64,000 bases of DNA from assembly GCA_022706765.1 (NCBI GenBank), contig JAKJBX010000002.1, positions 62,001 to 126,000 on the forward strand, written 5' to 3'. Each line of letters begins with the position of its first letter. Positions within the stretch are counted from its first letter, which is position 1. Shown here piece by piece: positions 1 through 64,000 of this stretch. The position numbers were made by a program, and so were the translations under genes. This DNA comes from Bacillota bacterium. GTDB lineage: Bacteria > Bacillota > Clostridia > Monoglobales > Firm-18. The notes under the pieces are model-generated. The model was not told the DNA's origin. It made no database searches and was given only the letters and a program-made list of their open reading frames with translations.

Positions 1-44
1 AAAGCGAGACTCTTACTGTGTGTTTTCCGCACGGTAACGGTCTG

Positions 45-150
45 TTTTTTTGTAAGAATGGGAAATGGAATTTCCCGTTTTTACAAAAAACATTGATTTA
101 TTCCTTGGCAAAGGCTTGCGGCTGCGCACCTAAAACGCCAAAGGCGTTTT
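45..150 (+). repeat. Dispersed hairpin-core element R1, copy A
   Basis: A long inverted repeat (TTGTAA...TTACAA, with GGGAAAT opposite ATTTCCC inside) is followed by the conserved core (ATTCCTTGGCAAAGGC, then GGCTGCGCACC). The copy closes with a second hairpin, AAAACGCC AAA GGCGTTTT. The first and last hairpins have intact pairing. Copy B follows directly in the same orientation, so the two form a tandem pair upstream of the decarboxylase gene. The family has eight copies in this window. Confidence 0.8.
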
Positions 151-152
151 GA

Positions 153-256
153 TGTAAGAGTGGGAAATGAAATTCTCTATTCTTACAAAAAGCACTCATT
201 TATTCTTTGGCAAAGACTTGCGGCTGCGCACTCAAAAGTGCCGCAAGACACTTTTT
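153..256 (+). repeat. Dispersed hairpin-core element R1, copy B
   Basis: Same architecture as copy A: a degenerate TGTAAGA...TCTTACA hairpin, the core TTCTTTGGCAAAGACTTG and GGCTGCGCAC, then AAAAGTG...CACTTTTT with a T-run. It ends about 20 nt before the ribosome-binding site of the downstream gene, so it probably lies in that gene's 5' leader or is a terminator for whatever lies upstream. Confidence 0.75.
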
Positions 257-290
257 CAAAATAAACACATGACAAAAGGAGATGTATTTA

Positions 291-1469
291 ATGGAGGAAC
301 TTTTTGCGGGAGTGATAGGCTTTGCGGCAAATTGGTGGCAGTATTTGCTGATGTATTTGATCGGCGGGGTGCTGATCTATCTTGCCATCAAGAAAGACTA
401 TGAGCCGATGCTGCTTTTGCCGATCGGTTTCGGTGCGATTCTTGTTAACCTTCCTACCGGCGGCGGCGAAACCATTTTCGGTACGGTATGGGAAATGGAA
501 CACGACAATGAAATTGTGTCCGGTGTGCTTAAACTGTTTTTTGACGGCGGTATTTTGACTGAAATATTTCCCGTTCTGATATTCGTTGCGGTCGGCGCGA
601 TGATTGACTTTTCACCGCTTTTGCAGGACCCCAAGATGATCTTCTTCGGTGCGGCTGCGCAGTTTGGTATATTCTTTACCATCATCGCGGCGCTGCTGTT
701 GGGCTTTGACCCTAAATCAGCGGCTTCCATCGGTATCATCGGTGCGGCAGACGGACCGACCTCGATTTTTGTAGCGTCCCGGTTTGCCAAGGACTTGCTG
801 GCGCCGATTACGGTTGCGGCGTATTCGTATATGTCGCTTGTTCCCGTGATCATGCCGCCGGTTATCAAGGCGCTCACCACCAAAAAAGAGCGCATGATCA
901 GAATGGAGAACCACGGCAAGAGAATTCCGCGCCTTGTTCTGATTTTGTTCCCGATTTTGATCACGATCATTTCGGGTATCATTGCTCCCATCAGCGTACC
1001 GCTTATCGGACTGTTGATGTTCGGCAACCTTATCCGTGAATGTCTGGTGCTCGACAAGCTGTCCAAGGCGGCGCAGAACGAGCTTGCAAGCCTTGTCACC
1101 CTGCTGCTGGGCATCACTATCGGCGCGAGTATGCATTATTCAAAGTTCCTGACATTACAGACGGTCGGCATCATGCTGCTGGGTCTTGTGGCGTTCATCT
1201 TTGACGTTGCCGGCGGCGTGCTTTTTGCAAAGCTCATCAATGTATTCAGCAAAAAGAAGGTCAATCCGATGATCGGTGCGGCAGGTATTTCGGCATTCCC
1301 CATGGCGTCCCGAATTGTCCAAAAGCTTGCCAAGGAGGAAGACCCCTATAACTTCATCCTGATGCCTGCGGTCAGCGCAAACGTTGCGGGTCAGCTCGGC
1401 TCGGTCATAGCGGGCGGTATGGTTTTGGCGCTTGTTCCGTGGCTGATGAAGCTTTTAAATATTGTTTAA
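291..1469 (+). CDS. Na+-transporting carboxylic acid decarboxylase, beta subunit (OadB/GcdB family)
   Basis: This 392-residue, highly hydrophobic protein has the length and motifs of the beta subunit of biotin-dependent sodium-pump decarboxylases (oxaloacetate, methylmalonyl-CoA or glutaconyl-CoA type). In this family it decarboxylates carboxybiotin and pumps Na+ across the membrane. The GAADGPTSIF motif near residue 150 carries the Asp known to be essential in OadB, and NVAGQLGSVIAGG lies near the C terminus. The ATG at 291 is preferred over one at 282 because AAAGGAGA is spaced 8 nt from it. A 45-residue gamma-like subunit follows 12 nt downstream. No alpha (carboxyltransferase) or biotin-carrier gene is visible, so the substrate cannot be named. 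They may lie upstream of the window. Confidence 0.9.
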   Translation: MEELFAGVIGFAANWWQYLLMYLIGGVLIYLAIKKDYEPMLLLPIGFGAILVNLPTGGGETIFGTVWEMEHDNEIVSGVLKLFFDGGILTEIFPVLIFVAVGAMIDFSPLLQDPKMIFFGAAAQFGIFFTIIAALLLGFDPKSAASIGIIGAADGPTSIFVASRFAKDLLAPITVAAYSYMSLVPVIMPPVIKALTTKKERMIRMENHGKRIPRLVLILFPILITIISGIIAPISVPLIGLLMFGNLIRECLVLDKLSKAAQNELASLVTLLLGITIGASMHYSKFLTLQTVGIMLLGLVAFIFDVAGGVLFAKLINVFSKKKVNPMIGAAGISAFPMASRIVQKLAKEEDPYNFILMPAVSANVAGQLGSVIAGGMVLALVPWLMKLLNIV

Positions 1470-1481
1470 GGAGGCAATTTC

Positions 1482-1619
1482 ATGGCTAATTTGGATTTCG
1501 GTTTCAGACTGATGGGCTTTGGCTTAGCCGGTGTGTTCACGGTTCTGATCCTGTTCTATGTGATGATAAAGGTGCTGATGGCGGTGTGCAAGGAGAAACC
1601 GTCGGAGGGCGAAAATTAA
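1482..1619 (+). CDS. Small sodium-pump decarboxylase gamma-like subunit (OadG family)
   Basis: This 45-residue ORF has one membrane helix (about residues 12-38, from LMGFGLAGVFTVLILFY) and a short charged tail ending in SEGEN. This is the layout of the OadG/MmdD gamma subunit, which anchors and assembles the alpha and beta subunits. It starts at ATG 1482 behind GGAGG (1469-1473), directly after the beta gene, so the two are almost certainly cotranscribed. It lacks the usual longer Pro/Ala-rich tail of OadG, so the call rests mainly on context and topology. Confidence 0.7.
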   Translation: MANLDFGFRLMGFGLAGVFTVLILFYVMIKVLMAVCKEKPSEGEN

Positions 1620-1621
1620 TA

Positions 1622-1650
1622 TTGCCTATGCTCCCATGTTGTGGTATAAT
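1622..1650 (+). promoter_or_regulatory. Sigma-A type promoter of the large glycosyltransferase gene
   Basis: TTGCCT (1622-1627) and TATAAT (1645-1650) are separated by exactly 17 nt and lie about 45 nt upstream of the start codon. Confidence 0.7.
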
Positions 1651-1696
1651 ATAGCAAGCATCTCATCTTATATCATCATGTGAAAGGGCGGGCATC

Positions 1697-4675
1697 ATGC
1701 AGAGAATCTTTTATACGATGCTGTTGTATATTGTATTTTTTCTGCTGACATACGGCAGTTTTTCGGAAAACAAAAAAACAAAATCCAAACGAAACATTGG
1801 CGTCTATGTGCTGCTGGCACTTGCGCTGGTGTTTCGTTTGCTTATTTCCGTGACGGTAGAAGGGCACCGCACGGACATTGCCTGCTTCAAGACATGGGCG
1901 GCAAGGCTTGCCGAGGTGGGGACGCAAAATTTTTATGCGCCCGACTACTTTGCCGACTATCCGCCCGGGTATATGCTGGTGCTGTACGTTCTCGGCAAGA
2001 TTGCGGCGATGCTGGGGTTCAGCGGTTCTATGGCAGGCTATACCTTGCTGATCAAGCTGCCTGCCATGCTCGCCGATATTGTGCTGGGGTGGACAGTTTA
2101 CCGCTGTGCCCGGGAAAACCTCCAAAAGGGCTCCGCCGTGTCGCTTGCCGCTTTGGTCGTGCTCAGCCCCGTGATCGTGCTGGTGTCGTCGCTTTGGGGT
2201 CAGATCGACTCGCTCTTTACGCTGGCGATGATTGCTTCGCTGCTGTTTATCTATCGACGCAAATTTGTTTCTGGCGCGCTGCTGTTCGCGGTTTGCTTGC
2301 TCATCAAGCCGCAGGTGCTGCTGATTGCGCCCGTCTACCTGTGTGCGTATTTTGGCGAGAAAAACCTGAAAATGATCGGCAAAAGCATCCTGACCGGGCT
2401 TGCGGCGGTCTTTGTTGCGGCGCTGCCCTTTACCGCCAACTTCAACTTCATGTGGCTGATCGACAAATACGCCGCAACCTTGAAGTCCTATCCGTATGCG
2501 ACGGTCAACGCCTACAATTTTTATGCGCTGCTGGGCTTTAACTGGAAGGACATCTCGTCGAAGTTCCTTGCCCTTCCCATAACATTTTGGTCCTATGCCG
2601 TCATCCTGGCGGTGACCGCAGGCTCAATGTGGTTTTATTTCAAATCCAAGCATCAAGCCAAGCTCTTTTATACCGCCTACCTGATTATTGCGGTGATGTT
2701 CACCTTTGGGGCAAAGATGCACGAGCGCTACCTCTTTCCCGCACTGATCCTGCTGATTTTCACTTATATTTTCACGGGTGAGAAACGGTTTCTGTTTTTG
2801 TTTATGGTCCAGTCCTCCGCACACTTTTTAAACGTGGGCGACGTCTTTATAAGCGACATCAACAAAGGCGGCGTCAGTCCGGTCATGATGGCGACCGCCG
2901 CAGTCCTGCACATCGGCGCAGCGATTTATTCGCTGTATTTGGCATACGACTATTTCATCCCGCATGTGCGCAGGGAAAAAGTGACGGAGACTGCCGAAAC
3001 GGGGCAGCGGCGGCTTGTGCGTGCGGATTATTTGGCGATGGCGGTCGTCACGCTGGTCTACTCGTGCGTTGCGCTGTGGTCGCTTGGCGATTTTAGGGCG
3101 CCGCAGACCTTTGCGAATGTTCGGGGCGGCGTGGTCGCCGACCTGGGCGAGGTGCGTGGTATCGGCAGCGTCATGGTGTATCAGGGCGTCGGCAGCGGCA
3201 ATTACGACATCGCTTATTCTGCGGACAAGGTACACTGGGAAAGCTATGCCGCGCAAAAGGGCGCTGCTGTTTTCGCATGGCGGAGGTCGGAGGCGGAGGT
3301 CGAGGCAAGGTATCTTAAAATTGCTTCGGAGGATGCGCTGGACGTTGGTGAAATCGGCGTTGTTGGCAGCGACGGCAGGCGTTGGGAAGTGTCGTCGGTC
3401 GAAACGCCGGAGCTGACCGACGAGCAAAGCGTTGTTCCGCAAAGCGCGACTTATATGAACGGCACCTATTTTGACGAGGTCTATCACCCCCGGACGGCGT
3501 ATGAGCTGCTGCATAGGCTCCCACCCTATGAAACCACCCATCCGCCGCTGGGCAAGCTGATTTTGTCTGTCGGGATCCTGCTGTTTAAAATGACGCCGTT
3601 TGGCTGGCGCATCATGGGCACGCTTGCGGGCATCGCTATGCTGCCAATGTTTTATCTGATCTGCAAACGGCTGGTCCGGCGCACGGACATCTCGGCGATT
3701 GCCACGGTGCTGTTTGCCTTTGACTTCATGCATTTTTCACAGACCCGTATCGGTACGATCGACAGCTATGCCGTTTTGGCGGTGATGGCGATGTTCTATT
3801 TTGCCTTGGAATATTTTTCGCTGGACCTGCAAAACGCACCGTTTGGCAGGGGGCTCAAATGGCTTGCCCTTTGCGGTATGGCTTTTGGCATTGGCGCGGC
3901 GGTCAAATGGAACTGTATCTATTTTGCGCCCGCGATTGCGTTTATCATTGTATTCGCATGGATCAAGGGCTTTGTCAAAAGCGGGGGCGACGCGGCGTAC
4001 AAAAAAACCTTTGCTGTTTCCGTGGCGTGGAGCGTTTTGGCGTTTGTGGTTATCCCGTCACTGATCTATTTTGCGTCATACCTGCCGCAAATCAGCTACG
4101 ACCTGCACGGCAGGACGCCGCTGGGCTATGTGGTGGAAAGCGCAAAGTCCATGTACGACTATCACAGCGAGCTCACTGCGGATCACGCATTTAAATCCAA
4201 ATGGTATGAGTGGATTATCAACGGACGTCCTCTTTGGGCATATATTGATTCCGAGCTTGCGAAACATAATGTGATTTCAAGCATTTCTTCCTTCGGCAAC
4301 CCGTTGGTGTGGTGGGGCGGCTTTGCGGCAATGCTCTACGGCGTCTATCTCAGCATCTTCAAACGCAATGCAGCCGCCATCCTGATTTTTGCCGGCTATG
4401 CGTCGTTGCTGCTGCCGTGGGTCGGCATCACAAGGGTGACCTTCATATATCATTATTTTCCATGTACGCCGTTCCTTGTGCTTGCCACAGCGGTTGCGAT
4501 GAAGCATCTTGCGGAATACCGGCGGGCGGACATGAAGTGGATGTACGGCTACGGCGTTTTGACGGTGCTGCTGTTTGTGGTGTTCTACCCCGTCATCAGC
4601 GGAAGCCCTGCCGCCAAGTGGTATGTGGCAAATGTTCTGACCTGGTTTGACTCGTGGACGTTTTTCAGCGGATAG
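1697..4675 (+). CDS. Two-part GT-C glycosyltransferase (N-terminal GT-C half, beta domain, C-terminal PMT/GT39 half)
   Basis: This 992-residue integral membrane protein appears to fuse two GT-C glycosyltransferase units. Residues ~1-430 form a multi-spanning half with a TDIACFKTWA segment and ADYPPGY loop, typical of polyprenyl-phosphate-sugar-dependent enzymes. Residues ~470-590 are hydrophilic and resemble a discoidin-like beta sandwich (YDIAYSADKVHWE). Residues ~593-992 match protein O-mannosyltransferase (PMT), with DEVYHPRTAYE followed by THPPLGKLILS. Such enzymes transfer sugars from lipid carriers to proteins or glycans on the outer face of the membrane. It stands alone behind its own promoter. 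Acceptor and sugar are unknown. The double-domain layout is clear from the sequence, and the functional statement is family inference. Confidence 0.8.
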   Translation: MQRIFYTMLLYIVFFLLTYGSFSENKKTKSKRNIGVYVLLALALVFRLLISVTVEGHRTDIACFKTWAARLAEVGTQNFYAPDYFADYPPGYMLVLYVLGKIAAMLGFSGSMAGYTLLIKLPAMLADIVLGWTVYRCARENLQKGSAVSLAALVVLSPVIVLVSSLWGQIDSLFTLAMIASLLFIYRRKFVSGALLFAVCLLIKPQVLLIAPVYLCAYFGEKNLKMIGKSILTGLAAVFVAALPFTANFNFMWLIDKYAATLKSYPYATVNAYNFYALLGFNWKDISSKFLALPITFWSYAVILAVTAGSMWFYFKSKHQAKLFYTAYLIIAVMFTFGAKMHERYLFPALILLIFTYIFTGEKRFLFLFMVQSSAHFLNVGDVFISDINKGGVSPVMMATAAVLHIGAAIYSLYLAYDYFIPHVRREKVTETAETGQRRLVRADYLAMAVVTLVYSCVALWSLGDFRAPQTFANVRGGVVADLGEVRGIGSVMVYQGVGSGNYDIAYSADKVHWESYAAQKGAAVFAWRRSEAEVEARYLKIASEDALDVGEIGVVGSDGRRWEVSSVETPELTDEQSVVPQSATYMNGTYFDEVYHPRTAYELLHRLPPYETTHPPLGKLILSVGILLFKMTPFGWRIMGTLAGIAMLPMFYLICKRLVRRTDISAIATVLFAFDFMHFSQTRIGTIDSYAVLAVMAMFYFALEYFSLDLQNAPFGRGLKWLALCGMAFGIGAAVKWNCIYFAPAIAFIIVFAWIKGFVKSGGDAAYKKTFAVSVAWSVLAFVVIPSLIYFASYLPQISYDLHGRTPLGYVVESAKSMYDYHSELTADHAFKSKWYEWIINGRPLWAYIDSELAKHNVISSISSFGNPLVWWGGFAAMLYGVYLSIFKRNAAAILIFAGYASLLLPWVGITRVTFIYHYFPCTPFLVLATAVAMKHLAEYRRADMKWMYGYGVLTVLLFVVFYPVISGSPAAKWYVANVLTWFDSWTFFSG

Positions 4676-4735
4676 GTAAGGATTTTACAGCCATGCGGCG
4701 AATATATCTGTATAATAGGAAAAGGTGGTAGTCCG

Positions 4736-5575
4736 ATGAGGATGATCGATGCGCAAAGTGTTACGGATACGGTGGCACGGCTTTGCGTCGAGGCGAATTA
4801 TTATGTCGGTGGCGACATCAGGGCGGCAATCGAAAGCTGCATGACGACTGAGCGCAATGCGTGCGCAAAAGACGTGCTGGAAAAGCTGATCGAAAACGCC
4901 GACATCGCCGCTGCCGAAAAGATGGCGATCTGCCAGGATACCGGTATGGCGGTGGTGTTTGTGACGGTCGGGCAGGAAGCGCATGTTTCGGGCAACCTGC
5001 GGAAGGCGGTCAACGCGGGCGTCAGGAAGGGCTACCGTGAGGGCTATTTGCGAAGCTCCGTTGTGGCGGACCCGCTGAAAAGGGTGAATACCGGCGACAA
5101 CACGCCCGCCGTTATCCATTTTGACGTCTCCGAGGGTGACAATATCGAAATCATCGTTGCGCCCAAGGGGTTCGGCAGCGAGAATATGAGCAGAGTCAGA
5201 ATGCTGATGCCGTCGGACGGCGAGCAGGGCGTCATGGATTTTGTGGTCGAAACGGTCAGATGCGCGGGAGGAAATCCCTGCCCGCCCCTTGTGGTTGGCG
5301 TCGGGGTCGGCGGCACGATGGAGCAGGCGGCGCTGCTTGCAAAAAAAGCGTTGCTTTTACCGCTGAACCATCAAAATGATGACCGCTATTACGCCAATAT
5401 GGAAAACATCTTATTAGAACGCATCAATGCGCTGGGCATAGGTCCCATGGGCTGGGGCGGCGACACCACGGCGCTTGGGGTCAATATCCTGACCTATCCG
5501 ACCCACATTGCGGGGCTGCCCGTCGCGGTGAACATCAGCTGCCACGTGACTCGCCACGCCAAAGCGGTTATTTAG
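4736..5575 (+). CDS. Fumarate hydratase class I, alpha subunit (FumA N-terminal / TtdA family)
   Basis: The 279-residue protein matches the N-terminal (alpha) part of the iron-sulfur class I fumarase/tartrate dehydratase family, which interconverts fumarate and malate. The cluster-ligand regions AICQDTGMAV, GGNPCPP and NISCHVTRHA are all present, as is GVGVGGTMEQA. Start ATG 4736 has AAGGTGG 8 nt upstream. In the usual two-subunit arrangement a beta subunit gene (~185 aa) follows, but here the next gene is hpf. The beta subunit must therefore be elsewhere if the enzyme is functional. Confidence 0.88.
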   Translation: MRMIDAQSVTDTVARLCVEANYYVGGDIRAAIESCMTTERNACAKDVLEKLIENADIAAAEKMAICQDTGMAVVFVTVGQEAHVSGNLRKAVNAGVRKGYREGYLRSSVVADPLKRVNTGDNTPAVIHFDVSEGDNIEIIVAPKGFGSENMSRVRMLMPSDGEQGVMDFVVETVRCAGGNPCPPLVVGVGVGGTMEQAALLAKKALLLPLNHQNDDRYYANMENILLERINALGIGPMGWGGDTTALGVNILTYPTHIAGLPVAVNISCHVTRHAKAVI

Positions 5576-5611
5576 GATTAACATAGATTATAACAACGGA
5601 GGGAAAAGGTT

Positions 5612-6136
5612 ATGAAAACAACTATCACGGCAAGGAAGTTTGAGCTGACACCTGATTTAAAGGCTTACATCGAGCGCAAATTCGCCAAGCTGGACAAATT
5701 CTTTAATGAAGACGCCGACGCCAAAATCACCATGGCGGTTGAAAAGGACAGGCAAAAAGCCGAGGCGACCATCCACTCACAGAATATGATTTTCCGTGTC
5801 GAGGAAATCACCGGCGACATGTACACCAGCATCGACAAAACCATTGATGCGGTTGAGCGTCAGATCCGTAAGCACAAGACCCGTCTCGAAAAGAAGCTCA
5901 AAGCCGGCTCGATGGCAGCCCTTTCGTCGGCGGAGGAGCACATCGAGGAGGAAACGGATTTCAACATCGTCAAAACCAAGCTGTTCCAAACCAAGCCGAT
6001 GAGCACCGAAGAGGCGGTATTGCAGATGAATCTTTTGGGTCATGCCTTCTATGTGTTTGAAAATTCCGCAAGCGGAATGACAAGCATTGTCTATAAGCGC
6101 AAGGACAAGGATTACGGTCTGATTGAAGTCAAATAA
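5612..6136 (+). CDS. hpf: Ribosome hibernation promoting factor, long form
   Basis: The 174-residue protein has the two-domain layout of long HPF. The N-terminal ~100 residues form the S30AE/RaiA domain (MKTTITARKFELTPDLKAYI start), and a C-terminal ~60-residue dimerisation domain carries the typical FQTKPMSTEEAVLQMNLLGH and FYVFEN motifs. Long HPF binds the 30S decoding region and pairs 70S ribosomes into 100S dimers in stationary phase. A strong GGAGG precedes ATG 5612. The inverted repeat just after the gene probably ends its transcript. Confidence 0.95.
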   Translation: MKTTITARKFELTPDLKAYIERKFAKLDKFFNEDADAKITMAVEKDRQKAEATIHSQNMIFRVEEITGDMYTSIDKTIDAVERQIRKHKTRLEKKLKAGSMAALSSAEEHIEEETDFNIVKTKLFQTKPMSTEEAVLQMNLLGHAFYVFENSASGMTSIVYKRKDKDYGLIEVK

Positions 6137-6147
6137 CGCGGTAACGA

Positions 6148-6174
6148 CGGGGAGCGGCTAACCATCGCTCCCCG
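6148..6174 (+). terminator. Inverted repeat after hpf
   Basis: CGGGGAGCG and CGCTCCCCG are perfectly complementary around a 9-nt loop. There is no strong T-run, so it is either a weak terminator or an RNA 3' stabiliser. Confidence 0.5.
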
Positions 6175-6226
6175 TATGTATGAACGGCGGCGGCGTTTAA
6201 TATACTCTATTAAAGGAGGTATGACT

Positions 6227-6802
6227 ATGCATATCATTGGACTAAACGGAAGCCCGAACAAAAACGGCAGCACGCAAAAGCTGCTGGACAGGGTGCTGGA
6301 TAAATGTGCGTCGCTGGGTGCAGAGACGGAGGTCATTCGTGCGGCGGAGGCGGTCGGCAGCGCAAGAACGCCCTTTTGCACCGCCTGTTCGACCCCGTGC
6401 AGCGGCGTCTGCTACATAAACACACCGCTTGAAGAAGCGTTTGAAAAGATGAAGAAGGCGGACGCGCTGGTCATCGCCAGCCCCGTCTATTTCGGAAGCG
6501 TCAGTGCGCAGATCAAGGCGTTCTTTGACAAGACCCGCAGGCTGCGGGCTGAAAAAGCATACGTTGGCAAGCCGTGCGGCTTCATTGCGGTGGGCGCATC
6601 CCGCTTTGGCGGACAGGAGTCCACCCTTGCGGCGCTGCACGCCATGGCGTTGGTGCAGGGGATGACCGTCCTCGGTACGGGTCATGCCGAGTTTGATGCG
6701 GGGCACCTTGGCGTCAGTAGTCAGCGTCCCGTAGAGGAAGACAGCTTCGCTCTCTCACGCTGTGATTCGTTGGCATTGCGCATTATGGAGGAGGTAAGGT
6801 AA
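6227..6802 (+). CDS. Flavodoxin family NAD(P)H-dependent oxidoreductase
   Basis: The 191-residue protein has the flavodoxin-like fold signature of the FMN reductase/iron-sulfur flavoprotein family. It starts IIGLNGSPNKNGSTQKLL (FMN phosphate loop) and contains ASPVYFGSVSAQIKAFFDKT. The Cys-rich stretch CTACSTPCSGVCY (about residues 49-61) resembles iron-sulfur flavoprotein loops and may hold a cluster, but its spacing is not the classical one. The start at 6227 is preferred over 6221 because AAAGGAGGT lies 7-8 nt upstream. It overlaps the next gene (TAATG), which points to translational coupling. The physiological substrate is unknown. Confidence 0.8.
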   Translation: MHIIGLNGSPNKNGSTQKLLDRVLDKCASLGAETEVIRAAEAVGSARTPFCTACSTPCSGVCYINTPLEEAFEKMKKADALVIASPVYFGSVSAQIKAFFDKTRRLRAEKAYVGKPCGFIAVGASRFGGQESTLAALHAMALVQGMTVLGTGHAEFDAGHLGVSSQRPVEEDSFALSRCDSLALRIMEEVR

Positions 6803-7791
6803 TGCTCCCAAGAGAAATCACCGAACAGAGGGAGACGCAGTTTCTAAGCCGATACGCCGTACTTTCAAAGCATACCAAAGGGCGTGAGACGCCCCTTGCA
6901 CCGTGCGGCATCCGTACGGAATTCCAGCGTGACCGTGACCGGATCATCCACAGCAAGGCGTTTCGCCGCTTAAAGCACAAGACCCAGGTGTTCATTACCC
7001 CCGAGGGCGACCACTACCGTACCCGCCTGACCCATACGCTCGAAGTGGCGCAGATCGGCAGAACGATTGCCCGTGCGCTGTGCCTGAATGAGGATCTGGT
7101 CGAGGCAATGGCGTTGGGGCACGACCTTGGGCATACCCCTTTTGGACACTCGGGCGAGGATGTGCTGAGCGAGGTCTGCCCGCATGGCTTTAAGCACTAT
7201 GAACAGAGCATACGCATCGTGGAGGTACTGGAAAACGGCGTCGGACTAAACCTCACATGGGAAGTGCGTGACGGTATTGCCAACCACACGGGCAAAAACC
7301 GTGCAAGCACGCTTGAAGGGCAGGTCTTAAAGTACGCCGACCGCATCGCCTATATCAACCACGACATCGATGACGCGGTCAGAGGCAATGTGCTGAGTGA
7401 GGATGAACTGCCGAAAGACTGCATCGCCGTGCTGGGGGACGGACACTCCAAGCGTATCAACACGATGATTATGGCGATCGTGCGGGAAAGCGCCGACAAG
7501 CCACAGGTGACGATGGAGCCGCACATAGAGTCGGCGATGATGGCGCTGCGCAAATTCCTCACCGACAACGTCTATGTCGGCTCGACGGCAAAGTCGGAGG
7601 AGGAAAAAGCAAAAGGCATCATCCGCCGGCTGTATGCGTATTTCAAGGCGAACCCGAGCGAGGTACCTGACGGCATCGACACCGACGACATCGACCGCAG
7701 GGTGTGCGACTATATCGCCGGCATGTCGGATCAGTTTGCCGTCGAGATGTTCAAGCAGCTTTACGTCCCGCGCTCGTGGCAGGTATTATAA
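6802..7791 (+). CDS. dgt: Deoxyguanosinetriphosphate triphosphohydrolase-like HD protein
   Basis: This 329-residue HD-superfamily phosphohydrolase carries the dGTPase family motifs DRDRIIHSKAFRRLKHKTQVF, THTLEVAQIGR, ALGHDLGHTPFGHSGE (metal-binding HD) and YADRIAYINHDIDDA. The family hydrolyses dNTPs to nucleoside and triphosphate and so shapes the dNTP pool. The gene sits directly upstream of the dnaG-rpoD operon, an arrangement common in Clostridia. Its start overlaps the stop of the preceding gene by one base. Confidence 0.93.
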   Translation: MLPREITEQRETQFLSRYAVLSKHTKGRETPLAPCGIRTEFQRDRDRIIHSKAFRRLKHKTQVFITPEGDHYRTRLTHTLEVAQIGRTIARALCLNEDLVEAMALGHDLGHTPFGHSGEDVLSEVCPHGFKHYEQSIRIVEVLENGVGLNLTWEVRDGIANHTGKNRASTLEGQVLKYADRIAYINHDIDDAVRGNVLSEDELPKDCIAVLGDGHSKRINTMIMAIVRESADKPQVTMEPHIESAMMALRKFLTDNVYVGSTAKSEEEKAKGIIRRLYAYFKANPSEVPDGIDTDDIDRRVCDYIAGMSDQFAVEMFKQLYVPRSWQVL

Positions 7792-7852
7792 TGTGAAATA
7801 ATGGGTAAATTATGCAGATAAAGGCGGCAGGAATAATTTTCATACGTATGTT

Positions 7853-7879
7853 GCAGGAAATTCAAGCAATCTGTCGAAT
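7853..7879 (+). promoter_or_regulatory. Sigma-H-like promoter of the dnaG-rpoD operon
   Basis: GCAGGAAAT (7853-7861) and GTCGAAT (7873-7879), 11 nt apart, match the sigma-H consensus RnAGGAwww-N11/12-RnnGAAT. In Bacillus subtilis the dnaG-sigA operon is known to have a sigma-H promoter. No laboratory support here. Confidence 0.6.
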
Positions 7880-7937
7880 TTAGATTAAGAACCTGTATTT
7901 ATAACGCGAAATGTTGTGTTGGCGAGGCATTTTTTTG

Positions 7938-8045
7938 ATTTATAGGAAATTACGTAAAACTGGCGTAATTTCTGCGCTCCAGCGAAGTAAATCCGCCTGC
8001 GCTTTCGAACGCTTTGTTCACTCGCAAGGTAAATTTACGCAGAAA
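7938..8045 (+). repeat. Dispersed element R2, copy 1
   Basis: A hairpin (GGAAATTACG...CGTAATTTC) is followed by TGCGCTCCAGCGAAGTAAAT, CCGCCTGCGC and TCGAACGCTTTGTT. Related copies lie at 22493-22570 (reverse) and 43481-43576. It fills most of the leader between the sigma-H-like promoter and dnaG. Confidence 0.7.
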
Positions 8046-8172
8046 CAATTGACTTATTTCAAGGAAATTTAGTACAGCGAGGCAGAAAAATGACCGTCAA
8101 GACGGCGGTTCTCGTTATGAATACACGTTCTAATATGGAGCTCAGTTTGGTATGCAGTGAAAGGAATGGATT

Positions 8173-9936
8173 ATGGCGCCGATTTTCACCGAGTCGTTTT
8201 TGCAGGAGGTCATGGACAAAAGCGATATTATTGACCATATCTCGCGGCATGTGGCGCTCAAACGAAGCGGCGGCACCTTAAAGGGGCTGTGCCCGTTTCA
8301 TAAGGAAAAGACGCCGTCTTTCACCGTGTCGGCGGACAAGCAGCTGTATTATTGCTTTGGCTGCGGCAACGGCGGTACCGTCATCAATTTTGTCATGCAG
8401 ATGGAAAACCTCGACTTTGTCGAGGCGGTGAAATATTTGGCGGAGCAGGCGGGGCTTGCCGTTCCCGAAACGGGCGGCTATGCCGACAGTGAAAACGCCA
8501 AGACCCGCCAGTTGATTTACCAAATCAACACCGTCAGCGCAAGGTTTTTTCACGACTGTCTCAGCACGCCGCAAGGCGGGGAGGCACAGCAGTACATCAT
8601 AAAGCGTGGGTTGACCCAAGGCGCCGTCACGAAGTTCGGCATCGGCTTTGCGCCCGAGGGCAACCGGCTGCTTGCCCACCTCAAAGCGCAGGGCTTTACC
8701 GAGAACCAAATCATCGAGAGCGGCATGGCAGTCAAAAACGACAGCGGCAATGTCTATGACCGGTTCAGAAACCGTTTGATGTTCCCGATCATCGACGTGC
8801 GCAAAAACGTCATCGGCTTTGGCGGCAGGGTGCTCGGCGACGGTATACCCAAGTACCTCAATTCGCCCGAAACAGCGGCGTTTAATAAAAGTTACAACCT
8901 GTTCGGCTTAAACTTTGCCAAAAGCACCAAGGAGAGCTATCTGATCTTGGTCGAGGGGTATTTGGATGTCATCAGCCTGCATCAGAACGGCGTTACCTCT
9001 GCGGTGGCGACGCTCGGCACGGCGCTGACCCCCGAGCAGGCGCGCATCATTCGCCGCAATAAGCCTGAGGTGGTCATTGCCTATGACAGCGACGAGGCGG
9101 GGCAGAAGGCGACAAAACGCGCCATTGAGCTTTTGGCGGAGGAGGGGGTAACGGTCAGAGTGCTCACGATGAGCGGCTGTAAGGACCCCGATGAATACAT
9201 CAAAACCAAGGGCGCCGGTGCATTTTTGCAGCTGATTGCGGACGCAAAAGTGCAGATTGAGTATAAAATTACCAAGTTGCAAGAACAATACCATTTAGAT
9301 AATATAGAAGACAAGATCAAATATATCCATGCGCTGGCGGAGGAGTTTGCCAAAATCAAAAGCCCCGTCGAGCGTGAGATTTATGTGAATAAAATCGCTG
9401 CTGAAACGGGGGTTTCGCCCGGCGGCATCTTCGGCGAAATCGAACGCATCACCGCCGCGGAGCGGCGCAAGCAGCGGCTGGATGAGTTTCGGGGGTCGCC
9501 TTCGGTGGGCGGCATAGGCAGCGCAAACCCCAAGGCGGAAAACATCACCCGTGCCCAAAGGTTGCTGCTGAACCTGATGAGCGGCGATGCGGCGGTCAGC
9601 CAGGCTGCCGGACAGGCGCTGGACGCCTCGGACTTCGACGAGGGAATAAACCGCCGGCTGTTCGAGCTTTTGCTGTCTGTTCGTGCAAACGGCGCGGAGC
9701 CGGACATCCGCCTGATCGTGTCACAGCTGGGCGACAGTGCTCAGGTTGCAAAGATCCTGCATGAGGACAACAGCATAGAGGACAAGCTGCTTGCCGCGAA
9801 CGAAATGATTAGATTGCTGAGCGCCGAACGCAAAAGGCGCAGGCTGCTTGAAATGGCGGAAAGCGCCGATATACCGTCCGAGCGGAAGCTGGGCGAGATG
9901 AACAAAATTTTCGGGAAAGGAGGTCGGGACCAATGA
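8173..9936 (+). CDS. dnaG: DNA primase
   Basis: The 587-residue protein synthesises RNA primers at the replication fork. The N-terminal CHC2 zinc finger is intact ([11 protein letters not shown] ... [10 protein letters not shown], about residues 37-62). The catalytic core and TOPRIM domain follow ([13 protein letters not shown] and [15 protein letters not shown] near residues 260-310), then a C-terminal helicase-binding domain. Length is normal for the family. ATG 8173 has AAAGGAATGG upstream. The stop overlaps the rpoD start by four bases (ATGA). Confidence 0.97.
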
Positions 9937-11009
9937 ACAGTGTAGAGGGTAAAAAACAGGCGATCAAGGACCTTATCGACCGCGGCAAGAAAAAGGGTAT
10001 GCTGTCGTATAAGGAAATCATGGACACCTTGGAGGAAATCGAACTTGACCCCGACCAAATAGAAAAAGTTTATGAGAATATTGAGAATTTGGGCATAGAG
10101 GTCACCGGCGACATCGAGGAGGAGCTTGAAGAAATAAAGCTCGAAGAGGAAGAAATTGACCTCACCATTCCCGAGGGCATTGCGCTTGACGACCCCGTCA
10201 GGATGTACCTGAAAGAAATCGGAAAGGTGCCGCTACTGAGTGCCGAGGACGAGAACACCCTTGCACGTCTGATGTCGGACGGCGACATCGAGGCACGCCG
10301 CCGCCTTGCGGAGGCAAACCTCAGACTTGTGGTTAGCATCGCCAAACGCTATGTCGGCAGGGGTATGCTGTTTTTGGATTTGATCCAGGAGGGCAACTTA
10401 GGGCTGATCAAAGCGGTCGAAAAATTTGACTACCAAAAGGGCTTTAAGTTCAGCACATACGCCACGTGGTGGATCCGTCAGGCGATCACCCGTGCGATCG
10501 CCGACCAGGCAAGAACCATCCGCATACCCGTCCATATGGTGGAAACCATCAACAAGCTGATCCGTGTTTCGCGCCAGCTGTTGCAGGAGCTCGGACGTGA
10601 CCCGATGCCGGAGGAAATCGCCAAGGAGATGGGCATGTCGCTCGATAAAGTGCGTGAAATCCAAAAAATCGCACAGGAGCCCGTGTCCCTTGAAACGCCG
10701 ATCGGCGAGGAGGACGACAGCCATTTGGGCGACTTTATCCCCGACGATGACGCACCCGCACCCGCTGAGGCGGCATCATTTTCGCTGCTTAAAGAGCAGC
10801 TTGTCGACGTGCTGTCGACTCTGACCCCCCGTGAGGAAAAGGTTTTAAGGTTGCGCTTCGGTTTGGACGACGGCAGGGCGAGGACCCTCGAAGAGGTCGG
10901 CAAGGAATTTCAGGTCACCCGTGAGCGTATCCGCCAGATTGAGGCGAAGGCGCTCAGAAAGCTTCGCCATCCCAGCAGGAGCAAAAAATTAAAAGATTAT
11001 TTGGACTAG
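9933..11009 (+). CDS. rpoD: RNA polymerase primary sigma factor (sigma-70/SigA)
   Basis: The 358-residue sigma factor has region 1.2 ([21 protein letters not shown]), region 2 ([18 protein letters not shown] ... [29 protein letters not shown]), region 3 and region 4.2 ([20 protein letters not shown]). Its short acidic N terminus lacks the long non-conserved region of proteobacterial sigma-70, as is normal for Firmicutes SigA. It directs housekeeping transcription and is translationally coupled to dnaG. Confidence 0.97.
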
Positions 11010-11197
11010 GCAAGGCAATTCAAATAAAAACCCGTTTTTGAACGGCTGATTTGCTCTGTGGCTTTGTTGACCGCTCTTGTAAGGAACAAAGCATTACTGC
11101 AAGCGTTTGCTTTGCCTAAGCATCAAATCACAGTTGGACTTCTTGCGAAAGCCATGCAGGAAGTCCGTTTTATCGTAATCGTAAAGGAATGATATGC

Positions 11198-11881
11198 ATG
11201 ACCCTCCCCCCTCGCCTTGCGGCGGTGGCGGCTTTTGTGCCGTCCTGCACGCTGCTTGCCGACATCGGCACCGACCATGCCTACATACCCATCCACCTGG
11301 TGCGCAGCGGGGTGGCGCAGCGTGCGATCGCATCGGACGTGTCCGCCGGTCCCGCCCGTATCGCCCGCAGGAATATCGAAACGCACGGGCTGGGCGATAA
11401 AATCGCTGTGTCCGTCGGCTACGGATTAGATACGGCGTGCGGTGCGGACGTGATCGTCATTGCCGGTATGGGCGGCAAGCTGGTGTGCAGCATCATTGAC
11501 GCAGGTCTGAAAACGGCGAGGGCGGCGGACACCCTGATCATCCAGCCGATGACCAACGACTATGAGGTGCGGAAATTCCTTTGTGAGAAAGGTTTTACCA
11601 TCATAAAAGAAACCCTTGCCAAAGAGGAGAGAAAGCTGTATAATATAATGGTTGTCCGAAACGGCAAAGAGACTGTTGAGGACGACCTATACCACCACAT
11701 CGGCATACGACTGATCGAGGGGCGTGACCCGCTTTTGGGGCAGTACCTCTCCAGGAAGATTCGGTCGCTGGATGTCGCGATTGCCAATATGACGCACAGC
11801 GTTGAAACAGACGCCAAGCGCAGAGCGTTTACCGACCTGCGGCGGCGGCTGACGGAGGTATACCATGCCCACGGTTCGTGA
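11198..11881 (+). CDS. trmK: tRNA (adenine(22)-N1)-methyltransferase
   Basis: The 227-residue SAM-dependent methyltransferase matches the TrmK (YqfN) family, which methylates A22 of tRNA. Motif I is LLADIGTDHAYIPI, followed by AIASDVSAGPARIARRNI and the conserved IAGMGGKLVCSI and LIIQPMTNDYEVRKFL segments. The start at 11198 is chosen over 11189 because AAAGGAAT lies 9 nt upstream. Its place behind rpoD and before the Nif3-like gene is the standard Firmicutes order. Its 3' end overlaps the next gene by 17 nt. Confidence 0.93.
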   Translation: MTLPPRLAAVAAFVPSCTLLADIGTDHAYIPIHLVRSGVAQRAIASDVSAGPARIARRNIETHGLGDKIAVSVGYGLDTACGADVIVIAGMGGKLVCSIIDAGLKTARAADTLIIQPMTNDYEVRKFLCEKGFTIIKETLAKEERKLYNIMVVRNGKETVEDDLYHHIGIRLIEGRDPLLGQYLSRKIRSLDVAIANMTHSVETDAKRRAFTDLRRRLTEVYHAHGS

Positions 11882-12641
11882 GATTGCGAAAAAAATGGAA
11901 CAGCTTGCACCGCTTTCGCTGGCAGAGGACTTCGACAACGTCGGTCTGCTGGTCGGCGAAAATGAGCGGGAGGTCCGTCGGGTGTTGGTTGCACTCGATG
12001 CCGACAGCGATGCGGTCATCGAGGCGATTGCGTTGGGTGCGGATATGCTGATTACTCACCATCCCATTTTGTTTAAGCCGGTGCAGCGCATTGTCGGGGA
12101 TACTCCGGAGGGTGCAAAGCTCCTTGCGCTGGTTAAGCATGGCATCTCGCTGTATGCGGCGCACACCAATCTGGACTTTGCCGAGGGCGGCGTCAATGAT
12201 TTGCTTGCCGAACGGCTCGGACTGTTCGACGTACGGTTGCTCCGGGACGATGCGGAACAAGTGTGTACCCGCATGGGCAGCATTGACAAGACCATACTTG
12301 GCGCTTTTGCGTCGGATGTGGGCAGACGGCTCGGCAGTGCGGTGGTCAAGGTGGTCGGCGACAAGGGATGGACGGTCAAGCAGGTTGCGGTATCAAGCGG
12401 CAGCGGTGCGTTTATGCTGAGCGCCGCGCAGCGCAGCGGCTGCGACGTGCTGGTTACGGGTGAGGCGAAGTACCATGAGGAACAGCTTGCCGTCGAGCTG
12501 GGCATCGCGCTCGTCGAGGCGGGGCATTTTGAAACGGAAAATATCGTCTGCAAAAGGGTGCAGGAATATTTGACTTCGGCGTTTGCCGATATTGAGGTGT
12601 TTGTGTCCAAACGGACAAGGACATATTATTACGGAGTGTAA
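11865..12641 (+). CDS. Nif3-like dinuclear metal-centre protein
   Basis: The 258-residue protein belongs to the NIF3/YqfO family (COG0327), whose members form hexameric toroids with a two-metal site. The usual biochemical label is GTP cyclohydrolase type 1-like, but cellular function is unsettled. Visible metal-site motifs are MLITHHPILFKPV, YAAHTNLDFAEGGVNDLLA and VEAGHFETE. This is the short form without the central PII-like insert of YqfO. GGAGG at 11854 precedes the ATG inside the end of trmK, indicating coupling. Confidence 0.92.
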   Translation: MPTVREIAKKMEQLAPLSLAEDFDNVGLLVGENEREVRRVLVALDADSDAVIEAIALGADMLITHHPILFKPVQRIVGDTPEGAKLLALVKHGISLYAAHTNLDFAEGGVNDLLAERLGLFDVRLLRDDAEQVCTRMGSIDKTILGAFASDVGRRLGSAVVKVVGDKGWTVKQVAVSSGSGAFMLSAAQRSGCDVLVTGEAKYHEEQLAVELGIALVEAGHFETENIVCKRVQEYLTSAFADIEVFVSKRTRTYYYGV

Positions 12642-12678
12642 TGCTTTACGAGGCAATATCTGCGATGTGATAAGTAAT

Positions 12679-12763
12679 TAAGCGCATCGCCGAAAGACTT
12701 TGCCAAGGAATGAATTAAATGCTGTTCCTACAGAAAACCCCGCATGGATTTTTCTGTAAGAAC
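12679..12763 (-). repeat. Dispersed hairpin-core element R1, copy C (reverse)
   Basis: Read on the minus strand this is GTTCTTACAGAAAA...TTTTCTGTAGGAAC, a near-perfect hairpin, followed by the core TTCATTCCTTGGCAAAG and TTTCGGCGATGCGC. It ends right against the 5' end of rnpB, so it may overlap the RNase P RNA promoter. Confidence 0.7.
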
Positions 12764-12764
12764 A

Positions 12765-13099
12765 TACGAGTAAGCCAGATGGTCGCGGCGGGCGATAAGC
12801 CCGACGAGGAAAGTCCGAGCTGCACAGGGCAAGGGTGCCGGGTAACTCCCGGTGGAGGCGACTCCAAGGACAGTGCAACAGAAATAGACTACTGCCGCCA
12901 CGGCAGTACAGGTGGAAAGGCGAGGTAAAAGCTCACCGGCGGTCAGGTGACTGACCGGCCATGTAAACCCCATCCGCAGCAACACCGACAGGGGTGCCGG
13001 CCCGGCATATGCCCCGAAGGGTGGCTTGAGCGGTGCAGAAATGCATCGCCTAGATAGATGACCGTCCAATACAGAACTCGGCTTACAGACTTGCTCGTA
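12765..13099 (+). ncRNA. rnpB: RNase P RNA (bacterial, type A-like)
   Basis: The catalytic RNA that matures tRNA 5' ends. The conserved segments are present in order: GAGGAAAGTCCGAGCT (CR-I), GGTGGAAAGGCGAGGTAAAA then GCTCACCG (CR-IV region) and AGATAGATGACCGTCC plus ACAGAACTCGGCTTACAG (CR-V). The ends pair as helix P1 (TACGAG-AAG with CTT-CTCGTA). Exact 5' and 3' ends are estimates from that pairing. Confidence 0.95.
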
Positions 13100-13106
13100 A
13101 CCAAAA

Positions 13107-13138
13107 AAAACATCATGCCAAAAGCATGGTGTTTTTAT
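13107..13138 (+). terminator. Terminator of rnpB
   Basis: AACATCATGC CAAAA GCATGGTGTT followed by a T-run forms a classical intrinsic terminator just after the RNase P RNA. Confidence 0.85.
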
Positions 13139-13191
13139 ATGACCATCAGACTTCGTATAATTTTTATTTCTCATGACAAAATATACACAGA

Positions 13192-13335
13192 GGTAATCGT
13201 GTGAAAGAAGCTTTCACACGACGGTCTCCGATGGATGCACACGAAACACGATAGGAAGGCGGCATGTGCCACCCGCGTTTCGTGTGGCAATCTCCTTTAT
13301 TCCTTTGCTCCGCGGATAAAGGAAAGCGTTAATAT
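13192..13335 (+). other. Multi-hairpin intergenic region, possible structured RNA
   Basis: Three inverted repeats sit side by side: CGTGTGAAAG/CTTTCACACG, then CACACGAAAC/GTTTCGTGTG enclosing a smaller GGCA/TGCC, then CCTTTAT/ATAAAGG. The region lies between rnpB and a 48-residue ORF. It matches no RNA family I can name. Confidence 0.35.
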
Positions 13336-13375
13336 TTTATTTATGCCGGCGCGGAGCGGCGGAATGGAGGTTGAT

Positions 13376-13522
13376 ATGGACCGGTACCAAATTCAAAGCT
13401 CCCCGTTTTTCCAGTCGCTGCCGCTCGCCGTTCAGGAGAGCGTCATGCAGTCGGGCATACAGTTTCAAAACGACGACGAGATACGTATGTTTGCCGAAAC
13501 GGTGAAGAAAACGCTGAGCTAA
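13376..13522 (+). CDS. Conserved-looking small protein of unknown function (48 aa)
   Basis: A 48-residue ORF starts at ATG 13376 behind GGAGG, with sequence beginning MDRYQIQSSPFFQSLP and a VQESVMQSGI segment. No membrane helix or signal peptide is visible. It resembles small uncharacterised Firmicutes proteins with an SPFFQSLP...VQE.IMQSG pattern, recalled from general knowledge and not verified. An intrinsic terminator follows. Function unknown. Confidence 0.6.
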   Translation: MDRYQIQSSPFFQSLPLAVQESVMQSGIQFQNDDEIRMFAETVKKTLS

Positions 13523-13527
13523 GACCT

Positions 13528-13557
13528 GTGCCGTCCCAAGGGGGCGGCACTTTATTT
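13528..13557 (+). terminator. Terminator after the 48-aa ORF
   Basis: GTGCCGTCC CAAG GGGGCGGCAC followed by TTTATTTT forms a stable hairpin with a T-rich tail. Confidence 0.75.
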
Positions 13558-13576
13558 TGCCGCCGTTCATAGAATG
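13549..13576 (+). promoter_or_regulatory. Sigma-K-like promoter of the 44-aa ORF
   Basis: AC (13549-13550) and CATAGAATG (13568-13576) are 17 nt apart, fitting the mother-cell sigma-K pattern AC-N16/17-CATAnnnTA except for the last base. The same CGCCGTTCATAGAAT block recurs 240 nt downstream in front of the next ORF. Confidence 0.45.
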
Positions 13577-13617
13577 TATTGTAGTATATCTACTTAAAGA
13601 TTAAAGGAGGCTTAAAA

Positions 13618-13752
13618 ATGAACGGCTTGAAAACAACCTGGGCGAACCTGAGCTATCGTGACGTACAAAAAGAACTGACAGCCATACGTTCGACAGACAA
13701 GTATGACGACGCCCAAAAACCTGCCAGCGTGTTTAAAGCGCCTGAGAAATAA
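13618..13752 (+). CDS. Small hypothetical protein, possibly sporulation-expressed (44 aa)
   Basis: A 44-residue hydrophilic ORF has AAAGGAGG 8 nt upstream of ATG 13618. It begins MNGLKTTWANLSYRDVQKEL and ends with a Pro/Lys-rich tail. It was too short for routine gene calling. The near-ideal ribosome-binding site, the upstream promoter-like block and the hairpin CCCTCC/GGGAGG after its stop all argue that it is real. I do not recognise a family. Confidence 0.55.
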   Translation: MNGLKTTWANLSYRDVQKELTAIRSTDKYDDAQKPASVFKAPEK

Positions 13753-13788
13753 GCGATGCCCTCCTCAAAGGGAGGGTACATACGTTTC

Positions 13789-13816
13789 ACAAAAATGCGG
13801 CGCCGTTCATAGAATA
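13789..13816 (+). promoter_or_regulatory. Sigma-K-like promoter of the 24-aa ORF
   Basis: AC (13789-13790), a 17-nt spacer and CATAGAATA (13808-13816) match AC-N17-CATAnnnTA exactly. The CGCCGTTCATAGAAT block is identical to the one upstream of the 44-aa ORF. Confidence 0.5.
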
Positions 13817-13853
13817 TAATGTACCCTATTATACCAATGAATGGAGGATCGCT

Positions 13854-13928
13854 ATGTGGTGGTTATGGTGGCTTTTAGGAAGCGGGGGCGGCAGGTGTCG
13901 GAGAGGTTGCAGACGCAGACGCTTCTGA
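13854..13928 (+). CDS. Trp-, Gly-, Cys- and Arg-rich 24-aa peptide
   Basis: ATG 13854 lies 7-8 nt after GGAGG. The peptide starts MWWLWWLLGSGGG, followed by an Arg/Cys-rich tail with two Cys and eight Arg. An aromatic, hydrophobic head and basic Cys tail would suit a small coat or membrane-associated peptide. This is inference from composition and from the shared sporulation-like promoter. Confidence 0.4.
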   Translation: MWWLWWLLGSGGGRCRRGCRRRRF

Positions 13929-14109
13929 TGATTTTATTTAGGCGGTACTTCCCGCCTAAATACATAATACCATTTTGCATCCGTGCCTGCGGCGGTAACA
14001 CGGTCGCCGCCTTTTGATGCGTAAAAAAGCCGTATTTGTATTGTCTTTGCTGTTTTTTTGGTTAAAAACGGCAATTTTTTTGTATTGTAAGCAAAAAACG
14101 ACAAATATG

Positions 14110-14138
14110 TTGTAAAATTTTCAAGGGCTTGATATAAT
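14110..14138 (+). promoter_or_regulatory. Sigma-A type promoter of the GGDEF/HD-GYP gene
   Basis: TTGTAA (14110-14115), a 17-nt spacer and TATAAT (14133-14138), about 50 nt upstream of the start codon. Confidence 0.7.
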
Positions 14139-14187
14139 ATCCATATATTCACGATGTGCGACAACGCTGCAAGGGAGGAAGTGGAGG

Positions 14188-17043
14188 ATGAGATCGTACG
14201 GCTACAAAAGAGTGTTGTTTTTTGGTTTTTCCCTGCTTATTTCCGTGATTGTTTTGATTTCCCTGACCAGTACCATATCCCTTAACAGGATACAAAATCT
14301 GTTTACCGAAACCTATTCCGTTTCGATGTCGAGCCTGACCCAGACCCAGCAGGCGGGTGCGACGCTAAACGCCTTACAAAGCGCGATGAAGGACGTGGTC
14401 ATGTCCCGCAGCGAGACAGAGCTGAAAGCCGCGCTCGACAGCGTGGCGATCCATGATTCCCAAATGAAGGCGCATTTTGCGTCGCTGTCGGAAAAATATC
14501 CGGGCAATCTGATGTTGACCGAGCTGATGACGGCGTATGTGGCGTGGGAGCCGATCCGTATGCAGACGCTTGAGCTGATGAAAAGCGGCGAATATGCGCT
14601 TGCTCAGGAGCTGACCAATGTCCGGGGAGGCTTGCAGGTTGAGTTGATTGGGATTCGAATGCAGCAGCTGACGGATTCCATGCGTGAGGCGTCCGAGGCG
14701 CGCTATAATTTAGCGGCTGAAACCGTGAGGGAGTCACAGAATCTGATTTACGGGCTGACGGCGTTTTTGTTTTTGCTCACCGTTATTGCGTCGGTGTTCA
14801 TCGTCCAATGGCTTTCCAGGTATGAAAGGGCGCTGGTGCGTGAGCGGGAGCAGCTGCGCCAAAGCAGGGAGCATTACCGTATGTTGTATACGTCCATGAT
14901 GAACGGTTATGCCCTACACGAGATGATTTTTGACAAAGACGGCGTGCCGTGCGATTACAGGTTTGTCGATGTCAATCCTGCGTTTGAAACGTTGACGGGT
15001 ATCCGCCGTGAGGACTGTATCGGCAAGACGGTTATAGAGGTGCTGCCCAGCACCGAGGACTACTGGATCGAAACCTATGGCAAGGTCGTCATGACGGGCG
15101 AGCCTATACGCTATGAGAACTATTCGGCGGAAATCGACAAGTATTTTGAGGTGTATGCGTTCAGACCTATTGAAAACCATTTTGCGGTGCTGATTGCCGA
15201 CGTGACGGAGCGCAGGCGTCTTGACAGCCTTGTACATAAAGAACGCGAACAGCTGAGGATCACCTTTGAATCCATCGGCGACGGGATCATCACCACCGAC
15301 AGAAGAAGCCATGTGACGCTGCTCAACAGGGTCGCGGAGGAAATGACGGGCTGGACGTCGGAGGACGCCGTAGGCAAACCGTTTTTAGAGGTCTTTAACA
15401 TCATCAATGCCCAAACGGGGGAGCGGGGCAAGAATCCTGTCGAAGAGGTGCTGACCACCGACAGCGTCTGTGAGCTTGCCAACCACACCATTTTGGTTTC
15501 AAAGGACGGCACAAAGCGGCACATTGCCGACAGTGCGGCGCCTGTCAAGGATACGGAAGGCAAAACCACCGGCGTTGTTATGGTGTTCCGTGACGTCACC
15601 GAGAAAAAACGGGTGGAGAAGCTGCTCCGTGCGAGTGAAGAAAAATACCGGCTGATGACCGAGTTTACCTCGGACGTCATATGGGTATATAATGTATTGC
15701 GGGATGTTTTTACCTATTGCAGCCCGTCAGTCTATCAGCAGCGGGGCATGACGCCGGACGAGGTCGTCGGTGCGTCGCTCGAAGATGTGCTGACGCCGGA
15801 ATCGTATATCAAGACCCAAAAGGCGTTTGAAGAAAACATCCGTAACTTTATCAACGATCCTGAGCGCAGCAACAGCTTTATCAACGAAATCGAGCAGCCG
15901 TGCAAGAACGGCCGCGTTATTCCTATTGAGACCAACTCCAAATTTCACTATAACGCCGAGGGTGAAATCGAAGTCATCGGCGTCAGCCGAAGCCTTGAAG
16001 AGCGCAAAAAGGCAGCGTATGAAATCGAATACGCCAGCTATCACGATGCGCTGACGGGGCTGTATAACCGCAGGAAGTTCGAGATGAAGCTCGAACAGAT
16101 TGACGGGGAAAATACCTTTCCGGTTTCGATTATCATGGGTGACGTCAACGGGCTGAAACTGATCAACGATGCGTTCGGTCACAGCAACGGCGATGAGATC
16201 CTGTCGAGGATCGCCGAGATCCTGAAGACGGAATGCGGGGCGGATGCTTGTGTGGCACGCCACGGCGGCGATGAATTTTCCGCCATATTACCGGGCGCGA
16301 CCTATGACCAGGCAAGCCGCATCGTCAAAAAAATCCGCAAACGCTGTGTCGAGGAGACCTCCAACGAGCTGATGCTGAATATTTCCTTCGGCATTGGCAC
16401 CAAGGAAAATGCAAGCGACGACCTGAATATGTGCTACCATTTGGCAGAGGAGCGTATGTACACCAGTAAGCTGCTCGAAGCCAAGAGCATACGCAATACC
16501 ATTATCTCTAACCTGCGCACAGTTATGGAAGAAAAAACGGGCGAGACCCAAAAGCATTGTGAGCGGATTGCGGACCTTGCGCACAAGATCGGCGAACAGA
16601 TGGGTATGCAGAGCTACGAAATCGAGCATTTGGAGCTGCTCGCCCTGCTGCATGACATTGGAAAGACGGGCATCCCCGACTACATCCTGCTCAAAACGCA
16701 AAAGCTGACCGAGGACGAATGGCGCATCATCCAAAAGCACTCCGAGATCGGCTTCCGCATTGCCAGCACAATGCCGGAGCTTGTTCCGATTGCAGACGGC
16801 GTCCTCAGCCACCACGAGCGCTGGGACGGTGCAGGCTACCCGAGAGGGCTTGTCGGCGATGACATTCCGGTCATGTCGAGGATCGTTGCCGTACTGGACT
16901 CGTACGACGCCATGATCAATGACCGCCCGTACAGGCAGGCAATGACCGAGGAAGAGGCGATCGGCGAGCTGAAACGCTGTGCGGGAACACAGTTTGACCC
17001 GAAGGTAGTCGATATTTTCCTTAATAGGGTATTGGTATCTTAA
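14188..17043 (+). CDS. Membrane sensor with PAS, GGDEF and HD-GYP domains
   Basis: The 951-residue signalling protein has this layout: TM helix 7-29, an extracellular helical sensor to ~185, a second TM near 190-210, three PAS-like domains (~225-345, ~355-475, ~480-610), GGDEF (~615-770) and HD-GYP (~775-951). The active-site motif RHGGDEF (near 693) is intact, so it could make c-di-GMP. HD (LLHDIGKTGIPD near 821) and HHERWDGAGYP are intact, so it could also degrade it. The RxxD inhibitory site before GGDEF reads CGAD, so product inhibition is probably absent. Ligand unknown. It stands alone between its own promoter and a long palindromic terminator. Confidence 0.9.
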   Translation: MRSYGYKRVLFFGFSLLISVIVLISLTSTISLNRIQNLFTETYSVSMSSLTQTQQAGATLNALQSAMKDVVMSRSETELKAALDSVAIHDSQMKAHFASLSEKYPGNLMLTELMTAYVAWEPIRMQTLELMKSGEYALAQELTNVRGGLQVELIGIRMQQLTDSMREASEARYNLAAETVRESQNLIYGLTAFLFLLTVIASVFIVQWLSRYERALVREREQLRQSREHYRMLYTSMMNGYALHEMIFDKDGVPCDYRFVDVNPAFETLTGIRREDCIGKTVIEVLPSTEDYWIETYGKVVMTGEPIRYENYSAEIDKYFEVYAFRPIENHFAVLIADVTERRRLDSLVHKEREQLRITFESIGDGIITTDRRSHVTLLNRVAEEMTGWTSEDAVGKPFLEVFNIINAQTGERGKNPVEEVLTTDSVCELANHTILVSKDGTKRHIADSAAPVKDTEGKTTGVVMVFRDVTEKKRVEKLLRASEEKYRLMTEFTSDVIWVYNVLRDVFTYCSPSVYQQRGMTPDEVVGASLEDVLTPESYIKTQKAFEENIRNFINDPERSNSFINEIEQPCKNGRVIPIETNSKFHYNAEGEIEVIGVSRSLEERKKAAYEIEYASYHDALTGLYNRRKFEMKLEQIDGENTFPVSIIMGDVNGLKLINDAFGHSNGDEILSRIAEILKTECGADACVARHGGDEFSAILPGATYDQASRIVKKIRKRCVEETSNELMLNISFGIGTKENASDDLNMCYHLAEERMYTSKLLEAKSIRNTIISNLRTVMEEKTGETQKHCERIADLAHKIGEQMGMQSYEIEHLELLALLHDIGKTGIPDYILLKTQKLTEDEWRIIQKHSEIGFRIASTMPELVPIADGVLSHHERWDGAGYPRGLVGDDIPVMSRIVAVLDSYDAMINDRPYRQAMTEEEAIGELKRCAGTQFDPKVVDIFLNRVLVS

Positions 17044-17044
17044 T

Positions 17045-17094
17045 AAACAAACACCCGCCGATACGCCGTACGGCGTATCGGCGGGTGTTTGTTT
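17045..17094. terminator. 50-bp perfect palindrome between convergent genes
   Basis: The two 25-nt arms are exact reverse complements, ending in AAACAAACACCCGCC on one side and its complement on the other. It can serve as a terminator in both directions, for the GGDEF gene and for the minus-strand pair that follows. Confidence 0.85.
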
Positions 17095-17116
17095 GGGGTT
17101 CCGTGGCTACGCTTTG

Positions 17117-17407
17117 TCATATGACTTGCAGAAATTTCAAAAACCGAATACTGTCTTTCAGCCCCTGATAATACATGTAGTCGGCTTCCTGTCCGGCAAC
17201 CACGCCAAAAGCGTCAATAAACTCATTGACGAGCTTCTGATTATCTGTTGGCAGCGTTTCAATGACATGGTTCACTTTTTCATATAATCTGTTCTGGTGT
17301 GCCTCCAATTCCAAAAAAGCGTAATTGTCACTTCGCAATTCTTTCAATGCTTCTTCTTTTAGATTATCAAGATATTCTCTGAAATGGTTATCGAAATCTC
17401 TGACCAT
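17117..17407 (-). CDS. Small helical protein, DUF6809-like
   Basis: The 96-residue protein is acidic and predicted to be all-helical, with VNEFIDAFGVVAGQEADYMYYQGLKDSIRF near its C terminus. That resembles the small DUF6809-type proteins often found in clostridial mobile or phage-like DNA. The assignment is from memory and tentative. AAAGGAGCG upstream of ATG 17407 overlaps the stop of the preceding HTH gene, so the two are coupled. Function unknown. Confidence 0.55.
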   Translation of the reverse strand: MVRDFDNHFREYLDNLKEEALKELRSDNYAFLELEAHQNRLYEKVNHVIETLPTDNQKLVNEFIDAFGVVAGQEADYMYYQGLKDSIRFLKFLQVI

Positions 17408-17411
17408 GTTT

Positions 17412-17597
17412 CTATTCGCTCCTTTTTTTCAGCTTTTCCACGGCTTCTTTACTGAATAAATAGTTTCGCTTTCCGGCCTCGCGCATTTCGCTTGGCGCAA
17501 GGTTCATGGATTTTGCCAATCGCAACAAATAACTCGGGTTTATTTTGAGTATATCTGCCACCTCCTTCGTAATATACACGTTTCGTACATCCGACAT
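17412..17597 (-). CDS. Excisionase/MerR-type small HTH protein
   Basis: The 61-residue protein is a helix-turn-helix of the excisionase (Xis/HTH_17) kind: VYITKEVADILKINPSYLLRLAK followed by RNYLFSKEAVEKLKKR. Such proteins bind DNA and act as small regulators or excisionases. It is the first gene of a two-gene minus-strand operon with a strong promoter. ATGTCGGATGT at its own start codon is the reverse complement of a motif in the promoter spacer, which suggests autoregulation. Confidence 0.75.
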   Translation of the reverse strand: MSDVRNVYITKEVADILKINPSYLLRLAKSMNLAPSEMREAGKRNYLFSKEAVEKLKKRSE

Positions 17598-17621
17598 AAG
17601 ACTTTTTCCTTCTTTCTTGTT

Positions 17622-17650
17622 ATTCTACCATGTCATATGTCGGATGTCAA
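17622..17650 (-). promoter_or_regulatory. Promoter of the HTH/DUF pair with a possible operator
   Basis: On the minus strand TTGACA (17650-17645), a 17-nt spacer and TAGAAT (17627-17622). The -35/spacer contains GACATCCGACAT. The inverse, ATGTCGGATGT, recurs at the start codon near 17588-17597. Confidence 0.75.
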
Positions 17651-17771
17651 TACCGTGTTAGAAAATTCCGAGAACAACAGAAATATCTTCATATTTCCTT
17701 CCACTTGAAAAGTTCCCGCGTTTGTGTTAGTATTAAGTGAACATAGTATGCTCGGCGAAGGGATGATGACG

Positions 17772-18281
17772 ATGGATTTATTTACAGAATATATGGTACG
17801 CAGGCGCAAGGGTCTGCGGGAATATCTGATGATTGGCGCAATGGTTATCGCTGCGCTGTTTTTGATGTGGATCATTTTCCTCAACATCAGGCTCCTGAAA
17901 AACTTTGCGCTGCTGTTGGAGGTTGGCGTGGTTTACGCGCTGTTCTACGGCATCGGGCTGCTTAGCGTTGAGTATGAATACAGCCTGACTAACGGAGAGC
18001 TTGATATCGATAAAATCACCGCACGCAAGCGCAGGATGCGTGTCATTACGGTGCACTCACGTACTTTTGACTACTTTGCGCCGCTGACGGAACCACACCT
18101 GTCCGCCTACAACGACAGCGCCATCGCCCACCGCATTGATGTGACGGACAACACGGGCGGCGGGGTATATTTTGCGGTATTTTTCAAGGGCAGCAAGAAG
18201 ATGTGTATTACCTTTCAGCCAAGCCGGGGTATGCTTGAAGACCTTGCGCGGACTGTACCGAAAAGGGCGTATTTTGCATGA
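17772..18281 (+). CDS. DUF6106-like membrane protein
   Basis: The protein is about 169 residues from the preferred start MDLFTEYMVRRRKG. ATG codons at 17763 and 17766 are alternatives, since the GAAGGG ribosome-binding site is weak. Two TM helices lie near residues 20-42 and 48-65, followed by the segment VEYEYSLTNGELDIDKITARKRRMRVI typical of DUF6106 proteins, common in Clostridia. The C-terminal domain is probably cytoplasmic. The stop overlaps acpS by four bases (ATGA). Function unknown. Confidence 0.65.
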   Translation: MDLFTEYMVRRRKGLREYLMIGAMVIAALFLMWIIFLNIRLLKNFALLLEVGVVYALFYGIGLLSVEYEYSLTNGELDIDKITARKRRMRVITVHSRTFDYFAPLTEPHLSAYNDSAIAHRIDVTDNTGGGVYFAVFFKGSKKMCITFQPSRGMLEDLARTVPKRAYFA

Positions 18282-18619
18282 GGATGATAGGACACGGCAT
18301 TGATCTCGTAGAAATTCCCCGGATGGCGGATGCTCTTTTGCGCCGTCCGAAGCTGGCGGAGCGTATCTTCACGGAGGGGGAGCGGGGCTATTTTGCGTGC
18401 AGGAAAAACAACCCCGCCACCATTGCGGGCTGCTTTGCGGCAAAGGAAGCGGCGGTCAAGGCAGTCGGCTGCGGTTTTGTGCGGGACGTCGAGCTTTCGT
18501 GGAACGGCGGCGGTAAGCCGTCCCTGACCATGCGGGGCTTTGAGGACGTCGACTTTTCGGTGTCCATCACCCACAGCGGCAGCTATGCGGCGGCGAGCGT
18601 CATTGCGACAAAGCGATAG
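18278..18619 (+). CDS. acpS: Holo-[acyl-carrier-protein] synthase
   Basis: The 113-residue enzyme transfers 4'-phosphopantetheine from CoA to acyl carrier protein. GHGIDLVEI (metal-binding Asp) and CFAAKEAAVKAVG (catalytic Glu and Lys) are present, and the C terminus SVTHSGSYA-like motif reads SITHSGSYAAASV. Normal length. It heads an acpS-nnr-alr cluster, an arrangement known in Firmicutes. Confidence 0.95.
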   Translation: MRMIGHGIDLVEIPRMADALLRRPKLAERIFTEGERGYFACRKNNPATIAGCFAAKEAAVKAVGCGFVRDVELSWNGGGKPSLTMRGFEDVDFSVSITHSGSYAAASVIATKR

Positions 18620-18634
18620 AAAGAGGATGATCGT

Positions 18635-20170
18635 TTGAAGGCGGCAAATGTTGCGCAAATGCGTGCCATTGAGGAGCGCACCATAACGGAATACGGCATA
18701 CCGGGGCTTGTGCTGATGGAAAACGCGGGAGGTGCAGTCGCTGTGGCGGCGGTCGCCGCGGGCGGGGACAGCTTTACCGTGGTATGCGGACGGGGTAATA
18801 ACGGCGGCGACGGCTTTGTTGCGGCGCGCCGCCTGTTTGCCATGGGCAAAAGCGTCGGCGTGGTATTGGTCGCCGATGAGGAGGCGCTGTCCGGCTACGC
18901 CCTCGTCAATTACGACATACTCAAAAAGCTCGGCGTCAGGATCGACAAGTGGTCAGACGGCGGTGTGATGCTTGGCGCTGACGTTGTCATCGACGCCCTG
19001 CTCGGCATCGGTGCAAAAGGTGCGCCGAGGGGGGATGTCGGGGAAGCAGTCCGTTTGATTAACGCCTCGGGTAAGACAGTCGTGTCGGTCGACGTGCCCA
19101 GCGGCGTCAACGCCGATACCGGCGCTGCGGACGGCGACTGTGTCCGTGCGGATGTGACCGTGACCTTTGGGCTCAATAAAATCGGACTGGTGTGCTGCCC
19201 CGGTGCGGAGTACGCGGGCAGGGTGTCTGTCTGCGACATTTCCTTTGCGCCGCAGGCGATAGAAGCGCAGGACATCAGCGTCAATATCGTCAACAAAATC
19301 AACCTGCCGAAACGCAGCCGAAGCACCCACAAGGGCAGCTTCGGCAGGGTGTTTGCGCTGTGCGGCTCACAGGGTTTTGCGGGCGCCGCGGCGCTGTCGT
19401 CGCAGGCAGCGCTCAGGACGGGCTGCGGACTGGTGACATTAGGTATACCGTTTTCGCTCAGTGACGTGATGGCGGCAAAACTGACCGAGGTCATCACCCT
19501 GCCGCTTGCCGAGCGGGAGGGCAGGCTGTCGTCCGAGTGCATACCTATTATCGACAGGACGGTCGCCCAAAGCGACGCGGTGGTCTGCGGCTGCGGACTG
19601 GGCAAAAGCGGGGACGTGACGGAGGTGGTGTCACATCTCGTACGCACATCAGACATTCCCGTGGTGCTGGATGCCGACGGCATAAACGCACTGGTCGGGC
19701 ATAAAGATATATTAAGGCACACCGCCGCTGAAACGGTCGTCACGCCGCACCTCGGCGAGATGGCGCGTTTGCTTGGCACGACGGTGCGCGAAGTGCAAAA
19801 CGACGTTGTGGGGGTCGCAAAAGCCTTTGCGGCTGAATATAATGTAGTGACGGTTTTGAAAAGCGCAAGCACGGTCGTCGCGCTTCCGGACGGCGCAGCA
19901 TACATCAATACGGCGGGCAACAGCGGTATGGCGACGGCAGGCAGCGGAGATGTCCTCTCGGGCGTGATCGCTTCGCTGATCGCCCAGGGGCTTCCCCCTG
20001 CGGAGGCGGCGGTCAGCGGCGTGCTTATCCATGCCAGGGCGGGGGATTTTGCCTGCGCAAAGCTTGGTGAGCATGGCATGCTTGCGGGAGATATATTAAG
20101 CAGCGTTCCTGATGTCATGAGAGGGGAAGAAATCAGCGATGGGGGAAAACCTGTACAGAACCTGGTGTGA
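18635..20170 (+). CDS. nnr: Bifunctional NAD(P)HX epimerase/dehydratase
   Basis: The 511-residue fusion repairs hydrated NADH and NADPH. The N-terminal YjeF_N epimerase (~1-215) has the GRGNNGGDGFVAARRL motif. The C-terminal carbohydrate-kinase-like dehydratase (~225-490) has TPHLGEMARLL and the nucleotide-binding TAGSGDVLSGVIASL. Translation probably starts at TTG 18635 behind GAGGA, as no ATG/GTG gives a complete N terminus. It overlaps alr by 32 nt. Confidence 0.93.
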   Translation: MKAANVAQMRAIEERTITEYGIPGLVLMENAGGAVAVAAVAAGGDSFTVVCGRGNNGGDGFVAARRLFAMGKSVGVVLVADEEALSGYALVNYDILKKLGVRIDKWSDGGVMLGADVVIDALLGIGAKGAPRGDVGEAVRLINASGKTVVSVDVPSGVNADTGAADGDCVRADVTVTFGLNKIGLVCCPGAEYAGRVSVCDISFAPQAIEAQDISVNIVNKINLPKRSRSTHKGSFGRVFALCGSQGFAGAAALSSQAALRTGCGLVTLGIPFSLSDVMAAKLTEVITLPLAEREGRLSSECIPIIDRTVAQSDAVVCGCGLGKSGDVTEVVSHLVRTSDIPVVLDADGINALVGHKDILRHTAAETVVTPHLGEMARLLGTTVREVQNDVVGVAKAFAAEYNVVTVLKSASTVVALPDGAAYINTAGNSGMATAGSGDVLSGVIASLIAQGLPPAEAAVSGVLIHARAGDFACAKLGEHGMLAGDILSSVPDVMRGEEISDGGKPVQNLV

Positions 20171-21296
20171 GGTGTCGCTCGACGCCATCACCCACAACCT
20201 GAGCGAATTCAGAAGGCTTGCACCTGCGGCAAAGGTTATGGCAGTGGTCAAGGCGGACGCATACGGTCACGGCGTTTCGGAGGTGTCCCGCACACTGGCG
20301 GACAGCGGCGTCGATGCGCTTGCCGTGGCGTTTGTCGACGAGGCGTTGCAGCTGCGCAAAAACGGCATAGACATTCCGATACTGATACTGGGGCATACCC
20401 CCGTTGAGAATATGGGCGAGCTTGTCGACCTTGATATTACGCCCACGGTCTATAATTTTTCCATCGCCAAGGCTGTGTCCAACGCTGCGCAGCGACGGAA
20501 CAAAACCGCCAAAATACACGTGAAAATCGATACAGGAATGAACAGGCTTGGTTACATTGCGGGCGACGAGGCGGTCGGGAGCATACTCGACCTTGCCAGG
20601 CTGCCGAACATTGAGATCGAGGGTATCTATACCCACTTTGCCTGTGCGGATGAGGATGATGCAAGCTTCACGGAGCGGCAATTTGAGCGGTTCATGGCGA
20701 CGGCGGAGGCGCTCGAACGGCAGGGTCTTAAAATCCCGATCAAGCATGTCTGCAACAGTGCCGCGGCCATGCGCTTTCCGCATATGCACCTCGATATGGT
20801 GCGCATCGGAATTTCGCTCTACGGGTTGTATCCTTCCGGCATCCGCTACGACCTTGACCTCTGTCCGGCGATGCAGTTAAAATCCACCGTTGCGCATATC
20901 AAGGAAATCGGTGCGGGCGAAATCGTCAGCTATGGCGGAATTTTCACAACAAAGCGTAAAAGCAGGGTCGCCACGATACCCATCGGCTATGCGGACGGCT
21001 ATTCCAGATTGCTGTCCGGCAAGGCTCGGGTGCTCGCCGGCGGTCAATATGTCCCTGTTTTGGGAAGAATTTGTATGGATCAGTGTATTATTGACGTCAC
21101 AGATGTCAATAATATCAATATCGAAGACGAGGTTGTCCTGTTCGGTGCACAGCAGGGCGGCGTCATCGCCATCGAGGAGCTTGCCGATATCATCGGCACT
21201 ATCAACTACGAGCTGCTCTGCGTCATCGGCAAACGTATACCGCGCTGCTACACTCAGGACGGAAGGGTCGTTGAAATCCGGAATTATCTGTTATAA
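20139..21296 (+). CDS. alr: Alanine racemase
   Basis: The 385-residue PLP enzyme supplies D-alanine for peptidoglycan. The PLP lysine lies in MAVVKADAYGHG (near residue 37), and the second catalytic region contains the conserved IGYADGYSR with its Tyr. HVCNSAAAMR and YGLYPSG are further family motifs. ATG 20139 lies within the nnr 3' end behind GAGGGG, suggesting coupling. Confidence 0.96.
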   Translation: MGENLYRTWCEVSLDAITHNLSEFRRLAPAAKVMAVVKADAYGHGVSEVSRTLADSGVDALAVAFVDEALQLRKNGIDIPILILGHTPVENMGELVDLDITPTVYNFSIAKAVSNAAQRRNKTAKIHVKIDTGMNRLGYIAGDEAVGSILDLARLPNIEIEGIYTHFACADEDDASFTERQFERFMATAEALERQGLKIPIKHVCNSAAAMRFPHMHLDMVRIGISLYGLYPSGIRYDLDLCPAMQLKSTVAHIKEIGAGEIVSYGGIFTTKRKSRVATIPIGYADGYSRLLSGKARVLAGGQYVPVLGRICMDQCIIDVTDVNNINIEDEVVLFGAQQGGVIAIEELADIIGTINYELLCVIGKRIPRCYTQDGRVVEIRNYLL

Positions 21297-21314
21297 TATT
21301 ACCGATTATTGACA

Positions 21315-21343
21315 TTGACGGGAATACATAAAAGGTATATAAT
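21315..21343 (+). promoter_or_regulatory. Promoter of the mazEF operon
   Basis: TTGACG (21315-21320), a 17-nt spacer and TATAAT (21338-21343). A perfect dyad follows one base after the -10 box. Confidence 0.75.
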
Positions 21344-21344
21344 A

Positions 21345-21367
21345 TGTATATATGAAAAATATATACA
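21345..21367. promoter_or_regulatory. Likely MazE operator
   Basis: TGTATATAT-N5-ATATATACA is a perfect 9-5-9 inverted repeat at the expected transcription start of mazEF. Ribbon-helix-helix antitoxins usually repress their own operon at such sites. Confidence 0.55.
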
Positions 21368-21403
21368 AAACAGATATAGAGAATCAACGCGAATGGGGGA
21401 CTG

Positions 21404-21685
21404 GTGAAAGTGGCAGAGTCGAAGAGAATTTTGGTGTCATTGCCAAATGCTCTGCTCGATGAGGTGGATGAGTTCGTCAACCGAAACGGCATAAGCAGAA
21501 GTGAGCTGATTCGTGAGGCAATGCGCGAGTATGTGGGGCATTGCAGAAGAAAAGAGAGAGAGGAAAGGTTAAAAGAGGGTTATAGGCTTATGGCACAGAT
21601 CAATCTGCAATGGGCCGAGATGTGTTTTGACGCAGATAACAAACTTCAATTGGAGTATGAGGAAAAACTTTCGGAGTGTGAATAA
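21404..21685 (+). CDS. mazE: Antitoxin MazE-like ribbon-helix-helix protein
   Basis: The ~93-residue protein starts at GTG 21404 (or GTG 21410, which has better spacing from GGGGGA). It contains a CopG-type N-terminal ribbon-helix-helix: [38 protein letters not shown]. The C-terminal tail is charged and probably disordered until it binds the toxin. Genes of this type directly precede the EndoA/MazF RNase in Firmicutes, often behind alr, as here. Confidence 0.85.
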
Positions 21686-21686
21686 A

Positions 21687-22034
21687 GTGATAGTAAAGAG
21701 GGGAGATATTTTTTACGCAGATCTCAGTCCCGTTGTCGGCTCGGAGCAGGGCGGTGTACGGCCTGTTCTTATTGTGCAAAACGACATAGGGAACAAATAC
21801 AGCCCGACGGTCATCGCGGCTGCGGTGACCTCGCAGATCAACAAGGCGAAGATGCCTACCCACATCGAAATTGATGCGGCGGCATACGGGCTGGCGAAGG
21901 ATTCGGTGATACTTATGGAGCAAATCAGGACGATCGACAAAAAGCGTTTGAAAGAGAAGATCGGTCACATCGACGACGAGCTGATGAAACGGGTAAACGA
22001 AGCGCTGGCAATCAGCTTTGGGATTGAAGATTAG
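21687..22034 (+). CDS. mazF: Endoribonuclease MazF/EndoA (PemK family toxin)
   Basis: The ~115-residue toxin begins [33 protein letters not shown], the PemK/MazF signature. It continues with [12 protein letters not shown] and [15 protein letters not shown], so the catalytic Arg and Thr regions are intact. EndoA enzymes cleave mRNA at short motifs. GTG 21687 immediately follows the mazE stop, and GGAG lies about 12 nt upstream. Confidence 0.93.
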
Positions 22035-22056
22035 GCATAGGGGAGGTTGCTTACCA

Positions 22057-22485
22057 ATGAAAAAAATACTGCTGTCCGCACTGACCGTGGGACTGGTCAG
22101 CCTTAGCTTCGGGCATATCATTGCCGCACCGGGCGATGCAGACGATCCGATCATCACGCTCAGCTATATCCAAAGCGTATTGATGCCGTCCATCACCAAG
22201 CAGATCGAGGAAAAGACGGCGCCAACCTTTATCGTGGTGAATGTGGAGGCGGGCAAGTCGGTCATCTGTGAAGCGGGGACGGAGCTTATCCTGAGAAAAG
22301 GCAAGGCGACGGTCATCTCCACCGAAAAGGGCGGGCTTGCGAACGTTACATCGGGGGTTGACCTGCCGGACGGCACGGTGCTTCCCGCAAACTCGCTGGT
22401 GATCGTACCGCTTGCCGACGGGCGCGGCGTCCATGCCGACGACGACTTGATTTTGATGATCAAAGGCGGCTATACGGTTAAATAA
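22057..22485 (+). CDS. Exported protein of unknown function
   Basis: The 142-residue protein has a signal peptide (KKILLSALTVGLVSLSFG, with likely cleavage after HIIAA). Mature segments are DPIITLSYIQ and VVNVEAGKSVICEAGTELILRKGKAT, with a later DGRGVHADDDL. Related small exported proteins with the same GTE.ILR.GKAT pattern are widespread in Clostridia but uncharacterised, as far as I recall. GGGAGG precedes ATG 22057. It may be cotranscribed with mazEF. Confidence 0.7.
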   Translation: MKKILLSALTVGLVSLSFGHIIAAPGDADDPIITLSYIQSVLMPSITKQIEEKTAPTFIVVNVEAGKSVICEAGTELILRKGKATVISTEKGGLANVTSGVDLPDGTVLPANSLVIVPLADGRGVHADDDLILMIKGGYTVK

Positions 22486-22492
22486 ACAAAAA

Positions 22493-22570
22493 CAAAGCGT
22501 TCGAGCGCGCATGCGGATTTATTTCGCCGGAGCGCGGAAATTACGCCGGTTTTGCGTGATTTCCTAATAA
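22493..22570 (-). repeat. Dispersed element R2, copy 2 (reverse)
   Basis: On the minus strand it reads GGAAATCACG...CGTAATTTCC, then GCGCTCCGGCGAAATAAATC, then TCGAACGCTTTGTTT. It keeps both the hairpin and the core of copy 1, with compensating changes in the hairpin loop flank. Confidence 0.7.
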
Positions 22571-22579
22571 AATGAACAA

Positions 22580-22611
22580 AGCGGCGCATCGGATTTCCCG
22601 ATGCGCCGCTG
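22580..22611. terminator. Bidirectional terminator-like hairpin
   Basis: GCGGCGCATCGGG and CCCGATGCGCCGC form a strong stem between the exported-protein gene (plus) and the alginate-lyase-like gene (minus). Confidence 0.7.
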
Positions 22612-22638
22612 TTGTTATTCGTCTGCCGGGGATATACA

Positions 22639-25600
22639 TTAATAATAGATGGTAAGCTGCGGCTTTCCGATACTCGCATCCTTGCTTCTGAAGGTGACGT
22701 TGGGTCCGACAGTTGCCGGAAACAGAGCCAAATTGAGGTTCTTGTTGCCGCTGAGCTGTCTGTTGACATAATCCGTCACATCCCACTCCACGTAGACGCC
22801 CGCGTCCGTCACGGTCACGGTGGCGACGCTGTCGCCCACGGCGGGTGCGTTGTTCCAGGTAATGCCGCTTTCCGTCCATCCGTCGGAAGTTTCATATAAG
22901 GTGACGCCGCAGCTTGCGCTTACGCTGTATACCTGCATACGCAGCTTGGCGCCGGTGACGTATACGAGATTTTCGCCGCTCAAATCAAACCTGATATACC
23001 CTCTGCGGTCATAGCTCTCCTGAGAATCGTCTTTCAGCTGAACCAGGGGGTCGCTGCCGTAATTGTCGCCCGCGTAAGTGCCTCCCCTGACGTAGGAATC
23101 GGCGGCGGCACTGAGCGTTTGGGTTTCAGGGGTGTAGTACTCAATGACCAGCTGCGGTTTTCCGGCGCCAGCATCCTTGCTTCTGAAAGAGACGTTGGGT
23201 CCGACAGCTGTCGGCCACACAGCCAAATTGAGTTTCTTGTTGTCTCTGAGCTGTTTATTCACATAATCCGTCACATCCCACTCCACGTAGACGCCCGCGT
23301 CCGTCGCGGTCACGGTGGCGACGCTGCTGCCCATTGCGGGCGCGTTGTTCCAGGTAATGCCGCTTTCCGTCCAGCCGTCGGAGGTTTCATATAAGGTGAC
23401 GCCGCAGCTTGCGCCTACGCTGTATACCTGCATACGCAGCTTGGCGCCGGTAACGTATACGAGGTTTTCGCCGCTCAAATCAAACTTGATATACCCTCTG
23501 CGGTCATAGCTCTCCTGAGAGTCGTCTTTCAGCTGGATCAGGGTGTCGCTGCCGTAATTGTCGCCTGCGTAGGTGCCTCCCCTGACGTAGGAATCGGCGG
23601 CGGCGCTGAACGTTTGGGTTTCGGGATTGTAGTACTCAATGACCAGCTGCGGTTTTCCGGCGCCCGCATCCTTGCTTCTGAAAGAGACGTTGGGTCCGGC
23701 AGTCGTCGGCCACACAGCCAAATTGAGTTTCTTGTTGTCTCTGAGCTGTTTGTTCACATAATTTGTTACATCCCACTCCACGTAGACGCCCGCGTCCGTC
23801 GCGGTCACGGTGGCGACGCTGCTGCCCATTGCGGGCGCGTTGTTCCAGGTAATGCCGCTTTCCGTCCAGCCGTCGGAGGTTTCATATAAGGTGACGTCGC
23901 AGCTTGCGCCTACGCTGTATACCTGCATACGCAGCTTGGCGCTGGCAACATATGCGAGGTTCTCGCCGCTCAAATCAAACTTGATATACCCTCTGCGGTC
24001 ATAGCTCTCCTGGGAGTCGTCTTTCAGCTGGATCAGGGTGTCGCTGCCGTAATTGTCGCCTGCGTAACTGCCTCCCCTGACGTAGGAATCAGCAGCGGCG
24101 CTGAACGTTTTGGTTTCAGGATCTACCGGCGGGTCGACTATGGGGTCGGTTCCCGTTGCGTAAACGGTGTATGTGACGCTGCCCGAGGATGCAAATGCCG
24201 AACCGGCGGGGAAGTTTGAGAATACACTGGCGTTGTAAGTGGTCGAGGAGGTGCTGTATTTGGTGTTCACACTGTACCGGGTGCCGCTGTTATTGGCGAC
24301 GATGACCGCTTTTTCATGATCCCAGCCGACGTTTTCGTAAGTTTCCAGCGGACTTCTCGCCATCCATGTGGCGAACCAGTACGGGGTACCGCTGACCATC
24401 TGCACAGGGCTTTCCAGCGATGCGGTGCGCAGACCCGGACCGACCGCAAAGGAGCCTGTCTGCCCCAAAAGGGTTCCCGGCGTTCCGTTGTTATCCGAGT
24501 AGATTGCTATGCGTATGCCGCCGCCGCTCCGGCAGGTGTCTGCAAACAGGATGTTCATGTTTTCGGCGGTGAAGTCAGACGATGCGGTAAATTTGAATGC
24601 GTCGACATAGTTGCCGACCCGTTCGGTGGTGGAGGAGCCGTTGGTTAGACCGAGTACGGCGCTTTGCGGCAGCGTCACCTTGGTGTAGGTTTCGCTTGCG
24701 ATCAGGCTGTTTGTCATGCCCGACTTAAAGGCGCGCGCTTTCAGCACGGTGGTGTCGCTGATGGTGATCGGTCCCGAATACAGCGCCGACGACGAAATGG
24801 GCGTACTGCCGTCGGTGGTATAGCGAATCTGTGCGCCCTCCGTCAAACTGGTGATGGTCACGCTTCGAGTGCCGGTGAACTGACCTCCGTGCGGTGAATA
24901 GGACGGCGCACACACGGGTGTATCCGTAACGATCATCTGACCCTTGTTCAGCGTGGCGTGTCCGTCTCCCTTGTTGCCTACGGGACGGTTTGAATTCAGC
25001 CAGCTCGCCATCGCGGTTCTAATCTCGGGCGTCAGCGTGTCGTAGTAATTGTTATACATAATCTCCACCGAGTTGGGTGAGTTCTGATATTGAATGTCGG
25101 TTTTGTTCCCCCAGTTGAAACGCGGACCGCCGGGAACGGATTCTTTCAGGAAATTCCATCTGTAATACTGCTCGAAAACCTCCCGCATATTGGTGTTTCT
25201 GCCCTGAGATGCGGTATCGGTATAACGGGTGTTTTCATCGTAAAGGTCGACGCCGGCATAGCGTGCGGACTCTTTCAACCCCGAGTGCGAGGTGAAAGCG
25301 AAGCCGTGGTAGTTGATGCCCATATAGGTGTCGCCCGATGTTCGCGTCGCTTCGTGCGGCAGGCAGGGATAATATATGCCGTCATTTCCCTGGTTCACCT
25401 GGAATTTGGGTCGGTTTACGCTGTCAGTCCACCCGTTGGGGGTAGATGGCGCAGGATAGTCAAATTGATCATATAGAAGTTGAATCACTTCGTTGCGCAG
25501 ATCGAAATCCTCAAACGCTATTGCGGCTACCATGATCGCGTTGCCTGCGTGGTCGCCCCAGTTGCCCTTCACTGCGGGACCGCGCAGCACCTGAAGCTGA

Positions 25601-26175
25601 AGCGGCATAATGCGGGTGCGCCAAAAGTCCTCAAACGCCTTGCGGTCCGCCTGACTCCAGCCGCTGTAATCGTGCAGGATGTCGGCGGCCTGGATCATGC
25701 CGATAAATGACGAGCCGGTATGCAGCCCCGGGTTGCCCCCGTAAATGTACGTCGCCTGGTCCGACCAGGCTTTCATGATGGAGACCGCCTTGTCGGCATA
25801 CTGCGTTTCGTTGGAATACAGCCATGCAAGCGCAAGCGTGTATGCGGCGTTGCCGTTAGCGGTCAGAAGGTTACGCGCGGGATCCAAGAGCGGTCCGTCG
25901 CTTATTTGCAGGTATACAGGCGGGTTTGGTGTAAAATTGAGTGCGGTATTGGCGTCTGAAATCAGCTTGGTGTAAGCATTCTTCTGAGGCTGGACATTGC
26001 TGGCAATCCTTGCCTTGGTGACAGCCAGGTCCGCCTGATTGATGACTGTCATCGGGTGTTCAATGGGTACGCTGGATGCGCTGACCACAAAGCCTTTGAG
26101 CAATAAGCATACTGTTGCACAAACGGCTGTGGTGATAGTGGTTCTCCGTACACTGTGCCTGAATGTTGTTTTCAT
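22639..26175 (-). CDS. Secreted alginate-lyase-like protein with three DNRLRE repeats
   Basis: The ~1178-residue exported protein has a signal peptide at 1-35 and an alginate-lyase-type (alpha/alpha)-toroid domain at about 45-380, containing RGPAVKGNWGDHAGNAI. A chitobiase C-terminal-like domain follows (~425-500, YTTDGSTPISSSALYSGPI), then a beta-sandwich region (~505-670) and three DNRLRE domains of 165 residues each. The repeats are almost identical at the DNA level (period 495 bp). Likely role: beta-elimination of a uronate polysaccharide, with binding modules. The start at 26175 (MKTTFRHS) is set by AAAGGAGGG just upstream. No dockerin or SLH domain is visible, so how it stays near the cell is unclear. 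Confidence 0.82.
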   Translation of the reverse strand: MKTTFRHSVRRTTITTAVCATVCLLLKGFVVSASSVPIEHPMTVINQADLAVTKARIASNVQPQKNAYTKLISDANTALNFTPNPPVYLQISDGPLLDPARNLLTANGNAAYTLALAWLYSNETQYADKAVSIMKAWSDQATYIYGGNPGLHTGSSFIGMIQAADILHDYSGWSQADRKAFEDFWRTRIMPLQLQVLRGPAVKGNWGDHAGNAIMVAAIAFEDFDLRNEVIQLLYDQFDYPAPSTPNGWTDSVNRPKFQVNQGNDGIYYPCLPHEATRTSGDTYMGINYHGFAFTSHSGLKESARYAGVDLYDENTRYTDTASQGRNTNMREVFEQYYRWNFLKESVPGGPRFNWGNKTDIQYQNSPNSVEIMYNNYYDTLTPEIRTAMASWLNSNRPVGNKGDGHATLNKGQMIVTDTPVCAPSYSPHGGQFTGTRSVTITSLTEGAQIRYTTDGSTPISSSALYSGPITISDTTVLKARAFKSGMTNSLIASETYTKVTLPQSAVLGLTNGSSTTERVGNYVDAFKFTASSDFTAENMNILFADTCRSGGGIRIAIYSDNNGTPGTLLGQTGSFAVGPGLRTASLESPVQMVSGTPYWFATWMARSPLETYENVGWDHEKAVIVANNSGTRYSVNTKYSTSSTTYNASVFSNFPAGSAFASSGSVTYTVYATGTDPIVDPPVDPETKTFSAAADSYVRGGSYAGDNYGSDTLIQLKDDSQESYDRRGYIKFDLSGENLAYVASAKLRMQVYSVGASCDVTLYETSDGWTESGITWNNAPAMGSSVATVTATDAGVYVEWDVTNYVNKQLRDNKKLNLAVWPTTAGPNVSFRSKDAGAGKPQLVIEYYNPETQTFSAAADSYVRGGTYAGDNYGSDTLIQLKDDSQESYDRRGYIKFDLSGENLVYVTGAKLRMQVYSVGASCGVTLYETSDGWTESGITWNNAPAMGSSVATVTATDAGVYVEWDVTDYVNKQLRDNKKLNLAVWPTAVGPNVSFRSKDAGAGKPQLVIEYYTPETQTLSAAADSYVRGGTYAGDNYGSDPLVQLKDDSQESYDRRGYIRFDLSGENLVYVTGAKLRMQVYSVSASCGVTLYETSDGWTESGITWNNAPAVGDSVATVTVTDAGVYVEWDVTDYVNRQLSGNKNLNLALFPATVGPNVTFRSKDASIGKPQLTIYY

Positions 26176-26637
26176 AATCTGCCCTCCTTTATTTTTACCG
26201 CACCTGCGGACATGAACAACCGGTGGTTTGCGGTGCAAAAAAAATGCAAGCCAAAGTTCTAACCAGCATTAAGGGTGGGAATTATGTCGTTTTTAAAACC
26301 CGGTTGCGGAGATTATGTCGGCTTAGGTGTGTGTATGCTGTCTTGGGGATCTTCCGATATATATCGGAACAAGTAGAATCTGACCGAATCACGGAGAAGG
26401 GAGAGGTGCTGCGCAAAAGACCTGCAAGGATGAGGGATATGTTCTGCCACTTGTGGCTGTGGGATTATATTACTGCAAATTTGTTCCAATGTAAATAGAC
26501 AATTTTTTCAATTTTTTTGACATATTTTGTGCATATTGACGGCTGCTTTTGCGGTTTTGCGTAGAAGGATGTAGCAATCTACCGATCCTTGCATACGCTG
26601 AAAATGCAGAATCATATAGGCTTAGGGTGAAAAAGCA
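26176..26637. other. Intergenic region upstream of the alginate-lyase-like gene
   Basis: The stretch contains no recognisable gene. A plus-strand open frame (26223-26498) has no family resemblance or convincing ribosome-binding site. It is A+T rich around 26500-26530. Confidence 0.4.
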
Positions 26638-26712
26638 ATGCCATATACGGAACGTGAGCTTTTGGTGAGGCTCATCGCATGCGAGGCTGGCGGCGAGGGC
26701 GAAAACGTATAG
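26638..26712 (+). pseudogene. Fragment of a SleB-type cell-wall hydrolase
   Basis: A 24-codon frame from ATG 26638 reads YTERELLVRLIACEAGGEGE before a stop. This closely resembles the start of the Hydrolase_2 (SleB/CwlJ) catalytic domain, where ELL.RLI..EA.GE includes the catalytic Glu. The rest of the domain (about 100 residues) is missing, and copy D of element R1 follows 23 nt later. Probably a relic of a spore-cortex or cell-wall hydrolase gene. Confidence 0.5.
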
Positions 26713-26735
26713 TTTTTGTCATTGTTGTGCGGTGT

Positions 26736-26830
26736 CTTTCATATGCTATGATATAGCATATGAAAGCAATTGATTCATTTCCTGGCAAAGGATCATGTCA
26801 GCGCACCAAAAAGCTCCACAAGGAATTTTT
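26736..26830 (+). repeat. Dispersed hairpin-core element R1, copy D
   Basis: CTTTCATATGCTAT and ATAGCATATGAAAG form a perfect hairpin (26736-26766). A core variant follows (ATTCATTTCCTGGCAAAGGA, GCGCACC) and a weak AAAAAGCTCC/GGAATTTTT second hairpin. The promoter of the VanW gene starts 4 nt later. Confidence 0.75.
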
Positions 26831-26833
26831 CCG

Positions 26834-26862
26834 TTGACAACGCCGATGCAAACTGTTAAAAT
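26834..26862 (+). promoter_or_regulatory. Promoter of the VanW-apbE-amidohydrolase group
   Basis: TTGACA (26834-26839), a 17-nt spacer and TAAAAT (26857-26862). Confidence 0.7.
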
Positions 26863-26952
26863 AAAATCATCAGATGATAAAAGTGCCTTGCTTGGCTCAC
26901 GTCAGGGCATCCACTACATAATTCTGTGGGCGGAAAGACAACGAGGGTGATT

Positions 26953-28632
26953 ATGCCTGTCATAAAAAGAAAAGTCAGCAGAAAGGTTCCGTATTTATTG
27001 TTAGCCGTGTTGCTGTTTTTTTTCGCTGTCGGCGGCGGTGTGCTGGCGGTTTTTTCAGTCACGCTCGGCAGCGACAAAATCTATAAAGGCGTCACGATCA
27101 CCGGTGTGGATGTCGGCGGTATGACGGTTGACGAAGCGCAGGCGGCGGTCAGCGCCGTGATCGAGCAGGCGATGGGCGACCAAAATATCGACCTGGTGTT
27201 CGGCGGCAGCCGGCATTCCGTCGACCTGACGGGGCGACTGAGCTATGAGGTTTCGACGAACGTTGACATGGCGTATGCCGTCGGGCGCAGCGGTGACTGG
27301 CTCGGCAAGCTTTCGAGCATCTTTTCGCCCAAGCAGGACATTGCTCTGACGATGACGCCGGACGAAAAGTTCATCAGGTCCAAAATACTGACCTTTGCGC
27401 AAACCATCGAACAGGACAAAAGCGCCTTTATGATTGCGGAGGACACCCACACCGTAGAGATAAATCTTGACGGCGCCGTTGTCGTGGATGCGGAGGGGGC
27501 TTGTCAAAAAATCATTGACAACGCTAAAAAGCTGGTCTTTGAGGATGTGACGCTGCCGACCATCGAGGATTATAAGGGTGACGTTTCCCGGCTGCTGCTC
27601 GGCAGGATTAACCGTGAGCCGGAAAACGCCAGCTGCGAAATCATCGGCAACCGTCCCGTCATCACGGATGAAAAGGTCGGCGTGTCGGTTAGCCTTGAGG
27701 ACATTTCGGCGCATATCCAAAAAGGTGAGCGCAGGTTTACCGTGCCGTTTACGCCGGCGCAGCCCGAGGTGACGAGGAAGTCGCTTGAAGCCTCCATGTT
27801 CACCGATGTGTTGGGCGAATTCACCACCGCATACAACGAATCTAATGCGGGAAGGACGAAGAACGTCGTCCTTTCGGCACAAAAAATAAACGGTGCGGTC
27901 ATTGCCTCGGGGGATAATTTTTCCTTTAATCGCATTGTTGGCGAGCGCACCTATGCCAAGGGCTATGCGGATGCGAACGTCTATGTCGGCGGGCGCATTG
28001 AGCAGGGCGTGGGCGGCGGTATCTGCCAGGTGGTCTCCACCCTGTATTCCGCACAACTCTACGCCGACTTGCAGACCGTATCGCGCCAAAACCACCAGTT
28101 CACGGTGTCCTACCTCCCGCTTGGGCAGGATGCGACAGTTGCATGGGCGTCCATCGACTATGTGTTTAAAAACAGCACGAGCTACCCTATAAAAATCGTG
28201 GCGGTGACAGGCGGCGGCAAGCTCACCATCAGGATTGTCGGCACCAAGCCGGATAAAGAGCGCACTGTCAAGATCATCACCCAAACCATCTCTGTCAGCC
28301 AGCCGAAGGAAATCGTTCAACATTCATCCGCCCTGCCGGCGGGCAAGACGGTGGTCGACCAGCCGGGACAGACCGGTGCGGTCGTCGATACTTATAAGGC
28401 GTATTACCGAAACGGTGTGGAGGAGGAGCGTGTCTTTATCCACAGAAGCACCTACCATGCCATGAACCGCATGGTCACGAAAAGCTCCGCCGCCGCACCG
28501 GATACCGCAACCGGCACCCCTGCCGGGGAGACCGACCCGCCCGAACCTGTCACGGAAATTGAGCCGCCCGACAATGCAAATCAGAGCGGAGCAACCGTGC
28601 CTGACGAGTTTACGTCGGACAACGGACTGTAA
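26953..28632 (+). CDS. VanW family membrane-anchored protein with C-terminal G5-like domain
   Basis: The 559-residue protein has an N-terminal TM anchor (residues ~9-35) followed by peptidoglycan-binding-4 type repeats (YKGVTITGVDVGGMTVDEAQAAV) and a VanW domain (GRTKNVVLSAQKINGAVIASGDNFSFN ... GGGICQVVSTLY). Near the C terminus are a G5-like segment and a Pro/Thr-rich tail. VanW occurs in vancomycin-resistance clusters and widely in Clostridia, but its activity is unknown. It probably acts on the cell wall outside the membrane. The start at 26953 has GAGGGTG upstream. apbE follows after 20 nt. Confidence 0.85.
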   Translation: MPVIKRKVSRKVPYLLLAVLLFFFAVGGGVLAVFSVTLGSDKIYKGVTITGVDVGGMTVDEAQAAVSAVIEQAMGDQNIDLVFGGSRHSVDLTGRLSYEVSTNVDMAYAVGRSGDWLGKLSSIFSPKQDIALTMTPDEKFIRSKILTFAQTIEQDKSAFMIAEDTHTVEINLDGAVVVDAEGACQKIIDNAKKLVFEDVTLPTIEDYKGDVSRLLLGRINREPENASCEIIGNRPVITDEKVGVSVSLEDISAHIQKGERRFTVPFTPAQPEVTRKSLEASMFTDVLGEFTTAYNESNAGRTKNVVLSAQKINGAVIASGDNFSFNRIVGERTYAKGYADANVYVGGRIEQGVGGGICQVVSTLYSAQLYADLQTVSRQNHQFTVSYLPLGQDATVAWASIDYVFKNSTSYPIKIVAVTGGGKLTIRIVGTKPDKERTVKIITQTISVSQPKEIVQHSSALPAGKTVVDQPGQTGAVVDTYKAYYRNGVEEERVFIHRSTYHAMNRMVTKSSAAAPDTATGTPAGETDPPEPVTEIEPPDNANQSGATVPDEFTSDNGL

Positions 28633-28652
28633 ACCTAACAAAGGAGAAAACT

Positions 28653-29618
28653 ATGCGTAAATTATTAAAACCCCTGATCATCGTTGTCGTGGTGCTGACC
28701 TTGGCGGTTGCGGCTTATATCCGCGAAACGGGGAGCGTTTCTAAAACCGGCTTTGCCCTCGACACCGTGATCACCGTTTCGGCAAACGGTAAAAACGCTA
28801 AAGCGGCGGTTGATGCGGCGATGCGGCGGATCACTGAGATTGAAAAGCGCATCACGGCGTATTCGCCCGATTCCGACCTTGCCACCGGCGTGCTGACCAA
28901 CGACGCCAAGAAGGTCATCGCAAGGGGCATCTATTTCGGGTATGCGTCAAACGGCTTGTTCGACATTACCATAAAGCCGGTTATCGATCTTTGGGGCATC
29001 AATACGGATACACCGAGGGTCCCGTCGGATGATGAGATCCAAGAGGCGCTTGCGCTGGTGGATTATCACAAGATTGCCATCATGCAGGACAAGCTGATCC
29101 TGCCGCAGGGCATGGCGATCGACCTGGGCGGCATCGGCAAGGGTTATGCTGCGGATGAGGCGGCGCAGGTACTGAGGGATAGCGGCATCAAGGACGCCGT
29201 TATCGACCTCGGCGGCAATATCGTGGTGCTGGGCACCAAAAAAATCGGCATACAAAATCCGAGCAGCGGCGTAACGGGCGACTATATGGGTACTATTAAG
29301 GTGACTGATCGAGCCGTGGTGACCTCGGGCAGCTATGAACGCAATTTCACGCAGGACGGAAACCTGTATCACCATATATTTGACCCCCTGTCGGGCAAGC
29401 CGGCTGACAGCGGTCTTGTGAGCGTCACGGTCATCGGCGAAAACGCACAGGACGCCGACGCCATCTCGACCATTATCTTTATTATGGGCGCAAGTGAGGG
29501 TCTGGCATTTGCTGAAAAGATGGGTGTCGAGGCAATGGTCATCGACAGCCGGAGCATGGTTATGACAACCGGAGGCTTTGGTCTGACCATCACAAATACT
29601 GCGTTCCAAGAGGTGTAA
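28653..29618 (+). CDS. apbE: FAD:protein FMN transferase
   Basis: The 321-residue exported flavin transferase attaches FMN to a Thr/Ser of target proteins (e.g. RnfD/G, NqrB/C, fumarate reductases). It has an N-terminal membrane anchor (residues 5-24). Motifs are GFALDTVITV, AIDLGGIGKGYAADEA, ggNIVVLG, TSGSYERNF and HHIFDPLSGKPAD, with DADAISTIIFIMG near the end. AAAGGAG precedes ATG 28653. Its target is not visible in this window. Confidence 0.94.
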   Translation: MRKLLKPLIIVVVVLTLAVAAYIRETGSVSKTGFALDTVITVSANGKNAKAAVDAAMRRITEIEKRITAYSPDSDLATGVLTNDAKKVIARGIYFGYASNGLFDITIKPVIDLWGINTDTPRVPSDDEIQEALALVDYHKIAIMQDKLILPQGMAIDLGGIGKGYAADEAAQVLRDSGIKDAVIDLGGNIVVLGTKKIGIQNPSSGVTGDYMGTIKVTDRAVVTSGSYERNFTQDGNLYHHIFDPLSGKPADSGLVSVTVIGENAQDADAISTIIFIMGASEGLAFAEKMGVEAMVIDSRSMVMTTGGFGLTITNTAFQEV

Positions 29619-29622
29619 GGCA

Positions 29623-30780
29623 ATGCTTATTAAGAATGCTAAAATCCTGACGATGCATGAGGGGCAGACCTTTGAAAACGGCTATATACTCATTGAGGGC
29701 GGCAAAATTTCAGAGATCGGGGATATGCGGGACGCACCGCAGGACGGCGACAACGTCGACGCGCAGGGTGGCTATGTCATACCGGGGCTGATCGACGCCC
29801 ACTGCCACCTCGGTATATTCGGCGACAGCATGGGCTTTGAGGGCAGCGACGGCAACGAGGACGCAAGCCCTGTTACGCCGCACCTTCGGGCGATCGATGC
29901 GATCAACCCGATGGACAGGTGCTTCGGGGAAGCCCGCGCGGGCGGCGTCACCACGGTGGTGACGGGGCCGGGCAGCGCCAATATCCTCGGCGGTCAGATG
30001 GCGGCAATCAAAACCTGCGGAATACGTATCGACGATATGATTGTCAAAGCGCCATGCGCCATGAAGTGTGCGCTTGGCGAGAACCCCAAAATGCATCACG
30101 GTAAAAGCCAACGCTCCCCCGTCACCAGGATGGCGACGGCTGCGCTGCTGCGGGAGGCACTCAGCGCCGCCATGAGCTACCACGAACAGGTGCTGGACTT
30201 AACGGTGGAAAATCCTCCGGCCGACCTTAAAAACGAAGCGCTGCTGGGCGTATTGAAAGGTGCTGTGCCGCTGCATGTCCATGCCCACAGGGCGGACGAT
30301 ATTTTTACTGCTCTGCGCATCGCAGGGGAATACGGCGTCGGGGTTAAAATCGTTCACGCGACCGACGGTCACCTGATTGCGGACATCCTTGCGAAGGAGG
30401 GGGTCGACGTGATGGTCGGACCGCTCATCAGTATCCGCAGCAAGCCCGAAATGCAGGGTCTTATCCCTGAAACGGCGGCAATCCTCGAACGTGCGGGCGT
30501 GCGCCTTGCGATTACCACCGACCATCCCGAGGTACCCGTCGACCACCTGTTGTTGTGTATGCGCCTTGCGGTGAAAAGCGGCATGTCTGAAGCGGGTGCG
30601 CTGCGTGCCGTCACCTGCGACGCTGCGGCGATTGCAGGCATTGGTAACAGGGTCGGAAGGCTCCAAAAGGGCTATGACGCCGACATGGTGATATTAGACA
30701 ACCATCCGCTTGACTTTCATGCAAAAATACGCATGACAATCATCAATGGAGTAAAAGTGTACAAAGATATTGCTCGATAA
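29623..30780 (+). CDS. Amidohydrolase family protein (imidazolonepropionase-like)
   Basis: The 385-residue metal-dependent hydrolase has PGLIDAHCHLGIFGD (HxH metal motif), VPLHVHAHRADDIFTAL and ITTDHPEVPVD (metal Asp), plus the family ending GRLQKGYDADMVILDNHPLD. The fold is the TIM-barrel amidohydrolase. The substrate cannot be predicted; imidazolonepropionase-related amidohydrolases act on varied cyclic amides and dipeptides. It lies 4 nt after apbE and is likely in the same operon. Confidence 0.85.
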   Translation: MLIKNAKILTMHEGQTFENGYILIEGGKISEIGDMRDAPQDGDNVDAQGGYVIPGLIDAHCHLGIFGDSMGFEGSDGNEDASPVTPHLRAIDAINPMDRCFGEARAGGVTTVVTGPGSANILGGQMAAIKTCGIRIDDMIVKAPCAMKCALGENPKMHHGKSQRSPVTRMATAALLREALSAAMSYHEQVLDLTVENPPADLKNEALLGVLKGAVPLHVHAHRADDIFTALRIAGEYGVGVKIVHATDGHLIADILAKEGVDVMVGPLISIRSKPEMQGLIPETAAILERAGVRLAITTDHPEVPVDHLLLCMRLAVKSGMSEAGALRAVTCDAAAIAGIGNRVGRLQKGYDADMVILDNHPLDFHAKIRMTIINGVKVYKDIAR

Positions 30781-30820
30781 TTGTAGGATATTTCAAATTT
30801 ATCTTATTTAAAAAAAACAC

Positions 30821-30849
30821 TTGAAAACCTTTGTAATGCAGAGTATAAT
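30821..30849 (+). promoter_or_regulatory. Promoter of the dockerin-cohesin cluster
   Basis: TTGAAA (30821-30826), a 17-nt spacer and TATAAT (30844-30849), about 215 nt upstream of the dockerin gene, leaving a long leader. Confidence 0.7.
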
Positions 30850-31064
30850 ATAAGTGTGTTATTGTATGGGGTGTAAGTTGTGTGTGTGTGTCAGTTGCCC
30901 GTACTGTAATATGGAGCTTGAAAATGTCAGCTTGATTTGTTCCCGTTGATAGCCAGTTTTGCAGCGGGCAGATTTGTGCTGAATGGCTTTTCATTCTATG
31001 CGATTGGGGAGCGATAGTTAAAAAACAGTATTTTCAAAACACATTTTTGAAAGGGGAAACGAAA

Positions 31065-31691
31065 ATGGTAAGAACGAAATTGTCCATGCTTTTAGCAATG
31101 GCGGCGGTCGTAATAGGTCTGTTGGCAATTATGTCTGTTTCCGCGTTTGCAGCCAGCGTTGACATCACTAATGTCACCGTGTCTGAACCGGATAGTGAGG
31201 GTCTTCGCGAAGTAACCGTTACCTATACGGCGACAGATATTGACGGGGATGTCACGATCCTTGCGGTCCCGGGCGTAGGCGACACAATGCCCACACCCAC
31301 GGACGACAACATTATCTACATAGACCAGCAGCCGGCAACCGAAACCAGCTTTACGTTTTTGGTTGACGACAGCGCGTTTGACGAAGTAACAGCCCCCAAG
31401 CTTTTTGTAAAGGTTGGCGGAACCGATGTTGAAGACCCCGACGAGTTGATCGAAGATATTTTCGGTATCGTTATTTACGGTGACGTAAACGGTGATGGTG
31501 ATGTTAATGCCGCAGATGCAAGCCTGGTACTCCAACACTTTGTCGGTTCAATCACTCCATTTACTGGTAATGTTTTTCTTGCGGCGGACGTAAACAATGA
31601 TGGCGATGTTAATGCCGCAGATGCCAGCTTGATTTTGCAGTACTTTGTCGGCAGCATCACGAAATTCCCGGTTGAAGAACTTCCGCAATAA
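31065..31691 (+). CDS. Secreted protein with C-terminal type I-like dockerin
   Basis: The 208-residue protein has a signal peptide (~1-29, ending SVSAFAA), a ~100-residue beta-type domain of unknown family, and a duplicated dockerin with F-hand calcium loops: DVNGDGDVNAADASLVLQHFVG and DVNNDGDVNAADASLILQYFVG. Dockerins bind cohesins, and two cohesin genes follow directly, which suggests that this protein is a resident of the encoded complex. No catalytic domain is evident. AAAGGGGA precedes ATG 31065. Confidence 0.88.
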   Translation: MVRTKLSMLLAMAAVVIGLLAIMSVSAFAASVDITNVTVSEPDSEGLREVTVTYTATDIDGDVTILAVPGVGDTMPTPTDDNIIYIDQQPATETSFTFLVDDSAFDEVTAPKLFVKVGGTDVEDPDELIEDIFGIVIYGDVNGDGDVNAADASLVLQHFVGSITPFTGNVFLAADVNNDGDVNAADASLILQYFVGSITKFPVEELPQ

Positions 31692-31749
31692 CAGTTAGCG
31701 GTTGGCTTTTCGGCAAATTGACTGTAACATTATTTAAGGAGGAATTAAT

Positions 31750-34287
31750 TTGAAAAAAACATTGAAAAGTGTTTTGTCGCTGACACTGGCTGTTGCGATG
31801 ATTTTCTCATTGTCAATGATCAGCGTCAGTGCGGCAAGCACGGCGCATAACGTTGCCATTGCATTGTCCTCGACGACAGGCGAAGCTGGCGACACGGTGA
31901 CTGTATCTTTGACGATTGACGGCACGGCAAAAATCAGTGGTTTGAGTTATAAGCTCAGTTATGACCCAGCGGTATTTGAAGTTGATACCACAGAAGTGGG
32001 CAGCGGTCTAAGCAAGCGCCCGACTTATGTTGATGGGACATGGTTTAATGACGCACGCTTGGGCGAAATTATGCTATTTGGTTATTTAGGCAAGCCGACA
32101 ATCAATGTCAATGAAGTAACCGGTAAGATTGGTGTTGCTTCTGCAGCCAGTGAAGGCGTTCCTGTTGCCGATAACGAAGAAGGCGCTTTAATCGGTAAAT
32201 TTACTCTAAAAGTTAAAGCAGGTGCAGCATCAGGTAATTCAAGCATTTCTTTAACAGAAGCAACAACAATTGATATTGGTGAAACTGCAACCGCAGCTAT
32301 TGTAGCCGCACCTGTAACCTACACCGTTACAGGCGGTTCACCGACGACCTACACCTTGACCGCAGGCACGGCGACTAACGGTTCGCTTTCGTTTGACCCG
32401 CCGGGCGGCACATATAATGAAAATACCGTGGTTACAGTAACGGCTACGGCTGACTCCGGTTACGAATTTGTAGCGTTCACAGGTGCTTCGACATCGACGA
32501 CAAACCCTGTGCAGATCACGATGGACGGTAACAAGACCATCGGCGCAACATTTGAACTGATTCCGCCGACAACCTACACCTTGACCGCAGGCACGGCGAC
32601 CAACGGTTCGCTTTCGTTTGACCCGCCGGGCGGCACATATGAAGCAGGCACAGTGGTTACGGTAACGGCTACCGCTGACCTCGGCTACACATTTGTAGCG
32701 TTCACAGGCGCGTCGACATCATCGACAAACCCCGTACAGATCACAATGGACGGCAACAAGACCATCGGCGCAACATTTGAACTGATTCCGCCGACAACCT
32801 ACACATTAACCGCAGGCACGGCGACCAACGGTTCGCTTTCGTTTGACCCGCCGGGCGGCACATATGAAGCAGGCACAGTGGTTACGGTAACGGCTACGGC
32901 TGACGCCGGCTACGCATTTGTAGCGTTCACAGGCGCGTCGACATCAACGACAAACCCCGTACAGATCACAATGGACGGCAACAAGACCATCGGTGCGGAA
33001 TTTGCACTGCTTCCGCCGACGCTCTATTCGGTAACGTATGACTTGAACGGTGGCACAGGCACAGCGCCCACACAGGCAAGCCTTGAAGCGGGTCAGAGCT
33101 TTACCGTTGCGGACGTAACAGATATAACAGCTCCGGGTGGATTTGAGTTTAAAGAATGGAACACAGTTGTCGACGGTAGCGGCACAGCATATGCACCGGG
33201 CAGCACCTTTACGGTCGACGCCGCAAATGTGACGCTCTATGCAATTTGGCAGCTGATTCTGACGACCGACCCGACAGTTGCACTGGGTTCGGTAACCGGC
33301 TATACAGGCACAGTTGTATCAATTCCTGTATCCGTAATGAATGTTCCGGCTGGTGTTGATTCCATCAACTTCAGCGTGGAATTCGACAGTGCAGTATTTG
33401 AATTTGACAGTGTTGCGCTCAGCGCAAAGCTCAATGAGAGTGGCATAAGCAACGATGCGGACAGCGTAGCTGTTGCGACGCTTGTTAAAGACGACGAAAC
33501 AATCGCTGATAACGACGTCATTGCAACCGTTAAGCTGAAAGTTAAATCAACTGCGGCGCTGGGCGCCACCTCCGTATCGCTCTACAATGTATACTTTGGT
33601 ACGGATGCAGTAACAAGCCTTATCGCTTCAACAGTAACTGTTCAGGAGAGCACAGATCCGAATCTTCCGGCAGCACTGACTGCAGTTGCAAATTACGTAG
33701 CTGCACCGTACACAACGCTTGCGGAAATCGCAATTGCGGAAGGTTTGGAAGCTGCTGCACGCACTGCAATCGCTGCACTGGATAGCGTTGCGTCGGCGGA
33801 TCAGATTACTGCGCTCACAGCAGAGGTTAATGCGCAAGCAGCTTTGGTTGCCGCTGCAAAGACTCAACTGTTGTTGAAGAAAGCAGCACTTGAAAACATC
33901 AATAGCGGCACCTTTACGGCGAGCGACCTTGGGACCCTTGGCGTTGCTAACGTAGATGACAACAAGGTTAACGCGTACAAGGTTGCGGTTGCCGCAGCAC
34001 AGTATTACAATAATGCTGACTTGACGGCGGACGACTTGCAGATAATCATCGACGCTGCCAATGCGGTTACAGACGCTGAGCTCGGTAATGTTGACGGCGT
34101 AGGCAAGGTCTTGGCGGCTGACGCAAAGAAAGCAAAAGAACACGGTCTGTACAAAAGATCAAGAACTGGTCTTGCATTGGAAGAATTTGTGAAAGAGGCT
34201 GTCAGATCAGACGTTGACAAGAGCGGTATGATTGATGGCTCCGACATCACGGCGATACTTCTCTTATCCGCGCAAGATAACCTGTAA
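31750..34287 (+). CDS. Secreted scaffold with two cohesin-like domains and InlB-type repeats
   Basis: The 845-residue exported protein starts at TTG 31750 (GGAGG upstream), with a signal peptide at 1-30. Predicted domains: cohesin 1 (~34-195, SGLSYKLSYDPAVFEVD), three nearly identical 75-residue InlB B-like repeats (~198-425), a Listeria-Bacteroides-type repeat (~427-500, YDLNGGTGTAP), cohesin 2 (~505-640, INFSVEFDSAVFEFDS), a helical region, and at the end a half-dockerin-like loop DVDKSGMIDGSDITAILLL. It looks like a small scaffoldin that could dock dockerin proteins and itself bind another cohesin. Cohesin assignment is by pattern, not by alignment. Confidence 0.78.
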   Translation: MKKTLKSVLSLTLAVAMIFSLSMISVSAASTAHNVAIALSSTTGEAGDTVTVSLTIDGTAKISGLSYKLSYDPAVFEVDTTEVGSGLSKRPTYVDGTWFNDARLGEIMLFGYLGKPTINVNEVTGKIGVASAASEGVPVADNEEGALIGKFTLKVKAGAASGNSSISLTEATTIDIGETATAAIVAAPVTYTVTGGSPTTYTLTAGTATNGSLSFDPPGGTYNENTVVTVTATADSGYEFVAFTGASTSTTNPVQITMDGNKTIGATFELIPPTTYTLTAGTATNGSLSFDPPGGTYEAGTVVTVTATADLGYTFVAFTGASTSSTNPVQITMDGNKTIGATFELIPPTTYTLTAGTATNGSLSFDPPGGTYEAGTVVTVTATADAGYAFVAFTGASTSTTNPVQITMDGNKTIGAEFALLPPTLYSVTYDLNGGTGTAPTQASLEAGQSFTVADVTDITAPGGFEFKEWNTVVDGSGTAYAPGSTFTVDAANVTLYAIWQLILTTDPTVALGSVTGYTGTVVSIPVSVMNVPAGVDSINFSVEFDSAVFEFDSVALSAKLNESGISNDADSVAVATLVKDDETIADNDVIATVKLKVKSTAALGATSVSLYNVYFGTDAVTSLIASTVTVQESTDPNLPAALTAVANYVAAPYTTLAEIAIAEGLEAAARTAIAALDSVASADQITALTAEVNAQAALVAAAKTQLLLKKAALENINSGTFTASDLGTLGVANVDDNKVNAYKVAVAAAQYYNNADLTADDLQIIIDAANAVTDAELGNVDGVGKVLAADAKKAKEHGLYKRSRTGLALEEFVKEAVRSDVDKSGMIDGSDITAILLLSAQDNL

Positions 34288-34303
34288 GACAATTGTATAA
34301 CTC

Positions 34304-34339
34304 ATTAAAGAGGGCAAGTTGCGATTTGCCCTCTTTAAT
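34304..34339 (+). terminator. Terminator after the scaffold gene
   Basis: ATTAAAGAGGGCAA and TTGCCCTCTTTAAT form a hairpin with A- and T-rich flanks. Confidence 0.75.
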
Positions 34340-34386
34340 TCATTTGATTGTGACAAAATGCACCACAAAGGAGATGTGATTAGGAT

Positions 34387-35619
34387 ATGTTTGTGAAAAG
34401 CAAAAAAATTCTTTGTGTTATGGTTGTAATGCTGATGATGGCTTCAATGATGACTGCTTTTTCGGCTGATGAGAATTTGGAGATGCGTGCGAATGTATCA
34501 AAGGCTTCCGTAACGCGGGGAAACACGGTGAAAATTGACGTTGTGCTTGACAATACCGATGGTGAGTTGTTCAACTTAGCGAACGCTACATTTGAATTCA
34601 GCTTTGACACCTCCGCTTTCACGGTTTCGGATGTTGAGTGCGATCCGAAAGGCGAGCTTAGAGAATTGGAGCTTGACTGGTCGAATGATGATGATGATTA
34701 TCTGATTTCTAGAGGAAGAATAATCGTAATGGGTGGTGACGTCTCAGAGGAGGCTGTTGTTATCAGCAAGAACATTCAATATCCCGTGACGCTTGCAACG
34801 GTAACCTTAGCTGTAAAAAGCAATGCGCCGTTAGGCACATATAATTTTGTGTTCAATCGGGCAGCCAAATTAACAAAACTTGTCGACGGCAATCTTATTT
34901 CTATAAACAATTATAAATTCAAAGACGGCAGCGTCGATGTTGTCAGCTCCGGTTCTAATTCTCAGTCGAGCGTAAGGACATCGCCGTCACCTTCACCCTC
35001 GCCGTCGCCATCGGTGTCACCCTCACCGGTTCCGTCAACACCTCCGCCTACATCAAAGCCCATTTATGAAAAATTCACCGACCTTAAAGGTTTTGAATGG
35101 GCGTATAATGCGATTGACGGTTTGGTCAAGCTTGACATCATCAGCGGCGTCACTGACACGACTTATGAACCGGGCAGAAGTATCACCCGTGCAGAGTTCA
35201 GCAAGCTGATCGTCAAGACCTTTGCTCTGAGCGAATTGGACGAAACCAAGACGTTTTCTGACATCAAAAAGACCGACTGGTTCTATGAGACGGTGCTCAT
35301 TGCCGCAAAAGCCGGCATAGTTGCAGGCTATGAAGACGGCAGCTTCAAGCCGGACGCAAACATCACCCGTGAGGAGATGGCGGCGATGCTGGTGCGTGCA
35401 TTTAAGAACGCAGGCGTTGACGTGCCGGCTGCTGACCTGACATTTGCCGATGCGGATGAGGTTAGCGACTGGGCAAAAACGTATGTCGCCTCGCTTGCCA
35501 AGATGGGCATTGTTTCCGGCAGAGGTAATAATATGTTTGCACCGAAAGAAAACTTGACACGTGCCGAAGCGGCACAGGTTCTGTTTGTGTCCTTCGGGCA
35601 GGTTCTGCTCAAAAGATAA
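34387..35619 (+). CDS. Cohesin-like protein anchored by SLH domains
   Basis: The 410-residue exported protein has a signal peptide (~1-27), a single cohesin-like domain (~33-190, LANATFEFSFDTSAFTV), a Pro/Ser linker of PSPSPS repeats (~197-230) and three SLH domains (~232-410, e.g. RSITRAEFSKLIVKTF, NITREEMAAMLVRAF, NLTRAEAAQVLFVSF). SLH domains bind pyruvylated secondary cell-wall polymer, so the cohesin is displayed on the cell surface. This is the classic anchoring-scaffoldin layout of cellulosomal clostridia, in minimal form. Confidence 0.85.
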   Translation: MFVKSKKILCVMVVMLMMASMMTAFSADENLEMRANVSKASVTRGNTVKIDVVLDNTDGELFNLANATFEFSFDTSAFTVSDVECDPKGELRELELDWSNDDDDYLISRGRIIVMGGDVSEEAVVISKNIQYPVTLATVTLAVKSNAPLGTYNFVFNRAAKLTKLVDGNLISINNYKFKDGSVDVVSSGSNSQSSVRTSPSPSPSPSPSVSPSPVPSTPPPTSKPIYEKFTDLKGFEWAYNAIDGLVKLDIISGVTDTTYEPGRSITRAEFSKLIVKTFALSELDETKTFSDIKKTDWFYETVLIAAKAGIVAGYEDGSFKPDANITREEMAAMLVRAFKNAGVDVPAADLTFADADEVSDWAKTYVASLAKMGIVSGRGNNMFAPKENLTRAEAAQVLFVSFGQVLLKR

Positions 35620-35636
35620 TTTCCTAAAAGCCATTA

Positions 35637-35668
35637 AAGACAGTGCAAAAATTGCACTGTCTTTTTTA
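35637..35668 (+). terminator. Terminator after the SLH-cohesin gene
   Basis: AAAGACAGTGCAA AAA TTGCACTGTCTTT with a T-run. It abuts copy E of element R1. Confidence 0.85.
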
Positions 35669-35778
35669 TATGATGGGAAATAGATATTTCCCATCATATA
35701 AAAACAATGAATTCATTCCTTGGCAAAGGCTTTCGGCTACGCACCTAAAATGATGCACCCAATAAAACGGTGCGTGTA
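35664..35778 (+). repeat. Dispersed hairpin-core element R1, copy E
   Basis: TATATGATGGGAAATA and TATTTCCCATCATATA form a perfect hairpin. It is followed by the best-preserved core (AATTCATTCCTTGGCAAAGG, TTTCGGCTACGCACC) and a GCACC/GGTGC second hairpin. Confidence 0.8.
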
Positions 35779-35829
35779 TGTTTGAGACTGACGCCCGGAT
35801 TTTGACAAACTTGTTGGCCATAAAATGTG

Positions 35830-35858
35830 TTGACAATTATATACAAATGATATATAAT
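35830..35858 (+). promoter_or_regulatory. Promoter of the znuACB-zur operon
   Basis: TTGACA (35830-35835), a 17-nt spacer and TATAAT (35853-35858), a near-consensus sigma-A promoter. Confidence 0.85.
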
Positions 35859-35865
35859 ACATCTA

Positions 35866-35884
35866 AATGCGGATAATTCGCATT
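35866..35884. promoter_or_regulatory. Candidate Zur operator
   Basis: AATGCG-N7-CGCATT with centre GATAATT lies just after the -10 box, overlapping the transcription start. Fur-family repressors bind A+T-rich dyads at this position, and a Fur/Zur gene is the fourth gene of this operon. Confidence 0.5.
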
Positions 35885-35910
35885 AATATCTGCCCGGAGG
35901 AGGCACATTT

Positions 35911-36882
35911 GTGAAAAAACTGATGGCATTACTTGTGGCAGCGGTATTTATTGCTGTATCGGCAGGCTGCAACCAATCAGCAAATATAGAAAACACCACC
36001 AAAAGCCTTACCGTTTACACCAGCATCTATCCGATGTATGACTTTACCGTTAAAATCGGCGGCGATAAGGTTCGGGTGGTCAACATGATGGCGTCCGGCG
36101 GCGACCCCCATTCGTGGGAACCGTCTGCAAACGACATGGTCAACCTTGAAAAAGCCGATATGTTTATCTATAACGGCGCAGGCATGGAGCATTGGGTGGA
36201 CAAGGTCTTGACGTCGTTGACAAATAAAAGACTTGTTGTTGTCAAGGCGTCAAGCGGCGTCGGCTTGCTTGCAGGACATCAGCACGGTCATGAGGACAAG
36301 GAGCATGCTGACGAACCCGATGGGGATGGGGACGAGCATCACGAGGACGAGGATGAGGGTTTTGACCCCCACGTTTGGCTGAGTCTCAAAAATGCTAAAA
36401 TCCAAATGGAAAACATTAAAAATGCTTTGGCTGGTGCAGACCCCGAAAATGCTGAATACTATAATGCAAACTATGAACGTTATGCGGCGCAGCTTGACGT
36501 ATTGGACGACGAATTCACCGCGGCGCTTGCATCCGTGGCGGGCAAAACCATTGTGGTCACGCATCAGGCGTTCGGCTACCTGTGTCAGGACTATGGATTG
36601 ATGCAGCTTGGCATTGAAGGGCTTTCGCCCTATTCCGAGCCGACGCCGGCAAAGATGGCGGAGGTCATCGCATTTGTGCGGGAAAACAATGTTACGACCA
36701 TCTTTTTTGACGCCGAGGCAAACCCCGGGACAGCAAAAACTATTGCAAACGCAACAGGCGCAAAAACAGCGACTCTGTGGACTATCGGCTATCTGACAGA
36801 AAAACAGACGGCACAGGGGAGCGATTATTTCTCTCTAATGCGTGAAAATCTCACTGCTTTGCAGCTGGCGCTGACGCAGTGA
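35911..36882 (+). CDS. znuA: Zinc ABC transporter substrate-binding lipoprotein
   Basis: The 323-residue lipoprotein has lipobox VSAGC at the end of the signal peptide. The cluster 9 metal-binding fold carries DPHSWEPSANDMVNLEKADMFIYNGAGME, a long His/Asp/Glu-rich loop (HQHGHEDKEHADE ... EHHEDEDEG) typical of zinc-specific ZnuA/AdcA, DPHVWLSLKNA and VTHQAFGYLCQDYG. It delivers Zn2+ (less likely Mn2+) to the permease. Start is GTG 35911 behind GGAGGAGG. Confidence 0.93.
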   Translation: MKKLMALLVAAVFIAVSAGCNQSANIENTTKSLTVYTSIYPMYDFTVKIGGDKVRVVNMMASGGDPHSWEPSANDMVNLEKADMFIYNGAGMEHWVDKVLTSLTNKRLVVVKASSGVGLLAGHQHGHEDKEHADEPDGDGDEHHEDEDEGFDPHVWLSLKNAKIQMENIKNALAGADPENAEYYNANYERYAAQLDVLDDEFTAALASVAGKTIVVTHQAFGYLCQDYGLMQLGIEGLSPYSEPTPAKMAEVIAFVRENNVTTIFFDAEANPGTAKTIANATGAKTATLWTIGYLTEKQTAQGSDYFSLMRENLTALQLALTQ

Positions 36883-36929
36883 CTATCGCACGCAAACCGC
36901 ATGGTGAGAAGGAAAGGACAAGCATTGAT

Positions 36930-37637
36930 ATGAAAGCGATCGAGGTTAAAGACTTAACATTTAGATATGGCAGCAGGACGGTGCTGAGCGGCGTTAGCTT
37001 TGACGTATCGGAAGGTGAGTTTATCGGTGTCATCGGGCTGAACGGCAGCGGAAAAAGCACATTGATTAAGCTGCTTTTGGGGCAGCTCCTGCCGAGGTCC
37101 GGTCAGGTGAGCGTCTATGGAAAACCTGCGCACGAGCACAAGGAGCAAGCGCAGATCGGCTATGTTCCGCAAAATATCGCAAAATATGCGGACTTTCCTG
37201 CCACGGTTTACGAGGTGGTTGAGGCAAATCTGTTTTCACAGATCGGATTGATGCGCTTTGCCGAAAAGCGCCACAGGCAAAAGGTTGCGGATGTGCTGTC
37301 CATGGTAGGTTTGGACGGCAAATTCAAAAGCCTTGTGGGCAACCTTTCGGGCGGGGAGCAGCAAAGGATGATGATCGCACGGACGCTTATCGGCGAACCG
37401 CATCTGCTGTTGCTGGACGAGCCGACCTCGGGCATAGACGCCGAGTCAAGCGTAAAGCTGTGCGACCTTTTATATGCCCTGTGCAAAAAGCAAGGCATCA
37501 CGATCATCATGGTGACGCACGATATAGCGAGCGCATTAGCATATTGTGACAGGTTTTTGTGTATAGAGGACGGCACGCTGGTGGGGCTCAGCAATGCCGC
37601 GCTTGCGCAGGAGCTGGCACATAAGCATAAACATTAA
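36930..37637 (+). CDS. znuC: Zinc ABC transporter ATP-binding protein
   Basis: The 235-residue ATPase has Walker A GLNGSGKST, signature LSGGEQQRM, Walker B LLLLDEP and the H-loop MVTHD. It powers uptake with ZnuA and ZnuB. The ATG at 36930 (MKAIEVKDL) is preferred over a GTG that overlaps the znuA stop, because it gives the usual N terminus and has AAGGAAAGG upstream. The C terminus is HKHKH. Confidence 0.93.
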   Translation: MKAIEVKDLTFRYGSRTVLSGVSFDVSEGEFIGVIGLNGSGKSTLIKLLLGQLLPRSGQVSVYGKPAHEHKEQAQIGYVPQNIAKYADFPATVYEVVEANLFSQIGLMRFAEKRHRQKVADVLSMVGLDGKFKSLVGNLSGGEQQRMMIARTLIGEPHLLLLDEPTSGIDAESSVKLCDLLYALCKKQGITIIMVTHDIASALAYCDRFLCIEDGTLVGLSNAALAQELAHKHKH

Positions 37638-37666
37638 ACACACCATCGAAGCGGAGGAGAAACAAG

Positions 37667-38476
37667 ATGCCGGAGCTTTTGCAATACGATTTTATGAGAA
37701 GGGCTTTCTTGGTCGGCATACTGCTTGCGGTCGTCGTGCCGTGTATCGGCGTGGTCATCGTGTTAAAACGCCTGTCGATGATCGGCGACGCACTGTCGCA
37801 CACCTCGCTTGCAGGCGTTGCGGCGGGGCTTGTGCTGGGTATCAATCCCGTGCTGGGCGCAGTCGTCACCTGTATCCTTGCCGCACTCGGTATTGAAGCC
37901 ATCCGCAAGAAGATCCCCAAATACGCCGAGATCGCCATCGCCGTTGTCATGTCGGCAGGCATCGGGCTTGCCGGTGTTTTGTCGGGGCTTGTCAAAAGCT
38001 CGGCAAACTTCAACAGCTTTCTGTTCGGCTCTATTGTCGCCATCAGTGACTTTGAGCTGGTGCTGGTGATCGGCGTCTGCGTTGCGGTTTTGGCGGAATG
38101 CATCCTTTTATATAAAGAACTGTTCTATATCACCTTTGATGAGCAATTTGCCAAGCTTGCCGGCGTACCAGTCCGGCTGATCAATTTTATTTTTACGATT
38201 TTAACGGCAGCAGCGGTCTCGGTCGCCGCACGCACGGTCGGTGCGCTGGTGGTATCGTCGCTGATGGTGGTGCCGGTTGTGTGTGCGATCCAGCTGGCAA
38301 AAAGCTATAAGCAAACCGTGGTTTTCTCGGTGTTGTTTGCCGTGCTGTTTACGATTTCAGGACTTTGCATATCCTTTTATGCAGGACTGAAACCCGGCGG
38401 CACGATTGTGCTGACGGGGGTGGCGGCATTGGTTGTGATTATGGGCGTCAAACGCATCACGAAACAGGAGGGATAA
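37667..38476 (+). CDS. znuB: Zinc ABC transporter permease
   Basis: The 269-residue membrane protein of the cluster 9 permease family has about eight TM helices. The start region is LLQYDFMRRAFLVGILLAVVVPCIGVVIVLKRLSMIGDALSHTSLAGVAAG, with the family ALSH signature intact. ATG 37667 has GGAGGAG upstream. It is located between znuC and the Fur-family regulator. Confidence 0.94.
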   Translation: MPELLQYDFMRRAFLVGILLAVVVPCIGVVIVLKRLSMIGDALSHTSLAGVAAGLVLGINPVLGAVVTCILAALGIEAIRKKIPKYAEIAIAVVMSAGIGLAGVLSGLVKSSANFNSFLFGSIVAISDFELVLVIGVCVAVLAECILLYKELFYITFDEQFAKLAGVPVRLINFIFTILTAAAVSVAARTVGALVVSSLMVVPVVCAIQLAKSYKQTVVFSVLFAVLFTISGLCISFYAGLKPGGTIVLTGVAALVVIMGVKRITKQEG

Positions 38477-38479
38477 GGT

Positions 38480-38896
38480 TTGAAAGAATATTGGAAAAGC
38501 GGACTGAAAAAGACGAGGCAGAGGGATTGTATCTTTAACATTTTGCAAAATGCAAAGAACCCAATGACGGCGATCGAAATCCACAGCGAAGCACAGAAGA
38601 GCAGCGTCAATATGTGGCTCTCCACGATTTACCGCATACTGGATCTGTTCACAGGAAAGGGTCTTGTCGAAAAGAACTTTTTGGTCGGCGACGACATTGC
38701 AACCTATGTGCTTTGCAGTGATATGCACAGCCATTTTGCTGTCTGCGTGTCCTGCCGAAAGCGCTTCCCGATGGAGTACTGTCCCGTCGGTCACGTTGAG
38801 CCGTCGGGTGATTTTTATGTCACGGGACATAAGCTTGAAATGGTGGGCTACTGCAAAGACTGCTACATCGATAGGGTGAAGGAGGGCAACATATGA
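38480..38896 (+). CDS. zur: Fur-family transcriptional regulator, likely zinc-responsive (Zur)
   Basis: The 138-residue repressor has an N-terminal winged helix (KKTRQRDCIFNILQNAKNPMTAIEIH, STIYRILDLFTGKGLVEKN) and a C-terminal dimerisation domain with two CxxC pairs (CVSC and CKDC) for structural zinc. As the last transporter-linked gene of znuACB it most likely represses the operon when zinc is plentiful. Start TTG 38480 lies 3 nt after the znuB stop behind GGAGG. The stop overlaps the next gene by four bases. Confidence 0.88.
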   Translation: MKEYWKSGLKKTRQRDCIFNILQNAKNPMTAIEIHSEAQKSSVNMWLSTIYRILDLFTGKGLVEKNFLVGDDIATYVLCSDMHSHFAVCVSCRKRFPMEYCPVGHVEPSGDFYVTGHKLEMVGYCKDCYIDRVKEGNI

Positions 38897-39639
38897 AGGC
38901 GCTCATTACGGGCGCAAGCTCGGGCATCGGGCGGGATATGGCAATCATGCTGAGCGGGATGGGCTGCGACCTTATCGTCGTCGCACGGCGGGAGGACAGG
39001 CTGTTGGCGCTAAAAGACAGTCTCAAAACCGATGTTTTGGTGATATGCGCCGACATCTCCACGCCCGAAGCGTGTGCCGCACTATATGAGCAGGTCAAGG
39101 ACAAAGGCATTGATATTGTCGTTAACAACGCCGGCTTCGGACTTATCGGACGGTTTTCCGAAACCGACCCTGACCGTGAGCTTTGTATGATCGACACGAA
39201 CATCAAGGCGGTGCATGTTTTGACCAAGCTGTTTTTACGAGACTTTGCCGCAAGGGATTCGGGGTATATTTTAAACGTCGCATCCTCGGCGGCATTTACG
39301 CCCGGACCGCTGATGGCAACCTACTACGCCACAAAGGCGTACGTCCTGCGGCTGACCGAGGCGGTACATGAGGAGTTGCGTGTGAAAAAAAGCAGGGTCT
39401 ATATGGGTGTGCTTTGCCCCGGTCCGGTGCACACCGAGTTCGGCAGGGTCGCCAATGTCACCTTTGGCGTCCGGGGACTTCAAAGCGCCTATGTCGCACG
39501 CTATGCCGTCAAAAAAATGTTTCAGAAAAAAGTTGTCATCATCCCCGGTACGCTAATGAAACTCTCACGGTTTTTGACCAAAGTCCTGCCGGACAGATGG
39601 CTGGCAAGGGTCGTTTATAAAATTCAAAAACGTAAATAG
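38893..39639 (+). CDS. Short-chain dehydrogenase/reductase
   Basis: The 248-residue classical SDR has TGASSGIGR (cofactor loop), NNAGFG, and the catalytic set Ser-Tyr-Lys in NVASSAAF ... TYYATKAYV. The Arg after the first strand (VVARRED) favours NADP(H). The substrate is not evident. Its coupling to zur by ATGA overlap is probably fortuitous. It resembles the YqjQ/DltE-like cluster of SDRs of unknown function. Confidence 0.88.
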   Translation: MKALITGASSGIGRDMAIMLSGMGCDLIVVARREDRLLALKDSLKTDVLVICADISTPEACAALYEQVKDKGIDIVVNNAGFGLIGRFSETDPDRELCMIDTNIKAVHVLTKLFLRDFAARDSGYILNVASSAAFTPGPLMATYYATKAYVLRLTEAVHEELRVKKSRVYMGVLCPGPVHTEFGRVANVTFGVRGLQSAYVARYAVKKMFQKKVVIIPGTLMKLSRFLTKVLPDRWLARVVYKIQKRK

Positions 39640-39751
39640 CTCGTCGAAAGGATGTCCTTCGCCTCGTTGAAACGGGATTTTTTAGTCCGTTTGGTTGCAA
39701 AAGGGTATATTTTCCAATTCATATGACTATACTGTCATTGAGGTGATATGA

Positions 39752-40036
39752 ATGATGGAAGAGATAAAACCCGTACTGTTTGAGAACGCCCGCATCGAAA
39801 CGGAAAAGGACAAGCTGCGCAGCGAGATTATCCATGACTTGATTACCGCCAAGACGGAGCTTTCAAACGCCGTGCAAAATTATGATTTTGCCGACACGGA
39901 CGAGTTGGTGGATCTGTACGCATACAGGATTATCGCCGCACAGACGCAGTACAACAGGCTTTTGAAAAAAGCGAAGGAGCACGGGCTTTCCAATCCGGAA
40001 TATTTGAATCATCAGGTAAAAATCGTCAAACGATAA
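39752..40036 (+). CDS. DUF2508 (YaaL-like) small protein
   Basis: The 94-residue helical protein has LITAKTELSNAVQNYDFADTDELVDLYAYRIIAAQTQYNRLLKKAKE, the DUF2508 pattern. In many Clostridia this gene sits next to bofA, but here no bofA is adjacent. GAGGTGAT precedes ATG 39752. Function unknown. Confidence 0.75.
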   Translation: MMEEIKPVLFENARIETEKDKLRSEIIHDLITAKTELSNAVQNYDFADTDELVDLYAYRIIAAQTQYNRLLKKAKEHGLSNPEYLNHQVKIVKR

Positions 40037-40115
40037 TAAATCCCGCCTTATCTTTTTCCGGAGTAATCGCATAGCTTTTTTTGCCTCGGGAAATAATATC
40101 GGTGAGGTGAATAAT

Positions 40116-40361
40116 GTGACGAAGAACTTTGATTATGACAGCGTCAGCGTCTATGACAGGCTGATGCGTGCGTGGGAAAACTCAATGGAGCTGACGAGAG
40201 ACTTTCAGATGTACGCCGAGCGGATACCTGATGGCGAGATTGCGGATATGTTCAAGGAGTTTTCGGAGGACGAGGCGATGCATGCCGCAAGACTGAGAAG
40301 CATTCTCGAAAAAGAGCGCAGCACCAATCAGATTGAGGCTGACCGTGATTTGATGTTTTGA
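40116..40361 (+). CDS. Small four-helix, ferritin-like protein
   Basis: The ~81-residue protein starts at GTG 40116 (GAGGTGA is 5-6 nt upstream; GTG 40107 is an alternative). It contains MRAWENSMELTRDFQMYAERIPDGEIADMFKEFSEDEAMHAARLRSILEKE. The two E..H-like patterns (ENSME, EDEAMHAARL) recall rubrerythrin-type helices, but a full four-helix di-iron site is not present. Function unknown. Confidence 0.6.
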   Translation: MTKNFDYDSVSVYDRLMRAWENSMELTRDFQMYAERIPDGEIADMFKEFSEDEAMHAARLRSILEKERSTNQIEADRDLMF

Positions 40362-40368
40362 AACAAAA

Positions 40369-40399
40369 ATCCGCTGACGTATGTCAGCGGATTTTTAAT
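40369..40399. terminator. Bidirectional terminator between the ferritin-like gene and tcdA
   Basis: AAAATCCGCTGAC GTAT GTCAGCGGATTTT forms a strong hairpin with T-runs on both strands. It includes the last codons of tcdA. Confidence 0.8.
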
Positions 40400-41154
40400 A
40401 TATCTTTTAATATGTCTTTGATGACCTCGCCGGCGATAATCAGCCCGACGACCGGCGGCACAAAAGCGTTGCTGCCGGGGATCTGCCTGCGGTCGGTGCA
40501 TTTTCGCACTGTATCGGGCGGACAGATACAGTTTGAGCGGCAGCTGCTCGACATATCCTCCGACGGCGGGAGCGGAGGTTCCTTTGAATAGACGACTTTC
40601 AAGGCGCCGATCCCCCTGCTGCGCAGCTCCTTGCGCATCACCTTTGCCAGCGGGCAAACGGAGGTCTTATAGATGTCGGTCACCATAAACTGCGTGGGAT
40701 CGAGCTTGTTGCCCGCCCCCATTGAGCTGATGATTGGTACGTTTGCCGCGTGAGAGCGCATAACCAGTTCCAGCTTGCCGGTGACGGTGTCGATGGCGTC
40801 AACGATGTAGGAATATTCCGAAAAATCGTATTGGTCGGCAACGTCGGGACCGTAAAAGGTTCTGTGCGCGTTGACGGCGGCGTCGGGATTGATGTCCAAA
40901 ACCCGCTCCTTCGCTACGTCTACCTTGTATTTGCCGACGGTTTTTCCTGTGGCGATGATTTGGCGGTTGATGTTGGTGAGGCACACCTTGTCGTCGTCAA
41001 ATAAATCCAGCGTGCCCACGCCGCTTCTTGCGAGCGCTTCTACGGTATAGCCGCCGACGCCGCCGATGCCGAACACGGCGACCCTGGCGTTTTTCAGGCG
41101 CGCCATCCCCTCCTTGCCGAACATCAGCTCCGTCCGAGAAAATCTGTTAAGCAT
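40384..41154 (-). CDS. tcdA: tRNA threonylcarbamoyladenosine dehydratase
   Basis: The 256-residue ThiF/E1-like enzyme is of the TcdA (CsdL/YgdL) family, which cyclises t6A37 in tRNA. The nucleotide-binding motif is VFGIGGVGGYTVEALARSGVGTLDLFDDD, followed by NINRQIIATGKTVGKYKV and YIVDAIDTVTGKLEL. A C-terminal segment with several Cys (CRSNCICPP) is odd for the family and may bind metal. It is the last gene of the metB-like/malY/tcdA operon. Confidence 0.9.
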   Translation of the reverse strand: MLNRFSRTELMFGKEGMARLKNARVAVFGIGGVGGYTVEALARSGVGTLDLFDDDKVCLTNINRQIIATGKTVGKYKVDVAKERVLDINPDAAVNAHRTFYGPDVADQYDFSEYSYIVDAIDTVTGKLELVMRSHAANVPIISSMGAGNKLDPTQFMVTDIYKTSVCPLAKVMRKELRSRGIGALKVVYSKEPPLPPSEDMSSSCRSNCICPPDTVRKCTDRRQIPGSNAFVPPVVGLIIAGEVIKDILKDILKIR

Positions 41155-41176
41155 GCCATAACCTCCATGATTGGTA

Positions 41177-42352
41177 TTATCCGATGTCCGACAGCGCGCT
41201 TTTCAAATGCAAAAGCGCCTGCTCTACGTTGATGCGAGGGGTAGCCAGGTTGATGCGCTGGAAACCCTCTCCCTCCTCGCCGAAGGAAGTGCCGCCTGAA
41301 AGCCACAGATTTGCCTTTTCGGTCACCCATTTGTCAAGCGCCGCCTGCGTCATACCCAGAGCCCTGAAATCAAGCCACATCAGGTAGGTACCCTCAGTGT
41401 CGGTCACCTTTATCTGAGGCATATGCTCCGCGATATAGTCTTTTGTGAAATCAATGTTCCCCTTAATGTATGCACAAAGCGCATTTAGCCATTCCCCGCC
41501 GAAGTCATACGCCGCCTTGCAGCCGATCAGCCCGAATGTGCCGGCGTTGCTGTAACCACTGGTATGCATTTCGCTAACCAGCCGTTTTTTTAGCTCGGGG
41601 TTTTTGACGAAGATGTTGGCGTTTTGCAGCCCGGGCTGGTTAAACGCCTTGCTGGGGGCGGTGCAGACCAGACTGAACCCGTCAAAGTCCTCTCCCGCAT
41701 TCCAAAACGGCGTGTGCGGTCTTGTCAGAGCGAATTCGCCATGGATTTCGTCCGACACCACAACGACGCCGTGCTTTTTACAGATGCCGCCCATCCTGCT
41801 TAGCTCGTCCTTTGACCAGACGCGCCCCACGGGGTTGTGCGGCGAGCACAGGATAAACAGCCTGACCTTTTCGTCAACGATTTTTTGTTCGAAATCCGCA
41901 AAATCCACCTCATACCTGCCGCCGTTGTTCACGAGCGGATTGTTGACCAGCCTGCGGTTGTTGCTCAAAACACTTTTAAAAAAAGGATAATATACGGGCT
42001 TTTGCACCAGCACGCCGTCGCCCTCCCTGGTATAAGCCCGGATGGCGCAGTTGATGGCAAAAACGACGCCGACCGTGACGACGGTCCAATCCCTTTGGAC
42101 GTCGAGTGAATGGCGGTTTGAAAACCAGCTGTGAACCGAAACATAGTAGTCGTCTTTCGGATCGGTGTAGCCGTATATGCCGTGTTCGCAGCGTTTGGTG
42201 AGCGCGGCGATGACCTCCGGCGGCGACTTAAAGTCCATGTCCGCGACCCAAAGGGGCAGTATGCCGTCGGGCTTGCCCCGCTCGGCGGCAAAATCATATT
42301 TGAGCGAGCCGGTGTTTGTCCGGTCGATGATCTCGTCAAAATGGTATGTCAT
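41177..42352 (-). CDS. MalY/PatB-type C-S lyase
   Basis: The 391-residue PLP fold-type I aminotransferase-like enzyme has LPLWVADMDFKSPPEV, CSPHNPVGRVWSKDEL and the PLP lysine in SLVCTAPSKAFNQPGLQNAN. This family has cystathionine beta-lyase activity (cystathionine to homocysteine). It overlaps the upstream Cys/Met PLP enzyme by four bases, so both act in trans-sulfuration or sulfur recycling. Confidence 0.88.
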   Translation of the reverse strand: MTYHFDEIIDRTNTGSLKYDFAAERGKPDGILPLWVADMDFKSPPEVIAALTKRCEHGIYGYTDPKDDYYVSVHSWFSNRHSLDVQRDWTVVTVGVVFAINCAIRAYTREGDGVLVQKPVYYPFFKSVLSNNRRLVNNPLVNNGGRYEVDFADFEQKIVDEKVRLFILCSPHNPVGRVWSKDELSRMGGICKKHGVVVVSDEIHGEFALTRPHTPFWNAGEDFDGFSLVCTAPSKAFNQPGLQNANIFVKNPELKKRLVSEMHTSGYSNAGTFGLIGCKAAYDFGGEWLNALCAYIKGNIDFTKDYIAEHMPQIKVTDTEGTYLMWLDFRALGMTQAALDKWVTEKANLWLSGGTSFGEEGEGFQRINLATPRINVEQALLHLKSALSDIG

Positions 42353-43458
42353 GCATCCTCACGCTCCAATGCCTGTTTTAGGTCGGCGATGATGTCGCCG
42401 ACATGCTCGATGCCGACGGACAGCCGTAACAGCCTGTCGTCGACCCCGAGACGGCGCCGAATGTCCTCGGGGATGGCGCTGTGCGTCTGCACTGCGGGAT
42501 AGGTGATGAGGGTTTCGCACCCGCCGAGGCTTTCTGCAAAGTAGATGACCCCGACCTTTCTTAATACCTGCTCGACAACGGCGGTGTCCCTGACCGAAAA
42601 GGACAGCACGGCGCCGCTGCCTGTGTAATAGACCTTTGTGACTTCGGGATGCGCCGACAAAAACGCCGCAATCGCCGCCGCATTTTCCTGCTGCCTGTCC
42701 ATCCTGACGGCAAGCGTCTTGATGCCGCGCAGGACCAGCCAGCTGTCGAACGGCGCAAGGACGGCGCCCTCTGATTTTTGTATCAGTTTAAGCGCGTCGG
42801 CGATGCCGTCGTCATTTGTGGTGATGAGCCCTGCCAGCGTGTCGTTGTGACCTGCCAGGAACTTTGTCGCGCTGTAAACCGCAATGTCCGCTCCCAAATC
42901 CAGCGGCTTTTGCAGATAGGGTGTTAAAAGCGTGTTGTCGACGATGGAAAGCGCCCCGTGCGCTTTGGCAAGCGCAGAGAGCCTGGCGATGTCGGCGACC
43001 TTGAGCATGGGGTTGGTGGGAGTCTCAAACAGTATCGCTTTGGTGTTGGGTTTGATGCTGCGCTCGACGCCGTCAAGATCGGTGATGTTGACATAAGTCG
43101 TTTCAATGCCGTATTTGGCATAGATTTCTTCAAAAAGGCGGTAGGTGCCGCCGTACAAATCGTCGCTGATGACCAGGTGGTCGCCCGTTGCGAACAGCTT
43201 TGCAACGGTGGTGATCGCCGCCATACCGCTGGAAAACGCAAAGCCGTGCCTCGCGTTGTCGAGGATGGCGATGGTTTTTTCGAGCGCTTCACGCGTCGGG
43301 TTTTGCAGGCGCGAATAGTCGTAGCCTGTGGTTTCGTTCAGCGCAGGATGTCGAAACGTTGCGCTTTGATAGATTGGCATGCTCACGGCACCTGTTGTCT
43401 TATCGTATCCGATTGCTCCGTGAACCAATTGTGTTTCCGCTTTTAACTGACGCTCCAT
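42349..43458 (-). CDS. Cys/Met metabolism PLP enzyme (cystathionine gamma-synthase/beta-lyase type)
   Basis: The 369-residue trans-sulfuration enzyme has YDYSRLQNPTREALE, GMAAI, ETPTNPMLKVADI and the PLP lysine region SATKFLAGHNDTLAG. It either makes cystathionine from O-acylhomoserine or splits it; sequence alone does not decide. The gene has its own upstream promoter. The 5' leader contains an R2 element in antisense orientation. Confidence 0.87.
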   Translation of the reverse strand: MERQLKAETQLVHGAIGYDKTTGAVSMPIYQSATFRHPALNETTGYDYSRLQNPTREALEKTIAILDNARHGFAFSSGMAAITTVAKLFATGDHLVISDDLYGGTYRLFEEIYAKYGIETTYVNITDLDGVERSIKPNTKAILFETPTNPMLKVADIARLSALAKAHGALSIVDNTLLTPYLQKPLDLGADIAVYSATKFLAGHNDTLAGLITTNDDGIADALKLIQKSEGAVLAPFDSWLVLRGIKTLAVRMDRQQENAAAIAAFLSAHPEVTKVYYTGSGAVLSFSVRDTAVVEQVLRKVGVIYFAESLGGCETLITYPAVQTHSAIPEDIRRRLGVDDRLLRLSVGIEHVGDIIADLKQALEREDA

Positions 43459-43480
43459 GTCCGGCGACCTCCTTTTTAAA

Positions 43481-43576
43481 TATTTACGCTCCGACGAAAG
43501 TAAATTCCGCCTGCGCTTACGCCCGCGCGGCGAGCGGATGCGTTCAGGGAAGCGCTGCGCACCCGAACGCTTTTGG
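43481..43576 (+). repeat. Dispersed element R2, copy 3 (divergent)
   Basis: It reads TTTACGCTCCGACGAAAGTA, AATTCCGCCTGCGCTTACG and, after an inserted ~35-nt G+C-rich stretch, CCGAACGCTTTTGG. The 5' hairpin half is missing. It lies in the predicted transcribed leader of the minus-strand Cys/Met operon. Confidence 0.55.
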
Positions 43577-43587
43577 TATTAAGACTT

Positions 43588-43616
43588 ATTATAACACCGC
43601 GTAAAAATATTATCAA
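43588..43616 (-). promoter_or_regulatory. Promoter of the Cys/Met-malY-tcdA operon
   Basis: On the minus strand TTGATA (43616-43611), a 17-nt spacer and TATAAT (43593-43588). No copy of the 21-bp dyad found at cysK, the Rrf2 gene and metY is visible here. Confidence 0.75.
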
Positions 43617-43654
43617 CACTATTTTTATGTTGCTTTTTGCCTTGGGGAAAGTCA

Positions 43655-43737
43655 TCAGCGCATCGCCGTAACCCTTTGTCAAGGAATATTTCAATCTTTA
43701 TATATATATGGGCATGGAAATGCCCGTATATATAAAA
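43655..43737 (-). repeat. Dispersed hairpin-core element R1, copy F (reverse)
   Basis: On the minus strand TATATATACGGGCAT TTCC ATGCCCATATATATA forms a hairpin, followed by the core ATATTCCTTGACAAAGGG and TTACGGCGATGCGC. It sits between the end of cysK and the next operon promoter. Confidence 0.75.
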
Positions 43738-43773
43738 ACCCGCCCATAAACATGAGCGGGCAAAAGGGTGTGT

Positions 43774-44706
43774 TTATTCAGCGAAAAGCGGGGTCGACAG
43801 ATATCGCTCCCCTGTGTCGGGCAGCAGCACGACAATAACCTTGCCGGCGTTTTCAGGACGTTTTGCAAGCTCCGTCGCAGCCCAAACAGCGGCGCCGGAT
43901 GAAATACCGGTGAGCAGCCCTTCCGTTTTGGACAGCTTCCTGCCAGTTTCAAAGGCGTCCTCATTTTTGACCTTGATGACCTCGTCATAGATTTCGGTGT
44001 TGAGCGTGTCGGGCACAAAGCCCGCACCGATGCCCTGGATTTTATGCGGACCTGCCTTGCCCTCGGACAAAACAGGCGAATCAAACGGCTCGACCGCCAC
44101 AACCTTGATGTTCGGATTCTTTGACTTCAAGAATTCACCCGCACCGCTGATCGTGCCGCCCGTGCCGACGCCCGATACGAATATATCAACCTTGCCGTCG
44201 GTGTCCTCCCAGATTTCGGGTCCTGTCGTCTTTTTGTGCACCAGAGGATTGGCGGGGTTGGTAAATTGTCCGGGCAGGAAAGCGTTCGGGGTTTCCTCCG
44301 CAAGCTCTTGCGCCTTGGCGATGGCGCCTTTCATACCCTTTGCGCCCTCGGTCAGAACCAGCTCCGCACCGTACGCTTTCAAAAGGTTTCTGCGTTCGAC
44401 GCTCATCGTCTCGGGCATGGTCAGGATGATACGGTACCCTCTTGCGGCGGCGACCGACGCCAGACCGATGCCGGTGTTTCCGCTGGTCGGCTCAATAATG
44501 ACGGAATCCTTGTTCAAAAGACCCTTTTCCTCGGCGTCCTCGATCATCGCCTTGGCGATCCTGTCCTTAACGCTGCCTGCGGGGTTGTAATACTCCAATT
44601 TAGCGATAACCGTTGACGAAAGACCTTGCGCCCTGTTATAGTGGGACAGCTCCAACAGCGGCGTATTCCCGATGAGATCCGTCAAGCTTGTGTAGACTTT
44701 TGGCAT
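43774..44706 (-). CDS. cysK: Cysteine synthase A
   Basis: The 310-residue O-acetylserine sulfhydrylase has [11 protein letters not shown] lysine in [18 protein letters not shown], the Asn loop [15 protein letters not shown] and [14 protein letters not shown]. It makes cysteine from O-acetylserine and sulfide. It is divergent from the CymR-type regulator gene. In B. subtilis CysK also acts as CymR co-repressor partner, and the pairing here fits that. AAGGAGG precedes ATG 44706. Confidence 0.96.
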
Positions 44707-44729
44707 AATAATGACCTCCTTAATTTTTT

Positions 44730-44829
44730 CTTATAGGAAATTTGACAAATTTCCTATAAGATAAAAGCAATTAATTCATTCCCTGGCAAAGGGTTTCGGC
44801 TGCGCACCTAAAACGCCAAAGGCGTTTTG
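44730..44829 (+). repeat. Dispersed hairpin-core element R1, copy G
   Basis: CTTATAGGAAATTTG and its exact complement flank a single base (44730-44760). Then come the core (AATTCATTCCCTGGCAAAGG, TTTCGGCTGCGCACC) and AAAACGCC AAA GGCGTTTT, the same final hairpin as copy A. It lies in the cysK leader, divergent from cysK. Confidence 0.85.
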
Positions 44830-44832
44830 GTA

Positions 44833-44853
44833 TACATATATGAATAGTATGTT
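44833..44853 (-). promoter_or_regulatory. 21-bp dyad (CymR-type operator) at cysK
   Basis: On the minus strand AACATAC-N7-ATATGTA, starting 3 nt after the cysK -10 box. The spacer TATTCAT is one base different from that at metY (AATTCAT). Confidence 0.7.
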
Positions 44854-44856
44854 ATT

Positions 44857-44885
44857 ATTATATGCGCGAATCATCGCTTTGTCAA
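44857..44885 (-). promoter_or_regulatory. cysK promoter
   Basis: On the minus strand consensus TTGACA (44885-44880), a 17-nt spacer and TATAAT (44862-44857). Confidence 0.85.
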
Positions 44886-44911
44886 TAGATTTTTAAAAAT
44901 TATTTTTATTG

Positions 44912-44940
44912 TTGACTTTCACATGTGTTTACTGTAAAAT
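44912..44940 (+). promoter_or_regulatory. Promoter of the Rrf2/CymR-type regulator
   Basis: TTGACT (44912-44917), a 17-nt spacer and TAAAAT (44935-44940). Confidence 0.8.
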
Positions 44941-44942
44941 AA

Positions 44943-44963
44943 AACATATCAAATTAATATGTA
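44943..44963 (+). promoter_or_regulatory. 21-bp dyad (CymR-type operator) at the regulator gene
   Basis: AACATAT-N7-ATATGTA, 2 nt after the -10 box, which suggests negative autoregulation. Confidence 0.7.
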
Positions 44964-44979
44964 TGGAGGGAAGGAAACC

Positions 44980-45426
44980 ATGAGGATATCCGCAAAGGGC
45001 AGGTACGGGCTGGCTGCCATGATCAGCATGGCGCAGAACATGAGCCATGACCAAAACATCACCATCATCAGTATATCAGAAAGACTCGGGATTTCCAAGA
45101 TTTATTTAGAGCAGGTTTTTGCGCTTTTAAAGCGTGCGGAGCTGGTGGAGTCCGCAAAGGGGTCGAGTGGTGGCTATCAGCTCATAAGACCCGCTGAAAA
45201 AATCACCGCATATGACATCATCTCGGCGATAGAACAGCTGCTGTTCGAGCCGACCAAAAAATCGCTGTCGGACGACGCCGAGCCGATTGAAAAGGCGATG
45301 CAGCGCCGCATCTTTGAGCCGGTGGACGACGCCATAACCGGCGCGCTGCAAAAGGTCACGCTTGCCGATTTGGTCAGCGAAGCCGAAAGATACGGCGGCG
45401 GCGAGAGCATCATGTATTATATATAG
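44980..45426 (+). CDS. cymR: Rrf2 family regulator, CymR-like
   Basis: The 148-residue winged-helix regulator begins MRISAKGRYGLAAMISMAQ and has ISISERLGISKIYLEQVFALLKRAELVES and the wing GSSGGYQLIRPAEKITAYDII. It has no cysteines, so unlike IscR or NsrR it cannot hold an Fe-S cluster. This is typical of CymR, the repressor of cysteine metabolism that senses O-acetylserine through CysK. It sits between cysK (divergent) and metY and shares a dyad with both. GGAGGGAAGG precedes ATG 44980. Confidence 0.88.
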   Translation: MRISAKGRYGLAAMISMAQNMSHDQNITIISISERLGISKIYLEQVFALLKRAELVESAKGSSGGYQLIRPAEKITAYDIISAIEQLLFEPTKKSLSDDAEPIEKAMQRRIFEPVDDAITGALQKVTLADLVSEAERYGGGESIMYYI

Positions 45427-45447
45427 AAAATATTTTTCAAAAAAGTC

Positions 45448-45476
45448 TTGACAAAAGCAGGCTCATACTGTATGAT
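45448..45476 (+). promoter_or_regulatory. metY promoter
   Basis: TTGACA (45448-45453), a 17-nt spacer and TATGAT (45471-45476). Confidence 0.85.
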
Positions 45477-45478
45477 TA

Positions 45479-45499
45479 AACATATAATTCATATATGTT
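45479..45499 (+). promoter_or_regulatory. 21-bp dyad (CymR-type operator) at metY
   Basis: AACATAT-N7-ATATGTT, 2 nt after the -10 box, with TTA/TAA extensions on both sides. Confidence 0.7.
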
Positions 45500-45523
45500 T
45501 AATTTATTTAAGGATGTGTTGGT

Positions 45524-45574
45524 ATGTTTAAGGTTTACCTCAGCATAGGCAATTTTATGTGTTGCCGCTTTTGA
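45524..45574 (+). CDS. Cysteine leader peptide (16 aa) of the metY attenuator
   Basis: The short ORF encodes MFKVYLSIGNFMCCRF and starts at ATG 45524, with AAGGATG ~7-10 nt upstream. Tandem Cys codons (TGT TGC) stand three and four codons before the stop, preceded by Met. This is the arrangement expected of an attenuation peptide that stalls ribosomes when Cys-tRNA is scarce. It lies about 40 nt after the predicted transcript start and ~170 nt before metY, with several alternative stems in between. Confidence 0.65.
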   Translation: MFKVYLSIGNFMCCRF

Positions 45575-45592
45575 TTTTATGACAGCTAATAC

Positions 45593-45720
45593 TGAGCCGC
45601 ATTTAATTTGTTCCCTTAGCGCGGATCAGTCAATACTGTTTTCCGTAAGTAACGACCGCTGATTGCGGTCGATATAGACAAACTTGTTTGTCTATATTTT
45701 AAATGAAAAACAGTATAAAC
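45593..45720 (+). promoter_or_regulatory. Structured metY leader with terminator-like hairpin
   Basis: Following the leader peptide are CTGAGCCGC/GCGGATCAG, GACCGC TGATT GCGGTC (45654-45670) and ATATAGACAAA CTTG TTTGTCTATAT with a T-run (45672-45700). The last is a plausible intrinsic terminator or start-site blocker. ATACTGTTTT (45633-45642) can pair with AAAACAGTAT (45707-45716) around them. Confidence 0.55.
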
Positions 45721-45746
45721 TATTATATTATAAGGAGCGGATGAAC

Positions 45747-47048
45747 ATGAGCATAAAAAGAGCGGAAAGAAACCTGAAATTTGAAACCTTGCAGGTGCAC
45801 GCCGGTCAGGAGCAGCCCGACAGCGCGACTGATGCGAGGGCGGTGCCGATCTACCAAACGACGTCGTATGTCTTTGCCGACACCTCACAGGCGGCGGGAC
45901 GCTTCGGACTGTCCGAGCCGGGCAATATCTATACCAGGATCATGAACCCGACCTCGGACGTCTTTGAAAAGCGGATCGCGGCGCTCGAAGGCGGAATAGG
46001 TGCGCTGGCGGTCGCATCGGGCTCGGCGGCGACGACTTATGCGGTGCAAAACATCGCGCACAGCGGTGACCACATCGTGTCGGCGTCGACCATCTACGGC
46101 GGTACATACAACCTTTTTGCCAATACCTTAAAGGATTTCGGCATCACCACGACCTTTGTCGACCCCGACGAGGAGGGCAGCTTTGAGGCGGCTATCCAGC
46201 CGAACACCAAGCTGATTTTCATCGAAAGCCTCGGCAACCCCAATTCCAATATCATAGACATCGCAAAGCTGGCGGAGATCGCGCACAGGAACGGTCTGCC
46301 GCTGCTGGTCGACAACACCTTTGCCACGCCCTATGTGCTGCGCCCGATTGAGCACGGCGCGGACATCGTCATCCATTCGGCAACGAAGTTCATTGGGGGA
46401 CACGGCACCTCCATCGGCGGCGTCATCGTAGACGGCGGCAGGTTCGACTGGGCGGCGTCGGGTAGGTTCCCGTATCTGACTGAGCCCGACCCGAGCTACC
46501 ACGGCGCACGCTTTACCGAGGTTGCGGGCGCGGCGGCGTATATCATCAAGGCACGCGTTACCCTGCTGCGTGATACGGGTGCGGCGCTCTCGCCGTTCAA
46601 CGCTTTCCTGTTCCTGCAAGGGCTGGAAACCTTGTCGCTGAGAATTGAGCGTCATATTGAGAACACCAAAAGGGTCATTGAGTTTTTGAGAAGCCATCCG
46701 CTGGTCGACAAGGTCAATCATCCGTCGCTGCCTGAAAGTGGCTACAAGGCGCTGTATGATAAATACTTCCCGAACGGCGCCGGCTCGATTTTCAGCTTTG
46801 AAATTAAGGGCGGCGCCGACAAGGCAAAGCAGTTTATAGACGGTCTTGAAATCTTCTCGCAGCTTGCGAACGTAGCCGACGTGAAATCGCTGGCGATCCA
46901 TCCCGCCAGCACGACGCACTCGCAACTGAGCGAGGAGCAACAGCGATCAGGCGGCATCAAGCCAACCACCGTCAGGCTGTCCATTGGCACCGAGCACATC
47001 GACGACATCCTCTTTGACTTAAAAGAAGCCTTCGCGGCAATCGCATAA
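45747..47048 (+). CDS. metY: O-acetylhomoserine aminocarboxypropyltransferase (sulfhydrylase)
   Basis: The 433-residue PLP enzyme starts MSIKRAERNLKFETLQVHAGQEQPDSATDARAVPIYQTTSY, the typical MetY N terminus. It contains NPTSDVFEKRIAALEGG, ESLGNPNSNIIDI, the PLP lysine in IHSATKFIGGHGTSIGG, and HPASTTHSQLS. It makes homocysteine directly from O-acetylhomoserine and sulfide. It is longer than the neighbouring cystathionine enzymes, as is usual for MetY. ATG 45747 is chosen because AAGGAGCGG is 7-8 nt upstream. Confidence 0.95.
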   Translation: MSIKRAERNLKFETLQVHAGQEQPDSATDARAVPIYQTTSYVFADTSQAAGRFGLSEPGNIYTRIMNPTSDVFEKRIAALEGGIGALAVASGSAATTYAVQNIAHSGDHIVSASTIYGGTYNLFANTLKDFGITTTFVDPDEEGSFEAAIQPNTKLIFIESLGNPNSNIIDIAKLAEIAHRNGLPLLVDNTFATPYVLRPIEHGADIVIHSATKFIGGHGTSIGGVIVDGGRFDWAASGRFPYLTEPDPSYHGARFTEVAGAAAYIIKARVTLLRDTGAALSPFNAFLFLQGLETLSLRIERHIENTKRVIEFLRSHPLVDKVNHPSLPESGYKALYDKYFPNGAGSIFSFEIKGGADKAKQFIDGLEIFSQLANVADVKSLAIHPASTTHSQLSEEQQRSGGIKPTTVRLSIGTEHIDDILFDLKEAFAAIA

Positions 47049-47080
47049 ACGTCTGCCACGGTGAGCGGACAGGGCTGAAA

Positions 47081-47108
47081 AGGGCGGCAAACCATGGTTT
47101 GCCGCCCT
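47081..47108 (+). terminator. Terminator of metY
   Basis: AGGGCGGCAAACC AT GGTTTGCCGCCCT, a near-perfect 28-nt palindrome shortly after the metY stop, with a T-rich stretch 10 nt further on. Confidence 0.75.
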
Positions 47109-47184
47109 CGTATGTTTTATTTTAAAAAACTGTTGCAAAATTTTCCTTCATATGATAAAATGGTTTTGGCGAAAGCACTGAAAA

Positions 47185-47276
47185 ATAAAAAAAGCGGCAG
47201 GACAATGTGTTAGGAGCACATTGCCCCTGCGATACGGGTGATACGCGCACCTATACGCAACCGGATGACCGGCACC
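47185..47276 (-). ncRNA. Candidate small RNA
   Basis: No ORF is evident, but the minus strand has a consensus promoter followed ~90 nt later by an intrinsic terminator (GGGGCAATGTG ... CACATTGTCC, then TTTTTTTATTTTT). In between are CCGG TCAT CCGG and a TGCGTATA...CGTATCGCA arm carrying GGTG/CACC. It does not match SRP, 6S or tmRNA as I know them. Confidence 0.5.
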
Positions 47277-47282
47277 GTGTTT

Positions 47283-47311
47283 ATTATAACACATTTTCCC
47301 TGCCTTTTCAA
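47283..47311 (-). promoter_or_regulatory. Promoter of the candidate small RNA
   Basis: On the minus strand TTGAAA (47311-47306), a 17-nt spacer and TATAAT (47288-47283). Confidence 0.7.
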
Positions 47312-47531
47312 GGGGGAGGAAGATACGGAATTCGGTTTTAAGAAAAATACAAAGCGTGTAGGGTAAATTGCCGTAAGGGGCAAAACCTGCATGCTTTTTT
47401 ATGTGCATCCTTATGCTTTGAGGTGTTTTCGGTAAACCGGGGATTTGGCGCCCGGCGGGCAACGGGCGCCTGTTCTCGGGATTATTAGAAATACAAAGAA
47501 TATTAAGCGCTGTAACTTGAAGCCTTTACGG

Positions 47532-47641
47532 TTTTTTCATAGGATAGGAAATTTCTATTTCCTATCCTATGAAAAAACTTAATTAATTCCATAGCAAAGG
47601 GTCTAAGCCAGCGCACCAAAAAGTGCCGTAAGGCGCTTTTT
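47532..47641 (+). repeat. Dispersed hairpin-core element R1, copy H
   Basis: A 21-bp perfect stem (TTCATAGGATAGGAAAT and its complement, A/T-run flanks) at 47532-47577, a divergent core (AATTAATTCCATAGCAAAGG, AGCGCACC) and AAAAAGTGCCG TAA GGCGCTTTTT. Its end touches the stop codon of the minus-strand CDGSH gene, for which it may serve as terminator. Confidence 0.8.
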
Positions 47642-48309
47642 CATTCCCTAAAATCTATCGCGACGTGCATGGCGTCGCAAAACGGCTTGTTGCGGGACTT
47701 TCCGCACCGGCACAATACCGCACGGTTTCGCACCTCATATGTATGACCGTCCGCCGCCTCGATCGGGATGCCGCCCTTGACGTAAAGCCCGCCGCTGACG
47801 TCCCTGTCGGGGTCTTGTATCACCTCGATGGCGGGCGTGAGCGGTAATTCGATCGGCTCACCGTCCTTGCCGACGGCGACCAGCCTGCCTGACGGGCACT
47901 CGTTTGCCGCCAGAATGGCTTCCGCCCTGCATTCGGGGTTGCCGGAACCTCTTGTCAGCTCCCACACGCTGCCCTTGTCCCTGTGGCAAAAACGTGCGAA
48001 TGCACACCTGCCGTCGTCCAAAAGGTCGATGCCCTCGCCCTCCGTCACGCTCGCGCGACTCTGGAATGGCACGCGGGAAGCGGTTTCGGTACCGTCAAAG
48101 TGAACCCTGACGTGGCTGCCGTCGCAAAAAGGCGGCGTTTTGGTGTTGCCGCACCGGCAAAGCGCATACTGCTCACCCTGCGGAAGCGCGCGTCCGTCCT
48201 CCCATTCATATCCCAAGCCTTTTGGCTTAATGCGCTTTTCAGACAACGGAACTCCGCCCGACACGATGTACGGACCGTCCTTTGTGATTTTAATTTTCTT
48301 CTCGCCCAT
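47641..48309 (-). CDS. CDGSH iron-sulfur domain protein, two CDGSH motifs
   Basis: The 222-residue protein has one CDGSH motif near the N terminus (CRCGNTKTPPFCDGSH) and a second near the C terminus (CRCGKSRNKPFCDAMH). Between them is an iron-binding-zinc-finger type domain. CDGSH proteins bind a [2Fe-2S] cluster with three Cys and one His; both sites keep C-x-C...C...H, but the second replaces Gly-Ser by Ala-Met. Possible redox or cluster-transfer role. The start at 48309 has GGAAGGGA ~10 nt upstream. It is divergent from a TtcA-type gene across a shared dyad. Confidence 0.85.
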   Translation of the reverse strand: MGEKKIKITKDGPYIVSGGVPLSEKRIKPKGLGYEWEDGRALPQGEQYALCRCGNTKTPPFCDGSHVRVHFDGTETASRVPFQSRASVTEGEGIDLLDDGRCAFARFCHRDKGSVWELTRGSGNPECRAEAILAANECPSGRLVAVGKDGEPIELPLTPAIEVIQDPDRDVSGGLYVKGGIPIEAADGHTYEVRNRAVLCRCGKSRNKPFCDAMHVAIDFRE

Positions 48310-48349
48310 GCAAGCAGTCCCTTCCGGTAATGTCATTTATTCTACCATT

Positions 48350-48377
48350 ATTCTACACCTTTTTACAGGCGTGTCAA
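48350..48377 (-). promoter_or_regulatory. Promoter of the CDGSH gene
   Basis: On the minus strand TTGACA (48377-48372), a 16-nt spacer and TAGAAT (48355-48350). Confidence 0.65.
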
Positions 48378-48400
48378 GTATTGCTTGATAACACGCCTGT
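48365..48400. promoter_or_regulatory. Dyad between divergent CDGSH and ttcA promoters
   Basis: ACAGGCGTGT and ACACGCCTGT, exact 10-nt inverted repeats 16 nt apart, span both -35 boxes. This position would let one regulator control both genes. Confidence 0.55.
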
Positions 48401-48413
48401 GATGTGCTACAAT
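48385..48413 (+). promoter_or_regulatory. Promoter of the TtcA-type gene
   Basis: TTGATA (48385-48390), a 17-nt spacer and TACAAT (48408-48413). Confidence 0.7.
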
Positions 48414-48449
48414 AAAATCGTTAAAAAAACATCGAAAAGGTGAATGGGC

Positions 48450-49331
48450 ATGGAAAAATATCAAGAGGTCGAAAAGAGCATCATCAAAAAGTTCCGCCGT
48501 ACGATTTGGAACGGCTTCGTCACGGGCATTAACCGCTACAAGCTCATTTCGGAGGGCGACCGCATCGCCGTCTGTATATCGGGCGGCAAGGATTCCATGC
48601 TGATGGCAAAGTGTATGCAGGAGATCCAAAGACATGGCAAGTACCCTTTTCATTTGGAATTTCTGGTGATGGACCCGGGGTATAACGCCGCCAACCGGCA
48701 GATGATCCTCGACAACGCCAAGACGCTGAGCATCCCAATCACCGTGTTCAAGTCCCGGATTTTTGACGTTGTGGCGACCATGGACGGATCGCCCTGCTAT
48801 ATATGCGCACGTATGCGCAGGGGTCACCTTTACAGCTATGCGCGGGAGCTGGGCTGCAACAAAATTGCGCTGGGGCATCACTTTGACGACGTTATTGAGA
48901 CCATCCTGATGAGTATGCTGTACGGGGCGGAGGTCAAGACCATGATGCCCAAGCTGCACAGCACAAATTTTGAGGGGATGGAGCTTATCCGCCCAATGTA
49001 TATGGTGAAGGAGGAGGACATTCTGGCGTGGCAGCGCTACAACGGGCTGAATTTCATCCAGTGTGCCTGCCGATTCACAGAAGCATGTTCCCATGAAGAA
49101 AACACCGGCGCCTCCAAACGCCTTGAAACCAAGCTGCTGATCCAAAAGCTTCGGACGATTAATCCCTACATTGACAAGAACATCTTTCAAAGCGTGCACA
49201 ACGTCAACCTCGAAACGGTTATCGGCTACCGCAGCAAGGGCGTGCGCCGCAATTTTTTGGACGACTATGATGATGTTAATAAAAAAAGTATTGACAAAAT
49301 TACCGATCAGGCATATACTGATAATAGTTGA
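48450..49331 (+). CDS. ttcA: TtcA-family PP-loop ATPase (tRNA thiolation type)
   Basis: The ~293-residue N-type ATP pyrophosphatase has PP-loop SGGKDSMLMAK, a CYICARMRRG Cys pair, LGHHFDDVIETILMSMLY, and a later CACRF. The three cysteines suit the [4Fe-4S]-dependent TtcA/TtuA group, which thiolates tRNA bases. TtcA itself forms 2-thiocytidine 32, but the exact target here is unproven. ATG 48450 is preferred over 48444 for its spacing from AAAAGG. The 3' end contains the cadC promoter. Confidence 0.85.
   Translation: MEKYQEVEKSIIKKFRRTIWNGFVTGINRYKLISEGDRIAVCISGGKDSMLMAKCMQEIQRHGKYPFHLEFLVMDPGYNAANRQMILDNAKTLSIPITVFKSRIFDVVATMDGSPCYICARMRRGHLYSYARELGCNKIALGHHFDDVIETILMSMLYGAEVKTMMPKLHSTNFEGMELIRPMYMVKEEDILAWQRYNGLNFIQCACRFTEACSHEENTGASKRLETKLLIQKLRTINPYIDKNIFQSVHNVNLETVIGYRSKGVRRNFLDDYDDVNKKSIDKITDQAYTDNS
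49291..49319 (+). promoter_or_regulatory. cadC-cadA promoter
   Basis: TTGACA (49291-49296), a 17-nt spacer and TATACT (49314-49319), inside the last codons of ttcA. Confidence 0.8.
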
Positions 49332-49340
49332 ACAACTATT
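49323..49340. promoter_or_regulatory. ArsR/SmtB-type operator
   Basis: AATAGTTG AA CAACTATT, followed by CAA, contains the TGAACAnnTATTC pattern known for CadC/SmtB sites. A weaker related stretch (AAGTGAACAACCATAC) lies between cadC and cadA near 49755. Confidence 0.7.
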
Positions 49341-49362
49341 CAATTGTTTGGAGGTGGGAAGT

Positions 49363-49722
49363 ATGAGTGAAATAATCCAGCCCGTGTGCGACTGTGAGGT
49401 CATCCATGATGAAGTGGTTGAAAAGGTGCGCAATCAGATGCCGCCGCCGGACGACTTTTATCAGCTTGCCGGGCTTTATAAAATGTTTGCGGATAACACA
49501 CGCCTGCGCATATTGTGGGCGCTCAATTGCAGCGGGATGTGCGTCTGTGATTTGGCGGTGCTGCTGGGCATGACCAAGTCGGCGATCTCCCATCAACTGA
49601 AATCGCTCAGGCTTGCCAACCTGGTCAGCTTTGAAAAGCAGGGCAAGGTGGTCTACTATTCTTTGGCGGACAGCCATGTCAAGGACATCTTTGAAAAAGG
49701 CTTTGAGCATATCCATGAATAA
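49363..49722 (+). CDS. cadC: ArsR/SmtB family metal-sensing repressor (CadC-like)
   Basis: The 119-residue winged-helix repressor has N-terminal CDCEVIHDE and helix-3 CVCDLA, which supply the thiolates of a CadC-type alpha3N Cd/Pb/Zn site. It also has a C-terminal DSHVKDIFEKGFEHIHE, with the Asp/His of an alpha5 zinc site. HTH: VLLGMTKSAISHQLKSLRLANLV. It should release its operator when metal binds. The P-type ATPase gene follows. Confidence 0.93.
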   Translation: MSEIIQPVCDCEVIHDEVVEKVRNQMPPPDDFYQLAGLYKMFADNTRLRILWALNCSGMCVCDLAVLLGMTKSAISHQLKSLRLANLVSFEKQGKVVYYSLADSHVKDIFEKGFEHIHE

Positions 49723-49790
49723 AACAGGTGCTTTTTGTGCCCAAACGATTGAATAAGTGAACAACCATACAACCATAGGCGGTGATTTTG

Positions 49791-51884
49791 ATGAAGAAGG
49801 AATACCATTTGGCAGGGCTGAGCTGCGCAAGCTGCGGCGGAAAGATCGAGACAGCGGTAAATGCGCTCGACGGCGTGGCGGCCGCTTCGGTCAATATGAT
49901 GAAAAGCACGCTGACGATGGAGTTAGACGGCTTTTCAGGCGACATTGACGATGCGGTCAAAAAAATCGTCCGGCGTTATGAGCCGGGCATTGCCGTTGGG
50001 GAACATGGCGGAGAACATATGCACAGCCACGGCGGAAAGACGGAAAAGGCGTTCGATTTTATGCTGCTGCAAATCATTGCCGGTGCGGCGGTGTTTGCGG
50101 CGGGCATGACCCTGCCGCTCGGCGAGGGCGTGAAGCTGACCCTGTTTATCTTCTGCTATGCGGTTTTGGGGTGGAGGGTGCTGTTGGAGGCCGCGTTGAA
50201 CATCGCCAGGGGTCAGGTTTTTGACGAGAACTTTTTGATGACGGCTGCGACCGTCGGCGCCTTTGCCATCGGCGAAACGCCGGAAGCGGCGGGCGTTATG
50301 CTGTTTTGGCAAATCGGCGAATACGTTCAGGACATGGCGGTCAGGCGTTCTAAGCGGTCCATTACGGAGCTTATGGACATTCGCCCCGACTTTGCCAACG
50401 TCGAGGCGAACGGCACGATTACCAAAGCCGACCCCGAAACGGTGAAGGTGGGCGACATGATCGTCGTCCTACCGGGTGAGAAAATTCCGCTTGACGGCGT
50501 TGCGGAAAGCGGGGAATCGATGCTCGACACCCGCGCGCTGACAGGAGAGTCCGTTCCCCGCAGCGTCCGTGCGGGAGATGCGGTGATGTCGGGCTGCATC
50601 AACCAAACCGGCGTCATCCGCATTAGGGTGACTAAAACCTTCGGCGAGTCCACAGTGGCGAAAATCATTGATTTGGTCGAAAATTCTGCAAGCAAGAAAG
50701 CCCCGACCGAGAATTTTATCACCACGTTTGCACGTTACTACACGCCGGTCGTGGTTGTCGTCGCCGCATTGCTGGCGGTCGTGCCGCCGCTGCTCTTCGG
50801 TCAGCCGTGGCCGCAATGGATCACACGAGGTCTGGTGTTTCTGGTCATATCCTGCCCCTGCGCACTGGTGATTTCGATACCGCTCGGCTTTTTCGGCGGC
50901 ATCGGCGGCGCATCCAAAAGCGGTGTGCTGGTCAAGGGCGGGAATTATTTGGAGGCGCTGGGCAGGCTCAGCGTCGTGGTGTTTGACAAAACCGGCACGC
51001 TGACCAAGGGTGTGTTCCATGTCACGCATATTGCGCCCGCCGACGGGTTTTCGGACGAAGTGCTGCTCGAAATGGCGGCATATGCCGAAAGCTTCTCAAA
51101 CCACCCAATCGCACAGTCGGTGCAACGGGCATACGGCAAGGCTGTTGACAAGGCGCAGATCGAGCGGCATACTGAAATTTTGGGGCATGGCGTCAGCGCC
51201 GTCATTGGCGGCAGGACTGTCCTTGCCGGCAGTGGTAAGCTGATGACAGACAACAACATCAGCTATACGGCGTCTGATAAAGTTGGCACAAAGGTCTATG
51301 TCGCCACGGATGGACAGTTTGCGGGCAGCATTACGATTTCAGACGAGGTCAAGGAGGACGCTAAGGCGGCAATCCAAGGGCTCACAAATATCGGCGTCGA
51401 AAAAATTGTTATGCTCACGGGTGATAACGCACAAATCGCTGATGAAACGGCAAAAACACTCGGCATAAGCGAGGTCTATGCCCAGCTGCTGCCGGCAGAC
51501 AAGGTCGAAAGGCTCGAACGGCTTGAACAGGAAAAGCCGAAAAACACGAAGCTCGCCTTTGTCGGCGACGGCATCAACGACGCACCCGTCCTCGCGCGGG
51601 CGGACATCGGCATCGCTATGGGCGGGATTGGTTCAGACGCAGCGATTGAGGCGGCGGACATCGTGCTGATGACCGATGAGCCCTCCAAGCTGGTTGACGC
51701 CGTTAAAATCGCGCGTTTTACCAAAAAAATTGTTTGGCAAAACATTATTTTCGCATTGGGCGTAAAGGGTCTGTTTTTGACCCTCGGCGCTTTCGGCATG
51801 GCAAGCCTGTGGGAGGCGGTGTTTGCCGACGTCGGCGTTGCCCTGCTGGCGATACTGAACGCCATGCGTGTGATGCGGCGGTAA
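49791..51884 (+). CDS. cadA: Heavy-metal P1B-type ATPase (Cd/Zn/Pb efflux)
   Basis: The 697-residue efflux pump has an N-terminal heavy-metal-associated domain (GLSCASCGGKIE, residues ~8-20) and a short His-rich linker (EHGGEHMHSHGG). The TM motif CPCALV fits both Cu and Cd/Zn pumps; phosphorylation site DKTGTLTKG, SNHPIAQ, TGD and GDGINDAPVLA are all intact. Pairing with CadC favours Cd2+, Zn2+ and Pb2+. ATG 49791 gives the normal N terminus. A strong terminator follows. Confidence 0.94.
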   Translation: MKKEYHLAGLSCASCGGKIETAVNALDGVAAASVNMMKSTLTMELDGFSGDIDDAVKKIVRRYEPGIAVGEHGGEHMHSHGGKTEKAFDFMLLQIIAGAAVFAAGMTLPLGEGVKLTLFIFCYAVLGWRVLLEAALNIARGQVFDENFLMTAATVGAFAIGETPEAAGVMLFWQIGEYVQDMAVRRSKRSITELMDIRPDFANVEANGTITKADPETVKVGDMIVVLPGEKIPLDGVAESGESMLDTRALTGESVPRSVRAGDAVMSGCINQTGVIRIRVTKTFGESTVAKIIDLVENSASKKAPTENFITTFARYYTPVVVVVAALLAVVPPLLFGQPWPQWITRGLVFLVISCPCALVISIPLGFFGGIGGASKSGVLVKGGNYLEALGRLSVVVFDKTGTLTKGVFHVTHIAPADGFSDEVLLEMAAYAESFSNHPIAQSVQRAYGKAVDKAQIERHTEILGHGVSAVIGGRTVLAGSGKLMTDNNISYTASDKVGTKVYVATDGQFAGSITISDEVKEDAKAAIQGLTNIGVEKIVMLTGDNAQIADETAKTLGISEVYAQLLPADKVERLERLEQEKPKNTKLAFVGDGINDAPVLARADIGIAMGGIGSDAAIEAADIVLMTDEPSKLVDAVKIARFTKKIVWQNIIFALGVKGLFLTLGAFGMASLWEAVFADVGVALLAILNAMRVMRR

Positions 51885-51929
51885 CAAAAAACTGCGCCTT
51901 ATGCGTATCGCATAAGGCGCAGTTTTTGT
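51885..51929 (+). terminator. Terminator of cadCA
   Basis: AAAACTGCGCCTTATGCG TAT CGCATAAGGCGCAGTTTT with T-run; a perfect strong hairpin. Confidence 0.9.
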
Positions 51930-51964
51930 TTTAAAGAAAAATCACCTACAAAAGATGCCGGCGG

Positions 51965-52162
51965 TTATTTTAACAGCTCCGAATCTAAATATATTCTTGA
52001 ACCGGTCGCACCTTGCTGTCCTTGATACTTCCCTTTATATGGATTTAAAGCGGTTCTGTCTAATTGGGCGAATACCAATTGTCCGACCCGGCGCCCCGAT
52101 ACTAATTCAATGGCGCATTTATTGGCATTAAAAAGCTCTAATGTGTTTATTTTAAATATCAA
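51965..52162 (-). pseudogene. 3' fragment of a dCTP deaminase/dUTPase-like gene
   Basis: An open frame of 65 codons contains VGQLVFAQLDRTALNPYKGKYQGQQGATGSRIYLDSE, which matches the C terminus of Dcd (dCTP deaminase) with its PY..KYQGQ.G...SRI ending. The catalytic first two thirds are missing (the full-length family is ~175-190 residues). The resemblance starts near codon 17; the preceding residues may be unrelated. The remnant marks the start of the A+T-rich right part of the window. Confidence 0.65.
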
Positions 52163-52171
52163 AAGAAGTGT

Positions 52172-52321
52172 ATGGATTGTGCAAATCTAAAACCATGCAA
52201 ACATATTCCGGGAATGGAACACCTTGAACATCGGTTGTATAGATGCAGCTTTAAAAACTCGATGGACCTTGTTTTGACTTCTCCAATATGTAAACATTAT
52301 CGTAAAAATAGCTTATACTAA
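52172..52321 (+). CDS. Cys/His-rich small ORF (49 aa)
   Basis: The 49-codon frame starts at ATG 52172 (MDCANLKPCKHIPGMEHLEH) and has five Cys/His pairs including C3, C9-x-H, C25 and C40-x-H, a zinc-ribbon-like content. The ribosome-binding site is weak (AAAGAAG). It is in an otherwise gene-poor area and may be a chance frame or decayed. Confidence 0.3.
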   Translation: MDCANLKPCKHIPGMEHLEHRLYRCSFKNSMDLVLTSPICKHYRKNSLY

Positions 52322-52614
52322 CAAAGCTTGCTATCTGTAATAAAATCATTTTCCATATGACATAAGTAGTATATTAACGAAATTATAGCTGTTGACACCG
52401 TTTTTATACGGTGTTAATTTTTATAGCTTATTTGCCTAAAGTCAAAAAGCTATAAAAATTAAGATAGCTGGTGGGTGTCATTTATAACTCAAAGTGCGCA
52501 GTATAGTAATCTTTCAGCAAAACCAAATATACAAACCATAAAAATAAAGACGCAAGGCAAAAACAAATTTGTTTTCACTTTACATCCTTATTAACCTTAA
52601 TCCAAGGGTTTTAT
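52322..52614. other. A+T-rich intergenic stretch with two hairpins
   Basis: ACACCGT...ACGGTGT (about 52395-52414) is followed by AATTTTTATAGCTT/AAGCTATAAAAATT (52416-52460), a perfect 14-bp stem. No ORF of note is present. It borders the tRNA remnant. Confidence 0.4.
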
Positions 52615-52671
52615 TGGTGCGGCCAAGAGGACTTGAACCTCCATGTCATTGCTGACACATGGACCTGATGG
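52615..52671 (-). tRNA. 3' half of a tRNA-Leu(CAG), integration-site remnant
   Basis: On the minus strand the sequence runs from the anticodon loop (ATCAGGT with CAG) through a long variable arm (TGTCA GCAA TGACA), T arm (GGAGG TTCAAGT CCTCT), acceptor strand TGGCCGC and ACCA. The 5' half is missing: the bases before the loop (GTTACC) do not pair with the anticodon stem CCATG. Such half tRNAs are left when an element integrates into the anticodon loop of a tRNA gene. Confidence 0.75.
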
Positions 52672-52759
52672 TAACGACACCTTGGTGAAAGAATTTCTTG
52701 ATAAAAATCACCCAACATCAAAAACGATTGCTCCTTCTGATATCATTTTTATATTAAAT

Positions 52760-53377
52760 TTACATGGAAATATCAAAGTTTGGAGTAATTGGTGTTACAA
52801 TTTCACTGATAGCGTCTTTTAAATATGTATCAACACCGTTTGCTGCATGAATAGTAGCTATCATCAACTTATCAGTATCTATCTTTGAAAAATCCATTTC
52901 ATAGCCCGCTTCAAATGCTAATTGGGCTAAAAATACTCTTTGGGTTCTGCCATTACCTTCTCTAAAAGGGTGCAAATTATTAGTAACACAGTAAAAATCG
53001 GTAATTTTTTCAATAAAATCATCTTTTTCAAGATCTTTGAAAAAGTTTTCGCTTTTAAGGCGGTCAAAACAGGCAATAGCAATCCGTTTAATATCTTTAG
53101 CCTTTACAAAATTGGTACCTTTTTTTGATATATTTACAGTCCGTATAATACCTGCCCAGTCATATAAGTCCTCAAATAAGAATTTATGAATTGCTCTATA
53201 ATGTTCAAAATCAAACTTCCCGTTGATCGGGTCATGTTGAAGCGTGGAAATTTTTGCAAGGGTAATATTAGATTCTATGATTTCTAATTGCTTTTCATCG
53301 TGTATATTCAGTTTGTTAATAAGGCAGGTGGTTCCATCATAACAATTATCTGTAAGTGCGTCTATATTGTAACTCAT
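52760..53377 (-). CDS. Fic domain AMP-transferase (toxin)
   Basis: The 205-residue protein has the full Fic motif HPFREGNGRTQR (HxFx[DE]GNGRxxR), including catalytic His, and GKFDFEHYRAIHKFLFEDLYDWAGIIRTV before it. Fic enzymes transfer AMP from ATP to hydroxyl residues of targets such as gyrase. Its start overlaps the stop of a small antitoxin gene (ATGA). Compact size and partner fit the VbhT/FicT toxin class. Confidence 0.9.
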   Translation of the reverse strand: MSYNIDALTDNCYDGTTCLINKLNIHDEKQLEIIESNITLAKISTLQHDPINGKFDFEHYRAIHKFLFEDLYDWAGIIRTVNISKKGTNFVKAKDIKRIAIACFDRLKSENFFKDLEKDDFIEKITDFYCVTNNLHPFREGNGRTQRVFLAQLAFEAGYEMDFSKIDTDKLMIATIHAANGVDTYLKDAISEIVTPITPNFDISM

Positions 53378-53541
53378 TGTGCAGCAACCCCGGATTTTTG
53401 TTTTACAAGCTCAATATATTGCGCCATATTAATTTCTTTTTCTAAAAGCTTTCTGCACCACTCAACACATTCACTGTCAACCTGATAGCCTTCCATTTTT
53501 ACAGATGCAATTGCATTTTCTATCGCTTTATCTATTGACAT
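53374..53541 (-). CDS. Fic antitoxin, VbhA/FicA-like (55 aa)
   Basis: The 55-residue protein carries SVKMEG (residues 13-18), an exact match to the class I Fic inhibitory motif [S/T]xxxE[G/N] whose Glu blocks the ATP site. The rest is helical (SIDKAIENAIASVKMEGYQV, VEWCRKLLEKEI). GGTGGAGGG precedes ATG 53541. It overlaps fic by four bases, the standard toxin-antitoxin layout. Confidence 0.85.
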   Translation of the reverse strand: MSIDKAIENAIASVKMEGYQVDSECVEWCRKLLEKEINMAQYIELVKQKSGVAAQ

Positions 53542-53796
53542 AATGCCCTCCACCCTTTCAAACTTTTATAATAGTAGTATACCATAAAGCAGAGAAAAAT
53601 ACAACACAAATATTCCATATTGAAGCTCTCATATTCTATATCAAAAAATGTACCACTGTAAACAAAGAAACAACCTTTTATTTTTCGGCTAAATTTTCTC
53701 AAAATCACTTACATTAAAACTCAAAGCTATGTTCACTTCCCAAAATCAAGCTTTTTTCAAATTTGGAAAGTTGACGCAACATAGTTTAGTTGATTC

Positions 53797-54977
53797 TTAA
53801 TCAGCAGAATCCGAATACTTCTCACCAATACTCTTATACGATGTGCTGATTGCATCGTAGAAATCAAGCTTGAGCCAAGCAATAAAGTCCTGTCTTTGTT
53901 TTGAGTTTTCCTCAGATTTTCGGCATGCCAAATATTTTTCACGGGCGAGCTTGCTCCAAGCTTCGTAATCTTCATCGTCAATTTTACCGCATGCCATTTG
54001 GTTTTTATAGTTGCTTCTGTATTTATCAACCATTTGCTTAAATGTATTATTTATATAGTTTTCTTTAAAAGCCTTCTGTGCGCCCAAAACCGTGCAGGGT
54101 TTTTTCTCATTTTTCATAATTCTGCTGCAATATTTTGTATCACTTCTGCCGGTGACAATAAACAGGTGATTGCAGTTTTCACAAATCTTAATCAGGATAT
54201 TACGGTTAGCAAGATTCATAAGCTCGAATATAATCATCTCGTCAACCGTATTGAATTGCTCTGTTTTATGTATTCTAACATTTTCTTTTGTTAAAATTTC
54301 AAGCGCTTCCTTCCTGGTATATCTTCATCAAGCGGTATATTTGGAGCAAGGCATATACTCTGGTAACGGTTAATATAATAAGGTTTCTCTCCCATAAACA
54401 AACGTAGCCTGTCCATAGCATACAGAATTTTCAGCAAACTCATTTTGGGGTACTGCTTTTTGTACTCTGTTATTGCAGAAATTTCCGAAAAAATCATTAT
54501 TCGCTTTTGATATATTTCTTCAAGATAAGTTTCCTTCAGTTTTTGTAATACCTCAGTCTGTTGCAGTCCGTCTGTTTTATATGAATTATCTAAATTAAGC
54601 AGTCGCATTGTATTGTCAATAGCTATCTCCGGAAACTCTCGTGACATCATTGCATTTGAGGCAAAAGAATTTATGTAAATACAGTAATACGGATTTTTAA
54701 GAGCTGCCTTATTTCTTTTTTCAAAATATTTTTTCATAAACTCATAAGGCTCGGGCGTCTCTTTTTGGATACAGTTTGAAATTATATAGTCAAATATTTG
54801 CTCAAAGTCAGCTAAATCAATATCTGTAAACTGAATCAAATATGTACCGAGTTCTGATTTAAATATCCGTCTTTGACTCGATAAATTTTTTGAAAAATCT
54901 GATTTTGTAACATAAAGCTTATTCATTAATATGTTAATCAAAATATTTTTCTCACTGCACCACGCCTCTGATATCAT
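53797..54977 (-). pseudogene. DUF6076-like gene interrupted by a frameshift
   Basis: Two frames make one ~390-residue protein. The first (54977-54291) ends DEDIPGRKRLKF and a stop. The next frame runs uninterrupted across the same region (EALEILTKENVRI) into a second frame with CENCNHLFIVTGRSDTKYCS and KYRSNYKNQ..., ending at 53797. The Cys zinc-ribbon C terminus is the hallmark of DUF6076 proteins found in clostridial mobile DNA. The shift lies at the G/A-rich stretch near 54305-54315. It is either a real mutation or a sequence error. Confidence 0.65.
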
Positions 54978-55226
54978 ACATTTCAGCTCCTATCTCAATA
55001 GATAATCTAATTCTACTTTGTTATCTATACAGAATTGTACCACATTCTCTTCTATGTTACAATAGGCTCGCTCAATAAATATAAGGTTAAAATATTTATC
55101 GGAGCGGATTTGTTTTTTATTCCCGGTGAGTTTAAAAAGCAGATTGCAATAAGTAATACAATATTAAGTAAAATAATAATTAAGTATTTCTGTCACCGGA
55201 AAGAAATAAAAGAGGAGGTTAATAAT

Positions 55227-55529
55227 TTGAGAAAAGAAACATTCTATGTTCAGACAAAGGTATTTGAAAAAGATCTTACCACTTCAGAAATGTGTGTGTA
55301 TTTTTATCTGTGCAGCTGTGCTAACAAGGACAGAGTATGTTTTCCGACAAGAAGGAAAATAAGGAATGCAACAGGACTGTGCAACGCAACAATTACAAAT
55401 AGCATCGCGGGACTTAAAAGTAAAAATATGCTGACCTATACACCGCAGTACACTAAATCCTCAGGCGGTAAAATGAGGCAAACATCAAACCTGTATCAGA
55501 TTTTCAATTTATCCAAGAGTGAAGAATAA
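55227..55529 (+). CDS. Small helix-turn-helix protein
   Basis: The ~100-residue protein starts at TTG 55227 behind GAGGAGG. It contains a winged-helix domain of the HTH_36/replication-initiator kind: TSEMCVYFYLCSCANKDRVCFPTRRKIRNATGLCNATITNSIAGLKSKNML. Proteins of this type precede recombinase or replication genes in Firmicute mobile elements. Upstream frame sequence (to 55035) has no ribosome-binding site and is probably untranslated. Confidence 0.7.
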   Translation: MRKETFYVQTKVFEKDLTTSEMCVYFYLCSCANKDRVCFPTRRKIRNATGLCNATITNSIAGLKSKNMLTYTPQYTKSSGGKMRQTSNLYQIFNLSKSEE

Positions 55530-55746
55530 TGCGAGATTATTTCTAAGCAGGATAAAAGCGCTGGGTGGTTTTCCCTCCCTGCGCAGTGAAACACCCACCG
55601 GCAGTGCCGTTGGGGAACCCTAAATCCAAGGTAGTTTTTGAAAAGTACATCGAAATGCACCTTAGAATTTTAATAAATGCCGAAACAAAGGCATTTAAAG
55701 CAAATAAAAAAACAAGGTGGTACGAAAAAGGAGGCTGATTTGCACT
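55530..55746 (+). other. Short non-coding stretch with G+C-rich hairpin
   Basis: TGGGTGG...CCACCCA-like pairing (TGGGTGGTTTT ... AACACCCACC) near 55560-55598 stands out against the A+T-rich surroundings. Otherwise no feature seen. Confidence 0.35.
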
Positions 55747-55884
55747 ATGGCAAGAAAAGAAGTACCGATAAAAATTAAAGAAGTTATTTTCACATACACA
55801 GGCACGGACAATGATTTCAATGTTTTCTTAAAAGCAATAATCAATGAGTATCTGACAAAAAATATTCTTCCGGAAAAAGATTAA
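55747..55884 (+). CDS. Small protein preceding the recombinase (45 aa)
   Basis: The 45-residue ORF beginning MARKEVPIKIKEVIFTYTGT has AAAAAGGAGG ~12 nt upstream of ATG 55747 and ends 60 nt before the recombinase start. Similar short ORFs often precede serine recombinases in clostridial elements, as far as I recall. Function unknown. Confidence 0.5.
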   Translation: MARKEVPIKIKEVIFTYTGTDNDFNVFLKAIINEYLTKNILPEKD

Positions 55885-55944
55885 ATATTGCTGGATATGT
55901 TAAAAAGTTTGTGGTATGTTGTGTTACTGAAGGAGGGGAACAAA

Positions 55945-57570
55945 TTGAAAGTATGGTTATACTACCGTCTGTCGCGTGACGATGATGAAGAATTAAATTC
56001 GCTTACAAATCAGAAAAAGATATTAGTCGACTATGCTAATGCTCACGAGCATGAAATAGTCGGAGAAAGCTTTGATGATAATGTCAGTGGTATGAGCTTC
56101 GACCGTGACGGTATAGAAAAAATCTATGATGTGGTTGACTCCGGAAAAATTGAAGCAATCATTGTAAAAGATTTATCAAGACTCGGCAGACACAGAACGC
56201 AGACAGCACTGTTCATTGATTATCTGAAAACGAATAATGTTCGTGTGCTCTCGGTAACAGAAAATATTGACACGTTCAACGAGGATGATGATTTGCTGAT
56301 TGGTTTCAAGGGAATCATCAACGATTTTTATGCTAAGGATATGAGCAGAAAAATCAGGAGCGGTTACCATCAGAAACAAAAAGAAGGTATTTGTAATATG
56401 CCGCCAATGGGATATTACAAGGATAAAAATACAGGCGAAATAATTATTATGGAGGAACCTGCAAGTGTAGTCCGTCAGATATTTTCATGGTACCTGGAGG
56501 GCTATGGTATTAAAGCAATAGCCCGAATGTTAAATGAAAAAGGTATTAAATCCGCAGCCTATTATCAGAAACAATATAACAAGAAAAACCTCGGCAGCAA
56601 CAAACCGCAAATTGCATTCAAATATCTATGGGAGAACACTGCAGTAAAAAGAATTCTTGAAAATGAATTCTACATAGGCACTCTGATTTGTCACAAGCAA
56701 GAAACGAATAAAATCAGTAAAATACGCAAGACCGTTCCAAAGGAGGAACAGATAAGGCATGAAAACTTTGCTCCTCCAATCATCTCAAAAGAGATGTGGG
56801 AACAAGCACAATTTCTTCTGTCAGACAAACCGGAGCGTAATGTCCGTGCCGGCAAAAACAAACCTCATCACCGATATACAGGATTGCTGGAGTGCGAGGA
56901 CTGCGGCTGCAGCTTCGTGGCACACATCAGGAGGTGGCGAGACAAACCCGACAGGATTGAATATACCTGCAACGGTTATCATCGCTATACAAAAACATAT
57001 TGCTCACCGCACAGAATTGATGAAAGTACCTTGGATAAGCTGATAAACAACGAGCTTATTCAGATAAAGAGTGAAGCACACAAAAATTGGGAGAGCATAG
57101 AAAATGATGTCAAGACATGGGTGGCACAGAAAAATAATGTATCAAAAAGAATATATTCTCTGAATAACCAAATCAACAGCCTTGAGCTTGATATTGAAAA
57201 AATATTGATGGAACGTATCAATGATAAGGAAAACCGTGCCACTTATGATAAAATGCTTGAAAAGCGTAAAACGGAGATAGCTGCTTGCAAGGAGCAAATA
57301 CAAAGCATTAAAAACATTGACGAAACAATCAAGAAGCGTAAGGCAGAAATCAAGCAAAGCATAGATTTGATTGATGAAATTGTCGCAGAGGACGGTATCT
57401 CAAACACGCATCTTCGAATGCTGGTGGAAAAAATCCTTATAAGAGAAAAAGAAGATGGGTTGTCATTAGAAATCATATTGAAAGCACCATTCCTCCAAAA
57501 GGTCAACGAATATGATGAAAACGGTGAAATATCTGCATGCTTTGTAGAATTGCATGATGCAAGTGTATGA
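55945..57570 (+). CDS. Large serine recombinase
   Basis: The ~541-residue recombinase has a resolvase domain (YYRLSRDDDEE with catalytic Ser, VKDLSRLGRHRT and YAKDMSRKIRSGY), a recombinase domain (~170-290), a zinc ribbon (CEDCGCSFVAH) and a coiled coil with a C-terminal segment. Such enzymes integrate and excise phages and conjugative elements. The start at TTG 55945 has GAAGGAGGGG upstream and gives the normal N terminus. A terminator-like hairpin follows at 57577-57622. Confidence 0.92.
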   Translation: MKVWLYYRLSRDDDEELNSLTNQKKILVDYANAHEHEIVGESFDDNVSGMSFDRDGIEKIYDVVDSGKIEAIIVKDLSRLGRHRTQTALFIDYLKTNNVRVLSVTENIDTFNEDDDLLIGFKGIINDFYAKDMSRKIRSGYHQKQKEGICNMPPMGYYKDKNTGEIIIMEEPASVVRQIFSWYLEGYGIKAIARMLNEKGIKSAAYYQKQYNKKNLGSNKPQIAFKYLWENTAVKRILENEFYIGTLICHKQETNKISKIRKTVPKEEQIRHENFAPPIISKEMWEQAQFLLSDKPERNVRAGKNKPHHRYTGLLECEDCGCSFVAHIRRWRDKPDRIEYTCNGYHRYTKTYCSPHRIDESTLDKLINNELIQIKSEAHKNWESIENDVKTWVAQKNNVSKRIYSLNNQINSLELDIEKILMERINDKENRATYDKMLEKRKTEIAACKEQIQSIKNIDETIKKRKAEIKQSIDLIDEIVAEDGISNTHLRMLVEKILIREKEDGLSLEIILKAPFLQKVNEYDENGEISACFVELHDASV

Positions 57571-57576
57571 AACAAA

Positions 57577-57622
57577 AACGGCGGTATATTTGAGGAATTA
57601 ACCTAAAATATATCGCCGTTAA
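57577..57622 (+). terminator. Terminator after the recombinase
   Basis: AACGGCGGTATATTT ... AAATATATCGCCGTT form a long stem. Confidence 0.6.
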
Positions 57623-57661
57623 CTATGTAGTGTCAAACAAGCGTCACATGGCGAAATTAAG

Positions 57662-57704
57662 GGCTGTACTTACCCGATTATAGAAAAATCGGGTAAGTAC
57701 AGCC
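57662..57704. repeat. Perfect 18-bp inverted repeat
   Basis: GGCTGTACTTACCCGATT and its exact complement flank a 7-nt loop. It lies between recombinase and nucleotidyltransferase genes and might be a terminator or element end. Confidence 0.6.
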
Positions 57705-57766
57705 TAATATGTTTAAATCGAAAACACGGGCATTTTGGGGCAATGATTTAAGACGTATAATAATTA

Positions 57767-58069
57767 TCATAATTGTTCATATAAGACTATTTCATTTTTC
57801 ACATAATCTTTAATCAGGGACTTGTCAAGCGAGGAGTATGTCATAACATCAACAGGCTTTTGCAAAGTATCTGACACGGCATTAACAAAAGCGTTGAAAC
57901 GGAAAAGTCCGTGAATAGCTCCTTTATCAATCAGTAAATCAATGTCATTTTCGGGGGTTGGTGTTCCCATTGCATAAGAGCCAAACAAAGCGACCTTTTG
58001 TACGCCTATGTCTTTTGCAATAGGTGATATTAAAGAGATGAGCTCGTCAATACTATAAATTTTAGGCAT
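57767..58069 (-). CDS. MNT-type nucleotidyltransferase
   Basis: The 100-residue protein starts MPKIYSIDELISLISP and carries VALFGSYAMGTPTPENDIDLLID, the GS..xG.....DhDh nucleotidyltransferase signature. MNT proteins of this size (MntA) are antitoxins that AMPylate an HEPN RNase partner, usually adjacent. No HEPN gene is visible on either side. GAGG lies ~10 nt before ATG 58069. Confidence 0.85.
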   Translation of the reverse strand: MPKIYSIDELISLISPIAKDIGVQKVALFGSYAMGTPTPENDIDLLIDKGAIHGLFRFNAFVNAVSDTLQKPVDVMTYSSLDKSLIKDYVKNEIVLYEQL

Positions 58070-58088
58070 ATGAATATACCTCGATAAA

Positions 58089-58121
58089 TGCAAAATCCTA
58101 AGCCAAAAGGCTTAGGATTTT
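58089..58121 (-). terminator. Terminator between hemolysin III gene and nucleotidyltransferase
   Basis: CAAAATCCTAAGCC AAAA GGCTTAGGATTTTG is a perfect hairpin. Confidence 0.75.
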
Positions 58122-58298
58122 GGGCGAGGAGAACGAAACCAAATAGATGCCGCTATTTCTCCACCTTTGATTCGTAAGTTTTTAAGATAAATTTATTTTC
58201 TTTATGCCTTTTAAATTTAGTCAATATTTATCTTTGCAGGTTAGATTTTTAATCCCAACTGCAAGGTCTGCTCATAATGGTAATTCATTCACAAACTT

Positions 58299-58931
58299 TT
58301 AAATAAACAACTTAAACATAAATACAACATGGAATGCACTGCCGGCCATTACAAAAAGATGAAAAATCTCGTGAAATCCAATCCACTTCAAACTCAATTT
58401 AGGCCACTTCAAACCATAAATGACCGCTCCGAATATATAGAATAGTCCACCCAATAAAAAAAGCACTAATGCGGAAGAAGAAACTGCTTTAGCAAGGGGA
58501 TAAATAGCAATCATAACCATACCCCCCATAAAAATATAAATTCCTGTGGACAACCATCTTGGTGCATCAAGCCAAAATGATTTCATTATAATTCCACCAA
58601 TTGCTATAGTCCAAACAACACAAAGAAGAGAATATCCCCACGCTCCTCTAAGGGGTACAAGGCAAACAGGGGTATACGTCCCTGCTATAAGGACAAAAAT
58701 CATAATATGGTCAATTCTTCTTAAAATCTTTGTTGTATGTTCCGATAGAGTAAACATATGATAAATTGCGCTTGCTGAATATAAAAGCAAAAGCGCGGCA
58801 CCAAAAATTGACAAAGACACAACATGCCAAGCAGTTGCAGATTGGGTAGCAATATAAATAAGTATAGTTGTAATTGGTATAGCCAGAATTGCGCCTAATA
58901 AATGTGTTAAGCTGCTTATAGGGTCTTTCAT
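58299..58931 (-). CDS. trhA: Hemolysin III family (PAQR/TrhA) membrane protein
   Basis: The 210-residue protein has seven TM helices and begins MKDPISSLTHLLGAIL; its YSASAIYHMF, RRIDHIMIFVLIAGTYTPVC and FHEIFHLFVMAGSAFHVVFMF segments contain the conserved Ser/His/Asp of PAQR-type hydrolases. Bacterial members influence membrane fluidity. Cytolytic activity is not to be assumed. The ribosome-binding site (GAGGTGA) is about 18 nt from the ATG, rather far. Confidence 0.9.
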   Translation of the reverse strand: MKDPISSLTHLLGAILAIPITTILIYIATQSATAWHVVSLSIFGAALLLLYSASAIYHMFTLSEHTTKILRRIDHIMIFVLIAGTYTPVCLVPLRGAWGYSLLCVVWTIAIGGIIMKSFWLDAPRWLSTGIYIFMGGMVMIAIYPLAKAVSSSALVLFLLGGLFYIFGAVIYGLKWPKLSLKWIGFHEIFHLFVMAGSAFHVVFMFKLFI

Positions 58932-58996
58932 TTTATTAAATATCGAAAATCACCTCTGTTGATATTTTATAATTTTTTATATCATGTATCACTATA

Positions 58997-60262
58997 TTAT
59001 TTTTCACTGGATATATTATCATTATTTTTTACGGATCTAACAATCTTAATCCATGTTGCTTTTGTTTTTTCAAAATCCTTGTAATGCTTTTCAACATTCT
59101 TGCAATAATAATCAAATTCAGTGAATATGGTTTTAAACTCATCGTTTTTAAAATACGCACATATTTTTGGAATTACGTCTTTCAAATCCTCGTTGATTTT
59201 TGCTATTCTTTCGTCAAAGTTTTTTCTGTCCGCTATGTAAAGCAACAATGGCTTATATCTAATCCAGCCTATGGATGCTTTTAAAAAACGTGTTGTAACC
59301 ACCCCTTGATCCGGATTCACTATTTTCAGTGCATTGGGAAGCACGCCTAACAACAAATGCTCATAGACGCCAAATCCGTCATGAAAGGTATAGCAAGGCA
59401 CTTTTCGTATTTCGCATTCGCCTATGGAGGTGCTTAAAAAAGTATCTTCTCCTCTTGCGCCCGGCGGATTGTAAAAGGGAAATATTTTATCAATATTTTT
59501 GAGGTTAAATCCTAAATTAGCGCCTGAGATGAATTTCATGCCGTTTATTTCTTTCACATATTCAACCTTTTTGCTGCCTATAACATCAAGATCTGCAAAA
59601 GTTACACCTCCGTTATCCATTTTTTCCCTTACTGATTCCCAGTTTATTATATCATTGCTGATAGATTCTATGTACAGCTTGAAATCTTCCTCTGTTAAGC
59701 TGATATTAAAATTCATATGGGGTATTGGCGAAATGTATCCGCAATGATGCCCATGTGTCATATCGGCATGTGCGATGTTATTAATATGGGTGGATATTAC
59801 TTCCTGCCCTTTCCATACAATGCTTTTATTTATGTTTATGGTAGCAATCGGATACTCGTCATCATCTAAAAAAATAAGATAGTCCATTTTATTTTTAAGC
59901 GCAAAATATAAGACTATGTTTCGTTTCATGGCGTAGCCCTCGCCAAATATCAAGTTTGCTTCGACGCGGGTTATAACATTCTTTTCTATGAGATGTTTAG
60001 CCTCATTTTCAATCGCATTATTTCCTAAATAATGCGCCGAATCAACCGTATCAAGAATTTCTTCATCGGAAACTCTGTAATCGCTGAATTTTGTGCTGGA
60101 ATATTTAAGGTCATACGCAACGAACAAATGAAGCGCAAAATTTTTGGTATCTAAAATACCGGATTCATTCCAATTGTCAATATAAGTTTTTACAACGCTC
60201 TTAAAGCTTTTACGCCCTGTTACAAAACCGATGCCAACATTAATTTTGCTTTTCATCTTCAT
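58997..60262 (-). CDS. Glycosyltransferase-like protein, paralogue 1
   Basis: The 421-residue protein is cytoplasmic, with NVGIGFVTGRKSFKSVV at the N terminus, MDYLIFLDDDEYPIATI (a DxD-like metal-nucleotide motif) and the conserved block FPFYNPPGARGEDTFLSTS. It is A+T rich. It overlaps the upstream glycosyltransferase by four bases (ATGA). A close paralogue lies at 62720-63976. I do not recognise a named family; the DDD motif and neighbours argue for a GT-A type sugar transferase in surface glycan assembly. Confidence 0.65.
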   Translation of the reverse strand: MKMKSKINVGIGFVTGRKSFKSVVKTYIDNWNESGILDTKNFALHLFVAYDLKYSSTKFSDYRVSDEEILDTVDSAHYLGNNAIENEAKHLIEKNVITRVEANLIFGEGYAMKRNIVLYFALKNKMDYLIFLDDDEYPIATININKSIVWKGQEVISTHINNIAHADMTHGHHCGYISPIPHMNFNISLTEEDFKLYIESISNDIINWESVREKMDNGGVTFADLDVIGSKKVEYVKEINGMKFISGANLGFNLKNIDKIFPFYNPPGARGEDTFLSTSIGECEIRKVPCYTFHDGFGVYEHLLLGVLPNALKIVNPDQGVVTTRFLKASIGWIRYKPLLLYIADRKNFDERIAKINEDLKDVIPKICAYFKNDEFKTIFTEFDYYCKNVEKHYKDFEKTKATWIKIVRSVKNNDNISSEK

Positions 60263-61794
60263 ATGATAAACTCTCTTAACGTTGGTGATTTGTCCAATAT
60301 GGAGTCATACTGTTGCCTCACTCCATATATCGCATCAGGGTCTAAAATACTGTATCTTTCTTTTTTTGCCTGCCTGTCCTTTTCAGTTGCCCAACCGAAA
60401 TGTTTTATTCTATACTCTAAGTTTGCCGTGGGATGTGAAAATATATTAACGGGAAAACGTCCGCAATGCTGTGGAATGTCATTGAATTTGTATGGAAAAT
60501 CAGGTTGATATCTTATTAAAAAAGTTCTGAAGCTGTCATGAGCATTCCAAAATTCATCTTCACGATAATGGGTATCATTCCACATATCATAAAGGCGAAA
60601 AGCATAACCATCATACCTTATATCGTTTAACAGGCTGCCCATATTTCCCCAAAAATCATCTTCTAAAATTTCATCCGCATCTAAATTAAGAATCCAATCA
60701 GGATTGGTTTTTATTGTTTCATCCCATTGTTTTTGACGCAAAGATACTTCATTGCTAAACATAGATGCTTCGTTTTTGATTATGTGAAGCGGAATATCCT
60801 TTAAAATCTCCTTGCAAATCTCAACAGTATTATCTGTACTGCGATCATCCACTATCACGGCTTCGTCGATATGTTTGCAAAGACTTTTAAGCATTGTTGA
60901 AAGGTATCGTCCTTCTTCGTTCTTTACAACCATTGAGAGCGTTATTTTATTACCCCTTTCTTTATAACTTCTTTTAAAATCATTTTCGGCTTTGCAAAAT
61001 TCCACATACTGATTAACCCCGGTCAAATCTTCGTCACGGTAAATATGATAGGCCGGGTAATGAGTATCCACAAACAAATCCAATCCCAAAACGATTGCAC
61101 GAATACAAAAAAATCTATCTTCGCCCGGAATTGTTATATTTTTAATTGGTTTGAAGTTAACGCCAGTTTCAAGAGCCTTTTGGCTTATTAATGTACAAGC
61201 GCCAAGCCCTCCGACTTCATATACTCCCGGAACGCTAAGCTTCTTTAGAAACTTCTCTCTAAATACTCTTTCTTCGGATTTATCAAGTCCTTTATCCAAA
61301 TCTCTGGGATAAAAATCATAACCATTATACAGCCAAACATTCGGAAGCTTAGGAGCACCTGTATGCCAACTACACCAAAAAATTTCAGACACAATATCCT
61401 TGTTTAACGACTTCAAATGTTCAATTAAGTTTGGATGAATAACCAAATCCGAATCAATAAAAAACAGATAATCATAATTCTTTTCAAGTGCATAATCAAT
61501 AATTTTATTTTTATAATTACCAACTTTAAGCATCAAAGCGTCATTCCAGTAATGTGTTTCATCATTGCAAATATATTTGCCTGTCTCATTGCCTTTAATT
61601 ATATGTACATTTGAACACTCTCTTGCAAACGAGCTTAACAACTCCTTGGACTTATCGTCAATATTATCATCGACAAACATATAGTCGATGGAAACCGTAT
61701 TGCGATTAAGATTTTTCAAGGAATTTAAGAACCTTTGTAATATTTCCGGCTTTTGATATACAGGGCTGCCAACCAATACTCTTTTTTTTGTCAT
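60259..61794 (-). CDS. Tandem-domain family 2 glycosyltransferase
   Basis: The 511-residue protein joins two GT-A domains. Residues ~1-270 (VLVGSPVYQKPEILQRFLNSL, YLFFIDSDLVIHPNLIEHL) and ~280-500 (ITLSMVVKNEEGRYLSTMLKSL, VIVDDRSTDNTVEICKEIL, WILNLDADEILEDDFW) both keep DxD motifs. Probably two sugar-transfer sites making a glycan. RBS AAGAGG precedes ATG 61794. Substrates unknown. Confidence 0.85.
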   Translation of the reverse strand: MTKKRVLVGSPVYQKPEILQRFLNSLKNLNRNTVSIDYMFVDDNIDDKSKELLSSFARECSNVHIIKGNETGKYICNDETHYWNDALMLKVGNYKNKIIDYALEKNYDYLFFIDSDLVIHPNLIEHLKSLNKDIVSEIFWCSWHTGAPKLPNVWLYNGYDFYPRDLDKGLDKSEERVFREKFLKKLSVPGVYEVGGLGACTLISQKALETGVNFKPIKNITIPGEDRFFCIRAIVLGLDLFVDTHYPAYHIYRDEDLTGVNQYVEFCKAENDFKRSYKERGNKITLSMVVKNEEGRYLSTMLKSLCKHIDEAVIVDDRSTDNTVEICKEILKDIPLHIIKNEASMFSNEVSLRQKQWDETIKTNPDWILNLDADEILEDDFWGNMGSLLNDIRYDGYAFRLYDMWNDTHYREDEFWNAHDSFRTFLIRYQPDFPYKFNDIPQHCGRFPVNIFSHPTANLEYRIKHFGWATEKDRQAKKERYSILDPDAIYGVRQQYDSILDKSPTLREFII

Positions 61795-62365
61795 TAATGA
61801 ACCTCTTTCTTAAAACTAAAATGTATATTAAAACTTAAAAGCCACTTTTCAAAAAAGTGACTTTTAAAATTATTTTATATTGTATCATAGAATCCTTCAC
61901 CAGTGATTTCCATATTATTATCATAACACAAAGTTAACATAATGTAAAGTAAATAATGAATTTAATATATTGTTTAAGTGTCAAACAAAGGTTTCTAATG
62001 GTTGGTTGATATGTACCCCCATTGTGGACTTTTACCACTTAGTTAAATGCCATGCCTGGCACACCGCAAAAAAGGACAGCATCTTCAATTTGAAAATACT
62101 GTCCTAAAAATTTTATTCAGATATGAAAAATGGTCTGGAAAATGTTCGTTTTTATAACGTCCCCGTTCGAGTCCTGTTAAAAGGCTTTGGCATCCTTGAA
62201 AAACTCAATAATCAAGGGTTTGCGAAAATGCTCGCAAACCCTTGATGTTACTGCACAAAACAGATGTCATCTATTTCGTGCTCTTTGTATGTGTTTCCTG
62301 CACTACTTTGATACAATGCACCATTTTCTGCCGTCGGCGAGCTTTCGTTAACGAGCAGGGTATCG
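61795..62365. other. Intergenic region with two hairpins
   Basis: AGGACAG...CTGTCCT (about 62071-62105) and CAAGGGTTTGCG...CGCAAACCCTTG (about 62215-62246) stand out. No gene found. A TGTCAAACAA motif at ~61979 also occurs at ~57632. Confidence 0.4.
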
Positions 62366-62611
62366 CTAACGAGCAATAATGCTGATTAGTTTTCGGTGCC
62401 TGCTTGAATTTATGCTCCCTTTTTCTGGAACAGTATTGGTATCCACACCGTTTATCGCAATAAAATGGGACAAGAATTCTGATGCCAACTCTTCATCATC
62501 AGTATCAACTTTTAAAGCAGCCACATCGCGTAAAACTTGTACAGCTTCGGTATCGTCTAAGTTACGATGTAACCCGGGAACTCCGCACGTCAACGTCAGA
62601 TTGATTATCAT
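62366..62611 (-). CDS. Hypothetical small protein (about 81 aa)
   Basis: The frame starts at ATG 62611 with AGGGGTG a few bases upstream and contains LDDTEAVQVLRDVAALKVDTDDEELASEFLSHFIAINGV, an acidic, probably helical sequence. No family is recognised. It could be a genuine small gene of the island or a remnant. Confidence 0.35.
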   Translation of the reverse strand: MIINLTLTCGVPGLHRNLDDTEAVQVLRDVAALKVDTDDEELASEFLSHFIAINGVDTNTVPEKGSINSSRHRKLISIIAR

Positions 62612-62719
62612 AAATAACACCCCTGCGGTTAAGTTAAGAGAACAATATAAATGGTGTCGTCAAGACATGATGAGCAGGGGGCATAGCTGGTAGTCGGTTG
62701 GCTTTCAGGAGCTAAAGAG

Positions 62720-63976
62720 TTAATCGCTCTGTCTCAGAAAACAGATAATCTTTTCCCATGTGACTTGTGTTAACATGTATTGTGCGTGGTGCCTTTTTAC
62801 GTTTTTGCTATATTTTTCAAACTCTTTTGGAATCTCTGAAAACCGATCATCCTGAAAGTGGTTTATGAAAGCCGGTACACTTTCCCTTAATGCAGCGCGA
62901 ATGAGTTGTGTCCGTTCCTCATATTCTTCTGGTTGTGTAATATACAGCAGAAGCGGCTTGTAGCGCACCCAACCGATACAGGCGTTAACAAAACGGGTAA
63001 TGATTTTCGGAGAATCAGCGGCAATCTGCTTCAAGTGAATCGGCAGCGCTCCGTCCAATATGTGCGAATAATAAGAAAAACCATCGTGGAATGTGTAGCA
63101 AGGGATTTTGACAACCTTTCGATTCTCCAACATTGTAGACAGGAAGGTATCTTCACCTCGAGCTCCCGGAGGGTTATAAAAGGGTAGGGTTCGCAAGGGC
63201 TCTTTCAAATTGATACACAAGTTGGCACCGGAAATAAACCGGCAATTGTTTTCCCAAGGCACTTTCTCTGCTTTTTCTTGTTGTAATATGTCTGTCGAAG
63301 CATATGTGACGCCCCCTGTACGCATCAGATTGCTGATGCTTTCCCACGTGATAATATCGTTACTGATTGCTTTGATAAACACTCTAAAATCTTTTTCGCG
63401 AAGCTGTTCATTGAAGATAATCTGTGGAATTGGCGAAATATATCCGCAGTGATATCCGTTCGTCAAGTCAGCATGGACGATTTCTTTCAAGTGTGACAAA
63501 AATACACGTTGACCGCTCCACAGGCAAGTACCCTTTGTGTTGGTGACAGCCATAGGATATTCATCGTCATCCAAAAACAGCAAATAGTCCATGTGATGCT
63601 CTATGGCTGAAAACAAGACCGCGTTTCGTTTCCCGGCATATCCGGAACCAAATACCGAGTTTAGAGCATCCGGAGAAAAAGCGTCCTGAGCAGCCAGGCC
63701 AGAAATAGAATTGGAGGCATTTTCTTCTCCCATAAACACAATCCGATCAAACGCATCAACGATCTCCTGACTGAGATTTGTAAAGTCTTTAGAGCTTGTT
63801 TTTTGATAGTTTACGTCATAGGACACAAAAAGGCTTAGTTTTACATCTATGCCTATTGGCAATTCCTTTTTTGTTTCCTTCCAAATGCTGATATATGAAA
63901 GCAGAACTTTCTTAAATGAGCGACGGCCTGTGGCAAGGCCTATTCCGAGGTTTATTGTTTGGTTGGTGCGATTCAT
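62720..63976 (-). CDS. Glycosyltransferase-like protein, paralogue 2
   Basis: The 418-residue paralogue of the protein at 58997-60262 shares GIGLATGRRSFKKV, MDYLLFLDDDEYPMAV, NGYHCGYISPIPQ, FYNPPGARGEDTFLSTM and CYTFHDGF. GGAGGGA precedes ATG 63976. Base composition is clearly richer in G+C than paralogue 1, so the two have probably diverged in different genomes before meeting here. Confidence 0.65.
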   Translation of the reverse strand: MNRTNQTINLGIGLATGRRSFKKVLLSYISIWKETKKELPIGIDVKLSLFVSYDVNYQKTSSKDFTNLSQEIVDAFDRIVFMGEENASNSISGLAAQDAFSPDALNSVFGSGYAGKRNAVLFSAIEHHMDYLLFLDDDEYPMAVTNTKGTCLWSGQRVFLSHLKEIVHADLTNGYHCGYISPIPQIIFNEQLREKDFRVFIKAISNDIITWESISNLMRTGGVTYASTDILQQEKAEKVPWENNCRFISGANLCINLKEPLRTLPFYNPPGARGEDTFLSTMLENRKVVKIPCYTFHDGFSYYSHILDGALPIHLKQIAADSPKIITRFVNACIGWVRYKPLLLYITQPEEYEERTQLIRAALRESVPAFINHFQDDRFSEIPKEFEKYSKNVKRHHAQYMLTQVTWEKIICFLRQSD

Positions 63977-64000
63977 TGATAGTCCCTCCTAACATTATGA

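Follow-up and report, generated by a model that had tools for sequence, protein, structure and literature searches.

A probable leader peptide and an inserted mobile element upstream of metY in a clostridial genome

Layout of the metY locus

Does a short open reading frame (ORF) with tandem Cys codons upstream of metY form a cysteine attenuator together with the hairpins that follow it? This was proposed in an earlier note on the window, by which we mean the whole stretch of clostridial DNA that was analysed (64,000 nucleotides), and the features that bear on the question are collected in Table 1. The ORF itself was confirmed as described: MFKVYLSIGNFMCCRF comprises 16 codons from the ATG at 45524 to the TGA at 45572-45574, has tandem Cys codons after a Met, and is preceded by a ribosome-binding site and a promoter. 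The same note had postulated a CymR-type operator on this transcript. A perfect inverted repeat is indeed present, and stretches of the AAACATACTAAACATATAGG type occur at the equivalent place in the metY upstream DNA of relatives; the name CymR, however, is not upheld, as the adjoining Rrf2-family regulator scored 100 bits with the CymR model against a cut-off of 195. On the other side of this regulator a long palindrome, CTTATAGGAAATTTGTCAAATTTCCTATAAG, is located at 44732-44762 and is followed by an A-rich stretch, directly before the start of cysK on the minus strand.

Table 1. Features of the metY locus in window coordinates
Feature	Position	Strand	Basis
Rrf2-family regulator adjoining metY (CymR/IscR-like)	44980..45426	+	TIGR00738, above cut-off
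metY promoter TTGACA-17-TATGAT	45448..45476	+	11/12 consensus matches
Perfect 10-bp inverted repeat TTAAACATAT-N7-ATATGTTTAA, candidate operator of the adjoining Rrf2-family regulator	45476..45502	+	sequence
AAGGA ribosome-binding site of the leader ORF	45510..45514	+	sequence
Leader ORF MFKVYLSIGNFMCCRF (then stop), Met-Cys-Cys at codons 12-14	45524..45574	+	sequence, shuffle test, relatives
Left target-site duplication TAA	45587..45589		element-end alignment
126-bp MITE-like element, ends TACTGAG...AACAGTA, holding all hairpins	45590..45715	+	copies, duplications, fold
Hairpin ATATAGACAAA/TTTGTCTATAT, inside the mobile element	45672..45697	+	sequence, folding
Right target-site duplication TAA	45716..45718		element-end alignment
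metY, O-acetylhomoserine sulfhydrylase family	45747..47048	+	TIGR01326, 655 bits (cut-off 495)

The hairpins between leader and metY

The hairpins downstream of the leader ORF are those of a 126-bp non-autonomous transposable element that sits in the short spacer between the stop codon of the leader and the ribosome site of metY. When the genome of origin was searched with the leader, an 87% identical copy of 45587-45719 was recovered on contig C22. This second copy, at about 2574-2700 of L006 (minus strand), lies between ORFs that resemble rpsU and yqeY, both named by eye from the sequence, and this setting has no connection to cysteine. In a sister genome of the same family (G001; L184-L211) at least 51 pieces were counted, and full-length copies there reach 99% identity with the query. 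Alignment of the element ends revealed inverted termini (TACTRWT...AATAGTA) and 3-bp TNA duplications, and the duplication flanking the window copy, TAA/TAA, is perfect. MITEs with 3-bp TNA duplications and IS5-type ends are short, non-coding and present in many copies with terminal inverted repeats, and the window element resembles them in all these respects and in its target-site duplication. Tested as a MITE or mobile palindromic element, it displayed dispersed near-identical copies, terminal inverted repeats and a target-site duplication alike. Some of the pieces in the sister genome are arranged in tandem or are split by inserts of ~110 bp, which suggests recent activity of the element.

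The element folds with -42.6 kcal/mol (z -6.3), a stability usual for palindromic elements of this kind, and now lies within the 5' UTR of metY. Since all of the hairpins reported in the earlier note, including ATATAGACAAA/TTTGTCTATAT, fall inside it, the mobile element explains every one of them. The hairpin series is real and strong, and what has to be given up is its interpretation as a dedicated attenuator. Neither can ATATAGACAAA/TTTGTCTATAT with its T-run be upheld as a terminator: a copy of the element stands in an unrelated operon, the T-run is merely TTTT, and the element hairpin was not called in a terminator scan. The same findings make a classical Cys attenuator, in which the position of the ribosome on the Cys codons would select either an antiterminator or the ATATAGACAAA terminator, very improbable, despite the tandem Cys codons near the end of the ORF and the strong hairpins downstream of it. 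The locus is thus a cautionary case of how a mobile element can pass for attenuator hairpins. A different proposal is that the element has taken over, so that its hairpins would now serve metY as an attenuator, a transcript stabiliser or a processing site. We give this only a slim chance: a fold of such stability inside the 5' UTR speaks for it, as does the location of both copies examined in this genome just before a gene, whereas the element also occurs in unrelated contexts and we saw no sign of co-adaptation with metY.

Leader peptides upstream of metY in related Clostridia

MetY homologues were gathered, together with their upstream DNA, from named genomes and from the window's own family, order and class. 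Missing conservation of the short ORF or of its Cys codons in relatives would have spoken against the earlier note, which withstood this check: many related Clostridia carry an ORF with a ribosome site shortly upstream of metY (mostly at a distance of 33-104 nt), and in many of them one or more Cys codons come after a Met, as in MTQYITLCCYDERMCCC, MKTIVFIMAMKNSRDIRMCCCQ and MRKFSDIFNTARRMCRC. Leaders of type A, such as MSFIFEKLVRSNYRFGRM, MEVKLLHNRFYLLRHNWRYGRM and MKNYFESLVRANFRFGRMCFCCK, end in RxNxRxGRM, with R, N, R, G, R and M invariant in the alignment, and the Met is followed by a stop codon (TGA or TAA) in 24 of the 38 distinct leaders and by Cys codons in 12 of them. Leaders of type B are shorter and Cys-rich and contain RMC(x)C near their ends (MTQYITLCCYDERMCCC, MKTIVFIMAMKNSRDIRMCCCQ and MGECYIFRMCLCCCGK); MKTIVFIMAMKNSRDIRMCCCQ comes from the same family as the window. 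A search of 391 genomes with a type-A profile yielded about 30 sites at E < 1e-4, nearly all before metY. Single matches stand before the genes for a sulfonate-binding protein of the SsuA family (L288), a lipoprotein of the MetQ/NlpA family (L295) and a sulfate-binding protein (L299). A DNA pattern used to find RM leaders elsewhere in 51 genomes had been convincing only at metY, and it was the peptide profile that later found the three uptake genes. Among close relatives, 57 of 94 differences between leaders fall on third codon positions, and 50 codon changes are synonymous and 22 non-synonymous in comparisons that are few and not independent; the excess at third positions fits a translated peptide.

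The relatives also allowed us to evaluate the DNA between leader and gene. Their spacers are short and mostly AU-rich, commonly with about 20-25% GC, and no terminator was detected between leader and metY in the spacers examined, with the exception of one genome (L256/L297), where the leader MNIIFAMLRRNYRNGRMCLCMCTR is followed by a GC-rich terminator-like hairpin with TTTT before metY and may possibly represent a true attenuator within the family. This genome lends the classical Cys attenuator some support, and the remaining relatives, whose leaders lack terminators, count against it: of the components of such a system, the short ORF with regulatory codons was found and a dedicated terminator and antiterminator were not, so that the terminator part of the earlier note is not supported. 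The idea that the leader masks the ribosome site of metY was considered and rejected as inconsistent across relatives, and no conserved RNA structure connecting leader and gene was found in the relatives compared. A small hairpin around CGAATG was likewise discarded, having only a slight advantage over permuted flanks (22 of 300 were equally good). No T-box, SAM riboswitch or other relevant Rfam RNA was matched when the window was scanned with gathering thresholds and the leader with relaxed ones, nor did the Rfam covariance models give any relevant match in 20 related leaders. Elsewhere in the window, RNase P RNA class A is found at 12767-13101. A c-di-GMP-I-GGC riboswitch match lies near a related metY locus (L131, 1118-1197, minus strand), and the metY leaders of L224, L244, L246 and L250 resemble SAM-I riboswitches by eye.

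How well, then, does the window ORF agree with this family? It has a ribosome site and Met followed by Cys codons, and its distance to metY is 43 nt when the insert is discounted, which resembles the spacing in relatives. With type B it has in common position, length, ribosome site and Met-Cys-Cys; the CGA-Arg is not shared. The relevant codons read TTT-ATG-TGT-TGC, with no CGA-Arg before the Met, unlike the rest of the family, and the best match of the type-A profile in the window's own genome had E = 0.18 and left the window leader unmatched. What assigns it to the family is therefore where it lies, how long it is, its ribosome site and Met-Cys(-Cys). The missing CGA-Arg and the lack of a profile match would also be expected if the ORF had arisen by chance and the real leader had been lost on insertion of the element. 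This we regard as improbable, given that position and length agree with relatives and that, when 45490-45589 was shuffled 20,000 times by dinucleotides, 0.14% of the shuffles contained an ATG ORF of 10-40 codons that had a ribosome site and Met-Cys, and 0.01% one with Met-Cys-Cys; with Cys-Cys as the sole sequence feature beside the ribosome site the figure was 0.24%. Because ORFs with Met-Cys or Met-Cys-Cys are so infrequent in shuffled DNA, the window ORF merits attention, and it is probably a genuine member, if a worn one, of a conserved family of cis-acting regulatory leader peptides in gut-type Clostridia that appears to be undescribed. We read it as divergent or decaying since Met-Cys-Cys is kept and CGA-Arg is missing. 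In the simplest reading the leader is divergent and may have been decaying since the element parted it from metY. On balance we thus lean towards two unrelated features at this locus, a divergent or decaying member of a family of stalling leaders and an inserted 126-bp element.

In Actinobacteria, leader peptides with Cys codons precede sulfur genes, among them the cys operons of Mycobacterium, where no terminator was found (PMC1262725), and Cys leader peptides of this phylum are also the subject of Canestrari et al. 2020, as cited in PMC9094748. The clostridial leaders are similar in that a short ORF with Cys codons near its stop has sulfur genes downstream and no terminator was found; Cys codons in runs close to the leader's stop codon, ahead of a sulfur gene, are a feature of the window and of its Cys-rich relatives. 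They differ in belonging to another phylum and to a family with an invariant CGA-AUG that often has no Cys codon, and in having a ribosome site where the mycobacterial Cys ORFs are leaderless. No GRM-like leader was detected in the actinobacterial metY loci searched, and no leader peptide was matched by Pfam or NCBIfam. Streptomyces may have leaders that end in a motif similar to GRM. We found no description of an RM-type leader family of Clostridia in the open-access literature, to which the search was confined; the RM-type leader of Clostridia is apparently undescribed, although an earlier account may exist.

The CGA codon and proposed ribosome stalling on the leader

The 38 distinct type-A leaders had been selected on their peptide sequence, with no DNA pattern involved. 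In all 38 the Arg before the Met is encoded by CGA; at the two other conserved Arg positions all six codons are in use, and in the metY genes downstream of the leaders CGA accounts for 11 of 344 Arg codons (3%). CGA is also present in type-B leaders. Conservation in this family reaches codon choice, and not the residue alone. Stalling at CGA was reported in a Salmonella his-leader assay (PMC4046918), runs of CGA do not impede translation in B. subtilis (PMC10454642), and thiolation of C32 in tRNA-Arg(ICG) blocks the reading of CGA in E. coli (PMC5372741). The genome of the window, in which tRNAs were checked stretch by stretch, contains tRNA-Arg with anticodons TCG and ACG, and in this species CGA has been lost from the leader. 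In G020, which has a type-A leader, we found tRNA-Arg with ACG, CCG and CCT and none with TCG. A pattern for the TCG tRNA matched in 59 of the 391 genomes and in none of the 30 type-A genomes of the sample (Fisher p 0.006, kinship ignored), and its absence from seven further type-A genomes brings the count to 0/37. Three type-B genomes (G002, G023 and G037) have the TCG tRNA and still use CGA, so that the rare-codon reading is suggestive for type A and unneeded for type B.

We propose a working model of how the leader would be translated, where the ribosome would stall, what would be sensed and how metY would respond, built on the computed ORF, family, neighbouring genes, CGA bias and marks of transposition. 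A ribosome on the leader would meet a slow CGA-Arg codon, then Met and then one or more Cys codons or the stop codon, and it would stall in the CGA-AUG region under a shortage of sulfur amino acids, with Met-tRNA and/or Cys-tRNA low, or on sensing of a signal by the nascent RxNxRxGRM peptide. A stall near CGA-AUG-UGN would in turn make the sulfur gene, 40-100 nt further on, more strongly expressed, probably by protection of the mRNA, easier initiation or coupling to the polymerase rather than by a classical terminator switch; protection or coupling is favoured because the spacers of relatives mostly lack a terminator or consistent occlusion of the ribosome site. In the species of the window, where Met-Cys-Cys is kept, CGA-Arg is gone and the element intervenes, regulation would be reduced to weak sensing of Cys/Met or lost. 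Sensing of Cys, and perhaps Met, through tRNA charging had been suggested in the earlier note and is plausible for the family, although the Cys codons cannot be the whole story: many family members have none, 24 of the 38 RxNxRxGRM leaders stopping right after the Met, and Cys charging is hence not the sole signal. Stalling that depends on particular codons towards the 3' end of a short ORF, as we infer it here, resembles attenuators of the trp/his type, which differ in that no antiterminator/terminator pair was found in the clostridial family save the terminator-like hairpin in one relative. Tandem Cys codons in an upstream ORF are also known from the uORFC-8-2 motif before cysS in Rhodobacterales, for which sensing of tRNA-Cys charging has been proposed (PMC8632094); that motif has a conserved terminator stem, precedes cysS, and has no reported RM motif.

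The main rival to codon-driven stalling is nascent-peptide arrest, in which the trigger would be the nascent RxNxRxGRM peptide itself, sensing a signal (a sulfur metabolite) from within the exit tunnel and arresting translation once the stop or Cys codon is reached. The arrest-peptide leaders TnaC and SpeFL have conserved C-terminal residues and an adjoining stop codon. The clostridial leaders are like them in the conserved C-terminal residues beside the stop, and the six invariant residues at fixed spacing, together with the many leaders that end right after the Met, would suit such a mechanism; they are unlike them in that one Arg codon is itself conserved, which a pure peptide sensor would not require, and the RxNxRxG part is missing from the Cys-rich type and from the window leader. 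We therefore hold arrest of this kind to be possible but unlikely. Returning to codon-driven stalling, its most specific form would be a codon-level sulfur sensor, in which the invariant CGA, read in these genomes mainly by a wobble-inosine tRNA-Arg, precedes Met-Cys or the stop codon and sulfur status sets the speed of reading via Met/Cys charging just after the slow codon or via sulfur-dependent C32 thiolation of that tRNA. Hints in its favour are the lack of a TCG tRNA match in the 37 type-A genomes and the loss of CGA in the window's species, which has that tRNA; we advance this as a distinctly speculative idea with little chance of being correct. The constraint on a single codon and the conserved C-terminus make the question of what is sensed testable by synonymous changes. 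If the model is true, gut- and rumen-type Clostridia would use leader-peptide control of sulfur assimilation at a position that in some other Clostridia seems to be occupied by a SAM riboswitch. A TtcA-like protein, which scored under the curated cut-off of this tRNA 2-thiocytidine family, is encoded at 48444-49331 of the window, close to metY, and is relevant because C32 thiolation affects the reading of CGA in E. coli.
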